Below, in pieces: positions 1-43,879 of a stretch of DNA of 43,879 nucleotides (its first letter is position 1; each line of letters begins with the position of its first letter). The notes below the pieces were generated by a model. That model was not told the origin of the DNA, did no database searches, and worked only from the letters and a program-made list of their open reading frames with translations. Source of the stretch: Balnearium lithotrophicum. Its GTDB lineage: Bacteria; Aquificota; Aquificia; Desulfurobacteriales; Desulfurobacteriaceae. Location: assembly GCF_900182585.1 (NCBI RefSeq), contig NZ_FXTM01000019.1:1-43879 (forward strand), in the 5' to 3' direction. The translations under genes and the position numbers were made by a program.

Positions 1-302
1 ATCTGAGGTTGTCTTACTCTGTGAGGTCTTTTGTTTCTGTCTTTGAGGCCTTCTAAACCGTACTTTTTGTATCTATTTTTCCATTTGTAGAAGGTGGTTG
101 GACTTATTCCGAAGTATCTGCAGGTTAGTCTTGCATTTTGGTGTTTTTCGTAGTGTTGAATCCATTTAAGTCTTTTTCTCACGTTTGGGTCTTTTGTTAG
201 GTCGAGTTTGGTTTTGATTTTCGTTCCTCTTTTGATTGTTTTTTTGAAGGGTGTATTTGATATGTGCAGGGATGCACCTTTGAATTTCTTTAATTGTTTC
301 AT
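1..302 (-). CDS. Transposase, N-terminal part (left IS copy, truncated by window edge)
   Basis: An ATG at 300-302 follows a strong AGGAGGTG Shine-Dalgarno. About 100 codons are present before the window ends. The protein is very basic. Its second half carries a helix-turn-helix of the kind that starts IS481-like DDE transposases, with the signature RYFGISPTTFYKWKNRY followed by GLEGLKDR. The catalytic DDE (rve) domain would lie outside the window. It encodes the same amino acids as the right-hand copy, since all four base differences fall in third codon positions. The family call (IS481-like rather than another HTH/DDE family) rests on the N-terminus alone. Confidence 0.75.
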   Translation of the reverse strand, partial: MKQLKKFKGASLHISNTPFKKTIKRGTKIKTKLDLTKDPNVRKRLKWIQHYEKHQNARLTCRYFGISPTTFYKWKNRYKKYGLEGLKDRNKRPHRVRQPQ

Positions 303-303
303 T

Positions 304-354
304 GGTGGACACCTCCTTTTGTTGGAGTTCAAATCTTATTTTAGGGTGTCCACC
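304..354 (-). promoter_or_regulatory. Hairpin over the transposase ribosome-binding site (left IS)
   Basis: A perfect 10-bp inverted repeat (GGTGGACACC at 345-354 and GGTGTCCACC at 304-313, read on the minus strand) flanks a 31-base loop. The second arm overlaps the end of the AGGAGGTG Shine-Dalgarno and stops one base before the ATG. A transcript entering the element from outside would fold and hide the start, a known IS strategy against read-through expression. That role is inference here. Confidence 0.6.
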
Positions 355-563
355 TTCTTTCTGAACTTCAACAGATGTCAATACTATGATAATTTTCTAT
401 TTTTGTAATTCAATTTACATATCAATAATTGAGATAATATAAAGATTTCCTTATTTAAAAATCCCGTTTCTACATCAACAATTAAAAGGAAGAACTGAAA
501 AAATTCCTGTAAGAATCCCCCTCATAAATTGTTGTTATGTTAACCCTTAAGCTCAAATCTTAA

Positions 564-1562
564 TCAACTTTCTTTCAACCACTCAGCAACGTCAAGGGCG
601 TGGTATGTAAGAATTAAATCTGCTCCCGCTCTCTTCATTGATGTAAGAGTTTCTAAAACAACTCTCCTCTCATCAATCCATCCCTTCATAGCGGCAGCTT
701 TAACCATTGAATATTCACCACTAACGTTGTACGCAGCTGTTGGATACTTGAAGGTTTCCTTTACCGCCCTTATTACATCCATGTATGCAAGAGCAGGCTT
801 AACCATTACTATGTCTGCTCCCTCCTGAATATCTAAGGCAACTTCCCTGAGAGCTTCATTAAAGTTAGCAGGGTCCATCTGGTACGTTCTTCTATCTCCA
901 AATGCGGGCGTAGACTCTGCTGCATCCCTAAAAGGACCGTAGTAGGCAGAGGCGTACTTTGCAGCATAGGACATTATTGGAATGTCCGAAAATCCTGCAG
1001 AATCTAAGGCCTCCCTTATTGCTTTAATCATTCCATCCATCATTCCAGAGGGAGCCACCATGTCGGCTCCGGCTTCAGCATGGGATATAACCTGTTTTTT
1101 TAAAAGTTCCAGAGTTTTATCGTTGTCAACATCACACACCTCACCACTACAGGCCAAATACCCACAATGGCCGTGGGAGGTGTATTCACAGAAACAGACG
1201 TCGGTTATTACGTAGAGCTCCGGACACTCCTTCTTAAGTTTCCTCACTGCTCTCTGAATTATTCCCTCTTCCGAGTAGGAGTCTGAACCCAGTTCATCCT
1301 TGTGTTCAGGTATTCCAAAGAGGATAACTGCAGGAATTCCAGCTTTTAAAACCAACTCACCTATTTCAGGCAGTCTATCTATGGAGTACCTAAACTGCCC
1401 AGGCATAGAGGGAATCTCTTCCTTCTTATTTTCTCCTTCAACAACAAAGATGGGATATATGAAATCGTCTACTGTTAGAACAGTTTCCCTTACCATTCTC
1501 CTGATATTTTCATTTTTCCTCAATCTCCTCAATCTCAACTGGGGGAACCTTCCTGTTAGCAT
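564..1562 (-). CDS. hemB: Delta-aminolevulinic acid dehydratase (porphobilinogen synthase)
   Basis: This cytoplasmic enzyme condenses two 5-aminolevulinate molecules to porphobilinogen, the second common step of tetrapyrrole (heme, siroheme) synthesis. The 332-aa protein has the usual length. The two Schiff-base lysines are visible: K202 in [17 protein letters not shown] and K255 in [10 protein letters not shown]. The catalytic-zinc cysteines C123, C125 and C133 lie in [14 protein letters not shown], so this is the zinc-cysteine type rather than the Mg/Asp type. The ATG follows a GGAGGAG ribosome-binding site. It lies 61 bases after the ArsR gene on the same strand and may be read from the hydrogenase operon or its own promoter. 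Heme would serve the cytochrome c peroxidase encoded elsewhere in this window. Confidence 0.97.
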
Positions 1563-1623
1563 AACTCTCCTCCTATCCTACTTTTCAGGACTACATTTCT
1601 ACTGTAATCTTACTAAAGTTTAA

Positions 1624-1911
1624 TCAATCAAAGAGTAAAGAAATTATTTCCTTAGCGATTTCGCTTGATGTTCTATACAAAACCTTTGTCCCTTCCTTTC
1701 TGAAAGAGAGAATTCCCAACTCCTTCATTAAACCAACATGTTGTGATACTTTTGGTTGAGAAATTTTTAAAATGTCTACAAGGTCCTTAACACAGACCTC
1801 CTTTTCCATAGTGAGAATAACAATGGCCAATCTCTCTGGATGACCTAAAACTCTTAAAAACTCAGCTTTTTTCTCTAAACTTTTTCTCTCTATTTCCAGT
1901 TGGCCAATCAT
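1624..1911 (-). CDS. ArsR/SmtB-family transcriptional regulator
   Basis: A 95-aa winged-helix protein. The recognition region is about residues 40-70 (KDLVDILKISQPKVSQHVGLMKELGIL), followed by the wing (FRKEGTKVLYR). Classical arsenic or zinc sensors carry ELCVCDL at helix 3. Here the corresponding stretch is EVCVKDL with a single cysteine (C40), so the standard thiolate metal site is incomplete and the signal may be redox, another metal, or something else. Its ATG overlaps the stop of the FrhB-like gene by one base (TGATG), so it is translationally coupled as the last gene of the hydrogenase operon. It is a plausible autoregulator of that operon. The inducer cannot be told from sequence. Confidence 0.88.
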   Translation of the reverse strand: MIGQLEIERKSLEKKAEFLRVLGHPERLAIVILTMEKEVCVKDLVDILKISQPKVSQHVGLMKELGILSFRKEGTKVLYRTSSEIAKEIISLLFD

Positions 1912-2801
1912 CAGAACACCTCCTCCTCGTAATCAAAGTTAACCGAATTCCAGATTTTGTAGAACTTTCTAAGCTTCTGGTCGTTCCACTTTGGTAGTGG
2001 AAGCCCTAACTCTATTCTATCGATAATATCCCCTATGTTTAGTAACACTTTTCTCCTGAGGAACTCCAAAATTCCATCTACCAACTTTTTCTCTGCTTTT
2101 TTAAAGAGGATTAATCCAGGATACTTCATTTGTAGTTTTCCTATTGTGCTCCATCCCCTCTCACTTCTGACTATGAAAAGAGCTCTGTTTTCTTCCTTAA
2201 TGGGAACGTAGGTAATATCACTCCCCTTAGCCGATAAGTTAAGACAGTATCGGCAGGCCGAATTCATGTATCTGTGGTGAATTTCTATGGGAACTTCAAC
2301 GTCCTCTCCCTCTACTTCGTAGAAGAGATGGTCTCCTTCAAAGAAAATTCTTTCAACTTTGCCGCTTTTCTTAGATATATCTAAGAGCTCTGCTTCAAAA
2401 GAAGAACTCTTTAAGTTTCCAGGACAGAGAATTCCGATTTTTATTGCAATAGCTGTTTTCGTCCAGTTACATCCTATGCCGTAGTACTGAGTTTTGTTTA
2501 TACCGTCAAAGACACAGGAAGGAGCAAGAACTGCTAATTTTGACAAACTGTACTTTTGAACAGCCTTCTTTAAGAAGGAATTAATCCCAAAACACGCATT
2601 CTTCTTTGGAACTTTGACCTTTTCCTTTGAGAGGATGAGCTCCGGTTTGAATCCATCCTCACTACACGTTAAGAGACCATCAATGAGGTTTTCTAGAAAC
2701 ATAAGTTTTAAAAATTCCTCTAAAGGATTTCCCCTTTCAGAGGTTACCTCAAAGACTTTTCTGTACTTCCCTATAAGAAACTTTTCATCAAGGAATAACA
2801 T
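1911..2801 (-). CDS. FrhB/FdhB-like iron-sulfur flavoprotein (hydrogenase beta subunit-like)
   Basis: A 296-aa protein resembling the beta subunit of F420-reducing hydrogenases and formate dehydrogenases (FrhB_FdhB family), which carry FAD and a [4Fe-4S] cluster and pass electrons to a soluble cofactor. Visible motifs are APSC at C96, GILCPGNL at C126, and CRYCLNLSAKGSDIT at C183/C186, the expected FrhB cysteine pair. It follows the small subunit by nine bases, with RBS AGGGGAG before the ATG. The F/G/A/B composition mirrors Frh, but F420 itself is not expected to be certain in this organism. The acceptor could be F420, NAD(P) or a ferredoxin, so I do not assign the substrate. Confidence 0.82.
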   Translation of the reverse strand: MLFLDEKFLIGKYRKVFEVTSERGNPLEEFLKLMFLENLIDGLLTCSEDGFKPELILSKEKVKVPKKNACFGINSFLKKAVQKYSLSKLAVLAPSCVFDGINKTQYYGIGCNWTKTAIAIKIGILCPGNLKSSSFEAELLDISKKSGKVERIFFEGDHLFYEVEGEDVEVPIEIHHRYMNSACRYCLNLSAKGSDITYVPIKEENRALFIVRSERGWSTIGKLQMKYPGLILFKKAEKKLVDGILEFLRRKVLLNIGDIIDRIELGLPLPKWNDQKLRKFYKIWNSVNFDYEEEVF

Positions 2802-2810
2802 TAACTCCCC

Positions 2811-3539
2811 TTAATAGGTTGGTTGTGGATAGGTTTTAAACGTCTGAGGACAAGCAGCTAAACAGGCTCCACAAAAAACACAAAGGGATAGGTTGAGAGT
2901 AGGTTTGTTGCACCTTTTATCATAGGTTATAGCCCTTGTAGGACAAGCTGTAGAGCAGGTTCCACATCCTGTACAAAATCCCTTATTGACAACTTCTGAA
3001 AGGATATCCAGTCCGCTGACCCTTGCAGAGTTGGCCATGTACTCAAACGGTAGGAGAAAGTCCTCGTTTGATTCTAGAAGAGCAAGGAGAAAACTGTAGA
3101 GGAGTGAAGGGTTGGGAGGACAACCAGGAATAGCGTATTTGATTTTACTTCTTAAAAACTCCAATTCTGTTAGAGGTATAAAGCTCTGTTCGTGGGGTTG
3201 GGGCAACTGATTTCCACAGGAGAGTCGTCTTATTCCCCCGAATGAGGAGCACGCTCCAACGGTAACGATAGCCCTGGCCTTTTCCTTAAGCTGTTTTAGA
3301 AGGTTCAAGTGGTGATGGTCCTCAATACAGAGAGCTCCTTCAACAAAGGCAACATCCATTTTAGGGATTTCTCTGTTTCGAGTAAGCATGTTGGAGTAAA
3401 CTAACTTAACAGTATCAAGTATTTCAACTGCATCTTCAAACATATCCAAAAAGGAAACTTGGCAACCGGAACAGCTTGAAAGGTGGACAAAACCTATTTT
3501 CAGTTCAAAATCACCTTCCTCTGAGAGGCTGTAGAACAA
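2811..3539 (-). CDS. Group-3-type [NiFe]-hydrogenase small subunit with two ferredoxin clusters (FrhG-like)
   Basis: A 242-aa cytoplasmic small subunit that relays electrons from the NiFe site. Proximal-cluster cysteines are C23 and C26 (SSCSGCQVSF), C97 (GACSSFGG) and C140 (PGCPPNP). The C-terminus adds a 2[4Fe-4S] ferredoxin domain with C189/192/195/199 (CTGCGTCSTACP) and C220/223/226/230 (CVFCGACLAACP). This layout is the F420-reducing FrhG type rather than the membrane-bound type, and there is no Tat signal. The likely start is TTG at 3537-3539 behind AGGGGG, nine bases after the large subunit stop. It sits between the large subunit and the FrhB-like gene in one operon. Confidence 0.93.
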   Translation of the reverse strand: MFYSLSEEGDFELKIGFVHLSSCSGCQVSFLDMFEDAVEILDTVKLVYSNMLTRNREIPKMDVAFVEGALCIEDHHHLNLLKQLKEKARAIVTVGACSSFGGIRRLSCGNQLPQPHEQSFIPLTELEFLRSKIKYAIPGCPPNPSLLYSFLLALLESNEDFLLPFEYMANSARVSGLDILSEVVNKGFCTGCGTCSTACPTRAITYDKRCNKPTLNLSLCVFCGACLAACPQTFKTYPQPTY

Positions 3540-3548
3540 TTTATCCCC

Positions 3549-4721
3549 CTAATGGGATGCACATACTATACATGGGTCGTACGCTCTTACAACGTATTCG
3601 ACTTTGTCAATCTCCACACCCTTGAGTGACTCGGAGATTGCCCAAAAATTAATTTCCGTTGGAACTACAATTTTATAATATATAATTTTTCCAGATTTAT
3701 CAATTTTTACAGCATGTACATTTGTTCCCCTTGGAGCTTCGTGGACTCCTACTCCCAACGTTTCTCCATCGGAGATGGGTAACCTTCTATTCCTGAGCTC
3801 CCCAGAAAAACTATTACTTTCAAGGAGTTCAAGAATTCTCTTTAAGGCCTCAACGTTCTCCTCTCCCCTTAAAATGTGGAGCTCCTTTATTCCCCCTTTA
3901 GGTTTATAACCTTTAAAAAAAACTGCCCTTGCTCTCGGACCTGTTTCAACAGGTTTCCCGTTGAGTAGAGGATAAAGGTTAGAAACTCTCCTCTTTAGTT
4001 CACCCTCAAAGATTTCTTGAGGCATCCTAAAGGAAAATCTGTTGAAATCAATTTCCTTACCGTAGTAAAGGTCGGTGGAGAAGAACTCTAAATTGTGACT
4101 TCCAAGGGTTTCTTCTAAGGATTCCCTCCTCCAGAGTTCATCGACAGCTTCCCTAAATGTAAGGTAGTTACTTTCAAGTAAACCTAAAACTTCTTCTCCT
4201 TCCTTTAAAAATTTCTCCTTTACAAAATCCTCGAAAGGTTCTGAGATTCCTCCTACAACTATGTTTGGAGAGTGGATAATTTCACCACCTGCAGACTCAA
4301 GAAGACGGGCTACAAATTTTCTAACTCTTTGAACCTCCCGTATAAACAGAAATCTGTCATCCTTCTTTAGAAATAGGTCCTCAGATACCATTATCTGATG
4401 GAGGAGATTGTTGTAGATTCTAACGGCCAAACCTAAAACTTCCCTTAAAACTTCAGCCTCTGGAGGTATCTCTATTCCCGCTGCAGATTCAATGGCCTTT
4501 GCAGATGCTATCGAGTGGGTTATTTGACAGAGCCCGCAAATTCTACTGGTTAAAACGGGAGCAACAGAGGCCTCCCTTCCAATTAAGAGGGTCTCAAATC
4601 CCCTAACGGGAACCAAAGCAAAGTACAGTCCCCTTTTGACGATTCCATCTTCAACATCCAAGTAGAGGCCCGAATGGCCTTCCGTAAGAGGTATTCCTTC
4701 TATCTTTACAACTTTCCTCAA
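3549..4721 (-). CDS. Group-3-type [NiFe]-hydrogenase large subunit (FrhA-like), no C-terminal peptide
   Basis: A 390-aa catalytic subunit that would hold the NiFe(CN)2CO centre. The N-terminal cysteine pair is C62/C65 in RICGLCQITH. The C-terminal pair is C384/C387 in DPCIVCASH. The reading frame stops immediately after the final His390, so the 10-25 residue C-terminal extension that maturation endopeptidases normally remove is absent. I checked this codon by codon on the minus strand. The start is TTG at 4719-4721, overlapping the hypF stop (TTGA), with GGAGG upstream. It lies in the operon hypF, large, small, FrhB-like, ArsR. The role, H2 uptake or evolution with a soluble cofactor, is inferred from the family. 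Confidence 0.94.
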   Translation of the reverse strand: MRKVVKIEGIPLTEGHSGLYLDVEDGIVKRGLYFALVPVRGFETLLIGREASVAPVLTSRICGLCQITHSIASAKAIESAAGIEIPPEAEVLREVLGLAVRIYNNLLHQIMVSEDLFLKKDDRFLFIREVQRVRKFVARLLESAGGEIIHSPNIVVGGISEPFEDFVKEKFLKEGEEVLGLLESNYLTFREAVDELWRRESLEETLGSHNLEFFSTDLYYGKEIDFNRFSFRMPQEIFEGELKRRVSNLYPLLNGKPVETGPRARAVFFKGYKPKGGIKELHILRGEENVEALKRILELLESNSFSGELRNRRLPISDGETLGVGVHEAPRGTNVHAVKIDKSGKIIYYKIVVPTEINFWAISESLKGVEIDKVEYVVRAYDPCIVCASH

Positions 4722-6961
4722 ATCAACCCTCCGTATACTGCCTGTCCCAAAGAAATTCCCCCATCGTTTGGAGGAACCAACTGGTGAATAATCGGTTTAA
4801 ATCCAAGGGAAGAGAGTTTTTTAAAGGCCTTTTCAACTAAAATCTTGTTTTGAAAAACACCACCAGAGAGAGCTACCTTCCCAATTCCTGTTCTATCCCT
4901 CAGTATTTGTGCTGTTTTAACGATTATGTCAACGACGGTATTGTGGAACTTCATTCCTATTTCCTCAGGTGAAACCCCTTTCTTCAAATCCTCCAGTATT
5001 CCCAAAATTATTGGTCTCCAGTCTATTTCGTTACCTTCTATTTCAAAGGGATAGCTCTTCTCCGTTCTCGCCTTCATTGAGAGCTCTTCAAGTAGAATTG
5101 CTCCCTGTGCGTGGTAGGAAACGTAGTTTCTTATTCCCAAGATGGAGGATACTCCGTCGAATAACCTTCCCATACTTGAAGTTAATGGGGAGTTAACCCC
5201 TTTTAAAACCATCTGCTTTACAAATTCAACTTTTCCGGCCTCAACGTTCAGGAGCTCCCTCGGTTCCTTCTCTACCTCCATTAAAAGTGAAACGGCAGTT
5301 CTGTAGGGTTCCTTTACGGCTTTATCTCCTCCGGGAAGTGGAAAGTACCTCAAGTGAAATTCCCTTTCAAAATCGGTATATGAAGCAGTTAAAACCTCCC
5401 CTCCCCAGATTTTCCCGTCCTTTCCATACCCTGTTCCATCAAATGAAAATGAAATAACTCTCTCCTCAAGGGGAACTTCGTTTTCAGCCATGACTGAGAT
5501 TGTATGGGCGTGGTGGTGGTAAACCTGCCTTACCCTTTCCTGAAAGAACTCTTTCCCAAACTTCGTTGTAAAGTAGCCTGGATGATAGTCTGTAACTACC
5601 ACCTCCGGTTCTAATTCAAAGAGCTCTATTAGGTCCCTGACAGTTTCCTTTAAAAATTCCTCTGCCTTTAAATTGTCGATATCCCCTATGTGCTGGGATA
5701 TGTAAACTTTGTCCTCCTTTCCTACGGCAACTGTAACCTTCATGTGGGGACCAAGGGCAAGAACCGGTCTTTTAAGTTTAAATGGAAGAACTACTGGAAG
5801 TGGAGCATACCCCCTTGAACGCCTAATTGGAACGATTCTACCTGAAATGACCCTAACAACTGAATCGTCGCACCTCCTTGCTATGTCCCTGTTGTGGATA
5901 AGGGCTCCGTCAACTAATTTCCCTAAGACTTTTTCAACCTCTTCGTTCCTGTACATAATCGGTTCATCTGTTAAATTGCAGCTCGTTGCAACAATTGGCT
6001 TCCCAAAGTCCCTAAGGAGGATGTGGTGGAGTGGTGTGTAGGGAAGAAAGGCTCCTACAGTTTTAGTATCTGGAGAAATTGAGGGAGCTAAGTCTGTATT
6101 TTCCTTTCTCTTTAAAATGACAATCGGAGTTTCAACGCTCGTTAGTGCAATTTCCTCAAGTTTCGATACCTCTGCGTACTCTTTTAACTGGTCTAAATCC
6201 TTAAACATAACTGCAAACGGCTTTTCCTCCCTTCTCTTTCTCCTCCGAAGTTCCCTTACAGCCTTTTCGTTCGTTGCATCGCATACAAGGTGAAATCCAC
6301 CCAATCCCTTAACTGCAAGAATTTTTCCTTCCTTGAGAAATCTAACCGTTTCCTTTAATGCACTTTCCCTCTCTCCTATCCTTTCTCCCTTTTCATTTAG
6401 GAGTTCTACATGTGGACCACATTCAGGACATGCGTTAGGCTGGGCGTGGAACCTCCTGTTTAAAGGGTCTGTATACTCCCTGTAACACTCAGGACACATC
6501 TTAAACTTTTTCATCGTTGTGTTTTCCCTGTCGTAGGGAAGGGAGAGTATGATTGTGTACCTTGGACCACAGTTTGTACAGTTTATGAAGGGATATCTGT
6601 ATCTCCTGTTGCTTTTGTCAAAGAGCTCCCTTAGACAGTCCCTACAGGTTGCTAAATCCGGTAGAACGGAGACCTTAACTTCTCCCCTCTTCTCACTCCT
6701 TCTTATTTCAAAATCACTGTAGCCGATGTCATCGAGGAATTTCTTATCGATGCTAAATATCCTTGCAGCCGGAGGGAGCTCTGTCTGGAGTTTCTTTAGA
6801 AATTCCTCCAACCTCTCTTTTTCACCCTCAACTTCAACTACAACACCGGAATCACTGTTCAGTACGTAACCCCTTAGAGAGAGCTCCTTAGCAACTCTGT
6901 AAACGAAGGGCCTGAAACCTACTCCCTGAACAAGTCCTGTAATAAAGAGTTTTAATCTCAT
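4718..6961 (-). CDS. hypF: [NiFe]-hydrogenase maturation carbamoyltransferase HypF
   Basis: HypF converts carbamoyl phosphate to a carbamoyl adenylate and transfers it to HypE, where it becomes the cyanide ligand of the NiFe site. Domains in order over 747 aa are: an N-terminal acylphosphatase (VQGVGFRPFVYR, residues 11-22); two zinc-finger pairs at about 107-190 (CRDC with CTNCG, CPEC with CPECG); a YrdC-like domain; and a Kae1-like carbamoyltransferase part with VYHHHAHTISVMAENE. Length is normal for the family. It is the first gene of the hydrogenase operon and is divergent from purL. The other hyp genes (A-E) are not in the window, so maturation relies on loci elsewhere. Confidence 0.97.
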   Translation of the reverse strand: MRLKLFITGLVQGVGFRPFVYRVAKELSLRGYVLNSDSGVVVEVEGEKERLEEFLKKLQTELPPAARIFSIDKKFLDDIGYSDFEIRRSEKRGEVKVSVLPDLATCRDCLRELFDKSNRRYRYPFINCTNCGPRYTIILSLPYDRENTTMKKFKMCPECYREYTDPLNRRFHAQPNACPECGPHVELLNEKGERIGERESALKETVRFLKEGKILAVKGLGGFHLVCDATNEKAVRELRRRKRREEKPFAVMFKDLDQLKEYAEVSKLEEIALTSVETPIVILKRKENTDLAPSISPDTKTVGAFLPYTPLHHILLRDFGKPIVATSCNLTDEPIMYRNEEVEKVLGKLVDGALIHNRDIARRCDDSVVRVISGRIVPIRRSRGYAPLPVVLPFKLKRPVLALGPHMKVTVAVGKEDKVYISQHIGDIDNLKAEEFLKETVRDLIELFELEPEVVVTDYHPGYFTTKFGKEFFQERVRQVYHHHAHTISVMAENEVPLEERVISFSFDGTGYGKDGKIWGGEVLTASYTDFEREFHLRYFPLPGGDKAVKEPYRTAVSLLMEVEKEPRELLNVEAGKVEFVKQMVLKGVNSPLTSSMGRLFDGVSSILGIRNYVSYHAQGAILLEELSMKARTEKSYPFEIEGNEIDWRPIILGILEDLKKGVSPEEIGMKFHNTVVDIIVKTAQILRDRTGIGKVALSGGVFQNKILVEKAFKKLSSLGFKPIIHQLVPPNDGGISLGQAVYGGLI

Positions 6962-7054
6962 ACTTTAATTCCTTCCTATAGAAATATATTTCCACTTCAC
7001 CAATCAGTTTTAATTGTAGGATAATTACCAACACAAACAGTATGGGGAGAGTAG
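6962..7054. promoter_or_regulatory. Divergent promoter region hypF/purL with 12-bp palindrome
   Basis: The 93 bases between the two start codons must hold both promoters. A perfect 12-bp palindrome, GAAATATATTTC, lies at 6981-6992. On the minus strand it contains TATATT (6983-6988), a reasonable -10 for hypF. A start about seven bases further on would leave a short leader with GGAAGGA as ribosome-binding site. A symmetric site over the -10 is a natural repressor position, and the ArsR gene that closes the operon is the obvious candidate. No good -35 is visible (TTAAAA at 19 bp). Confidence 0.4.
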
Positions 7055-9277
7055 ATGGATAGAAGACTTATTGAACAGCACGTTACTCTGGAAGAGTACC
7101 AGAAAATTCTGGAACTGCTTGGAAGAGAACCAAATTTAGTTGAACTTGGTATATTTTCGGCTATGTGGTCCGAACACTGTTCCTATAAGTCTTCAAGGCC
7201 ACACCTCAAAAAGTTTCCAACAGAGGCTCCGTGGGTGGTTCAAGGACCCGGTGAAAATGCAGGAATCATAATGGTTGATGAGGAAAGGGGAATATGTGCA
7301 GCTTTCAAGGTTGAGTCCCACAACCACCCATCCTACATAGAGCCGTTCAACGGAGCAGCTACAGGTGTAGGTGGAATTTTGAGGGACGTTTTTACAATGG
7401 GTGCCCGCCCTGTAGCCTGTATGGATTCTTTAAGATTTGGAGAGCTTCACGACTCAAAGATGAGGTACGTGACGAAGGGAGTCGTTTCTGGTATTAGCCA
7501 CTACGGAAACTGTGTTGGAGTTCCGACAGTTGGAGGAGAGGTTTACTTTGATTCGTGTTACCAGACGAATCCCCTTGTAAATGCATTTGCACTGGGACTT
7601 GTTAAGAAAGACAAGATTTTCTACGCAAGGGCAGCAGGAGTTGAGAATCCCGTTATATACGTTGGAGCAAAGACGGGAAGGGATGGAATCCACGGGGCAA
7701 CAATGGCATCTGAGGAATTTTCCTCAGAGGAGGAGGTTGAAAAGAAGGTTAACGTTCAGGTTGGAGACCCATTCCTTGAGAAGCTCCTGATAGAAGCCTG
7801 TTTAGAGGCAATGGAAAAGGAAGGAATAGTTGCTATTCAGGATATGGGAGCTGCTGGATTAACCTCATCCTCGGTTGAGATGGCCTCCCGCGGAGGCGTT
7901 GGCGTTGAGTTAGACCTTGATAAGGTTCCTACGAGGGAAGAGGGGATGACCCCTTACGAGATAATGCTCTCAGAATCTCAGGAGAGAATGTTAGTTGTCT
8001 GCGAAAGGGGAAAGGAAGAGGAGATAATGAACGTTTTTAGGAAGTGGGGATTAGATGCCGTTGTAATTGGTGAGGTTATTGAGGAGCCTGTTTTGAGGCT
8101 CTTTTGGAAGGGAGAGGTTGTTGCGGAGCTCCCTATAAAGGCACTTACAGATGAAGCTCCCGTTTACTATAGGCCCTTCAAGGTACCAAAGTACATTATT
8201 GAGAATAAAAAGTACGACCAGAACGACATTCCTGAACCTAAAAACCTAAACGAAGTTGTAAGAAAGCTCCTTTCCTCCCCTACGATAGCAAGTAAAAGGT
8301 GGATCTGGGAGCAGTACGACCACATGGTTCAGATAAATACCGTTGTCTATCCTGGTTCAGATGCGGCCGTTTTGAGGGTTAAGGGAACAAAAAAAGGAAT
8401 AGCTATAAGCAGTGACTGTAATTCAAGGTACTGCTATCTGAACCCTTATGAGGGTGGAAAGATAGCCGTTGCTGAAGCAGCAAGGAATGTTGCCTGTAGT
8501 GGGGCCGTTCCAAGGGCCATAACGGACTGTTTAAACTTTGGTAGTCCGGAGGACCCGGAAATTATGTGGCAGTTTGTCAAGGCAACAGATGGAATGGCCG
8601 ACGCCTGTAAGGTTCTTGAAACTCCGGTTGTCAGTGGGAATGTAAGCTTTTATAACGAAACAAAAACAGAGGAAGGAAAGAGAGCCATTTTCCCAACTCC
8701 TACAGTTGTCTGTGTGGGGGTTTTAGAAGATGTAGAGAAACGGATGACCTCCTACTTTAAGAACGAAGGGGATATTATCATCCTACTTGGCGAAAACACC
8801 GGAAATATTTCCGGTTCAGAGTATCAAAAGTTAGTGGAGGGTGAGTTTAAGGGAAGCGGTCAAACGGTAGATTTAAGATTTGAAAAAACCCTTCAGGAAG
8901 CTTTAATTGAAGCAATAAAATCGAAACTGATAAAACACGCCCACGATGTATCTGAAGGTGGTTTAGCAGTTAATCTCTTTGAATCCTCCTTCGAGAGGGG
9001 CTTAGGGTTTGAAGTTAATTTAGATGACGATTTGAGAACCGATTTCTTACTCTTCGGAGAGGAGCAAAGCAGAGTCGTTGTAAGTACCTCTCAGAACAGG
9101 TTGGATGAAGTATTAGAGTTTTTCAAGAGAAAAGCCGTTCCAGCTAAAGTAATAGGTAAGGTAGGTGGTAAAAGGGGAATAATCAAACATAAGGGAAGAG
9201 AAGTTGTGAATATTCCAATAGAGGAATTAAAAGAGCTCTATGAGAACTCCTTAGAGAGAGAGCTTGGTATCTGTTAA
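7055..9277 (+). CDS. purL: Phosphoribosylformylglycinamidine synthase, PurL (small type)
   Basis: This enzyme converts FGAR to FGAM with ATP in de novo purine synthesis. The 740-aa protein matches the small PurL type, which works with separate PurS and PurQ subunits; neither is in this window. Typical signatures are [18 protein letters not shown] near residue 35, GPGENAG and [11 protein letters not shown] with the catalytic His, and paired AIRS-like halves with a second metal-binding region at MLSESQERM. The ATG follows a GGGGAGAG site. The 3' end overlaps the TTG start of the downstream sensor kinase by 14 bases, an unusual pairing of a housekeeping gene with a two-component system. Confidence 0.97.
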
Positions 9278-10436
9278 ATTCTCCTTTGAAAAGCTTCAAC
9301 TTATTTATAAGGTTGGCAGATTGGGATTCTCTGCCGGCCTTTTTGTTCTCCTTCTTTCGGTTTACTCGATAAGTTCAAAATTTCTCGACCCATACTCCTA
9401 TTTAGTTTTAGGAATCTATTCTTTTATCTCATTTCTTATCCTTCTTTTTTCGGAAAAGTCCTACCTTTATGAATTTCTCCTTGACGAATTGTTTCTTTTT
9501 CTCCTTGCAGTCAAGGGAGTTTTTTCGTACACCATTTTTTCTCTCTTTCTCTTCTTTCCGATTTTTTTCTCCTCCCTTTTTCTAAACAGATGGCAGGGGA
9601 TATCTGTTCTTATCCTTTCCTATTCACTTCACATTTTTTACTTTCTTATAGAGAGGGGAGAATTTAATCTACTTCAAAGTTTTCTTAACTTTTTAGCCCT
9701 TACTCTAATTTTCTTAATTTCCCAGAAAATAAGGGAAAACATGGAAGAACAAAAGAGAAATTTTGAGGAGTTGGAAAAATTAAAGAAAGAGTCTGAATTT
9801 TATAAAAGACTCTACGAAATAAGTGCAAACCTAGCTCACGAACTGAAAAACCCGTTAGCTTCAATTAAGGGAGCTCTCCAATTAATAAAACCGGAAAGGG
9901 AAAATGAGAAGTTAATGAAAATTCTTTTTACTGAGGTTGATAGACTCGATAGAACGATAAGGGATTTTCTCAATTTATCAAGGCCTATGCCCCAGTTTAG
10001 AAAACGAATTAATGCCAAACAGGTTGTAGAAACTGTTTGTAATAATCTTGTTTCAGAGAAATCCTGCAAAGTAGAGGGTGAAGACGTATGGATTTTTACA
10101 GACCCACAATCTTTCAATTCCGTTGTTGAGAATCTAATAAACAATGCTCTCTACTGGGCAAGGAGTCAAGTTATTGTGAAGGTTAAAAAGGATAGAAATT
10201 TACTTGAACTGAGGGTTGAGGACGACGGTCCAGGGGTTTTAGAAGAGGATAAAGAGAAAATTTTTGAGCCATTCTTCTCAAGGAGAAGTGGTGGTTCCGG
10301 CCTTGGCCTCTCCATTGTTAAGAAGTTTGTGGTTGAAAATGGAGGATTTATCCTTGTTGAAAGGAGTTCCTTAGGGGGAGCTGCTTTCATTTTAAAAATT
10401 CCTGTTGGAGAGTTTGATGAGAGCTCTGATTCTTGA
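9264..10436 (+). CDS. Membrane sensor histidine kinase, PilS/NtrB-like
   Basis: A 390-aa protein. Residues about 20-155 form five or six hydrophobic segments. A short coiled stretch (155-185) leads to a HisKA domain with the phospho-acceptor H192 in [16 protein letters not shown]. The ATPase domain follows with N-box [12 protein letters not shown]1 VEDDGPGV and F/G2 box [19 protein letters not shown]. The six-helix sensor plus partnership with a sigma-54 activator is the architecture of PilS, which controls type IV pilin genes; no pilin gene is here to confirm that. The start is TTG, overlapping purL, with a GAGAGAG site. It is translationally coupled to the regulator gene. Confidence 0.9.
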
Positions 10437-11754
10437 GGATGAGATTAACTTAAGGGAAATACTCAAAATGCTCGTTGGTGAGTTTGGTTACGAAATTAGC
10501 GAAGCTGGAAGTTTAAAAGAGGCTTTTTCCCAAATCGATGAGAGAATCTACGATTTAATTCTCGTTGATTTGAGGCTTCCTGATGGTTTTGGCATGGAAG
10601 TTGTGAGAAAGGTTAAAAAGGAACAGCTTGAAACTGAAATGATAATAATTACAGCCTTTGCTACGACGGAGACAATTAAAGAGGCATTTGAATTGGGGGT
10701 TTACGACTACATAGAAAAACCCTTTAACGTTGATGAACTGAAGCTGATTTTAAGGAACGTTACAGAAAAAATTAGATTGAAGGGGAAAACAGAAGAAGAC
10801 TTCCCTTTAATAGTTGGAAAATCAAAGGTAATAGAGAGGTTAAAGGAACAGATAAAAAAAATTGCTCCTTACGATGTCAACGTTCTGATTTTAGGAGAGA
10901 GTGGAACTGGTAAAGAACTCGCAGCAAGGGCAATTCACAAGTTAAGTCCAAGAAGGAATAAACCCTTTGTTGCAATTAACTGTGCAGCACTACCGATGGA
11001 GCTACTTGAGAGTGAACTCTTCGGTTATAAGAAAGGGGCTTTTACTGGAGCTCTCTCTAACAAAATGGGACTTATAGAGAAGGCCGACGGAGGAACTCTC
11101 TTTTTGGACGAAATAGGGGATATGCCATTACAACTTCAAGCAAAGCTTCTAAGGTTTTTAGAGGAAAAGACATTTATCCCTTTAGGTTCAACTCAGGAAA
11201 AAAGGGTTGATGTAAGAGTTTTGGCAGCTACAAACAAGGACTTAAAGAGGGAAATTGAGGATGGAAGGTTTAGAGAGGACCTCTACTATAGGCTTGCAAC
11301 AATCACTCTATGCACTCCTCCTTTAAGGGAGAGGAGGGAGGATATTCCTATCTTGGTTGAATACTTTGCAGATATCTTTTCAAAGAAGTACAAAAAGAGG
11401 GTAAGGAAAATTTCTCCCCGCTTCATAAAGTACTTATCCTCACTACCCCTTGAAGGAAACGTTAGGGAACTTAAAAATTTGGTTGAAAGGGAGGTAATTC
11501 TCTTAGACGATGATGGAGTCCTTGGAGCTGGCTTCTCTTTCGAAAGCTTTAGTATTCAGGATGTTGAAATTCCACCTGAGGGAGTAAACCTGAAAAAAAT
11601 TCTTGAAGAAACGGAAAAAAATTACCTGCTTAAAGCACTGAAGTTAGCTGAGGGAAAAAAGACGAAGGCAGCAGAACTTCTTGGATTAACATTTAGGGAG
11701 TTTAGGTATAGATTAGGAAAGTACACCCCCCAAAGGGGGGATAAGGAAGATTAA
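10417..11754 (+). CDS. Sigma-54-dependent response regulator, NtrC/PilR-like
   Basis: Receiver domain with phospho-acceptor D51 (YDLILVDLRLPDG), then a central AAA+ domain with Walker A GESGTGKE (160-167), the sigma-54 contact loop GAFTGA (207-212) and Walker B GGTLFLDEIGDM. It ends in a Fis-type helix-turn-helix (KTKAAELLGLTFREFRYRL). I choose ATG at 10417, giving 445 aa, because GGAGAG sits six bases upstream and the protein then begins MRALILEDE as is usual. An upstream in-frame TTG at 10405 has no ribosome-binding site. It overlaps the kinase 3' end. Its stop overlaps the convergent tig stop by four bases. PilR is the likeliest subtype but targets are unknown. Confidence 0.92.
   Translation: MRALILEDEINLREILKMLVGEFGYEISEAGSLKEAFSQIDERIYDLILVDLRLPDGFGMEVVRKVKKEQLETEMIIITAFATTETIKEAFELGVYDYIEKPFNVDELKLILRNVTEKIRLKGKTEEDFPLIVGKSKVIERLKEQIKKIAPYDVNVLILGESGTGKELAARAIHKLSPRRNKPFVAINCAALPMELLESELFGYKKGAFTGALSNKMGLIEKADGGTLFLDEIGDMPLQLQAKLLRFLEEKTFIPLGSTQEKRVDVRVLAATNKDLKREIEDGRFREDLYYRLATITLCTPPLRERREDIPILVEYFADIFSKKYKKRVRKISPRFIKYLSSLPLEGNVRELKNLVEREVILLDDDGVLGAGFSFESFSIQDVEIPPEGVNLKKILEETEKNYLLKALKLAEGKKTKAAELLGLTFREFRYRLGKYTPQRGDKED
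11726..11740. terminator. GC hairpin between convergent genes
   Basis: CCCCCC-AAA-GGGGGG forms a six-base-pair GC stem with a three-base loop. It lies inside the last codons of the response regulator and just past the tig stop codon. A weaker AAGG/CCTT pairing and the T-run CTTTTT follow on the plus strand. It probably ends transcription from both sides. Termination strength is inferred. Confidence 0.5.
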
Positions 11755-13061
11755 CCTTCTTTTTCCTCTTTGTTTTCCTCCTCTGCTTCTACCTCTTCAA
11801 CCTCTGCAAGCTCAATCAGTCTGTCTAATGCCTTCTGCCTCAAAATGTCCTGCCTTATCATGCTGAGTAGTCCCTTTTCCTCCAACGACTGCCTTGCCTT
11901 TACGTAGTCTCCGCCAAAGGCAGAATCTGCAAGTTTCTGTATTTCAGATTCAACATCTTCGTCTGTAACTTCAATCCCTTCAAGTTCGGCAATTCTCTCA
12001 AGGAGAAGCTTGACCTTTACCGTTTTTTCTGCGGTCGGTCTTACCATCTCAACTATTCCTTCAGGGCTGACTTGACTTACATCAACTCCAATTTGAGCAA
12101 GCCTGTTTAACTGATTCTGAGCCTGAGCCCTTATCTCAAGGTCTAACATTGATGGAGGTACGGGGATGTTCACCTTTTTGAGGAGTTCCTCAATAATCTG
12201 GTCCTCAACCTCCTCCTGCTCCCTTACCTTTTCAGCAGTTTCTAAATCCTCTAAGATTTTCTTCTTCATGTCTTCAAGATTCTCAAATCCAAACCTCTTT
12301 GCAAACTCATCGTTAACTTCAGGGAGCTCCTTTTCCTTAACTGACTTTACTTTAAACTTAACTTTAACCTTTTTCCCCTTAGCTTCACCGTACTTTTCTT
12401 CATCTGGAGCCTCAAACTCAACCTCTCCTTCCTCTCCGGCCTTCTTACCTAAAACCTCCTTCTCAACCTCTGGCCAGAGTTGCTCCTGTCCCAAAACTAC
12501 TGAAACTTCACCTTTATGGCTCTCCTCCTCCCCTTCAACCTGAGTTTCGTACTCTAATTCAACCAAATCTCCTTCCTTAGCTTCCCTGTCAACCTCCTTC
12601 CATGTTGCACTCTGGTTCCTCAAGCCCTCAATTACCTTCTGAACGTCCTCATCTCCAACGTTTCTCTTTGTTCTCTTTACCTTTATTCCCTTGTAATCTT
12701 CGGGATTAATCTCTATTTCAGGCTTAACCTCAAGAATTAAAACTACATTGACTCTATTTTCCTTAAGGTCTGCGTTGTAGGACTCAACTCCGGGGTCAGA
12801 GATTAGGTTGAGCCCTTCTTTTTCCAAAACTTCAGCCAACTTCTGAGGAATGAGTGTTCTTAGTAGAGTATCCTTTATATCCTCCTCGTAGTACTTCTTT
12901 ATTACAGACGCAGGAGCCTTACCGGGTCTAAAGCCGGGAACTTTTGCCCTTCTTCCTATCTCCCTGCAGATTGCCTTTACCTCTTTCTCTACCTCTTCAG
13001 GTTCTAACTCCATTTTCACTTTCTTAATTACATCGTTTACATTCTCCAATTCGTATTTCAT
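11751..13061 (-). CDS. tig: Trigger factor, ribosome-associated chaperone and prolyl isomerase
   Basis: Trigger factor binds nascent chains at the ribosome exit tunnel near L23. The 436-aa protein has the expected three parts: an N-terminal ribosome-binding domain with the signature GFRPGKAP at about residues 43-50; a PPIase-like FKBP insert (KEGDLVELEYETQVEG through KFKVKSVKEKELPEVN); and a C-terminal helical arm region. The extreme C-terminus is highly acidic (VEEVEAEEENKEEKE). Its ATG overlaps the argG stop (ATGA), with GGAGG inside the end of argG, so the two are translationally coupled. Usual clpP/clpX neighbours are absent. Confidence 0.97.
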   Translation of the reverse strand: MKYELENVNDVIKKVKMELEPEEVEKEVKAICREIGRRAKVPGFRPGKAPASVIKKYYEEDIKDTLLRTLIPQKLAEVLEKEGLNLISDPGVESYNADLKENRVNVVLILEVKPEIEINPEDYKGIKVKRTKRNVGDEDVQKVIEGLRNQSATWKEVDREAKEGDLVELEYETQVEGEEESHKGEVSVVLGQEQLWPEVEKEVLGKKAGEEGEVEFEAPDEEKYGEAKGKKVKVKFKVKSVKEKELPEVNDEFAKRFGFENLEDMKKKILEDLETAEKVREQEEVEDQIIEELLKKVNIPVPPSMLDLEIRAQAQNQLNRLAQIGVDVSQVSPEGIVEMVRPTAEKTVKVKLLLERIAELEGIEVTDEDVESEIQKLADSAFGGDYVKARQSLEEKGLLSMIRQDILRQKALDRLIELAEVEEVEAEEENKEEKEG

Positions 13062-14269
13062 CTGTTCCCTCCTTTCTTTCTTACTCTTCCCATTACTTTA
13101 AGCGGCAGACTCCACACCTTTGTAAATGCCGCTCCTGCCTTATGGTCAAAGGTATCCTTTGGACTGTAGGTTGCCAAATCCTCAATGTAGAGCGAATTTG
13201 GAGACTTCCTTCCAACAACTTGAGCACTTCCCTTGTAGAGCTTAAATCTCACAGTTCCTGTAACCAAAGGAGAAATTTTATTGTTAAACGCATCTAAAGC
13301 TTCCCTAAGTGGTGTGAACCAGAGGGCTTCGTAAACAACTTCTGCGTAAGGGTGCTTTATGTGACTCTGTTTGTAGTGGTAAGTAAATCTGTCAAGAACT
13401 AAACTTTCAATCTCATCGTAAGCCTTTATGAGTAGTAGTCCTGCAGGAGATTCGTAAACCTCCCTTGATTTAATCCCGACAAGTCTATTTTCAACCATAT
13501 CTATTCTTCCAAATCCGTGTCTTCCAGCAATTTCATTCAAATCCCAGATTAATTTCCAAATCTCTGTGTAGCTTTTGCCGTTTAGAGAAACTGGAGTTCC
13601 CTCTTTAAATTCAATTTCAACGTACTCGGGCTCATCAGGTGCCTTCTCGGGGGATACTGTTAAAACGAAAGCATCCTCAGGAGGTTCTATATAAGGGTCC
13701 TCAAGTGGACCGGCTTCTATTGCAACTCCCCACAAGTTTCTATCGTAGGAATAGGGCTTCTCCTTCGTTGCCACCACAGGAATTCCGCACTTTTGAGCGT
13801 ACTCTATCTCCTCATCCCTCGACTTGAACTCCCACTCTCTAACGGGAGCAAGAACTTCAATGTCGGGGTCTAAGGCCCAAACTGAGGCCTCAAACCTCAC
13901 CTGGTCGTTACCCTTTCCCGTTGAACCGTGGGCAACAAAGTCGGCTCCAACCTTATGGGCGATTTCAACCAACTTCTTAGCTATCAAAGGCCTTGAAAGG
14001 GCACTTATCAGTGGATACTTTCCTTCGTAGAGAGCTCCCGCCCTCATTAAGGGTAAACAGTACTCCCTTGCAAACTCTTCCTTTATATCATCAACAATGG
14101 CCTCAACGGCCCCTGAAGCCTTAGCCTTTTCTGGAATTTCTGTAAGCTCTTCACCCTGTCCAACGTCTGCAGTATAGGTAATTACCTCGTATCCTCTATC
14201 TGTTAACCATCTAACTATCACAGATGTATCAAGCCCACCGGAATAGGCGAGAACAACCCTTTTCTTCAC
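13058..14269 (-). CDS. argG: Argininosuccinate synthase
   Basis: Joins citrulline and aspartate with ATP to argininosuccinate in arginine synthesis. The 403-aa protein begins with the N-type ATP pyrophosphatase P-loop AYSGGLDTS (8-16). It carries further family motifs GSTGKGNDQVRFE, the citrulline-binding segment around WGVAIEAGPLEDP, and GRHGFGRIDMVENR. Length is normal. The start is GTG at 14267-14269 with GGAGGG six to seven bases upstream; an overlapping ATG one base away is out of frame. Head of the argG-tig pair, 67 bases from the ChrA gene. Confidence 0.98.
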   Translation of the reverse strand: MKKRVVLAYSGGLDTSVIVRWLTDRGYEVITYTADVGQGEELTEIPEKAKASGAVEAIVDDIKEEFAREYCLPLMRAGALYEGKYPLISALSRPLIAKKLVEIAHKVGADFVAHGSTGKGNDQVRFEASVWALDPDIEVLAPVREWEFKSRDEEIEYAQKCGIPVVATKEKPYSYDRNLWGVAIEAGPLEDPYIEPPEDAFVLTVSPEKAPDEPEYVEIEFKEGTPVSLNGKSYTEIWKLIWDLNEIAGRHGFGRIDMVENRLVGIKSREVYESPAGLLLIKAYDEIESLVLDRFTYHYKQSHIKHPYAEVVYEALWFTPLREALDAFNNKISPLVTGTVRFKLYKGSAQVVGRKSPNSLYIEDLATYSPKDTFDHKAGAAFTKVWSLPLKVMGRVRKKGGNR

Positions 14270-14336
14270 ATTTCCCTCCTAAAAAGGATAAAAGTCTGTG
14301 GAATTTTAGACAATTTTATTTATAAGTTCAAAATTG

Positions 14337-15509
14337 TTAAAAGAATCTAATTCCGAAAATGTAGAGAAGGAGCTTAAAAGTTAATCCAACTAAGAATAGA
14401 GGAAGTACTCCCAATCTAAGGTACCTAACGGACAAAAAAGCATAAGCTACCCATATGAAGGAAAACGGGTAGGAGACCAGGAACTTTAGAATAGTCAGAA
14501 CAACAAAGAAAAGCATTCCAGTGAAGGCAGAAAGGACGGCGGATATTCCTCTTCTTATAAGGGTTAGCTCCTTTATTTTGCTGTAAATGTCGGCAAAGAG
14601 AAGGGTAAAGAAAAAGGAGGGATAGAACATTCCAAAGGTTGCAACCATTCCCCCTAAAACTCCACAGACTTTGTACCCTATGAACGTCGAAGTTATCAGG
14701 ATTGGCCCCGGCGTAATCTGGCCAAAGGCGATTCCGTCCGTAAACTCCTTGAGTGAAAGCCAGTGGTGGTAACTGACAACTTCCTGTTGAAGGAGGGGGA
14801 GAATTGTAAATCCATTTCCAAAGGCAACTGAACCGATTTTTACCATTGAGAGGAGGAGTTCTGCCAACTTTCCTTTCGATACCAATCCTACTAAAAGGGC
14901 AGCAAGGAGTGGAGCTCCTAAAAGAAACAGTTTAAGGTAGTCAACTGATACGTTTGAGACATTAAATTCTCTTTTCCCCTCAATGGATTTAAAGAGAAAC
15001 GTACCCAAAACAAAAGAGACGGCTACTACAACAGCTCCATTGACGTTTAGGAGAACTGAGAGAAAGGCAAAGAGCGCCATCAAGAACTTTTTAAGTGTAC
15101 TTGAAAATTTCCTGGCAAAGTCAAGGGAAATGTGGATTAAAACACCTAAGACCATTCCTTCCAACGGAGGAAAGAGGCTCTTAAGCCAGGCAACCTGCTT
15201 AAAATTAAAATAGATGTAGGAAAGGAAAAGCATCAAGAGAAATGTAGGGAGAAGAAAGAAAAGTGTGCCTAAGAGAGCTCCAGCCACTCCCCCTATCCTG
15301 TAAGCTACGTACGTTGCAAGGTTGAACATTACAGGACCCGGGTAGAGCTGAACCATTCCAAGACCTTCCTCAAATTCCTTCTCTGTAATCCATCCCCTTT
15401 TTAAAAAGGAGGACCTTAACTCTTGAAGCATAACTGCACCGTAGGCAGTAAGTCCCAACTTTAGGTAGGCAGTTGAAAGCTCAAAAAGTGAGGGTTTTTT
15501 CCTATCCAT
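14337..15509 (-). CDS. ChrA-type chromate transport family protein (two CHR halves)
   Basis: A 390-aa polytopic inner-membrane protein made of two homologous halves, the long-chain CHR arrangement. Each half carries the same signature: LYPGPVMFNLATYVAYRIGG near residue 54 and ITPGPILITSTFIGYKVCG near residue 265. Each is preceded by the AYG/AFGNG-type segment. Members export chromate or other oxyanions, but many have no demonstrated substrate. I call the family, not the ion. The ATG overlaps the 3' end of the trmN6-like gene by eight bases, placing it last in a four-gene minus-strand run that begins with the RNase toxin. Confidence 0.9.
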   Translation of the reverse strand: MDRKKPSLFELSTAYLKLGLTAYGAVMLQELRSSFLKRGWITEKEFEEGLGMVQLYPGPVMFNLATYVAYRIGGVAGALLGTLFFLLPTFLLMLFLSYIYFNFKQVAWLKSLFPPLEGMVLGVLIHISLDFARKFSSTLKKFLMALFAFLSVLLNVNGAVVVAVSFVLGTFLFKSIEGKREFNVSNVSVDYLKLFLLGAPLLAALLVGLVSKGKLAELLLSMVKIGSVAFGNGFTILPLLQQEVVSYHHWLSLKEFTDGIAFGQITPGPILITSTFIGYKVCGVLGGMVATFGMFYPSFFFTLLFADIYSKIKELTLIRRGISAVLSAFTGMLFFVVLTILKFLVSYPFSFIWVAYAFLSVRYLRLGVLPLFLVGLTFKLLLYIFGIRFF

Positions 15510-16245
15510 TGAGAAATTCTCTGTACTTTTTCTCTACTTCGTCAGTATACTCCCTCCTCTTACAGTCTGAGTAGATAACGAGGGGAGGTTCTACAGTTAC
15601 TCCCTTACCTCCTCCCCTTACCCCTTCAACCAAGAACAGGTTTGCCTCCCTCCCGAAGCAGGGATACAGAAACCTCAGTCTTTTAGGTTCTATCCTATTT
15701 TCCCTCATGAGAAAGATTGCATCTGTAAACCTGTGAACGGGTAGGAGGAGGTAGAATCTACCTCTATTTTTCAGTAAGAAGCCTGCTGCTTTTATAAAGT
15801 CCTCTAGCTTTGCCTCAATCTCCTGTCTTGCCAGAGCCCTCAAGCTTCCCTTTGAAATGGAACCCTTCCCAACCTCAATGAAGGGAGGATTTGTTACAAC
15901 AATGTCAAAGGAGTGGGGTTTGAAAACCTTACTCACTTCCTTAACGTTAAGTTTCAAAACTTGAAACCTCTCTTCAACGTTGTTTATTTCTGCATTCTTC
16001 CTCGCCAATTCAACGTTCTCCTCTGCAACATCAATTCCCACTGCAGATATTTCACCGTACTTTAGAAGGAGGAGAATCGGAATAACACCGCAGCCCGTTC
16101 CAAGGTCTATCAGTTTTTCCTTTCCCTTTATCCTTACAAAGTCAGCAAGCAGGAACGTATCCGTTCCGAATCTAAAACCGTCCTTCAGTTGGTAAAACTT
16201 GCACTTTTCATTTAAAAATGTTGAAAGGTCTACCCTATTCTCCAC
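15502..16245 (-). CDS. TrmN6-like adenine-N6 methyltransferase
   Basis: A 247-aa class I SAM-dependent methyltransferase. The SAM-binding motif is LIDLGTGCGVIPI (residues 45-57). The acidic ribose contact is in GIDVAEENV. The N6-adenine catalytic tetrad NPPF is at 119-122, preceded by DIVV. The N-terminal FYQLKDGFRFGTDTFLLADF segment and overall length match the family that makes m6A37 in tRNA1(Val) (YfiC/TrmN6). RNA specificity is by homology only. Its start lies 11 bases inside the end of the preceding putative immunity gene, so translation is coupled. Confidence 0.87.
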   Translation of the reverse strand: MENRVDLSTFLNEKCKFYQLKDGFRFGTDTFLLADFVRIKGKEKLIDLGTGCGVIPILLLLKYGEISAVGIDVAEENVELARKNAEINNVEERFQVLKLNVKEVSKVFKPHSFDIVVTNPPFIEVGKGSISKGSLRALARQEIEAKLEDFIKAAGFLLKNRGRFYLLLPVHRFTDAIFLMRENRIEPKRLRFLYPCFGREANLFLVEGVRGGGKGVTVEPPLVIYSDCKRREYTDEVEKKYREFLNG

Positions 16246-16561
16246 AGAGATTCCTCTTCATTGAAGTTACGTACCTCTTTATCTGTTCAATCCATCTCAA
16301 AAAATCGTTTGTATCGTCGAAGTAGTAATTTGCAACATCCCCAACTACGTGTTCAAAGTCTGCCGGATTGTTCTTTAAAAACTGGTCAATTTCTGAGAGG
16401 AGCTTTTTTGCAGTTTCACAGTCCACCAATTCCTCCCTGACTATGTCCCAGTCGGACTTCCCCTCCTCAATCCCGTACGAAAAGGATGCAAGGAGGGAGT
16501 AGAAAAAGGGATACCTCTCCTCAAAGAGCTTCTCCTTCTCGTAGTTCACTTCCTCCTCCAT
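16235..16561 (-). CDS. Putative immunity protein to the adjacent RNase A-like toxin (CdiI-like)
   Basis: A 108-aa, strongly acidic, predicted cytoplasmic protein without a signal peptide. Its features recall small CdiI-type immunity proteins paired with CdiA-CT RNase A toxins: an aromatic N-terminal helix (YPFFYSLLASFSYGI), a leucine-rich helix (KKLLSEIDQFLKN), then NYYFDDTNDFLRWIEQI. I cannot run a profile, so the family match is moderate. The strongest support is context: its ATG directly abuts the stop codon of the toxin gene (TAGATG), and its acidity suits a very basic partner. GGAGGAG after the ATG is coding, and initiation probably relies on coupling to the toxin. Confidence 0.62.
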   Translation of the reverse strand: MEEEVNYEKEKLFEERYPFFYSLLASFSYGIEEGKSDWDIVREELVDCETAKKLLSEIDQFLKNNPADFEHVVGDVANYYFDDTNDFLRWIEQIKRYVTSMKRNLCGE

Positions 16562-17056
16562 CTATGTTGGATATGCAGTTAGAACAATGAAACCAAACCT
16601 TTTGTCCTTTTTCAAGACTATTCTTGCACTCTTACACACTCTCTCAGTGTAATAACCCCTTCCCCTTACTACCTTTATTCCTATCGGTTTTTCTCCCCTG
16701 TAGATTAGAACTAATTTGTTGGGAGCTCTGCTGTTTAAAAGCCACTCTTTAATTCTATTTCTGTTTTCTGAAATAGCCCTTCTAACAACCTCTTCTGCAG
16801 TTCTTAAATCGTAAAAAGAACTTGCACTCCTTAATCTTGGCTCACTTTCAAGTCTTTCTACAAGCCACTTATAGTTCTTCCCGACGTGTCTTCTTATCGT
16901 ATGTCCTCCAACTGTTTCGTAGAACTTCAATCCCCTGTAGTTAAGCTCGGTTAGGGTCTCTCTTTTTACCTTCTCTCCACCTGAAAAACAGCTGTAGAGG
17001 GTAACTGGAAAAATCAGGAGGAGGATAGAAATTATTAACGTTAATATCCTCTTCAT
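16562..17056 (-). CDS. Lipoprotein with CdiA-CT RNase A-like toxin domain
   Basis: A 164-aa protein. Residues 1-22 are a lipoprotein signal (KR then a hydrophobic run) with lipobox LYSC, making C23 the acylated N-terminus. The remainder fits the bacterial RNase A-like fold found at the C-terminus of contact-dependent inhibition toxins: GGHTIRRHVGK (50-60), RLRSASSFYDLRTAEEVV (74-91), IKEWL, and a terminal FIVLTAYP. Catalytic candidates are H57, R68 (11 residues later), T160 and Y162. These spacings match what I recall for the Yersinia kristensenii toxin (His, Arg+11, Thr-x-Tyr near the end). There is no CdiA filament or CdiB here, so the toxin domain stands alone. It is very basic. The next gene is the putative immunity protein. 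Confidence 0.8.
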   Translation of the reverse strand: MKRILTLIISILLLIFPVTLYSCFSGGEKVKRETLTELNYRGLKFYETVGGHTIRRHVGKNYKWLVERLESEPRLRSASSFYDLRTAEEVVRRAISENRNRIKEWLLNSRAPNKLVLIYRGEKPIGIKVVRGRGYYTERVCKSARIVLKKDKRFGFIVLTAYPT

Positions 17057-17133
17057 TCTTACCTCCGTTGAATTTAGTTGAATTTATTTTTTAAAAAAAC
17101 TACATTAGTCTTGTAATCCAATCGGGAGGAAAA

Positions 17134-18165
17134 ATGGCGAAGTTTATCGATAGAGCTAAAATATTTGTCCAGGGAGGACACGGAGGCAACGGCTGTGTTG
17201 CATTTAGAAGGGAGAAGTTCGTTCCTAAAGGTGGCCCCTCTGGAGGCAGTGGCGGTAAGGGAGGAGACGTTGTCTTAGTTGCCGATAGAAACGTCCACAC
17301 ACTCCTTGACTTTAAGTATAGGAGGCACTACAGGGCTGAAAGGGGAAGACACGGAGAGGGAAACAAGAGAAGCGGAAAGAGTGGAGAGGACCTAATAATT
17401 AAGGTTCCCGTAGGAACGGTTGTAAGGAATGCAGAGACTGGAGAGGTGATTGGAGACCTGACTGAACACGGGCAGAGGTTGATAGTTGCCAAGGGGGGAA
17501 GAGGAGGAAGGGGAAATGCAGCCTTTGCAACACCTACAAGGAGAGCTCCCGACTTTGCAGAGCCAGGTGAACCTGGAGAGGAGAGATGGATAGAACTTGA
17601 ACTCAAACTCCTTGCAGATATAGGCCTTATAGGTTTTCCAAACGCTGGAAAGTCAACCTTCCTCTCTAAAATTTCTGCAGCAAAACCGGAAATTGCAGAC
17701 TATCCGTTTACAACGTTGAGGCCAATTTTGGGAGTTACGAGAGTGGGGGACCACTCCTTTGTAGTTGCGGACATCCCAGGGCTTATAGAGGGAGCTCACA
17801 GGGGAAAAGGTTTAGGTCATGAGTTTTTAAAGCATATTGAAAGAACAAAACTGTTACTCCACCTCATAGATTTAACGGACCAGACAAGGTCTCCTGAGGA
17901 GGCTTTTGAGGCCATAAATAGGGAGTTGGAGCTCTACTCCCCAGAGCTCTCAAAGAAACCTCAAATCGTTGTTGGAACGAAAATCGATGCACTTTCAGAC
18001 CGCTCCATTCTAAACAGGCTCAAGGAGTACTTCTCCAAAAAAGGTTATCCTTTCTTTGCAGTTTCTGCTGTAACTGGAGAGGGGATGGATAGGCTTATGA
18101 GCTTTGTTTCCCAGAAATTAAAGGAGCTTGAGAATGTTCAGAAGAGCAAGGAGAATAGTAGTTAA
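17134..18165 (+). CDS. obgE: Obg-family GTPase (ObgE/CgtA)
   Basis: An essential GTPase linked to late assembly of the 50S ribosomal subunit and to stress responses. It has a glycine-rich Obg fold (residues 1-158, with GGHGGNGCVAFRREKFVPKGG and AKGGRGGRGN), then a G domain with G1 GFPNAGKST, switch-region YPFTTLRP, G3 DIPGLIEGA, G4 as GTKID instead of NKxD, and G5 SAV. The protein is 343 aa, the length of forms without a large C-terminal extension. The ATG follows GGGAGGAAAA. It is divergent from the toxin gene, separated by 77 bases, and overlaps proB. Confidence 0.97.
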   Translation: MAKFIDRAKIFVQGGHGGNGCVAFRREKFVPKGGPSGGSGGKGGDVVLVADRNVHTLLDFKYRRHYRAERGRHGEGNKRSGKSGEDLIIKVPVGTVVRNAETGEVIGDLTEHGQRLIVAKGGRGGRGNAAFATPTRRAPDFAEPGEPGEERWIELELKLLADIGLIGFPNAGKSTFLSKISAAKPEIADYPFTTLRPILGVTRVGDHSFVVADIPGLIEGAHRGKGLGHEFLKHIERTKLLLHLIDLTDQTRSPEEAFEAINRELELYSPELSKKPQIVVGTKIDALSDRSILNRLKEYFSKKGYPFFAVSAVTGEGMDRLMSFVSQKLKELENVQKSKENSS

Positions 18166-19198
18166 GGTAGGTTCTCAGCTTTTAGCTGGCGAAACCGGAC
18201 TGAACAGGGAGTTTATTCTTAACGTAGCCTCTCAAATTGCCAAGTTAAAGGAGGCAGGGAGAGAAGTTATTCTGGTAAGTTCTGGGGCAGTCCTTGCAGG
18301 TATAAAGGCCTTAGGTTTTAACAGGAAGCCCTTTTCACTTGCCGAAAAACAGGCTCTCTCTGCAATCGGTCAACCATATCTCCTTGCAGAGTACAGGAGA
18401 GCCTTTAAGGAGTTTGGTGTTGAGGTTGCCCAGGTTCTCCTGACTGCAGAGGATTTAAGGTCTAAGGAGAGATTTTTAAATGCAAGGAATACGTTTGAAT
18501 CCCTCCTGAAGTTTGGAGTCGTCCCCATTGTTAATGAAAACGATACAGTTTCAACGGAGGAGATTCAGATTGGCGACAACGACAATCTATCTGCCCACGT
18601 TTCAGTTGTCGTCGAGGCTGAACTCCTCATTATGCTAACAACTGCAAAGGGTATATACGATAAAGACCCTCTTAAAAATCCCGATGCAAGGCTGATTCCC
18701 GTTGTTGAGGATGAGAGGGAGCTCTTTAGGGTATGCGACTTTTCCTGTAAAACCTCCTTCGGCACTGGAGGTATGGGAACAAAGGTTGAGGCTGCATTAA
18801 AGGCTGTAAAAAAGGGAATTCCCGTTATTGTTGCAGGAGGAAACGAAGATAACGTTCTTCAGAGAATTGTAAATGGAGAGAGATTGGGAACCCTATTCCT
18901 GCCGAAGAAGGTTTTGAGGGCAAAGGGATACAGAATTCTCTATTTGATGGAGCCAAAGGGGAAAATTTTCGTAGATAGGGGAGCAGAAGAGGCCATTGTA
19001 AACTTTGGAAAGAGTTTACTTTCAAAGGGGATTAAACACTGGGAGGGCGAATTTAGAAAGGGCGATGCCGTAGAGGTCTATTCAGAAAGGGGAGAGTTGA
19101 TAGGAAAGGGAATTTCAAGGTGCAGCAGTAGCGAGATTGAGAAGAAAAAGGTTTGCATCCACAGGGACGACTTTGTACTGATAAAGGAAGGAGTATAA
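18134..19198 (+). CDS. proB: Glutamate 5-kinase
   Basis: Phosphorylates glutamate to start proline synthesis. An amino acid kinase domain carries KVGSQLL, LVSSGAVLAGI, NENDTVS and FGTGGMGTKVEAA. A C-terminal PUA domain follows (about 275-354, from GKIFVDRGA through GISRCSSSEI), as in bacterial ProB. I choose ATG at 18134 because AAGGAG ends seven bases before it; the in-frame TTG at 18128 is too close to that site. The gene overlaps the 3' end of obgE by about 32 bases, a coupling often seen for obgE-proB. proA is not nearby. Confidence 0.96.
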   Translation: MFRRARRIVVKVGSQLLAGETGLNREFILNVASQIAKLKEAGREVILVSSGAVLAGIKALGFNRKPFSLAEKQALSAIGQPYLLAEYRRAFKEFGVEVAQVLLTAEDLRSKERFLNARNTFESLLKFGVVPIVNENDTVSTEEIQIGDNDNLSAHVSVVVEAELLIMLTTAKGIYDKDPLKNPDARLIPVVEDERELFRVCDFSCKTSFGTGGMGTKVEAALKAVKKGIPVIVAGGNEDNVLQRIVNGERLGTLFLPKKVLRAKGYRILYLMEPKGKIFVDRGAEEAIVNFGKSLLSKGIKHWEGEFRKGDAVEVYSERGELIGKGISRCSSSEIEKKKVCIHRDDFVLIKEGV

Positions 19199-19239
19199 AG
19201 ATAATGGAGTTTAAGAAACTTTTAAGAATAGAGCTCTAA

Positions 19240-20091
19240 ATGATGATATGTAGGAAATTCCTTAGAAAGAACTCCTTTATTTCTTATCTAATTTTTGCCG
19301 TCTGTGACCTGTTTGAGTCGGACTACATGTTCTATGCTGCCTCGATAGCTTACTATACCTTAATGTCAATAATTCCCCTTTTTATATTTCTCTTTTTCTT
19401 AGGAATGGTCATTTTTCATACAAATTTTCAAGAGTTCATTCCAAAGGAGTTTTTGAACTCCCCTTTAAAGCCGATAATCAACCAGATAAACCAGGTAATT
19501 AACAGTTCAGGAATAATAAGTGGAACGGCAGCTCTTGTAATGCTCTGGTTTTCAAGAGGAATATTTCTTTCTATTGAAAGGTCATTCTGTGAGATTTTAA
19601 GGGTAGACAACCCTGCCGGTTTTATTTACAGGCACTTAGTTATAGTTCTCGTAATACTTTTGCTTTGGGCTCTTATGTTCATGTTCTATGTAGCCCACTA
19701 TCTACTTGCCTTTCTGCTTCCTCAGTTTCCAGCCCTCTCCTTTTTATCTTCACTTGTAGCACCGTTACTTCTATTTATCATTCTACTGTCCATATACTAC
19801 TTCCTCCTGCCTATATCCCTTCCCATTTCATTTATGGTTAGAATCTCACTAATTGTTTTTTTCCTCCTTGCACTCTTTGAGAGGTTTTTCGTTTGGTTCA
19901 TAGTTAACGTCTCAAAGGTGAGTATTCTCTACAGTTCCTTTGCTGCGGTAATAATTTTTCTCCTTTGGATATACTACTCTGCAACCGTTATACTCTTAGG
20001 TGTAGGAATTGTCAAAGGAAAGGTAATTGCAGAGGGAGAGGTCAATGAGAATAGTAAAGAAAGTAAAGGAGATGCAGGGGATAGGAACTAA
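19240..20091 (+). CDS. YihY/BrkB-family inner-membrane protein
   Basis: A 283-aa protein with about six hydrophobic segments. It carries the family N-terminal signature [18 protein letters not shown] (residues 34-51) and the later [17 protein letters not shown] near the C-terminus. The family was once labelled RNase BN, an assignment now abandoned; its true role (possibly export or envelope integrity) is unsettled, so I give only the family. The N-terminal Met is one of two consecutive ATGs. The preceding 41 bases show no clear promoter or ribosome-binding site. Its 3' end overlaps panC by 47 bases. Confidence 0.88.
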
Positions 20092-20896
20092 CCTCCTTAA
20101 AACCGGAAAGGAGGTCGGCTTTGTTCCTACAATGGGTTACCTTCATGAGGGCCACTTAAGTCTTATAAGAAGGGCAAGGAGAGAAAATGACGTTGTAATC
20201 GTTAGTGTGTTTGTTAACCCTACTCAATTTGGCCCGAACGAAGACTTTGATAGGTATCCAAGGAATTTAGAGAGGGATGCAGAGCTTTGTAGGAAGGAAG
20301 GAGTTGATTTTCTCTTTAACCCTTCCGATGATGAAATGTACCCTGAGGGTTTCTCAACATTTGTTGAAGTAGGAGGCTTAACTGAGAGTTTGTGTGGAAG
20401 GAGCCGACCGGGACACTTTAGGGGTGTTGCAACAGTTGTAACGAAGCTTTTAAACATTGTTCGGCCAACAAGAGCTTACTTTGGAGAAAAGGACTTTCAG
20501 CAACTTCAGGTTATAAAAAGGCTTGTTAGGGATTTGAACATTCCTGTTGAAATAGTAGGATGCCCAATTGTTAGGGAAAAGGATGGTCTTGCTATGAGTT
20601 CGAGAAATGTATACCTCTCGGAGGAAGAGAGGGAATCGGCACTCTCCCTCTACAGAGGATTGAAACTTGCAAAGGAGCTCTTTGAAAACGGGGAAAGGAA
20701 TCCTGAGGTAATAAAGGAAAAAGTCAGAGACTTTATCCTTTCACACCCTAAGACAAAAATTGACTATGTAGAAATCGTTTCCCCGGAGAGCTTGAAACCT
20801 GTATGTAAAGTGAAGGAAGGGGATGTAATAGCTCTTGCTGTCTTTGTAGGAAATACGAGGCTTATAGATAACTACACGTTTGGAAGGGAACTCTAA
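20045..20896 (+). CDS. panC: Pantothenate synthetase
   Basis: Joins pantoate and beta-alanine with ATP to make pantothenate, the precursor of coenzyme A. It carries [15 protein letters not shown] (nucleotidylyltransferase HIGH-type site), [21 protein letters not shown], a [16 protein letters not shown] segment and KMS-like MSSRN. I take ATG at 20045, giving 283 aa starting [11 protein letters not shown], because GAGGGAGAGG lies just upstream; the in-frame TTG at 20027 precedes that site. It sits inside the 3' end of the BrkB-family gene, so it is probably coupled. Confidence 0.97.
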
Positions 20897-20931
20897 TATA
20901 ATAAACTTAAAATTAAAGAGAGGAGAGTCTG

Positions 20932-21333
20932 ATGGTCTACGAAATAACATTAAAAACTACAGGAAGAGACCAGTTTATAGATATTACAAGACAGGTGGAA
21001 TCAGTGGTTCTTCAGTCTGGGGTAAAGAAGGGAATTTGCGTTATTTACGTTCCCCATACTACTGCAGGAGTTACGATTAACGAAAATGCAGACCCAACGG
21101 TAAGAAAGGATATTATTAAAACTTTGGATAAGCTAATTCCCTGGAGAGAACCATTTTACGAGCATGCTGAAGGGAACTCTGCGGCCCACATAAAGTCCTC
21201 CCTTATAGGGTGCAACCAGACGGTAATCATTCAGGAAGGAAGGCTCCTCCTTGGAACTTGGCAGGGAATCTACTTCTGTGAATTTGACGGTCCCAGGACG
21301 AGAAGGGTTTTTGTGAAGGTAATTCCAGAGTAA
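20932..21333 (+). CDS. YjbQ/UPF0047 family protein
   Basis: A 133-aa single-domain protein with the family's conserved blocks: IYVPHTTAGVTINENADP, the histidine-rich EHAEGNSAAHIKSS, and LLGTWQGIYFCEFDGPR. Some homologues show weak thiamine-phosphate synthase activity, giving the database name secondary thiamine-phosphate synthase; the physiological role is unclear. RBS GGAGAG precedes the ATG. The stop codon is two bases from the 3' end of the convergent RNase P RNA. A thiamine-binding-type protein lies just beyond rnpB, which may or may not be related. Confidence 0.93.
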   Translation: MVYEITLKTTGRDQFIDITRQVESVVLQSGVKKGICVIYVPHTTAGVTINENADPTVRKDIIKTLDKLIPWREPFYEHAEGNSAAHIKSSLIGCNQTVIIQEGRLLLGTWQGIYFCEFDGPRTRRVFVKVIPE

Positions 21334-21335
21334 CT

Positions 21336-21662
21336 GGGAGCAGGCCGTAAGCCGGGTTCTGTTTTTAAGGGAGTCATTTATCTGTGCAGCTTACCCACCG
21401 GCATCGGGCGGGCCACCCTCAAGCGCCGGCCTATTTAGCCTTGCTCCGGGAGGGGGTTGCCGTGCCTCTCCTCCTTACGGAGAAGAGCGGTGGTCCCTTA
21501 CACCACCTTTTCACCCTTACCACCTTTTAGGTGGCGGTCTCTTTTCTGTGGCCCTTCCGCAGGGTCGCCCCTGCCCGGCTCAACGCCGGCTCCCTGCCCT
21601 GTGGAGCCCGGACTTTCCTCTCAAAGGGTCTTCCCCTTTGAGCGACTCCCCGTCCTGCTCCC
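21336..21662 (-). ncRNA. rnpB: RNase P RNA
   Basis: On the minus strand these 327 bases carry the universal core of bacterial RNase P RNA: GAGGAAAGTCCGGGCTCC near the 5' end (P4 and flanking region), GGTAAGGGTGAAAAGG in the middle, GGAGCAAGGC, and AACCCGGCTTA near the 3' end. The termini pair perfectly (GGGAGCAGG with CCTGCTCCC) as helix P1, which sets the ends. It looks like the ancestral type A. It is the catalytic RNA that trims tRNA 5' leaders. Just upstream on the minus strand is the AT-rich TATATTTATAGT, a likely -10. An open frame on the plus strand across it is spurious. Confidence 0.96.
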
Positions 21663-21682
21663 ACTATAAATATAGGCATTTT

Positions 21683-21997
21683 CTACTTTTTTACCTCTTT
21701 CCCTAATTTTCTCTCAACTGACCTTATCTTTTGCTCCAGTCTGTTTGACCTTCCTTTCCTTATATCAAACTTTACAACGGAATATACTCTATTACAGTCG
21801 GGTTCCAGAAGCTCGTAAGCTTTCTTAATTATGGAAAGGGCTTCATCCATAGTTTCTGTTTCAAAAACAGTTCCCATAGGGGTTAACCTGTAAGGAATGC
21901 CGCTCTCATCTATCATTTTAATTATTCTTGAAACGTAGGAGCTTACACTTTCACCCTTATCTGTAGGAAACATTGCAAATTCGACCAAGACGGACAT
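21683..21997 (-). CDS. MTH1187/YkoF-type thiamine-binding family protein (UPF0045)
   Basis: A 104-aa ferredoxin-like-fold protein. The conserved opening SVLVEFAMFPTDKGESVS and the segment IPYRLTPMGTVFETE define the MTH1187 family. Members bind thiamine or a related pyrimidine and form tetramers; the cellular role is not established. It lies directly upstream of rnpB on the same strand, about 20 bases apart, and divergent from the HerA-like gene. Its own upstream interval is only about 60 bases and shared with that gene. Confidence 0.87.
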   Translation of the reverse strand: MSVLVEFAMFPTDKGESVSSYVSRIIKMIDESGIPYRLTPMGTVFETETMDEALSIIKKAYELLEPDCNRVYSVVKFDIRKGRSNRLEQKIRSVERKLGKEVKK

Positions 21998-22059
21998 TCT
22001 TTCCTCCCCTATTTACTTTCTCTCTATAATTTAACTTCTGAATACTGATGGAGGAAAGT

Positions 22060-23574
22060 ATGGAAAGAAAAACGATAGGCGTTTGTGTAGGGGAAATTAC
22101 AACTTCGGAAGCTGAGTTTATAAGTGGTAGTAAGGTAGCTTTAGGTGACTACGTTGAACTTAGTTACGATGGCTACAACGTTTTAGGTTTTGTTAAGGAG
22201 ATTAAGAGGCTCAACCGCTCTTTGACAAGTGAGTTAGACCCTGAGGACGTTGAAAAGGTCAGAAAGTTCTCAAAGGGGAATTCAATTTTTTACGGAAAGG
22301 TATCAATACTTGGGGACCCAGATAGGAGGATGTTTATTCCAAGGATACCACCTGAGCCCGGAACGGTTATCTACGAAGCAAGTAGCGAGACACTAAAGAA
22401 GGTCTTTGGAGAGGAGGGAGAGAGCAAGATAGAGGTGGGGAACCTATTAACAAGACCTGAGGTTTCAGTTTATATAGATGTCAACAGCATAGTTACAAGG
22501 CACCTTGCGGTTCTTGCAATAACGGGAGGAGGAAAGTCAAACACTGTCTCGGTAATTCTTGAAGGACTCTTGGAGAAGGATGGAACTATCCTCGTTTTTG
22601 ATATGCACGGAGAGTACGTAAACTTTGAAATGGAGAAGAACGGAGCTCTCGTTGTCAAAAGAATTGACCTTTTTCTCAATCCTGTTAAGCTGAGCTATCA
22701 CGAGTTTAGGCTCTTTGCAAACGTTGACGACAGTGCCTACATACAGGACAGGTACTTAAGGAGAGCTTTTAAAGAAACGATAGAGGCAATTTCAGATGGA
22801 ACTATTCAAGCTGAGGAATTCTGGGGTTACCTTGAGGGAAAACTAACCGAGTGGGCAAACGATGAAAACTATAAGGACGATAGAAAGTCAATAACCGGGG
22901 TTCTTAACAAGGTTGAGGATATGAAGGAGGCCTACGGGGAGCTCTTTGCCCTCAACCAGTCACCGATAGTAGAACAGATAGAGTTTGGAAGGTTAAATGT
23001 GATAGACCTTTCCCACGTTGATGAGAAGATTGCAGACATTGTTGTAAGTCACGTTTTAAGAAACGTCCTTGATGCAAGAAAGAGGTTCATTAGGGAAGGA
23101 AACGGATTGGAGTTTCCCCTCTTTATGGTTCTTGAGGAGGCCCACATACTTGCTTCATCAACGATAAACACCCGCTCACGGTACTGGATTTCAAGGATTG
23201 CGAGGGAAGGTAGGAAGTTTGGCCTCGGCCTGTGTTTGGTTACTCAAAGACCGAAAGCCTTGGATTCAAACGCACTCTCCCAGGCAAACAACATGATAAT
23301 CTTAAGGCTTGTGGAACCGGGAGACCAGAGACACGTTCAGCAGGCTTCAGAGTCCCTAAGTGCCGACCTCGTCAACCAGCTTCCCTCTCTAAACGTTGGA
23401 GAGGCTCTCCTCATGGGACAGATGATTTCAGTTCCCGCACTTGTGAAGATAAGATTGGCAAGAGCAAAGAGGGGAGGAAACGACATAAATGCCGTTGAGG
23501 AGTGGAAAAAGTACAGAGAGAGGAAAAGTAAGGTAAACTCTGTTCTTGACAGCATTTTAGACCCGGAGTTTTAG
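22060..23574 (+). CDS. HerA-like ATPase (HAS-barrel plus FtsK/HerA motor domain)
   Basis: A 504-aa hexameric DNA-translocase-type ATPase. An N-terminal HAS-barrel (IGVCVGEI through LGFVKEI) is followed by the motor. Walker A is TGGGKSN (155-161), a variant of the usual TGxGKS. FDMHGEY follows the next strand, Walker B is LFMVLEEAHIL, and the arginine and sensor region is SRIAREGRKFGLGLCLVTQRP. HerA usually works with the NurA nuclease in end resection or as the motor of defence complexes; no NurA is nearby. I use ATG at 22060 because GGAGG lies five bases upstream; the ATG at 22048 has no such site. Its stop abuts the ATG of the CDF gene. Confidence 0.9.
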   Translation: MERKTIGVCVGEITTSEAEFISGSKVALGDYVELSYDGYNVLGFVKEIKRLNRSLTSELDPEDVEKVRKFSKGNSIFYGKVSILGDPDRRMFIPRIPPEPGTVIYEASSETLKKVFGEEGESKIEVGNLLTRPEVSVYIDVNSIVTRHLAVLAITGGGKSNTVSVILEGLLEKDGTILVFDMHGEYVNFEMEKNGALVVKRIDLFLNPVKLSYHEFRLFANVDDSAYIQDRYLRRAFKETIEAISDGTIQAEEFWGYLEGKLTEWANDENYKDDRKSITGVLNKVEDMKEAYGELFALNQSPIVEQIEFGRLNVIDLSHVDEKIADIVVSHVLRNVLDARKRFIREGNGLEFPLFMVLEEAHILASSTINTRSRYWISRIAREGRKFGLGLCLVTQRPKALDSNALSQANNMIILRLVEPGDQRHVQQASESLSADLVNQLPSLNVGEALLMGQMISVPALVKIRLARAKRGGNDINAVEEWKKYRERKSKVNSVLDSILDPEF

Positions 23575-24849
23575 ATGGAAATCATTAGGGAAAAGAGGAA
23601 AGTTGCTCTATACTCTGTTTTTGTAAATCTCTTTCTGACTGTTCTTAAACTCTCAGCCGGTTTGGTTTCAAGTTCTCATTCTCTTATTGCAGATGGAATT
23701 CACTCTCTGGCAGACCTTGCAGCCTCCCTCTCGGTCTATGCAGGTATAGTTATGGCAAATATGAAGGTTAAAGAGTTTCCCTACGGCCTCTACAAGGTTG
23801 AAAACTTTGTTTCCCTTCTAAGTGCATTTGCTATATTCTTTGCAGGTTATGAAATTCTAAAGGAAACCTTCTTTGAGGGGAGCTCCCACAGGATAGAAAA
23901 CCTCCCCGTTGCTGTAGGTGCAGTTCTGATAACCATCCTCGTAACCTACTTCTTTTCAAAATTTGAGAGAAGAAAGGGGGAGGAACTTAACTCTCCAAGT
24001 CTTATAGCCGATTCGGAGCACATTAAGACAGATATGTTCTCAGCCCTCGTCGTTTTAGTTGGAGTTGTCGGAAGTTACTTAGGATATCCCATCGTTGAAA
24101 AGGTAGCCGTTCTAATCATTGTCCTCTTTATCTTCCACGCAGGTTACGAAATTCTCATTGAGGCATTAAAGGTTTTGTTGGATGCTTCAATTGACAGAGA
24201 TAGCCTCGAGAGGATAAGGAAATTGCTGCTCTCCCATCCCCTTGTTAAGGAGGTTAAGGAGATAACTGGAAGGAGCTCCGGCAGTTACAAGTTCATCGAG
24301 GCAGAGGTAAAGGTTGGAACGAACGACCTTAAAAGGGCTCACAGAGTAGTTCACGAGGTTGAGGCTAAGGTTAAGAGGGAGGTTCCATTTATAGAGAAGA
24401 TAATTATCCACTTTGAACCTGAGGAGAGGGAGGAAAAGAAGTACGCTATTTTTGTCTCTGGAAACAGGGTTTGCAGTAAGTTTGCAGAGTGCCCCCAAGT
24501 TCTCATTCTTGAAAGGGAGGGCAACCAGTGGAGGAGGGTAGAGGTTTTTGAGAATCCTGCTGTAAAAATAAAGTATGGAAGGTGCATAGAGCTTGTAGAA
24601 CTCCTTGCAAAGAAGGGTGTTAACTGTGTGGCTGTAAACAACCTTCCCTTGGGAAAGGGAGTTATATATGCCTTATCCGCTTACGGAATGGGAATGAAGT
24701 TGATACCTAAGGATGATTTGGACGAATTTTTAGAGGAGCTTAAGAGGAATCCCCACTGCGAACCACCGTTGGCAGTCTGGAATACATACACCTGCGATAT
24801 AGGAGGAGAAGTTGAAGGCTCAGGACTTGATAGAGAGGGACAGGGATAG
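23575..24849 (+). CDS. CDF cation efflux transporter fused to a NifX/NifB-like C-terminal domain
   Basis: A 424-aa protein. Residues 1-205 are a six-helix cation diffusion facilitator with transport-site residues D40, H43 and D47 (DGIHSLAD) in TM2 and H149/D153 (EHIKTD) in TM5. A cytoplasmic CDF regulatory domain follows at about 205-283. An extra domain (about 288-398) then reads YAIFVSGNRVCSKFAECPQ, then AVKIKYGRCIELVELLAKKGVNCVAV, then GVIYALSAYGMGMKLIP. This resembles the dinitrogenase iron-molybdenum cofactor-binding (NifX/NifY) fold. The tail holds several Cys/His (C300, C306, C337, C351, H394, C395, C407). CDFs export divalent metals such as Zn, Fe or Mn. The fused domain might sense metal or clusters, which is inference. 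Confidence 0.88.
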   Translation: MEIIREKRKVALYSVFVNLFLTVLKLSAGLVSSSHSLIADGIHSLADLAASLSVYAGIVMANMKVKEFPYGLYKVENFVSLLSAFAIFFAGYEILKETFFEGSSHRIENLPVAVGAVLITILVTYFFSKFERRKGEELNSPSLIADSEHIKTDMFSALVVLVGVVGSYLGYPIVEKVAVLIIVLFIFHAGYEILIEALKVLLDASIDRDSLERIRKLLLSHPLVKEVKEITGRSSGSYKFIEAEVKVGTNDLKRAHRVVHEVEAKVKREVPFIEKIIIHFEPEEREEKKYAIFVSGNRVCSKFAECPQVLILEREGNQWRRVEVFENPAVKIKYGRCIELVELLAKKGVNCVAVNNLPLGKGVIYALSAYGMGMKLIPKDDLDEFLEELKRNPHCEPPLAVWNTYTCDIGGEVEGSGLDREGQG

Positions 24850-25357
24850 AAAAAATCTCTCTGTAGCAATCTTTGTCGATATGCAGAACATTTACTACGG
24901 AGCAAAGCACTCCATAAATAAAAAGGTTGACTTTAAGAACCTTTTGGAACTTGCCCTTAGGGGGAGAACCCTCTACAGGGCAATAGCCTACTTGGTTAAC
25001 CTTGATAGGGTCAATCAGGACGGCTTCATCCACGTTTTGAGAAACATCGGCTACGAGGTCAAACTGAAGGAGCCAAAGAAGTTCTACAACTGGGACAGAG
25101 TTGAGTATAAGGCCGACTGGGACATGGGAATTGCAATCGATGCAATTGCAATGGCTGAGAACGGGAAGGTTGACGTTGTTGTTTTAATGAGCGGAGATGG
25201 GGACTTTGTCGATTTAATAAACTTTCTCAAGGCAAAGGGGATAAAAGTTGAGGTTATTTCCTTTAAATCAATAACGGCAAAGGAGATAATCTCTGCTGCA
25301 AACGAGTACATAGACCTTGAAGAAGTCTCAGAATTTATCGTTTTAGAGGGAGAGTGA
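24812..25357 (+). CDS. NYN/LabA-like PIN-fold protein (putative nuclease)
   Basis: A 181-aa protein of the NYN (LabA/DUF88) family, a PIN-like fold often with ribonuclease activity. Acidic residues expected at the metal site are present: D23 in AIFVDMQNIYYG, D102/D104 and D110 in ADWDMGIAIDAI, and D129/D131 in MSGDGDFVDLINFLKAKG. The start is TTG at 24812, with AGGAGGAG four bases upstream inside the CDF gene, which it overlaps by 38 bases. It belongs to the run that starts with the HerA-like ATPase. Substrate is unknown. Confidence 0.86.
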   Translation: MKAQDLIERDRDRKNLSVAIFVDMQNIYYGAKHSINKKVDFKNLLELALRGRTLYRAIAYLVNLDRVNQDGFIHVLRNIGYEVKLKEPKKFYNWDRVEYKADWDMGIAIDAIAMAENGKVDVVVLMSGDGDFVDLINFLKAKGIKVEVISFKSITAKEIISAANEYIDLEEVSEFIVLEGE

Positions 25358-26004
25358 TGAGGGTAAAAGTGTTTCCAAACGCTCCATTTTTAGTCAATAC
25401 CATACTTTTCTGGGATGAGGAAACGAAAGAAGCTGCTGTTGTGGACCCTGGAAGTAAGGAGGTATTAGAGGATATAGAGGATATTGTTGATAGGGAAAAT
25501 TTGAACGTTGTCTACGTTATAAACACCCATGAACACCCCGACCACACAGCTGCAAACGCATGGGCAAAACTAAAGTTTCCAGAAGCAAAACTGATTATGC
25601 ATCCGGAGGCAAAGAGAAACTTGAACTTCTGGGTAGAGAGTGAAATAGGACTCATGGCAGGGGCCGAATACTCACCTGCTCCTGATAGAACTGTTAATGA
25701 AGGTGACGTTCTTAAGTTGGGAAATTCCGAACTCAGAATTCTCCATACTCCAGGACACTCCCCCGGCAGTATAGTTCTCTACTCACCAACGGACAGAGTT
25801 GCCTTTGTAGGTGACCTGATTTTTAAGGGAAGCATAGGAAGGTACGATTTACCTATGAGCGATTTTTCCCAACTTAAATCGTCAATATTTAAAGTTTTAA
25901 AGGAGCTCCCTCAAGACACAGTTTTAATTCCAGGACACGGAGAGAAAACAACGATTGGCGAAGAGCTCCGTGAAAATCCCTTCATTAGAGGTCTTATCAG
26001 ATGA
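25357..26004 (+). CDS. Metallo-beta-lactamase-fold hydrolase, glyoxalase II-like
   Basis: A 215-aa protein with the full MBL metal set: THEHPDH (HxHxDH), the third His in LHTPGHSPGS, bridging Asp in VGDLIF, and the last His in IPGHGEKT. Length and layout fit the short hydroxyacylglutathione hydrolase-like group (YcbL type), which lacks the extra C-terminal domain of true glyoxalase II. Substrate specificity cannot be read from sequence. I take ATG at 25357, overlapping the previous stop by one base (TGATG), over the GTG immediately before it; GAGGGAGAG lies upstream. Confidence 0.88.
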   Translation: MRVKVFPNAPFLVNTILFWDEETKEAAVVDPGSKEVLEDIEDIVDRENLNVVYVINTHEHPDHTAANAWAKLKFPEAKLIMHPEAKRNLNFWVESEIGLMAGAEYSPAPDRTVNEGDVLKLGNSELRILHTPGHSPGSIVLYSPTDRVAFVGDLIFKGSIGRYDLPMSDFSQLKSSIFKVLKELPQDTVLIPGHGEKTTIGEELRENPFIRGLIR

Positions 26005-26468
26005 CCTTTGGAAGCCACATTCTTGCAGGGGTAGTTTTTGCATCTTTTTTCAACTTACCGATTCTCCCTTCTATCTTAGGTTCTATTCTTCCTGACGTTG
26101 ATTTAAAAAAGGGGCTTCCTTTTCCCAATCAGAGAACCCTCTTTAACTCACACAGGGGCATAACTCACCATATTTTAATACCAATAGTTCTTCTTTTTGT
26201 TTCTATTACTGTAAAGGACTTTCTCAACAAAAGTTTGGGATTGAACCTTCTCTCGTTTACTGTTGGTTACTTTTCCCATCTCTTTTTGGATGCTTTAACT
26301 CCGTTAGGTATTCCTTACAGTACAAAGTACTATCCAAGGTTTTCCTTCAAACTGTTTAAAACGGGTAAAATAGGAGAACTCTTTGTTATACTTATACTAA
26401 TAGCTTTATTAATCTTTCAGGTTAAAAGTGGTGAATTGGACTACAGTTCTTTTAAATTTACAAGATAG
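26001..26468 (+). CDS. YdjM/DUF457-type membrane-bound metal-dependent hydrolase
   Basis: A 155-aa small integral membrane protein with the family's conserved polar motifs within hydrophobic segments: SILPDVDLKKG (33-43), the HRGITHH motif near residues 51-57, and YFSHLFLDALTP in a later helix. These His/Asp clusters suggest a metal site near the membrane face. The biochemical function of the family is not known to me. It starts by overlapping the previous stop by four bases (ATGA) and ends ten bases before the transaldolase. Confidence 0.85.
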   Translation: MTFGSHILAGVVFASFFNLPILPSILGSILPDVDLKKGLPFPNQRTLFNSHRGITHHILIPIVLLFVSITVKDFLNKSLGLNLLSFTVGYFSHLFLDALTPLGIPYSTKYYPRFSFKLFKTGKIGELFVILILIALLIFQVKSGELDYSSFKFTR

Positions 26469-26478
26469 GAGGTAGAGG

Positions 26479-27141
26479 ATGAAGTTCTTTATCGATACTG
26501 CTGATGTTAATGAGATTAAATCTGCAATGGAAATGGGTTTGATAGACGGAGTTACTACAAATCCAACACTAATCTCAAAGACCGGAAGACCCTTTTTAGA
26601 AGTAGCTAAGGAAATCTTAGAAATTGTTCCTGGACCTGTCAGCTTAGAGGTCGTCAGCCTTGATACTCAGGGAATGGTTGATGAGGCAAGACAGTTGGCA
26701 AAGTTGGGAGATAACGTAGTTATCAAAATTCCAATGACAACAGAGGGTTTAAAGGCAGTTAAAATACTCTCATCGGAGGGAATAAAGACAAACGTTACAC
26801 TCGTCTTTTCACCGCTTCAGGCATTACTGGCAGCAAAGGCCGGTGCAACTTACGTCTCCCCTTTCGTTGGAAGGTTAGACGATATAGGGCATGACGGAAT
26901 GGAACTTATCTCTCAGGTTGTTCAAATCTACGAAAACTACGGTTTTGAAACTGAAATTATCGTTGCAAGTGTAAGGCACCCTCAGCACGTTTTACAGGCT
27001 GCACTCATTGGAGCTGATATTGCTACTATCCCTTACAAAGTAATAAAACAACTTGCTAAGCACCCTCTAACAGACATAGGAATCGAAAGATTCTTAGAGG
27101 ACTGGGCTAAGGTTCCCGATAGGGAATCCATCTTTAGGTAG
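26479..27141 (+). CDS. Transaldolase, small type (TalC/FSA-like)
   Basis: A 220-aa TIM-barrel of the short transaldolase/fructose-6-phosphate aldolase family. [11 protein letters not shown] and GVTTNPTLI form the N-terminus. The Schiff-base lysine is K83 in VVIKIPMT, and [20 protein letters not shown] follows. Short enzymes may act as true transaldolase in the non-oxidative pentose phosphate pathway (F6P plus erythrose-4-P) or as F6P aldolase. The role in sugar-phosphate supply is inferred. RBS AGGAGGTAGAGG precedes the ATG. It is the sixth gene in a closely packed plus-strand run. Confidence 0.94.
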
Positions 27142-27156
27142 ATTTAGGAGGAGGCT

Positions 27157-27735
27157 TTGGATAGATACCATGGAGAGGAAAAGTTAAAAGAACTCTATGA
27201 CCTGTTAAAAAGTGGTCTTGATAGATTAAGTGAGATTGAATATTTGATGAAACTACTTGAAACAGAGGTAAAAGACTATGAGTCTTTGATTGATAAGGAG
27301 AGTTTAATACCTAAGATAAAGTTTGTTAAGTATAAACTTGAGAGATTGATTAACAGACTGAAGTATGGAAGTGAAGAAGTCTTAGTATGTGCAGGCATTA
27401 AAATAGATATTTTAGGGGAGGATATTTCAACTTCTGACAAAAAGTTTCTCACAAACGATATTCTAAGTTATTTGGATAATAGAATCAGACCTACAGATAT
27501 CCTATTTAGGGTTAATGAATCCAGCATGGGTATTATTTTTATCTTAAAGAGCGAGAAGGATGAGGAGGCTGTAATCAACCGCTTGAACCAAATGTTACTC
27601 CATATAAAGACAAAAACTTACAGTGATAAAAATATACTAATAAACCTTAAGCTTAAACATTTTCGTATCACAAAAGAAAACAGTGCTGATAACGTAATAG
27701 ACAATTTGGAAAATATTTTAAGGGAAATAGAGTAG
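27157..27735 (+). CDS. Degenerate GGDEF-like protein
   Basis: A 192-aa protein. Residues 1-70 are helical and charged (coiled-coil-like). Residues about 74-190 read like a GGDEF fold: KFLTNDILSYLDNRIRPTDILFRV is the usual strand-helix before the signature, but the signature is replaced by NESSMG (120-125). The metal and substrate residues for diguanylate cyclase activity are therefore gone. It could be a c-di-GMP effector or a scaffold, or merely a look-alike; I am moderately sure of the fold only. The start is TTG with a strong AGGAGGAGG. It ends in a 30-bp palindrome shared with the convergent khpA. Confidence 0.6.
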   Translation: MDRYHGEEKLKELYDLLKSGLDRLSEIEYLMKLLETEVKDYESLIDKESLIPKIKFVKYKLERLINRLKYGSEEVLVCAGIKIDILGEDISTSDKKFLTNDILSYLDNRIRPTDILFRVNESSMGIIFILKSEKDEEAVINRLNQMLLHIKTKTYSDKNILINLKLKHFRITKENSADNVIDNLENILREIE

Positions 27736-27755
27736 CGGAGCTCCGCTACTCTATT
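27726..27755. terminator. Perfect 30-bp palindrome between convergent genes (bidirectional terminator)
   Basis: AATAGAGTAGCGGAG at 27726-27740 is followed directly by its exact reverse complement at 27741-27755. It contains both stop codons, so both proteins end in Ile-Glu-stop encoded by opposite arms. Short T-rich tracts (TATTATTT on plus, ATTTCCCTTAAA on minus) follow. It is probably a terminator acting both ways. Confidence 0.65.
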
Positions 27756-27985
27756 ATTTCAAGAACGGCCTTCTTACCCTGTTTAGCTGCAGCAGCTGAA
27801 AGTATTGTTCTTAAAGCTTTTGCAGTTCTTCCCTGTTTACCAATAACTTTTCCAAGGTCTTTAGGGTCAACCTTTAGTTCAATTACTACAGTTCTCTCCC
27901 CTTCAGTCTCATTTACTGAAACTGCATCCGGATTGTCCACAAGCCTCTTAGCAACACACTCAACGATTTCCTTCAGTGCAGACAT
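27746..27985 (-). CDS. khpA: KH-domain RNA-binding protein KhpA
   Basis: A 79-aa single KH domain. The GxxG loop sits in [22 protein letters not shown], which grips single-stranded RNA. The family (YlqC/KhpA) typically lies beside rpsP and ffh, as here. I place the start at ATG 27983-27985 because GGAGG precedes it closely; the open frame runs further upstream into rpsP but that extension is not conserved-looking. It follows rpsP by 11 bases. Its 3' end lies in the 30-bp palindrome. Confidence 0.93.
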
Positions 27986-27996
27986 CTTCCACCTCC

Positions 27997-28227
27997 TTAT
28001 TGAAGAGCTCTCTTGATGAGTGAAGCAACTCTGGGGGTTGGCTGAGCACCCTTTGAAAGCCATTCCTTTACCTTTTCAACATCAATTTGAAGTTCCTTTG
28101 ACTTTGGATTGTAAGTTCCTAAGATATCAACTGCCCTTCCATCCCTCTTGGACATAGCTTCGGCAACAACAATCTTGTAAACGGGAAGTTTCTTTCTTCC
28201 CATCTTTTTAAGCCTTATCTTAACCAA
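27997..28227 (-). CDS. rpsP: Ribosomal protein bS16
   Basis: A 76-aa protein, typical of S16 in length and sequence: [22 protein letters not shown] at the start, then [14 protein letters not shown], and a C-terminal [18 protein letters not shown]. It helps organise the 5' domain of 16S rRNA. RBS AGGAGGAGAAGG precedes the ATG. It is flanked by ffh (65 bases upstream) and khpA, the common ffh-rpsP-khpA order; rimM, trmD and rplS do not follow here. Confidence 0.98.
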
Positions 28228-28292
28228 CCTTCTCCTCCTATTTTGAAATTTTGAAGTCTAATTTTAGTCCAAAACTACTTCAATTCAACTCC

Positions 28293-29639
28293 TTAGAAAA
28301 AGGGAAATGGAAACTTTCTCCCCCTTTTGGCCATCTTTTTTTGCATCTTCCTCATCTGTTTCATGGCCATTTTCATCTGGACAAACTGCTTTATTAGGGC
28401 ATCAACCTCCTTTACACTCGTTCCGCTTCCCTTAGCAATTCTCCTCTTTCTACTTGCATTTATTATTGCGTGGTTTCTCCTCTCCTCTGGAGTCATTGAG
28501 TTTATTATTGCCTCTATTCTCTTTAGCTTCTTGTCATCTATTGCCTGTTGAACCTGTTTCAAAACTTTCTGGCTTCCAAGCCCTGGTATCATTCTTATAA
28601 TCTGCTGAATGGGACCGAGCTTCTGAATCATTCTAAGCTGCTGCCTGAAGTCCTCTAAAGTAAACTCTCCGGACAGGAGTTTTTCCTGCATAGAAAGGGC
28701 TTCCCTCTCATCTATAACCTGTTGAGCCTTTTCAACAAGGCTGACAACATCTCCCATCCCAAGAATTCTCGATGCAACCCTATCGGGATAGAACTGTTCA
28801 AAGTCCTCTATCTTTTCACCTGTACCTGCAAACTTTATAGGCTTTCCAGTTACCCCCTTAACAGATAGCGCCACTCCTCCCCTTGAGTCTGAATCCATCT
28901 TCGTAAGGATAATCCCCGTCATTCCAACGGCATCGTTGAAGGCCTTTGCAATGTTTACAGCTTCCTGACCTGTCATTGCGTCTATAACGAATAGAACTTC
29001 ATCAGGATTTGTCTCCTCCCTTATTCTTCTTGCCTCCTCAAGGAGTTCCTCATCAATGTGTAGCCTTCCAGCTGTATCGATTATGAGAACATCGTAGTTC
29101 TCATCCCTTGTCTTCTTTAGAGCATCCTTTGAAATCTTTACGGCATCCTTTTCATTCTCCTCTAAAAATACGGGAACTCCTATCTTTTCCCCCAACTTTT
29201 TAAGCTGGAGCATTGCCGCAGGTCTATAGACGTCTGCAGAGGTTAACAGAACCTTTTTTCCCTGCTTTTTTAGGAAATTTGCAAGTTTTGCAGCAGTTGT
29301 TGTTTTACCGGAACCCTGAAGACCAATTAGTAAAATTACTGCAGGTTTGTTTTTTAAGTTTAACTTAGCTTCCTCACCGCCCAAAGCCTCTACAAGCTCA
29401 TCGTGAACAATTTTTACGAGCTGTTGTGCAGGATTTACTCCCTTGACAACCTCTGCTCCTAAGGCCTTTTCTCTAATATCAGAAATGAAATTTGAAACCA
29501 CCTTGTAGTTTACGTCTGCTTCAAGGAGGGCAAGTTTTATCTCCCTCAATCCCTTTTCTAAAGTCTCCTTATCTATTCGACCTTTTCTTCCAAACTTTTC
29601 AAGTGTAGACTGAATCCTTTCGGCTAAAGCATCAAACAT
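28293..29639 (-). CDS. ffh: Signal recognition particle protein Ffh (SRP54)
   Basis: The SRP GTPase that targets nascent membrane proteins to FtsY. The 448-aa protein has the N domain helical bundle, then the G domain with LIGLQGSGKTTTAAKLA, DVYRPAA, DTAGRLHIDEEL and TKMDSDSRGG. A C-terminal methionine-rich M domain follows, with the RNA-binding helix SGTSVKEV and a MKMAMKQMRKMQKKM tail. Length is normal. The ATG abuts the stop of the upstream MBL gene (TAAATG), with GGAGG 6 bases before it. Confidence 0.98.
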   Translation of the reverse strand: MFDALAERIQSTLEKFGRKGRIDKETLEKGLREIKLALLEADVNYKVVSNFISDIREKALGAEVVKGVNPAQQLVKIVHDELVEALGGEEAKLNLKNKPAVILLIGLQGSGKTTTAAKLANFLKKQGKKVLLTSADVYRPAAMLQLKKLGEKIGVPVFLEENEKDAVKISKDALKKTRDENYDVLIIDTAGRLHIDEELLEEARRIREETNPDEVLFVIDAMTGQEAVNIAKAFNDAVGMTGIILTKMDSDSRGGVALSVKGVTGKPIKFAGTGEKIEDFEQFYPDRVASRILGMGDVVSLVEKAQQVIDEREALSMQEKLLSGEFTLEDFRQQLRMIQKLGPIQQIIRMIPGLGSQKVLKQVQQAIDDKKLKRIEAIINSMTPEERRNHAIINASRKRRIAKGSGTSVKEVDALIKQFVQMKMAMKQMRKMQKKMAKRGRKFPFPFF

Positions 29640-30359
29640 TTATTCCTCCGACAAGGGAATTTCCAACCCTGCAACTGCCTCTATAAATCTATCTCCCCAG
29701 TTTTCCTTGAAAAGGGATATGGCTCTATCACCTGTACAGTGGCAGGGAGCTACAAACTGGGTGAAGTTTTTCAGCTCCTCACAAACCTCTAAAATCTCAT
29801 CATCTGTAGATTTGTAGAGGTGAAATCCCCCAACGGTTAGAAAGAGGGTTTCTCCAATTAAAGAAACAGCCTTTTTTGCAATTTCCACAATCCCAGGATG
29901 AGAACACCCTGTTATCAGGAGAGCTCCCCTTTCAGTAAAAACAATTAAGGAGTGTTCCTCAGAGGGCTTCTCAAGGCCTGTTGGAAGGATTCCCGTTGAG
30001 AGAGTTCTCTCAGAGATGTAGGTTGGAGCTGAAACAGGAACACAAATGGCAGTTTCAGGGAGCTCCTTTTCAATTTCAAAGCAGTCAGTTTCAGGGACGT
30101 AAATCTCTACTGAACCGTTTTTACTCAGTACGTAGGGCAGTCCTCCAACGTGATCCCAGTGGTTGTGGGATATAAAGACCTTATCAATTGATGATGGGTC
30201 AACACCGGCGGTTTCCATATTTTTCTTTAAAACTTCAGGTTTTGCCCCTGTGTCAAAGAGAATACTCTCCTCTTTAAGCTCAATAAGTGCTGAGAATCCC
30301 CAGTCTGGCAAGAATGGGGGGAGAGCTCTGTTATCGTAAAGAATCGTTAAGGTTTCCAT
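29640..30359 (-). CDS. MBL-fold hydrolase related to RFA-P synthase-like proteins
   Basis: A 239-aa metallo-beta-lactamase-fold protein. Metal ligands are SHNHWDHVGG (HxHxDH), the later His in GCSHPG, and the HCTGD segment toward the C-terminus, with GGFHLYKS before it. This C-terminal pattern is that of the branch often annotated as 7,8-dihydropterin-6-methyl-4-(beta-D-ribofuranosyl)-aminobenzene 5'-phosphate synthase-like. Because that pathway belongs to methanogen cofactors, the name likely does not describe the reaction here. It lies between bioD and ffh. Confidence 0.82.
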   Translation of the reverse strand: METLTILYDNRALPPFLPDWGFSALIELKEESILFDTGAKPEVLKKNMETAGVDPSSIDKVFISHNHWDHVGGLPYVLSKNGSVEIYVPETDCFEIEKELPETAICVPVSAPTYISERTLSTGILPTGLEKPSEEHSLIVFTERGALLITGCSHPGIVEIAKKAVSLIGETLFLTVGGFHLYKSTDDEILEVCEELKNFTQFVAPCHCTGDRAISLFKENWGDRFIEAVAGLEIPLSEE

Positions 30360-30373
30360 AATTCCTCCAGAAA

Positions 30374-30994
30374 TTAGTCAACTATTTCCTCACCAAAGTT
30401 AGATAAATCCTCGTATGAAGAAAAGAGGTAGACGGGAACGTTGAGTAATTTCTTTAAACTGCTATAGTTCGTTTCAACACTTTCATCGTACTTTTCCCTA
30501 TTGTTCAAAATAACAGCTTTTACATTTACACCTTCACACTCACAGACTCTTACTGTTAAAAGAGTGTGGTTTATGACTCCTAATTTATTAAGAGCTACAA
30601 CAATGACTTCAGCACTTAAATCCCTTGCAAGGTCAAGAAACGTGTAGTTCCACGTTATTGGAACAAGCAGTCCCCCTGCGCCCTCAAGGAAAACCTCATC
30701 GTAGTTCTCAGAGAACTTCCTTAATTTTTCTTTAAGTTTATAAGTGTCAATTTTCACTCCCTCTATTTCCGAAGCAACTGCAGGAGCTACGGGAGTTTTG
30801 AATTTGTATATCGGAGGGAGTTTTCCATTACAAATCCTTGAGATTTTTTCTGCATCCTCACACAGGGGATTACATCCTGTCTCTACAACTTTTAAGCCAC
30901 AAACGTTTTTTCCCCTTTCCCTAAGATAGCGTAAAATTGAAACTGTGAAGTAGGTTTTTCCAACTCCAGTGTCCGTCCCAGTTATTAAAATCAT
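30374..30994 (-). CDS. bioD: Dethiobiotin synthetase
   Basis: Forms the ureido ring of dethiobiotin from DAPA, CO2 and ATP. The 206-aa protein has the P-loop GTDTGVGKT (6-14), KVVETGC, the acidic EGAGGLLVP motif, and VVALNKLGVINHTLLT. Length is typical. Its ATG overlaps the stop of the small flagellar gene upstream by four bases, so a biotin gene is coupled to the flagellar cluster. No other bio genes are in the window. Confidence 0.95.
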   Translation of the reverse strand: MILITGTDTGVGKTYFTVSILRYLRERGKNVCGLKVVETGCNPLCEDAEKISRICNGKLPPIYKFKTPVAPAVASEIEGVKIDTYKLKEKLRKFSENYDEVFLEGAGGLLVPITWNYTFLDLARDLSAEVIVVALNKLGVINHTLLTVRVCECEGVNVKAVILNNREKYDESVETNYSSLKKLLNVPVYLFSSYEDLSNFGEEIVD

Positions 30995-31263
30995 AGTTTT
31001 TTATTATACGCTTTTACAGCAACCTTTGACGAGTAAAGCTCATTCATCCTATCAATTAGCTTTTCCTGAACTTCACTTGCTTTTGCAATAACACTATCTA
31101 TCAAATCAGAAATTTCCTTTCTTTCTTCTTCAGAAATATTGGCCAATTGGAATGTTTTAATTTTTGAAATATCTTCGTAAAGAAGGTCAATGTTTTCTAT
31201 TTTCTCGGCGTTTAAAAGAGAGAGATGTTTTCTAAGGAGAGATTTTATTTCATTTACTTTCAT
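30991..31263 (-). CDS. Small helical protein in the FliT position of the flagellar cluster
   Basis: A 90-aa, all-helical, charged protein with no clear signature. It lies directly after fliS, overlapping it by 14 bases, as fliT does in many flagellar clusters. FliT and FlgN are small export chaperones of low sequence conservation, so a chaperone for FliD or hook-associated proteins is plausible but unproven. Its stop overlaps bioD. Confidence 0.6.
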   Translation of the reverse strand: MKVNEIKSLLRKHLSLLNAEKIENIDLLYEDISKIKTFQLANISEEERKEISDLIDSVIAKASEVQEKLIDRMNELYSSKVAVKAYNKKL

Positions 31264-31627
31264 TATTTTCCAAAGCCTCTTTAAATCCTGAATAGACTGT
31301 TTCTAAGATTTCCTTTACGTTTTTTATTCTTTCTTTATCGTTCGTTGCATTTGCTTTTACAAGCTCTAAAATACAAAAATCGTAAAGTTTATCTAAATTT
31401 TTAGCTATTTCTCCTCCTTTCTCAAAATCCAAGGAGGCCTGCATAACTGATAGGGCATTTGTTACCTTTGTCAGTGACTCTGCCTTTGTTTTTACGTCTC
31501 CCTCGTCTATTGCGAAGATAGAAATATTTAACAAGCTTATCATTTCCTCATAAGCTTTTAAAAGTAATCCTTCATTAGTTAAAACTTCTTCCTCTGTTTT
31601 CATATATGTGGCATACGGGTTTCTCAA
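31250..31627 (-). CDS. fliS: Flagellar export chaperone FliS
   Basis: A 125-aa helical protein that keeps flagellin unpolymerised before export. The diagnostic N-terminus RNPYATYMKTEEEVLTN (NPYxxY) is present, followed by LLLKAYEEMISLLNISIFAIDEGD. The remainder is typical four-helix FliS. It follows fliD by 10 bases and overlaps the FliT-position gene. Expression is probably from the flagellin promoter through an attenuating hairpin and possibly other promoters. Confidence 0.93.
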   Translation of the reverse strand: MRNPYATYMKTEEEVLTNEGLLLKAYEEMISLLNISIFAIDEGDVKTKAESLTKVTNALSVMQASLDFEKGGEIAKNLDKLYDFCILELVKANATNDKERIKNVKEILETVYSGFKEALENNESK

Positions 31628-31637
31628 AATTTACCTC

Positions 31638-32981
31638 CTAAGTTTTATTTTCTTTTGACTGTGATAGTGACGCAGCAAAACTCTGGATTCTCATCTGAAC
31701 TGATTTCATCTCAGAAAGATAAGTCTGTAGCTTTGCAAACCTTATCCTCATTGATTCAATTTCTTTGTTAATCATATCAGTCATAAATCTTACTCTATTA
31801 TCAATATCATTAATTCTATTTCTGTAGTTGTTTTCCTCATTAGTAAGGTTTACGTCATAACTTTGAACGTAAGAGTCAATAGAACTTCCAAGGTTCATGA
31901 GGATATCCTTTGCATTATCCCTTTTCATAAAATCATCAAACATGTCCTCCTTTAAAGTTAAATGTCCCTTCGTATTTTCAATAGTTCCTTCAGTATCAAG
32001 AATACCGTACTTTCCAAGACTGTTGGTTATCATATTGAAAATTGTGTTTTCTATTGTGTGTAAACTGTACTCTCCCTGTAACGGTTGACCTTTTGCAGTG
32101 TATTTTGAAATGGTATCGTGTAGATTGTTGTATTCCTTTAGCAAATCCTTTACTAAAGACTTTATTTTTGAATAATCCCTATCAACAGTTAAAGTAGTTG
32201 TTCCTGTTTCCTTCGCTGTAATAGAAATTCCATTTATTGCAGAGTCAAAAGTATTTGTAGGGTTTGAAAATTGAATACCATTGATAGAGATTTCTGCATC
32301 CTGAGCAGAAACGGTTTCATAGGTCTTACTTGAATCCTCGCTAAATACGCCGTCTGAATCATCTCCAGGATTAAGATTGTCGTCTATTCCTGTTATCTCA
32401 TTTTCAATGCCTGTTTCGGTGGAGGTTATCATAAGTTGGTAATCTGGATTATCGTTTGTTCCTACATTTATTATTGATGCTTTTAAATCGCCAGAGTTGT
32501 TAATCTCTTCAGCAATTTCCCTTAAAGTTTTTCCACCGTAATCAATTGAAAAGTTCTTCTCTGTTCCGTTCCTTTTGTAAGATATTGTTAAAGTTCCATT
32601 TTTAGAAATTGGAGAATCTAAATTCGTTATAGAATTTACAGTTCCAACTTTATAGGTATTTGCCCTGGCAAGTTGTGAAACTTCTACGTCGTAGGTTCCT
32701 TCAACAGGATTTCCAGTGACTGAAGCAGATGCAACGTCAGAATTTGAAACGGAAGCCTTAAGAATGTTGTAAGTTTCTTCTGAAGATAAACTCTCAACTG
32801 TTTTTAAGAATGCCTTAAGCTTTGAATGGATATCAGATAGAGCTTTTATCTTTGCCGATACAAGCTGCTCCTGGGACTGAAGCTGCTGAACAGGAATCAT
32901 TTTAATGCTTTTCAATTTATCAAGGTAACTTTGGTAATCAAAGTCACCTGTTAAATTACTTATGTAGAATTCGCCAGCCAT
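31638..32981 (-). CDS. fliD: Flagellar filament capping protein FliD
   Basis: A 447-aa secreted cap protein (HAP2) that folds flagellin at the filament tip. The N-terminal coiled region contains FDYQSYLDKLKSIKMIPVQQLQ and SQEQLVSAKIKALSDIHSKL. A middle variable region follows with the YDVEVSQLARANTY motif, and the C-terminal coiled coil ends in RFAKLQTYLSEMKSVQMRIQSF. There is no cleavable signal, as expected for type III export. It lies nine bases after flaG and ten before fliS. Confidence 0.94.
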   Translation of the reverse strand: MAGEFYISNLTGDFDYQSYLDKLKSIKMIPVQQLQSQEQLVSAKIKALSDIHSKLKAFLKTVESLSSEETYNILKASVSNSDVASASVTGNPVEGTYDVEVSQLARANTYKVGTVNSITNLDSPISKNGTLTISYKRNGTEKNFSIDYGGKTLREIAEEINNSGDLKASIINVGTNDNPDYQLMITSTETGIENEITGIDDNLNPGDDSDGVFSEDSSKTYETVSAQDAEISINGIQFSNPTNTFDSAINGISITAKETGTTTLTVDRDYSKIKSLVKDLLKEYNNLHDTISKYTAKGQPLQGEYSLHTIENTIFNMITNSLGKYGILDTEGTIENTKGHLTLKEDMFDDFMKRDNAKDILMNLGSSIDSYVQSYDVNLTNEENNYRNRINDIDNRVRFMTDMINKEIESMRIRFAKLQTYLSEMKSVQMRIQSFAASLSQSKENKT

Positions 32982-32990
32982 TTTAACCTC

Positions 32991-33368
32991 TTAAGCTTTC
33001 TCTCTAAGGAGAAGTCCAGTTATTTCGTCCAAATATTTAGCTATTTTAAGAACGTACTCTGGAGGTATCTGTCTTATTACTTTATTGGTCTGTTTGTCCA
33101 CAACTTTTACTACAGTTATATCCGTATCTTTATCTATTTTTATTTGAAGTTGAGTATTCAACATGGACAGTTTTTTTCTAAGTTCCTCCAAGACTTTTTC
33201 CACAACTTCTGGAGATACCTTCTCATTTTTAAGTTTTTCAATTTTTTCTTCCTGTTGCTTTATTGTTTCCTTTTGAATTCTGACCTGATTTTTTTGGTCA
33301 AGTGCTTGAAGGTTTTGGGAGTTGATTTGGCGAGCTGAATCTATGTTCTGGATAGATTTAACATCCAT
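32991..33368 (-). CDS. flaG: FlaG family flagellar protein
   Basis: A 125-aa protein. Residues 1-70 are a Q/K/E-rich coil. The conserved FlaG part is LQIKIDKDTDITVVKVVDKQTNKVIRQIPPEYVLKIAKYLDEITGLLL, written here in fragments: TDITVVKVVD, then VIRQIPPEYVLKIA. FlaG influences filament length in several bacteria. It follows flagellin after 60 bases that contain a GC hairpin, and GAGGAGAG precedes its ATG. Confidence 0.9.
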   Translation of the reverse strand: MDVKSIQNIDSARQINSQNLQALDQKNQVRIQKETIKQQEEKIEKLKNEKVSPEVVEKVLEELRKKLSMLNTQLQIKIDKDTDITVVKVVDKQTNKVIRQIPPEYVLKIAKYLDEITGLLLREKA

Positions 33369-33407
33369 TTTTACTCTCCTCTATTCTTTAAAAACCATTA
33401 TACTAAA

Positions 33408-33423
33408 GGGGGCAGGAGCCCCC
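33408..33423 (-). terminator. Hairpin after flagellin gene
   Basis: On the minus strand GGGGGC-TCCT-GCCCCC lies five bases past the flagellin stop and is followed by TTTAGTATAATGG. It has the form of an intrinsic terminator with a weak T-run, so it probably stops most transcripts after flagellin and lets a fraction continue into flaG-fliD-fliS. The TATAAT that follows might be a secondary promoter for flaG. Confidence 0.6.
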
Positions 33424-33428
33424 AAATA

Positions 33429-34952
33429 TTATCTGAGAAGTTGAAGAACGAGCTGTGGAAGCTGATTTGCCTGAGCAAGCATAGCCATACCAGACTGCAT
33501 GAGGGTTTGCTGTCTTGTAAACTCAGCCATCTCCTTAGCAAAGTCAACGTTCCTAATCCTTGACTCAGCCTCTCTTGTCTGAGTAGCTGCAAAGTTGTTG
33601 TTGTCAACAATAGCCTGGAGATTTATTTGAATAGAACCTAAACTTGAACGCATAGAATCAACTTTTTTAATGGTTGTGTCTATAACTTTCATAGCAAGCT
33701 CTGCATTAGCATTGTTTGTCACATCAAGAGAATTTAGGTTGTTGAGCAACGCTGTTCCTGTTGCAGAGGTAAGTCCTAAAGCACTACTGACACCAGTAAA
33801 ATCGTATGCATAGGATTCTGGAGCTAAAACCGTTAAATCACCTACCTTTATTGCAGTGCCTTTTGTATTACTATCATCAACAGTGATTGATGAACCACCC
33901 TGTATAAATTGACCCAGGTTAAATGAAGTATTTCCAGCAGTACCTCCTGCTGTGACTGAGGCTTCGATAGCTACAGTTTCCCCATTAGTTTCTAAAACGA
34001 GCTTATTATTTTCTGCTTTTGCTGTTAAATCCAAACCTTTAGCGGCTGCTTCAGAATTAATCTTCTGGATTAAATCATCAAGAGTTATGGTACTTCCTCC
34101 AGTATATGTAATGCTAAAGTCAGGACTTTCTTCGGGACCAACGTAGAAATTGAAAGTAACAGAATCATCGGAGCCTACTGCTATGTTCTGCCACGTATTA
34201 TCCGCTACACTTTTGTTTTTAGCTGTAGCCTGAAATCCCAATTCCTTGAGAGTTTCATTATTATTCACGAAATCGGCTATTCTTTTAGCGTCAGTAATTT
34301 CATTGTTTGTAGGAGTAAGAGTAACTCCTCCTATATTGATTGTTTCTGTTGTCTTAAATTCGTAATCAGGATTATTAGTTAGTGTATTAGCTAACGTATC
34401 TTGGTAAGCAACGCTTTGTCCTGTCCCATTTACAACATAGGCTCCTAAATCCTTTGCCCTTGCACTGTCAATGGAAATTGAAAGTGTCTGGTCTGCCCTT
34501 GGTCCAAAATGAATAACCTTATTTTGAAAAGTACCATCTAAAAGCTTTAATCCGTTAAATTCAGAAGTAGAAGCTATTTTATCAATAGCATCTACAAGTT
34601 TCTGAATGTCTTTCTGTAAAGCTTGCCTTGCATTGGCATCATTGGTGTCAGCAGCTGCCTGTTGGGCTTTTGTGTACATGGTAACAAGCTTATCGTAGAT
34701 TTGTGAAAGGGAGCTCTCTGCAATTTGAGCTGCAGAAATTCCATCCTGAGCGTTCCTTGAACCTTGGTCAAGGGCATTTGCAACAAGTTTTAACTGGTCA
34801 GCAATAAAGAGACCTGCAGCATCATCCTTAGCCGAGTTAATTCTGTATCCTGTTGAAAGTCTTTCAAGGGCAGTATTGAGATTCCTTTCCGTTTTAAGCA
34901 AATTCACGTGAGTGAAATCAGCCTGATAGTTGTAGTTAATTCTCAGTGCCAT
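33429..34952 (-). CDS. fliC: Flagellin
   Basis: The filament subunit, 507 aa, exported by the flagellar type III system. The conserved D0/D1 N-terminus (residues about 1-150: LKTERNLNTALERLSTGYRI, then AKDDAAGLFIADQL) and the C-terminus (RIRNVDFAKEMAEFTRQQTL, then ANQLPQLVLQLLR) are complete. The middle region (about 170-400), rich in T, N and G, is the variable surface domain. RBS AGGAGGTAG is six bases upstream of ATG. A sigma-28 promoter stands at 34989-35015. It heads the filament cluster. Confidence 0.97.
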   Translation of the reverse strand: MALRINYNYQADFTHVNLLKTERNLNTALERLSTGYRINSAKDDAAGLFIADQLKLVANALDQGSRNAQDGISAAQIAESSLSQIYDKLVTMYTKAQQAAADTNDANARQALQKDIQKLVDAIDKIASTSEFNGLKLLDGTFQNKVIHFGPRADQTLSISIDSARAKDLGAYVVNGTGQSVAYQDTLANTLTNNPDYEFKTTETINIGGVTLTPTNNEITDAKRIADFVNNNETLKELGFQATAKNKSVADNTWQNIAVGSDDSVTFNFYVGPEESPDFSITYTGGSTITLDDLIQKINSEAAAKGLDLTAKAENNKLVLETNGETVAIEASVTAGGTAGNTSFNLGQFIQGGSSITVDDSNTKGTAIKVGDLTVLAPESYAYDFTGVSSALGLTSATGTALLNNLNSLDVTNNANAELAMKVIDTTIKKVDSMRSSLGSIQINLQAIVDNNNFAATQTREAESRIRNVDFAKEMAEFTRQQTLMQSGMAMLAQANQLPQLVLQLLR

Positions 34953-34988
34953 AGCTACCTCCTAATTTGTTTTGTTCTCTACTCTTTA

Positions 34989-35015
34989 TTATCGGTACGA
35001 CCGATTTTCATTTTA
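34989..35015 (-). promoter_or_regulatory. Sigma-28 (FliA) promoter of flagellin, with overlapping palindrome
   Basis: On the minus strand TAAAATGA (35008-35015), an 11-base spacer, then ACCGATAA (34989-34996). This matches the flagellar sigma-28 consensus (TAAAGTTT-N11-GCCGATAA), and it lies about 45 bases ahead of the ATG. The -10 is also half of a perfect inverted repeat, ATCGGT-CGT-ACCGAT (34991-35005 as a unit), a possible operator or a chance symmetry. Confidence 0.8.
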
Positions 35016-35038
35016 GTGTTAAACTTTAGTTCTAATAG

Positions 35039-35078
35039 TTGAAAATTTTTTGCAAAAACTTATAATTGTTAATTAACA
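35039..35078 (+). promoter_or_regulatory. Sigma-70 promoter and palindrome of the cytochrome c peroxidase gene
   Basis: TTGAAA (35039-35044), a 16-base spacer, then TATAAT (35061-35066): a strong consensus-like promoter. Directly after it is a perfect 12-bp palindrome, TGTTAATTAACA (35067-35078), which would cover the transcription start. This is a typical repressor position. The gene's RBS AAGGAGGG follows. Confidence 0.6.
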
Positions 35079-35097
35079 GGTAAATAAGGAGGGAGAT

Positions 35098-36312
35098 ATG
35101 AAGAAATTACTGACTGTTTTAACGCTAACTTTAACAGGAGTTCTTTCTGCAAATGCCGGTACCTGGGAATTGTCGTGTTCGGGATGTCACAACGGAAGTT
35201 TAGCCCCAACAAAAACTACCCTTTTAAAGAAGTACCACTCCAAAAGGGAGTTCTTAGCTGCAGTTAGAAAAGCTACAGAAGTTGGGAAAATGCCTTCATC
35301 ACTACCCTTTGAAAGTGCAGCTGACGAACTCTACGGCGGAAAAACTGCTGAAACTAACACTACTTCTAAAGCTACAACTTCATCGGACGAGTACTCCAAG
35401 TACAAGAGGTTCTTCAAGCCACTTCCAGCACTTCCAAAGATACCGGCAGACAATCCTTTAACCCCCGAAAAGGTTAAACTTGGAAAGATGCTCTACTACG
35501 ACCCCAGGCTCTCAAGGAGTAAGTTAATTTCGTGTAACACCTGCCACAACTTGTCCTTAGGTGGAGATGATAATCAAAAATCTTCAATTGGTCATAGGTG
35601 GAGAACAGGAGGAAGGAATGCTCCAACAACTCTAAACTCCGGATTTTTGAGGGTTCAGTTCTGGGACGGTAGAGCTCCAACCTTAGAGGAGCAAGCAAAA
35701 GGTCCACTTCAAGCTCACGTTGAGATGAATTCAACTCCAAAAATCGTTGTAAGAAGGCTTAAGGAAATTCCAGAGTACGTGGAGCTCTTCAAAAAGGCAT
35801 TCCCTGGAGAGAAAGACCCCGTTACGTTTGAAAACGTAGTAAAGGCCATTGCTGCTTTTGAAAGAACCCTTAATACTCCAAACTCCCCATTCCAGAGGTA
35901 CCTATTGGGAGACGACAGTGCTCTTACAAAGGAACAGAAGGAGGGAATGAAGCTCTTTGTTAAGTACGGATGTATAGCCTGTCACAACGGTCCCGTCCTC
36001 TCAGACGGTCAGTTCCACAAGTTTAAGTGGAACAAGGACCTTGGCCGCTATAGGGTAACAAAGAATCCAAAGGACAAGTACATGTTTAGAACGCCTCAGC
36101 TTCTCAACGTTGCAGTAACCGCTCCTTACTTCCACGACGGTTCAGTTAACTCTTTAGAGGAAGCTGTAAAAATCATGGCAAGGAAGGAACTTGGAAAGGA
36201 AATATCAAACGAGGATGCTAAGAAAATTGCGGACTTTCTACGCTCTTTAACGGGAGAAGTTCCTCTTGAGGCAAGAGTTCTTCCTCAACTTCCAGGAAAC
36301 AATCCTGAGTAA
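35098..36312 (+). CDS. Triheme cytochrome c peroxidase, CcpA/MauG family (YhjA-like)
   Basis: A periplasmic peroxidase that reduces H2O2 with electrons from c-type cytochromes. A signal peptide (1-20, cleaved after ANA) precedes three heme motifs: C27-xx-C30-H31 (CSGCH), C146-C149-H150 (CNTCH) and C292-C295-H296 (CIACH). The usual family has two; the extra N-terminal heme resembles the layout of Escherichia coli YhjA. Conserved family blocks FWDGRAPTLEEQAKGP and FRTPQLLNVAVTAPYFHDGS are present. A low-complexity T/S linker (about 84-97) joins the two parts. It is divergent from flagellin. Its short downstream hairpin probably ends transcription. Confidence 0.94.
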   Translation: MKKLLTVLTLTLTGVLSANAGTWELSCSGCHNGSLAPTKTTLLKKYHSKREFLAAVRKATEVGKMPSSLPFESAADELYGGKTAETNTTSKATTSSDEYSKYKRFFKPLPALPKIPADNPLTPEKVKLGKMLYYDPRLSRSKLISCNTCHNLSLGGDDNQKSSIGHRWRTGGRNAPTTLNSGFLRVQFWDGRAPTLEEQAKGPLQAHVEMNSTPKIVVRRLKEIPEYVELFKKAFPGEKDPVTFENVVKAIAAFERTLNTPNSPFQRYLLGDDSALTKEQKEGMKLFVKYGCIACHNGPVLSDGQFHKFKWNKDLGRYRVTKNPKDKYMFRTPQLLNVAVTAPYFHDGSVNSLEEAVKIMARKELGKEISNEDAKKIADFLRSLTGEVPLEARVLPQLPGNNPE

Positions 36313-36316
36313 TTTT

Positions 36317-36339
36317 GGTGCCCGCTTCCTGCGGGTGCC
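36317..36339 (+). terminator. Hairpin after the peroxidase gene
   Basis: GGTGCCCGC-TTCCT-GCGGGTGCC folds as a nine-base-pair stem (two G-T pairs) with a five-base loop, four bases past the peroxidase stop codon. No T-run follows; instead TGTATAATTTC, which may begin the next promoter. Terminator function is likely but not certain. Confidence 0.5.
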
Positions 36340-36353
36340 TGTATAATTTCACT

Positions 36354-36902
36354 ATGAAGTACTTTATTTCCGATACCCACTTTTTTCATAAAAACATCTT
36401 AAAACTCTGTCCTCTTAAGAGATTTCCTGAATTTGAAAAAGAAATCCTTGAAAATCTAAAGAAAACTTTAAAACCACAGGATACACTCTACCATTTGGGA
36501 GATTTCTCATGGGTAGATTCTGAGGAACTCCTTAGAGATTGGACAGAGATTCCAGGAAGGAAGGTTCTAATAAAGGGAAACCACGACTGGAAGTTTAAAA
36601 ACTTACCTCTTTACTTTGATGAGATTGTTGAATTTTCAGAAATAATTGAAATTAGGGGAAAGAAAGTCCTCCTATGCCACTTTCCTTCTAAGGATTTGAG
36701 AACCTACAGATTTTTAGAGCTCCAGAAGAAAGTTACAGAGATTTACCACTCCAAAAACTGTTCCTTACTAATCCACGGGCATGTCCACTGGAATCCATTC
36801 TGCGTTTTCTGCGGCTGCCACTTAAATCGTGTAAAATGCATCAACGTAAATGTTGAGTTTACAGGCTTCAGAGCTCTGTCTGAGGAGGAAATGCCGCTGT
36901 GA
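36354..36902 (+). CDS. Metallophosphoesterase (calcineurin-like, small YfcE-like form)
   Basis: A 182-aa protein with all five phosphoesterase motifs: MKYFISDTHFFHK (DxH), LYHLGDFSW (GDxxW), LIKGNHDW (GNHD), LLCHFP and IHGHVHWN (GHxH). Some members act on phosphodiesters or nucleotide-like substrates; the actual one is not known. I start at ATG 36354 because the DxH motif then sits six residues in; an upstream in-frame frame lacks family support. There is no Shine-Dalgarno, but TATAAT lies at 36342-36347, so the mRNA may be leaderless or nearly so. A cysteine-rich stretch (FCVFCGCH) follows the last motif. It overlaps kdsC by four bases. Confidence 0.87.
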   Translation: MKYFISDTHFFHKNILKLCPLKRFPEFEKEILENLKKTLKPQDTLYHLGDFSWVDSEELLRDWTEIPGRKVLIKGNHDWKFKNLPLYFDEIVEFSEIIEIRGKKVLLCHFPSKDLRTYRFLELQKKVTEIYHSKNCSLLIHGHVHWNPFCVFCGCHLNRVKCINVNVEFTGFRALSEEEMPL

Positions 36903-37366
36903 TTAAGGTCATCTTTTTAGACGTTGATGGAGTTTTGACTGACGGTAGTATAACTTACGATAGTTTCGGAAGGGAAGTTAAATCGTTTAACGTAAAGGAC
37001 GGCTACGGCATTGTTAGAGCTCTAAACTCAGGAATTGACGTTGTAGTTATTTCAGGTAGGTTCTCAAGCCAAGTGGAGAAAAGATGTAGGGAGTTAGGGA
37101 TAGAAAAACTCTTTCAGGGCGTTTCCGATAAATTGGCATTAGCAGAGGATATTTTAAGTAGAAAAGGGCTTACTTTTGAAAGTGCTGCTGCGATGGGGGA
37201 CGATATTCCCGATTTACCCCTTTTAGAGAGGGTAAGGCTGAGCGGAGCTCCACGGGATGCGGTTCCGGAGGTTAAGGTAAAGGTAGATTTCGTCTCAAGA
37301 AACTATGGAGGTAGAGGAGCAGTTAGGGAATTTATTGACTGGGTGATGAAGAAAAATGAGGAATAA
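36899..37366 (+). CDS. kdsC: KDO-8-phosphate phosphatase
   Basis: A HAD-superfamily phosphatase of 155 aa that makes free KDO for the LPS inner core. Motif I is FLDVDGVLTDG with catalytic Asp pair, motif II VVISGR, motif III lysine in SDKLALAEDI and motif IV MGDDIPDLPLL. The C-terminal SRNYGGRGAVREFIDWV is typical. GTG start overlaps the previous stop (GTGA). The gene leads directly into lptC, a common order in LPS-producing bacteria. Confidence 0.95.
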   Translation: MIKVIFLDVDGVLTDGSITYDSFGREVKSFNVKDGYGIVRALNSGIDVVVISGRFSSQVEKRCRELGIEKLFQGVSDKLALAEDILSRKGLTFESAAAMGDDIPDLPLLERVRLSGAPRDAVPEVKVKVDFVSRNYGGRGAVREFIDWVMKKNEE

Positions 37367-37886
37367 GTTCTTTCAAATTGCTGTTCTCTTAATTTTTCTA
37401 TCCGTGTTACCCCTTGTCGTATTTCTCAGTCGCAGGGAAGCTCCCCCTGAAAAGGTTAAGATTCCAAAACATAGAAAGCAGACGATAGAGGAGTTCGTTC
37501 TAAAGTCTTCCGGAAAAAACAGGTGGATTTTAAGAGCTCCAACGGCTACTTTTTTAAACAAAAATACCATCAAACTGATAAAGCCAAAGTTAAAGGTTTT
37601 TCTAACGGAAAAGGTTGAGATAGAGGCTGACAGTGCTGAATTTTTAAGGGATAAGAATAGAGTGATTCTAAAGAATGTCCGTTTGAAGGGTAAAAACTTT
37701 AATGCTTTCTCTCCTTCTGGAACGTACTTTCTAAAAAGTGGAGTTTTCCTAAGTAAGTCAAAGTGCAACGCTAACTTTAACAAAGTCAATAACATTACAG
37801 GAAAGGGATGTAAAATAGAATTTAAGAGGGAGAAAATTACAATTTTCAGCAGTGTAAAAACAACAATTAAAGAGGTGAAGAAATGA
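37356..37886 (+). CDS. lptC: LPS transport protein LptC
   Basis: A 176-aa bitopic inner-membrane protein. A single N-terminal helix (residues about 5-25: FFQIAVLLIFLSVLPLVVFL) anchors it, followed by an LptC/OstA-type beta-jellyroll region facing the periplasm (WILRAPTATFLNKN onward, with short repeated strands). It bridges the LptBFG extractor to periplasmic LptA. The gene overlaps kdsC by 11 bases and lptA by four. Sequence similarity within the family is low, so position strengthens the call. Confidence 0.88.
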   Translation: MRNKFFQIAVLLIFLSVLPLVVFLSRREAPPEKVKIPKHRKQTIEEFVLKSSGKNRWILRAPTATFLNKNTIKLIKPKLKVFLTEKVEIEADSAEFLRDKNRVILKNVRLKGKNFNAFSPSGTYFLKSGVFLSKSKCNANFNKVNNITGKGCKIEFKREKITIFSSVKTTIKEVKK

Positions 37887-38368
37887 GGTACTTTTTAAGT
37901 CTAATTTTGGTTCTTATTCTACTCTCTCAGGGCTACTCTGCAGTAAATAACTCCCTTCCCATCGTCATTGAGTCGCAGAAACTTGTTTACGACAACAGGG
38001 AAAAGGTTGCTCACTACATTGGAAGCGTTATAGCTCAGCACGGAAGAACGGTAATTACCGGCGATGAACTCTTAGTCTACTTTGATAGGACGGGAAAACA
38101 CGTGAGAAAGATAAGAGTTAAAGGGAACGTTCACATAAAGGACCCGAGGGGAGAGGGTTGGTGTAAAGAGCTCATCTACTATCCCTTTGAGGAAAAGGTT
38201 GTTCTCATAGGTAACGCAAGGTTGAAACAGGGTAAAAACCTACTTGTTGGAGATAGGATTGTAGCTTATCGTGACGGAAGAGTTAGTGTTGAAGGGGTAA
38301 AGGAGAAGGTGAAATCTGTCATTTACCCGGAGGAAAACAAAGGTGGAAAGAGAGGTAAAAGACCTTAA
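37883..38368 (+). CDS. lptA: LPS transport periplasmic protein LptA (OstA-like)
   Basis: A 161-aa protein. A signal peptide (about 1-19, ending GYSA) leads to an OstA-type domain built of repeated strands: [22 protein letters not shown], then [12 protein letters not shown], then VRVKGNV-like segments ([18 protein letters not shown]). Each fits the beta-jellyroll of LptA, which shuttles LPS across the periplasm to LptD. It overlaps lptC by four bases and lptB by 26. lptD, lptF and lptG are elsewhere. Confidence 0.9.
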
Positions 38369-39086
38369 TGTTTTGAGGGCGGAGAATATTTCAAAATCGT
38401 TTAGGAAGAAGAAGGTAGTTGATGGGGTTACGATAGAGGTAAGGGAGGGAGAAGTTGTAGGTCTTTTGGGGCCAAACGGAGCCGGAAAAACGACTACGTT
38501 CTACTGCATCGTTGGGCTGGTAAAACCCGACGGAGGAAAGGTTTTATTAGGTGAGGAGGATTTAACAAACGACCCTACCTACATTCGTGCAAGGAAGGGA
38601 ATATCGTACCTTCCCCAGGAGCCATCGGTTTTCAGGAAACTTACGGTTGAGGAGAACTTGAGGGCTATCCTTGAGATGCACAACTTTACAGAGGGGGAGA
38701 TAGAGGAAAGAATAAACTGGCTTTTAAGCAGATTTGGAATCGAACACTTGAGAAACCAGAAGGCATCCTCCCTCTCTGGCGGTGAGAGGAGAAGGGTTGA
38801 GATTGCGAGAGCTCTCACCATAAATCCAAAATTCCTCCTCTTAGATGAGCCTTTTGCGGGTATTGACCCTATAGCGATTTCAGACATTCAATCACTCATA
38901 AAGGAACTGAAGGAACTTGACATTGGAGTTTTAATCACCGACCACAACGTTAGGGAAACGTTAAAAATTACAGATAGGGCGTACATAATTGCCCATGGGA
39001 GAGTGATAGCTTCGGGATTTCCCGAAGAAGTTGCCAAGGAGGAAACTGTCAGGAAAGTTTATCTTGGTTCAGAGTTTGAGCTCTAA
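38343..39086 (+). CDS. lptB: LPS export ABC transporter ATPase LptB
   Basis: A 247-aa ATPase that powers LPS extraction with LptFG. Walker A is [10 protein letters not shown]-loop [11 protein letters not shown], signature [15 protein letters not shown], Walker [14 protein letters not shown], and the switch His lies in [10 protein letters not shown]. The [18 protein letters not shown] segment is particularly LptB-like. The start is GTG at 38343 with GGAGG nine bases upstream inside lptA, which it overlaps. Confidence 0.97.
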
Positions 39087-39098
39087 ACTAATAGTATA

Positions 39099-41114
39099 AT
39101 GGATAAAAATATTGGGGATTTTCCATTGTTACTTACAGAACCCGAAGTTTACGAATTACTAAAGAAATACCGTATAGAAACTCCAAGGTATAGAGTTTTC
39201 ACGAGAGGAGAAACTCCCAACTGGAGTACGTTCCCTGCAGTTTTAAAAATCGTTTCAAGGGAGAAACTACACAAGAGCAACGTCGGTGGTGTCGTTTTCG
39301 TTTCTTCTAAGGATGAGTTAATAAAGAAGTTGAAAGAGTTTGAAGGTAGATTTCCCGATGTTGAAAAATTTATTGTTGAGGAAAAAATCTCCGGCATTGA
39401 GGCCTTTGTAGGAGTCAAAAGGGACGATTCTTTTCTCCACTCAATAGGAACAGGAACGGGGGGAATTTTTGTAGAGCTCTTTAAAGACGTTGTTTTTATT
39501 CCTTTAGAGTCCTCAAGGGAGGAAACTTTAAACTCCCTTAAGAAAACGAAGCTGTTTAGGCTTATAGAAGGATTTAGAAACTTTAGGGGTAATTTAGAGC
39601 TCTTTTTAGATTTCATAGAAAAATTAAAGACTCTCCTAAGGGAAAACTTAGAAATCTACGAACTCGACCTGAATCCAACCTTTATAACTGAGGAAAGGGT
39701 AGTTCCTGCAGATGGGAGGGCTTTTCTAAAGGAGCTGCCGAAGAGGGAAGAGTTTTCTCCCTTGGACGGTGAAATCTTTAGGCCTCAAACGGTTGCAGTT
39801 ATTGGAGCATCAAACAACCCGAAGAAAGTCGGTTATGCCTTAGTTAGAAATCTGGAGCACTTTAAGGGAAAGCTCTTTCCGGTTAACCCAAAGTATGAGG
39901 AAGTTTTAGGTTTCAAGTGCTACCCATCGGTTAAGGAGATTCCTGAAGAGGTAGATTGTTCATTAATTGCCGTTCCATCAAAACTCGTTCCTGAGGTCTT
40001 GAGAGAGTGTGGAGAGAAGGGAATTAAGCTTTCAGTCGTCATATCTGCAGGTTTTGGAGAAACGGGAGAGGAAGGAAAGAGGCTTGAGGAGAGGTTAAAA
40101 GAGATTTGTAAAAAGTACAAAATGAGGCTATTAGGTCCCAATACGTTGGGATTTATGGTTCCGAGCTTAAAACTTAACGCATCATTTTCATCGTCCATGC
40201 CTCCTGCAGGGAATGTTTCATTTCTGTCTCAGAGCGGAGCTCTCATAACTGCAGTTGTCGATAGAGCCATAGAGGAGAGGTTTGGATTCTCCGAAGTAGT
40301 TAGTCTAGGAAATCAGGCGGATATTGAGATAACCGAAACAATAGAACTTGCAGTGAGGAACAGGGATACAAAGGTAATTCTTTCCTACGTTGAGGGGGTA
40401 AGGTTTGGAAGGGAGCTTCTTTCCTTTGTCGGAGAGAAACCAACTGTTTTCATAAAGGCAGGAAGGGGAGAGAGTGGTAAGAGGGCAGCGGCCTCCCATA
40501 CAGGTTCTTTGGCAGGTGACTACAAGCTGTTCAGGGACCTAATCGAGACAAAGGGAGGAATAGTCGTTGACTCCTTGGAGGAGGCCTTTGACGTTTGCAA
40601 CTTTCTGAAGACCTACGGAAGGTTAAGAGGAAAGAGGATTTTAATAGTAACAAATGCAGGTGGTCCCGGAACTCTGGCCTCCGATTACTCTGAAGAGTTT
40701 GGACTTGAGCTTATATCGATTAGTCCTGTAAAGGAGGAGCTCTCAAAGTACCTTCCTCCAAACTGGAGCAGGATAAATCCTGTTGACCTGATAGGGGATG
40801 CAACTTCCGACAGGTACAGGAACGCATTTAAGGTTCTTGAAAAGTTGGACTGGGACGTCTGCCTTGTAATAGTTACTCCACAATCTATGACAGATTCACC
40901 GGAGATTGCCCAAGAAGTTATAAAATTGAGAAATAGGACAAAAAGAGCAGTTGTTGGTTGTTTCATGGGAGGTCACTCTGTTAGGACGGCCGTTGAAATT
41001 CTAAAGAGTGAAGGAATACCAGTATATCCAGACCCTTTTAGGGCTGTTAATTCAATAAGGAGGGGAGTATGGAGCGTTCAGTCATCATCGGAGGAGAGGC
41101 CGGAGAGGGAATAA
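39099..41114 (+). CDS. ADP-forming acyl-CoA synthetase, beta-alpha fusion
   Basis: A 671-aa enzyme linking acyl-CoA and carboxylate to ATP/ADP. The N-terminal ATP-grasp (beta) half (1-210) has KIVSREKLHKSNVGGV with H58 and the family SGIEAFVGVK. The C-terminal alpha half (about 225-671) has the CoA-binding VAVIGASNNPKKVGYALV, the ligase part LSQSGALITAVVD and the phospho-His H467 in AASHTGSLAGDY. Most fused forms are alpha-beta; the order here is reversed. The ATG has no Shine-Dalgarno (TATAAT overlaps it); a later TTG at about 39126, after GGGGA, is an alternative start. The 3' end overlaps the oxidoreductase gene by 46 bases. Acetyl versus succinyl specificity is unknown. Confidence 0.92.
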   Translation: MDKNIGDFPLLLTEPEVYELLKKYRIETPRYRVFTRGETPNWSTFPAVLKIVSREKLHKSNVGGVVFVSSKDELIKKLKEFEGRFPDVEKFIVEEKISGIEAFVGVKRDDSFLHSIGTGTGGIFVELFKDVVFIPLESSREETLNSLKKTKLFRLIEGFRNFRGNLELFLDFIEKLKTLLRENLEIYELDLNPTFITEERVVPADGRAFLKELPKREEFSPLDGEIFRPQTVAVIGASNNPKKVGYALVRNLEHFKGKLFPVNPKYEEVLGFKCYPSVKEIPEEVDCSLIAVPSKLVPEVLRECGEKGIKLSVVISAGFGETGEEGKRLEERLKEICKKYKMRLLGPNTLGFMVPSLKLNASFSSSMPPAGNVSFLSQSGALITAVVDRAIEERFGFSEVVSLGNQADIEITETIELAVRNRDTKVILSYVEGVRFGRELLSFVGEKPTVFIKAGRGESGKRAAASHTGSLAGDYKLFRDLIETKGGIVVDSLEEAFDVCNFLKTYGRLRGKRILIVTNAGGPGTLASDYSEEFGLELISISPVKEELSKYLPPNWSRINPVDLIGDATSDRYRNAFKVLEKLDWDVCLVIVTPQSMTDSPEIAQEVIKLRNRTKRAVVGCFMGGHSVRTAVEILKSEGIPVYPDPFRAVNSIRRGVWSVQSSSEERPERE

Positions 41115-42706
41115 AGGAAGGGACCAATCTCCTATCCAAAGTCTTAGTGAACATAGGTTATTCTGTCTTCACCTATCACGACTATCCTTCTCTTATAAGG
41201 GGAGGACACAACTTCTCAACCGTCAGGTTTTCAAACGAGGAGGTGAAATCTCCCGTTAAAATGGGAGACTACATAGTTGCCCTTGACGATAGGAGCGTGA
41301 GGAGACACAGGGAGGATGCAAAAACTGAAACCGTCTGGATTCTCGATGAGGGAGTTAAGGAAGAGGTAAATGGAAAGGTAATAAGGTTACCAATAAGAAA
41401 GGAAGTTAAGGGTGTCATGAGGAGCTCTGCAACACTTGGAGCTCTCCTTAAAGCATTTAGAATTCCTGAGGAAGAGGGATTAGCCGTTCTTAAGGAGTTA
41501 AAAAATTACGAGGAGAACGAGAGGATATTCAAGAGGTTCTACGAAATTTCTCAGGAAGTTGAGGAAATCGTAGAGGTTGAGGGAATAAAGGGTGAGTACA
41601 TATCTGGAAGTGAGGCAATTGCCCTTGGGGCAGTTGACGGTGGACTGAACGTTTACATAGCCTACCCTATGACACCTGCATCACCCGTCCTTCACTTCTT
41701 GGCTTCTAAAAAGAGGGAGCTTGGAGTAAAGGTAGTTCAGCCTGAGAATGAAATCGGCGTAATAAACATGGTCTTAGGGGCAGCCTACGCAGGTGGAAGG
41801 TCAATGACGGGGACGTCGGGGGGAGGATTTGCCCTCATGACCGAGACTTTGAGCCTTGCAGGAATGAGTGAAACTCCTGTTGTTATATACGAGGCTCAGA
41901 GGGGAGCTCCGTCAACGGGAGTTCCAACGTACACAGAGCAGGCCGACCTCCTCTTCGTTCTCTTTGCAGGTCACGGAGACTTTCCAAGAATAGTTGTTGC
42001 ACCTTCAGATGCTAAGGAGTGTTACCTTCTAACGAGAGAAGCCTTAAACCTTGCTTGGAAGTTTCAGGTTCCCGTTGTAGTTTTAGGAAGTAAAAACGTT
42101 GGAGAGAGTTTTTATACGCAGGAGATAGTTAGAGAGAAGGTAGTTGAGGAGCCAAAAGTTTGGAGTGGCAGTGGAGAGTACAGAAGGTACGAAATAACCG
42201 AGGATGGAGTTTCACCCCTTGCCTTTCCTGGAACAAAGGGAGTTGTTGTAAAGGCAACGAGCTACGAACACAACGAGGAGGGAATAACGACTGAAGAACC
42301 CTCAGAAATTGTGAGGATGATGGACAAGAGGGAGAGGAAGAGAAAGACGATAGAGGAGTTTTTCAGGAAAAGGGATGACACTGTTTCCGTTGGAGGGGAC
42401 TTAAGTTCAAGGAGAGTTTTAGTTACGTGGGGTGAGAACTGGGGAGTTTGCTGTGAGGTTGGCGAGGAGCTTGGATACAAAGCTGTAAAGCCAAACTACT
42501 TGGAACCCTTCCCATCAGAGAGACTCCTTTCCGAACTTGAAGGAGCAGAGGAAGTTACAGTTGTGGAGCTCTCACCTTCAGGACAGTTTGAGAAGCTCCT
42601 AAAAATGAACGGAATCTCTGTAAACAACAGGTTTAGAAAGTACGATACAAGGCCAATCTTCAAGGAGGAGTTGGCAGAATTTCTATCGGGAGGGAGAGAT
42701 GCTTAA
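41069..42706 (+). CDS. 2-oxoacid:ferredoxin oxidoreductase, fused gamma-alpha subunit (KorA-like)
   Basis: A 545-aa protein. An N-terminal gamma domain (about 1-170) has VIIGGEAGEGIKEGTNLLSK and YHDYPSLIRGGHNF. An alpha (pyrimidine-binding) domain follows from about 180 with SGSEAIALGAVDGG, AYPMTPASPVLHFL, QPENEIGVINMVLGAAYAGG, TGTSGGGFALMTE and RGAPSTGVPTYTEQADL. Together with the beta subunit it decarboxylates a 2-oxoacid or, with reduced ferredoxin, carboxylates an acyl-CoA. 2-Oxoglutarate is favoured from the two-subunit layout, but pyruvate and others are possible. ATG after AGGAGGGGAG; overlaps the synthetase gene and the beta gene by eight bases. Confidence 0.92.
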   Translation: MERSVIIGGEAGEGIKEGTNLLSKVLVNIGYSVFTYHDYPSLIRGGHNFSTVRFSNEEVKSPVKMGDYIVALDDRSVRRHREDAKTETVWILDEGVKEEVNGKVIRLPIRKEVKGVMRSSATLGALLKAFRIPEEEGLAVLKELKNYEENERIFKRFYEISQEVEEIVEVEGIKGEYISGSEAIALGAVDGGLNVYIAYPMTPASPVLHFLASKKRELGVKVVQPENEIGVINMVLGAAYAGGRSMTGTSGGGFALMTETLSLAGMSETPVVIYEAQRGAPSTGVPTYTEQADLLFVLFAGHGDFPRIVVAPSDAKECYLLTREALNLAWKFQVPVVVLGSKNVGESFYTQEIVREKVVEEPKVWSGSGEYRRYEITEDGVSPLAFPGTKGVVVKATSYEHNEEGITTEEPSEIVRMMDKRERKRKTIEEFFRKRDDTVSVGGDLSSRRVLVTWGENWGVCCEVGEELGYKAVKPNYLEPFPSERLLSELEGAEEVTVVELSPSGQFEKLLKMNGISVNNRFRKYDTRPIFKEELAEFLSGGRDA

Positions 42707-43493
42707 TTTGAAGACAAAGGCGGAGATTACATGGTGTCCCGGATGTGGGAACTTCGGAATACTCAAGGCCTTTGAGAGTGCAGTTAACGAACTTTCCAAC
42801 GAAGTACCCGTTGAGAACTTTGTAATTGCCTCGGGAATTGGATGTCACGGAAAGATTGTCGACTACATCAATTTGAACAGCTTCTACTCGATACACGGTA
42901 GAGCTCTCTCAAACCTTGAAGGAATGAGGTTGGTTAACGACAAGCTCGTCTGTGTTGGATTTGTAGGTGATGGAGATATTTACGCCGAAGGAGTTTCCCA
43001 CCTAATCTTCGCAGCAAAGAGGAACGTAAATATAACTGCAATAGTCCACGATAACCGCTCCTACAGTTTAACAACAGGTCAGTTTACACCAACGAGTCCT
43101 TCAAAATTCAAGGGAAAGTCAACTCCTGAAGGTCCTCCTGAGGACCCTATTAACCCACTCTTACTTATGCTTTCATCCGGAGCGACATTTGTAGCCCGTG
43201 GATTTGCCGGAGACATACCACACTTGACTTATCTAATAAAGGAGGCCATAAAACATAAAGGGTTCTCGTTTATCGATGTCCTTCAGCCCTGTGTTACGTT
43301 CTTCAACACGTTTCCTTTCTACAGGAAACACTGCTACAAGTTGGAGGAAGTTAACCACGATGTGACAAACTTTGAACTTGCAGTTGAAAGGGCAAAGGAG
43401 TGGGACTACAACGATGACAGTGAGGATGTAAGGATTCCAATAGGTATATTCTACAGAGTAGAAAAACCAACTTACGAGGAGAGAGTAGGTTAA
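42699..43493 (+). CDS. 2-oxoacid:ferredoxin oxidoreductase beta subunit (KorB-like)
   Basis: A 264-aa TPP- and [4Fe-4S]-binding subunit. Cluster cysteines C13/C16 (TWCPGCGNFG), C49 (GIGCHGK) and C198 (LQPCVTF) are all present. The TPP motif runs FVGDGDIYAEGVSHLIFAA to the Asn at 119 (HDNRSYSLTTGQ). There is no extra ferredoxin domain. The ATG follows AGGGAGAG and overlaps the alpha gene by eight bases. Only 13 bases separate its stop codon from the right-hand IS, so any further gene of the operon, for instance a ferredoxin, would have been displaced by the insertion. Confidence 0.95.
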   Translation: MLNLKTKAEITWCPGCGNFGILKAFESAVNELSNEVPVENFVIASGIGCHGKIVDYINLNSFYSIHGRALSNLEGMRLVNDKLVCVGFVGDGDIYAEGVSHLIFAAKRNVNITAIVHDNRSYSLTTGQFTPTSPSKFKGKSTPEGPPEDPINPLLLMLSSGATFVARGFAGDIPHLTYLIKEAIKHKGFSFIDVLQPCVTFFNTFPFYRKHCYKLEEVNHDVTNFELAVERAKEWDYNDDSEDVRIPIGIFYRVEKPTYEERVG

Positions 43494-43525
43494 CATACTG
43501 TTGTTGTGTTGAAGTTCAGAAAGAA

Positions 43526-43576
43526 GGTGGACACCCTAAAATAAGATTTGAACTCCAACAAAAGGAGGTGTCCACC
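43526..43576 (+). promoter_or_regulatory. Hairpin over the transposase ribosome-binding site (right IS)
   Basis: GGTGGACACC (43526-43535) and GGTGTCCACC (43567-43576) pair perfectly across 31 bases. The second arm shares bases with the AGGAGGTG ribosome-binding site and ends one base ahead of the ATG at 43578. A smaller CTCC/GGAG pairing within the loop could also cover the site. It probably limits transposase translation from read-through transcripts coming from the oxidoreductase operon. Confidence 0.6.
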
Positions 43577-43577
43577 A

Positions 43578-43879
43578 ATGAAACAATTAAAGAAATTCAA
43601 AGGAGCATCCCTGCACATATCAAATACACCCTTCAAAAAAACAATCAAAAGAGGAACGAAAATCAAAACAAAACTCGACCTAACAAAAGACCCAAACGTG
43701 AGAAAAAGACTTAAATGGATTCAACACTACGAAAAACACCAAAATGCAAGACTAACCTGCAGATACTTCGGAATAAGTCCAACTACCTTCTACAAATGGA
43801 AAAATAGATACAAAAAGTACGGTTTAGAAGGCCTCAAAGACAGAAACAAAAGACCCCACAGAGTAAGACAACCTCAGAT
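43578..43879 (+). CDS. Transposase, N-terminal part (right IS copy, truncated by window edge)
   Basis: It encodes the same roughly 100 residues as the left copy: a basic N-terminus (KQLKKFKG), then LKWIQHYEKHQNARLTC, the HTH RYFGISPTTFYKWKNRY, and RNKRPHRV at the cut edge. The catalytic domain is beyond the window. ATG after AGGAGGTG. The reading direction is out of the window. The IS family rests on the helix-turn-helix part. Confidence 0.75.
   Translation, partial: MKQLKKFKGASLHISNTPFKKTIKRGTKIKTKLDLTKDPNVRKRLKWIQHYEKHQNARLTCRYFGISPTTFYKWKNRYKKYGLEGLKDRNKRPHRVRQPQ

Follow-up and report, generated by a model that had tools for sequence, protein, structure and literature searches.

The hypF-frhA-frhG-frhB-arsR operon of Balnearium lithotrophicum is proposed to encode an F420-independent offshoot of the group 3a [NiFe]-hydrogenases. 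The reading we tentatively favour as the most likely is a regulatory module that responds to H2 or redox state and carries its own ArsR protein; a hydrogenase that hands its electrons to a protein acceptor follows close behind in likelihood. Firm at the level of sequence are the gene set, the group 3a membership, the NiFe and Fe-S motifs, the mature end of FrhA, the loss of FAD motifs from FrhB and the linkage to ArsR. The genes occupy the minus strand from 6961 down to 1624 of a 43,879-nucleotide stretch of DNA (the window), and open reading frames, profile scores and coordinates all confirm the five-gene operon described in an earlier note on this DNA, the interpretation of which is partly supported overall.

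The first gene, hypF (4718..6961), encodes a carbamoyltransferase of [NiFe] cofactor synthesis (TIGR00143, 859.6 bits; cut-off 466.1) and overlaps frhA (3549..4721), encoding the 390-residue [NiFe] large subunit, by 4 nt; frhG (2811..3539) for the small subunit and the frhB-like gene (1911..2801; 296 residues) follow, and the frhB stop has one base in common with the start of arsR (1624..1911) in TGATG. FrhA (TIGR03295, 318.4 bits; cut-off 392.5), FrhG (TIGR03294, 241.9 bits; cut-off 245.5) and, by far, FrhB (TIGR03289, 63.4 bits; cut-off 331.5) all score below the curated equivalog cut-offs, whereas FrhB exceeds that of PF04432 (51.2 bits; cut-off 23.3). The F420-reducing subunit set of the earlier note is upheld as a set of FrhA, FrhG and FrhB, but the profile scores do not assign F420-reducing function to any of the three. 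The ferredoxin-bearing small subunit that it had recognized is borne out by the domain matches of FrhG, a 20-kDa-subunit domain and a 4Fe-4S ferredoxin domain, and the motifs CxGC, PGCPP and two CxxCxxCxxxC are kept in 20/20 family copies.

The frhA gene is present in 20 of the 22 genomes of the host's family, Desulfurobacteriaceae, and in 0 of the 99 others of the class sample. Among 19 relatives' loci, 18 have frhA, frhG, frhB and arsR in this same order on a single strand, and the contig of the 19th (L038) stops ~109 bp past frhB; a chance origin of this conserved order is excluded. The hypF gene heads the operon in 15 of the 19 and is not found there in the divergent genus g4; a gene of cofactor synthesis in that position says nothing on the purpose of the unit.

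It is very improbable that this Frh is a conventional F420-reducing enzyme provided with F420, in favour of which only the family names and the group 3a descent would speak. CofD was not found in the host genome (99.91% complete), and neither CofE nor, over its cut-off, CofG was found in any of the 22 family genomes. CofH-like matches occur in all 22, three of them barely above the CofH cut-off; two of these three were scanned and gave 519 and 531 bits for MqnC against 377 and 375.5 bits for CofH, and by these scores they are MqnC proteins of menaquinone synthesis. The search suggested in the earlier note therefore did not find a complete F420 set as judged from CofD, CofE, CofG and CofH, and its supposition of a bacterial host lacking the pathway holds for CofD in the host and for CofE and CofG in the family, with the CofH-like proteins scanned read as MqnC. 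These searches agree with the earlier description of Frh without F420 genes in Desulfurobacteriaceae (PMC5441870; HydDB, PMC5037454), both sources having proposed an acceptor other than F420; Thermovibrio ammonificans shows no F420 autofluorescence, and ferredoxin has been suggested as the acceptor (PMC5441870). The loss of FrhB motifs described below also speaks against a conventional Frh.

In a careful tree of 36 hand-picked rows the family FrhA proteins form one clade (support 100/100) that joins methanogen and Thermococcus FrhA (100/98), so that FrhA is placed by descent among the group 3a [NiFe]-hydrogenases, and the phylogeny called for in the earlier note puts the large subunit inside this clade rather than outside group 3. 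A quick tree, for which the methanogen loci numbered higher than L080 had been thinned by their numbers, placed the family beside methanogens; by the careful tree a methanogen and a Thermococcus origin are not told apart. The NiFe ligand motifs L1 (RxCGxC) and L2 (DPCxxCxxH) are intact in all 20 family copies. The last residue of the host FrhA is the final histidine in DPCIVCASH (codons 3552-3578), the cleavable tail being absent, and in 20/20 family copies the mature histidine likewise ends the protein (0 extra residues). In archaea the extension measures 5-6 residues in 16/16 Thermococcus copies and 15-43 residues in 68/68 other copies, the latter named from the locus title and mostly from methanogens; FrhA was reported in 23 of 61 Thermococcus-type genomes, and 16 regions were used for the counts.

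The tail-less large subunit favours the regulatory module, being a trait of the group 2b and 2d sensors, and occurs also in groups 4c, 4e and 4g (PMC7294309). As proof of a sensor it was rejected: EchE of the same genome likewise has no C-terminal extension, and because of this the trait is not specific to sensors. The H2-sensing [NiFe]-hydrogenases in the HydDB table belong to group 2 (PMC5037454). Tree and profile place FrhA in group 3a and not in group 2, so it is no member of group 2b, though Frh could act like a sensor from outside that group.

The FrhB-like subunit retains its cluster cysteines (96, 126, 183 and 186) in 20/20 family copies, and its predicted model keeps the FrhB fold (Z 26.1 to 9r51_B), whereas the published FAD motifs have gone: the GG, the GTKY-type loop and the S-x-G-x-V loop are each in place in 0/20. 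One of the 20 copies, probably L036, matched the GG pattern, but away from the N-terminal site, and this match was not counted as in place. Judged by sequence motifs, the FAD and F420 site is thus in place in none of the 20, while GG and the GTKY-type loop are present in 16/16 Thermococcus FrhB proteins (labels T and M in these counts were assigned by best-matching query). We infer from the motifs a loss of the cofactor, which favours the regulatory module to the extent that motifs can tell, and the Frh of Desulfurobacteriaceae is probably a family-specific offshoot working without FAD. The earlier note had suggested a flavoprotein serving an acceptor other than F420. The FrhB homology and fold are there, and another acceptor suits the F420 genes not found, an idea already in PMC5037454 and PMC5441870; the flavoprotein is the part that fails, since the loss of the FAD motifs in 20/20 copies makes a one-electron protein partner likelier. 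Alternatively, FrhB may hold a different flavin or another cofactor in a rebuilt pocket and transfer two electrons to a small acceptor. The preserved fold would permit this, and a new invariant loop, NKxQYxGIGxN at 102-112, could line such a pocket, but all three motif regions are gone and no known flavin-binding motif was found in their stead, which leaves this option unlikely.

The ArsR/SmtB-type protein closing the operon has 95 residues and satisfies the winged-helix ArsR profiles NF033788 (72.1 bits; cut-off 55) and PF01022 (37 bits; cut-off 22). Its sole cysteine, Cys40 (codon 1792-1794), is invariant in 19 aligned copies, in line with the single-cysteine regulator seen earlier. An ortholog occurs in 19 of the 20 frhA genomes, the contig ending in the other, and in 0 of 101 genomes without frhA; the arsR start overlaps or abuts the frhB stop in 19/19. 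By tblastn no linked ArsR was found in 86 archaeal Frh loci, some of them short. By this distribution one orthologous ArsR is a fixed part of the Frh unit in Desulfurobacteriaceae, which argues for the regulatory module. The description of ArsR as an unusual controller for a hydrogenase is apt, but the gene is no stray neighbour, and SurR provides a precedent.

The regulatory module is further favoured by the neighbouring hyn genes. In all 12 relatives outside g4 with a continuing contig, hynA is the next gene after arsR, and a palindrome is conserved at the hynABC promoter, as a rule 65 bp upstream of the -35 box. In the window this palindrome, ATAAAGATTTCCTTAT, lies at 439..454 (identified by scan, genome-wide search and position), its centre 65 bp from TTGACA (376..381, minus strand), the presumed -35 box of hynABC; beyond that box an insertion-sequence end extends from ~354 down to 1. 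Outside g4, 16 genomes including the window were scored, and 13 of them have the palindrome at the hynA promoter. Among the matches listed for the 22 genomes, 9 sites have no more than one mismatch, and 8 of these lie at hynA promoters. Matches were sorted by rising mismatch within each genome, and unlisted ones were taken to have two mismatches; two-mismatch matches are mostly noise, reversed-pattern control counts being similar in many genomes. The score matrix was trained on nine arsR-hyn sites, the scores of which are not independent; independent support comes from the genome-wide mismatch search and from the sites of the window, G036, G028 and G038, which are outside the training set. The palindrome is a candidate binding site for ArsR.

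Several observations at promoters weigh against the regulatory module. Seven family genomes possess ArsR but no hynA palindrome, namely G002 and G020 (both g2) and G008 in the matrix scan and four g4 genomes by eye; G002 is presumably D. thermolithotrophum, a species with measured H2 control. ArsR proteins usually regulate their own operon, yet the scan scored no hyn-type palindrome upstream of hypF, at the frh promoter. The host hyd-ech promoter has a two-mismatch copy 105 bp upstream of hydB (score 18.7), but in 17 scored relatives (G030, its start misplaced by a contig end, being left out) the best scores range from 3.0 to 17.6 and 0/17 reach that of the host, and a shared operator of a hydrogenase regulon was rejected.

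In the regulatory module H2 would be split at FrhA, and electrons would pass from the FrhG clusters to the FrhB cluster and leave FrhB singly to a protein partner. The module would be of low abundance, and the state of FrhB, perhaps via its conserved C-terminal tail ending in EEEVF, would alter ArsR, either by way of Cys40 or by binding to it directly; ArsR would then tune hydrogenase genes, first of all the usually adjoining hynABC. That H2 sensing evolved here independently, a group 3a enzyme minus its coenzyme site and maturation tail giving input to a dedicated ArsR that sets hydrogenase levels in these deep-branching vent chemolithotrophs, is a more speculative idea that we consider rather doubtful.

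Neither the T. ammonificans proteome (PMC5441870) nor that of D. thermolithotrophum HR11 (PMC12724263) showed Frh, as expected of a scarce sensor, but this absence fits a silent enzyme equally. Strain HR11 at low H2 (2 uM, the high level being 43 uM) has Hyd and Ech ~8- to 18-fold higher and Hyn 2.5- to 3.1-fold higher, and the passages of that paper on H2 control mention neither a sensor nor an ArsR (PMC12724263); H2-controlled hydrogenases with no sensor named suit the regulatory module. The two proteomes would also suit a decaying, functionless relic of a horizontally acquired Frh, as would the fast divergence of FrhB (34-59% identity to the window copy in 12 relatives). We regard such a relic as improbable: the reading frames are intact, the metal-ligand motifs are invariant in 20/20 copies, frhA is retained across most of the family, and MAGs of Thermovibrio and Desulfurobacteriaceae are reported to have hypF transcripts, frhA not being named (PMC12628806). 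For a Thermovibrio MAG the same paper lists, beside hypF, the transcript of an 'F420-non-reducing hydrogenase', which may refer to frhA.

A serious contender, itself short of probable, is a working cytoplasmic hydrogenase with a protein as its electron acceptor, either ferredoxin or a thioredoxin reductase, perhaps serving under redox or oxygen stress, with ArsR controlling only its own operon and keeping it off in ordinary growth. Jung et al. in 2020 reportedly described thioredoxin reductase as an electron acceptor of the Frh hydrogenase of Thermococcus onnurineus. The intact NiFe, FrhG and FrhB cluster motifs are consistent with such an enzyme, the ferredoxin suggestion (PMC5441870) points the same way, and an frh promoter without the hyn-type palindrome leaves room for a different operator of its own. 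Deletion of frhA in T. onnurineus raises O2 sensitivity and overexpression of frhAGB lowers it (PMC6367845), but the analogy is weak because Thermococcus FrhB keeps its FAD motifs and has no linked ArsR. The fixed linkage to a regulator, even where hypF is missing, also exceeds the need of an ordinary catabolic operon.

The methanogen group 3a FrhABG (PDB 4ci0, 9r51, 6qgr) resembles the host Frh in subunit set, clade, NiFe and cluster motifs and FrhB fold; the host Frh differs in having no F420 genes found, no FAD/F420 motifs, no FrhA extension and a linked ArsR. The frhAGB hydrogenase of T. onnurineus is likewise a group 3a homolog, its host being described as non-methanogenic, and the Thermococcus FrhA tail is short, but FrhB motifs and the want of an ArsR in 16 loci set it apart. 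The regulatory hydrogenase RH (HoxBC/HupUV, group 2b) shares a large subunit naturally without extension (PMC7294309) and a co-encoded signalling partner, but belongs to a different hydrogenase group and signals via a histidine kinase (PMC5037454) in place of a one-domain ArsR. The window encodes a histidine kinase and a sigma-54 response regulator at 9264-11754 (Pfam), rejected as a HoxJ/HoxA-like part of the module: a search of 19 relatives' loci at E <= 1e-20 matched neither of them, and the linked kinase partner of group 2b is not seen; purL and hemB also have no match there. SurR of Thermococcales is an ArsR-related winged-helix protein exerting redox control of hydrogenase genes, and as an activator it uses sites that lie upstream of the promoter (PMC12162507). 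A second winged-helix domain and a CxxC switch set SurR apart from the host ArsR with its 95 residues and one cysteine. The surR gene is not known to be encoded with a hydrogenase.

The Frh of T. ammonificans and Desulfurobacterium belongs to the same family and has the same hypF-frh operon beside hyn (PMC5441870, PMC12724263), and the treatments of it there do not discuss a linked ArsR, a missing extension or FrhB motif loss. The FrhA without tail, the FAD-motif loss of FrhB, the ArsR linkage and the hynABC palindrome were not found in print. The Frh of these vent thermophiles appears to be without its coenzyme site and is co-encoded with a regulator; it may sense H2 or redox state instead of serving metabolism, and annotation of Desulfurobacteriaceae Frh as F420-reducing should be avoided. 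If the module is a sensor, the source of H2 control in D. thermolithotrophum becomes testable; if it is no sensor, a group 3a enzyme that has neither F420, FAD motifs nor a maturation tail would still show, as an experiment of nature, how an F420 hydrogenase can be rewired to a protein acceptor. The trees also contain distant archaeal FrhA-like rows on the side of the outgroup, five in the quick tree and four in the careful one, which may be paralogs. One distant row, L128, is titled Bathyarchaeota.

The five genes of the frh operon occupy the minus strand of the window's opening 7 kb, and Pfam and NCBIfam profiles bear out the genes named in the earlier note: hypF (4718-6961), frhA (3549-4721), frhG (2811-3539), an frhB-like gene (1911-2801) and arsR (1624-1911). 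This DNA makes up contig C19 of the host genome, which measures 1.73 Mb and is 99.91% complete. A histidine kinase gene and the gene of a sigma-54-type response regulator (9264-11754) are found two genes away from the operon; neither was matched in the frh loci of the relatives. At E <= 1e-40, FrhA was found in 20 of the 121 genomes of the class, every one from the host family Desulfurobacteriaceae (22 genomes in the sample); both family genomes without FrhA are 83% complete. The order and strand of frhA-frhG-frhB-arsR are kept in 18 of the 19 relatives' loci, the contig of the nineteenth stopping about 109 bp beyond frhB. The first operon gene is hypF in 15 of these 19 loci and not in the four from the divergent genus g4; in the three g4 loci extending far enough upstream, a frame of 1064-1086 residues precedes frhA, and the one scanned (L043:6224-9418) is an Mfd-type (TRCF) helicase in the place of hypF, its end overlapped by frhA.

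A thorough maximum-likelihood tree, built from 36 large subunits, gathers the family FrhA into a single clade (support 100/100) on a long stem, nested, at no firmly supported position, in the methanogen and Thermococcus FrhA clade (100/98). The large subunit thus stays within group 3; a placement elsewhere, which would have counted against the reading in the earlier note, was not obtained. All 20 family copies stop at the histidine that ends mature FrhA, with no extra residue; among archaeal copies with a complete end, the extension is 5-6 residues in 16/16 from Thermococcus and 15-43 residues in 68/68 others. In the solved FrhA, proteolysis leaves the corresponding histidine as the last residue (PMC3591093; chain 4ci0_A), and the family protein probably needs no maturation protease. 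Natural large subunits without an extension are listed for groups 2b, 2d, 4c, 4e and 4g, and none for group 3, in the available text of PMC7294309.

The supposition that this bacterial host lacks an F420 pathway held up in searches for CofD, CofE, CofG and CofH. A search that detected CofD in 10 of the 14 control genomes did not find it in the host; CofE was found in none of the 22 family genomes (positive in three controls, all archaea), and none had a CofG match above the cut-off. CofH-like matches occur in 22/22, three of them barely above the CofH cut-off. The two of these three that were scanned scored far higher as MqnC, a protein of menaquinone synthesis (519 and 531 bits), than as CofH (377 and 375.5 bits). 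The occurrence of Frh in Desulfurobacteriaceae, its position adjoining hyn and the missing F420 genes are already published. T. ammonificans is described as lacking both F420 autofluorescence and the pathway (PMC5441870, in part), and the HydDB authors considered a partner other than F420 probable for the Aquificae and Thermococci enzymes (PMC5037454, in the text available).

The designation of the FrhB-like protein as a flavoprotein probably has to be revised. In the solved FrhB, FAD is surrounded by loops 23-30 (with 24-QDGG), 71-77 and 131-138 (PMC3930138, available sections). The GG motif is in place in 0/20 family copies, versus 16/16 from Thermococcus and 46/46 others; the GTKY-type loop gives 0/20 versus 16/16 and 45/46, and the S-x-G-x-V loop 0/20 versus 11/16 and 42/46. 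The last was set near F420 by PMC3591093, a pocket that is empty in a later map (PMC3930138), as far as these excerpts go. The four [4Fe-4S] cysteines of FrhB are present in 20/20 copies, and FrhG carries CxGC, PGCPP and two CxxCxxCxxxC motifs in 20/20; the electron route from H2 to the FrhB cluster therefore looks intact. Judged from the altered motifs, FrhB has probably lost FAD, and the hydride-transferring end of the enzyme appears gone. A predicted model of the family FrhB (mean pLDDT 82.4) finds solved FrhB chains as its best fold matches (9r51_B, Z 26.1, rmsd 2.9, 260 aligned; 4ci0_C, Z 25.5). Among the residues that never vary across 13 aligned family sequences are N102, K103, Q105, Y106, G108, I109, G110 and N112, and W284, N285, E292, E293, V295 and F296 in the C-terminal tail.

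ArsR, a protein of 95 residues, has a single cysteine, as first noted, which is invariant in 19 aligned copies. Its ortholog group comprises 19 genomes at E <= 1e-27, the next best match in the class sample being 5e-20; it is present in 19 of the 20 frhA genomes (the exception, G030, being a contig that ends early) and in none of the 101 class-sample genomes without frhA. In 19/19 cases the arsR start either overlaps the frhB stop or lies close beside it. Compared with the window proteins over one set of 12 relatives, ArsR is 57-78% identical and FrhB 34-59%. Across 86 Frh loci from archaea, of which some are short, tblastn gave a single chance match (E 0.65). ArsR belongs to the frh unit as a constant fourth component and is better conserved than FrhB.

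We tentatively favour a regulatory role for the frh unit: H2 would reduce FrhA, electrons would pass on to FrhB, and the state of FrhB would be relayed to ArsR, which would set hydrogenase expression. Almost as likely is an F420-free hydrogenase serving a protein acceptor and silent until ArsR permits. Frh is absent from two proteomes in the accessible parts of PMC5441870 and PMC12724263, which is compatible with both readings. H2 control was measured in D. thermolithotrophum strain HR11 (PMC12724263, excerpt). In Thermococcus onnurineus, frhAGB influences O2 tolerance and a regulatory role was raised as possible (PMC6367845, in part); however, the Thermococcus FrhB retains the FAD motifs that the family FrhB does not, and the two systems are therefore not to be equated.

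A palindrome, ATAAAGAATTCTTTAT, is usually present in the gap between arsR and hynA of the neighbouring hynABC operon. Upstream of hynA it scores >=19 in 12 of the 15 relatives outside g4 (13 of 16 with the window). In 10 of these 13 its centre lies 65 bp from where the -35 box begins; in two the distance is 73 bp and in one 56 bp. The spacing in G004 was counted by hand because of an inner TTGAC. Among the matches listed for 22 whole genomes there are at least nine sites with <=1 mismatch, eight just upstream of hynA; the ninth one listed is G032:C14:109375-109390. Alignment of eight promoters on the palindrome gives it an identity of 0.89, versus 0.41-0.56 for the upstream flanks, and a further footprint, which covers the hyn -35 box and the bases just upstream, reaches 0.80-1.00. 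Immediately upstream of that box is the conserved sequence TTCTAAAAATAGAAAATTAGCATA (e.g. L029, 12645-12890). In the host, arsR is now parted from hyn by hemB and, beyond it, an insertion sequence, with the palindrome (439-454) and TTGACA (376-381) of the window retained. The insertion sequence (window 1-354 plus L169:1-240; a transposase-like frame and a GGTGGACACCC end) immediately follows TTGACA inside the hyn promoter and splits the assembly between C19 and contig C34, where IS sequence comes first and then hynABC and maturation genes. No such palindrome occurs at hynA in G002, G020 (genus g2) and G008 or, by eye, in four g4 genomes, all with ArsR; none was scored upstream of hypF, and a good copy at the promoter of the further hydrogenase genes, hyd-ech, was found in the host only among scored genomes. 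These absences in ArsR genomes, at hypF and at the relatives' hyd-ech count against a direct link between ArsR and the palindrome.

In the available text of the openly licensed papers searched, we found no description of the linked ArsR, the missing FrhA extension in Desulfurobacteriaceae, the FrhB motif loss or the hyn palindrome, and novelty is unproven; the sole ArsR in the text available of PMC5441870 is a plasmid gene. The host group 3b HydA (G000:C9, L047:4036-5343) reads DP-TGA-IACAVH, the TGA likely encoding selenocysteine where the L2 motif has its first cysteine. The host hydB is split across two frames (L047:1365-1991 and 2023-2454), with 212 residues open versus about 360-390 in 18 relatives, through either a frameshift or a sequencing error.

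Follow-up and report, generated by a model that had tools for sequence, protein, structure and literature searches.

The bacterial family Desulfurobacteriaceae probably possesses a soluble three-subunit FrhAGB-like [NiFe] hydrogenase whose large subunit is made directly in its mature length, its C-terminal peptide having been lost once, and which would be matured by the Hyp proteins without proteolytic gating. This reading, drawn from sequence comparisons, starts from a gene of Balnearium lithotrophicum (genome 1.73 Mb, 99.9% complete), a member of this family along with Thermovibrio and Desulfurobacterium; the window referred to below is the whole 43,879-nucleotide stretch of contig NZ_FXTM01000019.1 that was analysed. 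Why most [NiFe] hydrogenases bear a cleavable tail, and what takes its place in those that have none, remains an unanswered question of hydrogenase maturation. Here, an enzyme found across one deep-sea-vent bacterial family should be completed without the usual cutting enzyme, and a tail-less FrhA beside the well-studied tailed FrhA would form a close natural pair for testing tail function. Moreover, protease-free soluble hydrogenases may be simpler to produce. The genes concerned are the following:

4718 to 6961, minus strand: hypF, carbamoyltransferase for the CN ligands (TIGR00143, 859.6 bits); its stop overlaps the frhA start.
3549 to 4721, minus strand: large subunit of the FrhA-like [NiFe] hydrogenase, 390 aa (TIGR03295, 318 bits); its last residue is the His of DPCIVCASH, and a C-terminal extension is absent.
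3549 to 3551, minus strand: TAG stop, immediately 3' of His390.
2811 to 3539, minus strand: FrhG-like small subunit (TIGR03294, 241.9 bits; cut-off 245.5).
1911 to 2801, minus strand: FrhB-like subunit with four invariant Cys (96, 126, 183, 186); the fold matches FrhB.
1624 to 1911, minus strand: ArsR/SmtB-type regulator; its start overlaps the frhB stop.

The frhA-like reading frame is read from 4721 to 3549 on the minus strand and begins with a TTG codon overlapping the hypF stop. The C-terminus of the large subunit is RAYDPCIVCASH, followed by the stop codon, and the 390-residue translation closes with VRAYDPCIVCASH. As the original prediction held, the protein stops at the last His of DPCxxCxxH; the position that it gave for the stop (3552-3554) is one codon off, since the codon of the terminal His390 lies at 3554-3552 and the TAG at 3551-3549. 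Both active-site motifs of FrhA-type enzymes, CxxC and DPCxxCxxH, are present in the protein, while the C-terminal peptide expected of an FrhA, which FrhD/HycI removes, is absent, the stop following this His in 20 of 20 orthologues.

These orthologues come from 20 of the 22 family genomes, the remaining two being about 83% complete; they span 7 genera, with relatives 51-74% identical. In the comparison with close relatives for which the original prediction had called, every orthologue ends at the same terminal His, with TGA (9), TAA (9) or TAG (2) as stop codon, and no conserved peptide lies 3' of the stop. The metal-binding cysteines C62, C65, C384 and C387 as well as the terminal H390 are invariant in the 20-row alignment. 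In the window and in four relatives the frame past the stop stays open into frhG, which would suit a sequencing error or a recoding site with a normal extension beyond it. Yet three different stop codons over 20 genomes, the lack of a conserved downstream peptide and the immediate beginning of frhG leave this explanation next to no probability. No sequencing error can account for the TAG, since the proteins of the family all terminate at this His with varied stops and nothing conserved after them, so that the refutation foreseen for the prediction, an error at the TAG with a conserved extension in relatives, is ruled out. A search of 136 genomes from the phylum gave matches at E ≤ 1e-30 in Desulfurobacteriaceae only; of two scans of genome contigs, one gave no confirmed match and the other only Desulfurobacteriaceae.

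By far the best family for the large subunit is TIGR03295 (frhA), which matches over the full length (residues 2-390) with 318.4 bits, under the curated equivalog cut-off of 392.5 bits, and whose model extends 17 positions beyond the C-terminus of the protein. The closest proteins are methanogen FrhA, including FrhA structures, which carry tails of 17-19 residues (lengths of 410 and 405 with the His at 393 and 386, respectively). An AlphaFold model (pLDDT 89.8) has M. thermolithotrophicus FrhA as its top PDB match (TM 0.91). A tree was built from the 20 family proteins, two FrhA proteins of methanogens, and sequences of group 3b, of the Mvh-like type, of group 1 and of Ech. In it the family proteins form one clade (100/100), with methanogen FrhA as the sister group (100/98), amid group 3 enzymes that bear tails. 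Tail absence requires two changes on this tree, one in the Desulfurobacteriaceae clade and one in Ech. Since all 20 tail-less proteins fall in one clade beside methanogen FrhA, a single loss of the tail is suggested, the simplest reading being one event on the Desulfurobacteriaceae stem. Conversely, the tail-less form could be primitive and the methanogen FrhA could have gained its tail, which would agree with the lineage being termed deep-branching in the accessible part of an earlier account (PMC5441870); with the nearest outgroups in the tree (3b, Mvh, group 1) all tailed and only the distant Ech without a tail, we regard this as improbable. Like the large-subunit genes of the tail-less groups 2b, 2d, 4c, 4e and 4g, its gene ends at the DPCxxCxxH/R motif. 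The enzyme itself falls outside these groups, as its sister position to methanogen FrhA, in a tree that holds no group 2 sequences, and the family scores agree.

The gene order hypF-frhA-frhG-frhB-arsR is conserved in the family; in one genus (g7), where neither hypF nor hyn adjoins it any longer, frhAGB-arsR is retained with another gene upstream. The Cys motifs for three [4Fe-4S] clusters of FrhG are intact in all 20 family members, and the four invariant Cys of FrhB align to Cys conserved in methanogen FrhB, its cluster motif likewise being kept in 20/20; the cluster set of an Frh complex, three [4Fe-4S] sites in FrhG and one in FrhB, is thus matched at the level of Cys motifs. The FrhB-like fold compares to FrhB with a TM of about 0.75, and all three subunits score under the NCBIfam equivalog cut-offs. 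CofD was not found in this genome, so F420 is unlikely to be made in this organism; T. ammonificans is described as being without F420 biosynthesis in the part of PMC5441870 available to us. An inactive large subunit, or a maturation scaffold resembling HoxV/HupK, might be read from hypF directly upstream and from the accessible proteome accounts, in which the Frh complex was undetected in Thermovibrio ammonificans (PMC5441870) and Desulfurobacterium thermolithotrophum HR11. We consider this improbable, as conservation over 20 genomes extends to the terminal His, to all four Cys that bind the metal and to the Fe-S Cys in each of the two partner subunits.

The statement that no endopeptidase is seen in the window was borne out: no HycI-type enzyme is encoded within it, and none in the frh operon. 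Taken by itself, a protease-free window says little, because the genome carries two HycI-type endopeptidases, its only ones, on contigs C34 and C17. A search for frhD gave no match above cut-off. The genome encodes five [NiFe] large subunits (group 1, Mvh-like, a 3b-type HydA, Ech and the FrhA-like protein). The group 1 enzyme on C34 has a tailed large subunit and a HycI protease in the same operon; the Mvh-like enzyme on C17, located beside an HdrA-like gene, is tailed and has a HycI gene adjacent. The group 3b-type HydA on C9 is tailed and carries a TGA in frame where DPCxxC has its first Cys, and Ech, also on C9, ends in DPCLSCTAR directly before its stop, without a tail. By gene position neither HycI is left over for FrhA, though the 3b enzyme must share one. 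A hidden protease for FrhA was considered and rejected: the only two HycI-type genes each lie beside another tailed hydrogenase, and there is no peptide to cut, sharing being possible in principle. HypF and HypD were found by family search and HypB- and HypC-type reading frames were read on C34; with these Hyp genes present, the machinery for cofactor insertion is available.

Some of these loci show further peculiarities. The C17 cluster (locus L060, 8514-13648) comprises HdrA-like (765 aa), MvhG-like, MvhA-like and HycI genes; judged by the second HycI, it probably occurs in only some family members, and it is not among the hydrogenases named for Thermovibrio ammonificans or Desulfurobacterium thermolithotrophum in the accessible parts of those descriptions. 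The HydA TGA (L061, 9036-10336; about 14035-15335 on C9), which also occurs in L036-L039 and reads DP-TGA-IACAVH, is probably selenocysteine; SelB is present in this genome, the g7 members L035 and L040 have Cys at this position, and there is no Rfam SECIS match. A hydB-like gene nearby (L061, 6365-7454) appears as two ORFs that lie in different frames (208 and 143 aa), possibly owing to a frameshift or an assembly error.

The naturally tail-less [NiFe] hydrogenases listed so far belong to groups 2b, 2d, 4c, 4e and 4g, with group 3 absent, and are still matured by the standard Hyp machinery (PMC7294309; PMC12134894), in line with the earlier claim that few hydrogenase types lack the peptide. 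In contrast, methanogen FrhA is a preprotein cut by FrhD (PMC3087415). That tail loss is not automatically harmless follows from E. coli Hyd-2, where, as cited in the accessible part of PMC7294309, genetic deletion of the tail gave a cofactor-free, inactive enzyme. The failure to detect the Frh complex in the two proteomes likewise speaks against the preferred reading. By analogy with the other tail-less enzymes, the FrhA-like protein is probably matured by Hyp proteins without an endopeptidase. In the proposed sequence of events, an ancestor of the Desulfurobacteriaceae enzyme would have lost the C-terminal peptide in a single event, and the Hyp proteins would insert the NiFe(CN)2CO centre straight into the open apo-subunit. 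The C-terminal Cys-x-x-His segment would then fold over the metal, ungated by proteolysis, as in the regulatory hydrogenase HoxBC and in Ech-type enzymes, and quality control would fall to the small subunit, which would refuse large subunits without a metal centre. From H2, electrons would travel via FrhG to FrhB (with Fe-S and probably flavin) and on to an acceptor presumably other than F420, given that no CofD was found. Of the original proposition that an Frh-like enzyme of this kind skips the checkpoint and is notable in group 3, the conserved tail absence in a group 3a-like enzyme off the published lists stands, while checkpoint skipping and activity are carried over from other tail-less hydrogenases.

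Compared to methanogen FrhABG (group 3a), the enzyme shares the subunit set, the folds, the Fe-S Cys motifs and the best-matching family, but it has no C-terminal peptide, no frhD in the operon and no CofD in the genome, occurs in a bacterial host and has arsR attached. HoxBC/HupUV (group 2b) and group 2d likewise have a naturally peptide-free large subunit that is not processed proteolytically; they belong to another group and work with a histidine kinase, compared to FrhB and ArsR here, where sensing is only suggested. The Ech and CO-dehydrogenase-linked enzymes (4e, 4c, 4g), also without the peptide, are group 4 members distant in the tree and represent a tail-less lineage of independent origin. 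The same gene set, in the same family of organisms, is seen in FrhACB of Thermovibrio ammonificans and in HR11 FrhAGB, with hypF upstream in Thermovibrio. Such Frh-like hydrogenases of Thermovibrio and Desulfurobacterium are already described, in the accounts as far as accessible, as F420-type enzymes; the same portions mention neither the missing tail nor the ArsR gene attached to the operon nor the palindrome treated below. An open-access search found no literature on tail-less group 3 or ArsR-linked hydrogenases. The enzyme is thus a group 3a-type hydrogenase in a tail-less form that has apparently been described as such nowhere so far, and would be the first tail-less case found in group 3.

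The genes downstream of frhB bear on a different role, for which one more element is needed:

437 to 456, no strand assigned: imperfect palindrome ATATAAAGATTTCCTTATTT, located in what is left of the hyn promoter; related genera have this element between arsR and hynS.

FrhAGB could serve to sense H2, as the Frh-type equivalent of the 2b and 2d regulatory enzymes; H2-dependent redox changes would then reach the co-encoded ArsR-type repressor, acting at the candidate palindrome of the hyn promoter. Two of the known tail-less groups, 2b and 2d, are H2 sensors (PMC12134894; PMC7294309), and protease-free maturation would fit such a role. The arsR gene follows frhB in 19/19 family contigs that are long enough and stays with frhAGB even in g7; frh-arsR immediately precedes the hyn operon in 12 relatives. 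A palindrome near TAATATAARGAATTCYTTATATTA is found about 120-140 bp 5' of hynS in nine of the 12 relatives examined (genera g1, g2, g4 and g6), in addition to the hyn remnant of the window. According to the accessible part of its description, strain HR11 adjusts its hydrogenase levels to H2, and FrhAGB was not detected in it. Finally, the large subunits of the genome include no other candidate [NiFe] sensor, and no [FeFe] enzyme was found in it. Against a sensor stands the full electron path that is retained. In addition, known H2 sensors signal via a histidine kinase, and we know of none with an FrhB subunit or an ArsR protein. We rate sensing as possible but doubtful, because g3, g5 and g7 lack the palindrome or have it only in weak form (g7 without a good match 5' of either hynS or frhA), because the shuffle test is partly circular, its pattern being derived from the same sites, and because the ArsR site is a candidate only. 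Away from hyn, matches in the genome are not clearly commoner than with a reversed control pattern; by inspection none was seen 5' of hypF, and 5' of hydB there is a site with 5 mismatches of 24 in the own genome and only loose repeats elsewhere, which we do not rely on. Read tentatively from sequence, FrhAGB-ArsR might sense H2 in a new way, with a group 3a-type hydrogenase that needs no maturation protease as its basis, in which ArsR at the hyn-promoter palindrome, and perhaps near the hyd-ech promoter too, would convert the H2 level into hydrogenase expression. If true, it would be a candidate for what couples hydrogenase expression to the H2 level in these vent bacteria. The tail-less enzyme matured by Hyp proteins remains our preferred reading.

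In the window, hemB (564-1562) lies between arsR and the hyn promoter, which directly follows arsR in the relatives examined. A second conserved block, near TTTCTAAAAATAGAAAATTAGCATA, is located just 5' of the -35-like TTGAC in the hynS upstream regions of L041, L042, L043, L045, L047 and L057. At positions 1-360 of the window and 1-300 of L062 (C34), an insertion sequence with a transposase reading frame appears to interrupt the hyn promoter, with the -35-like TTGACA on one side and the hynS leader on the other, separating frh-arsR-hemB from hynSLC; both contigs end in this insertion sequence.
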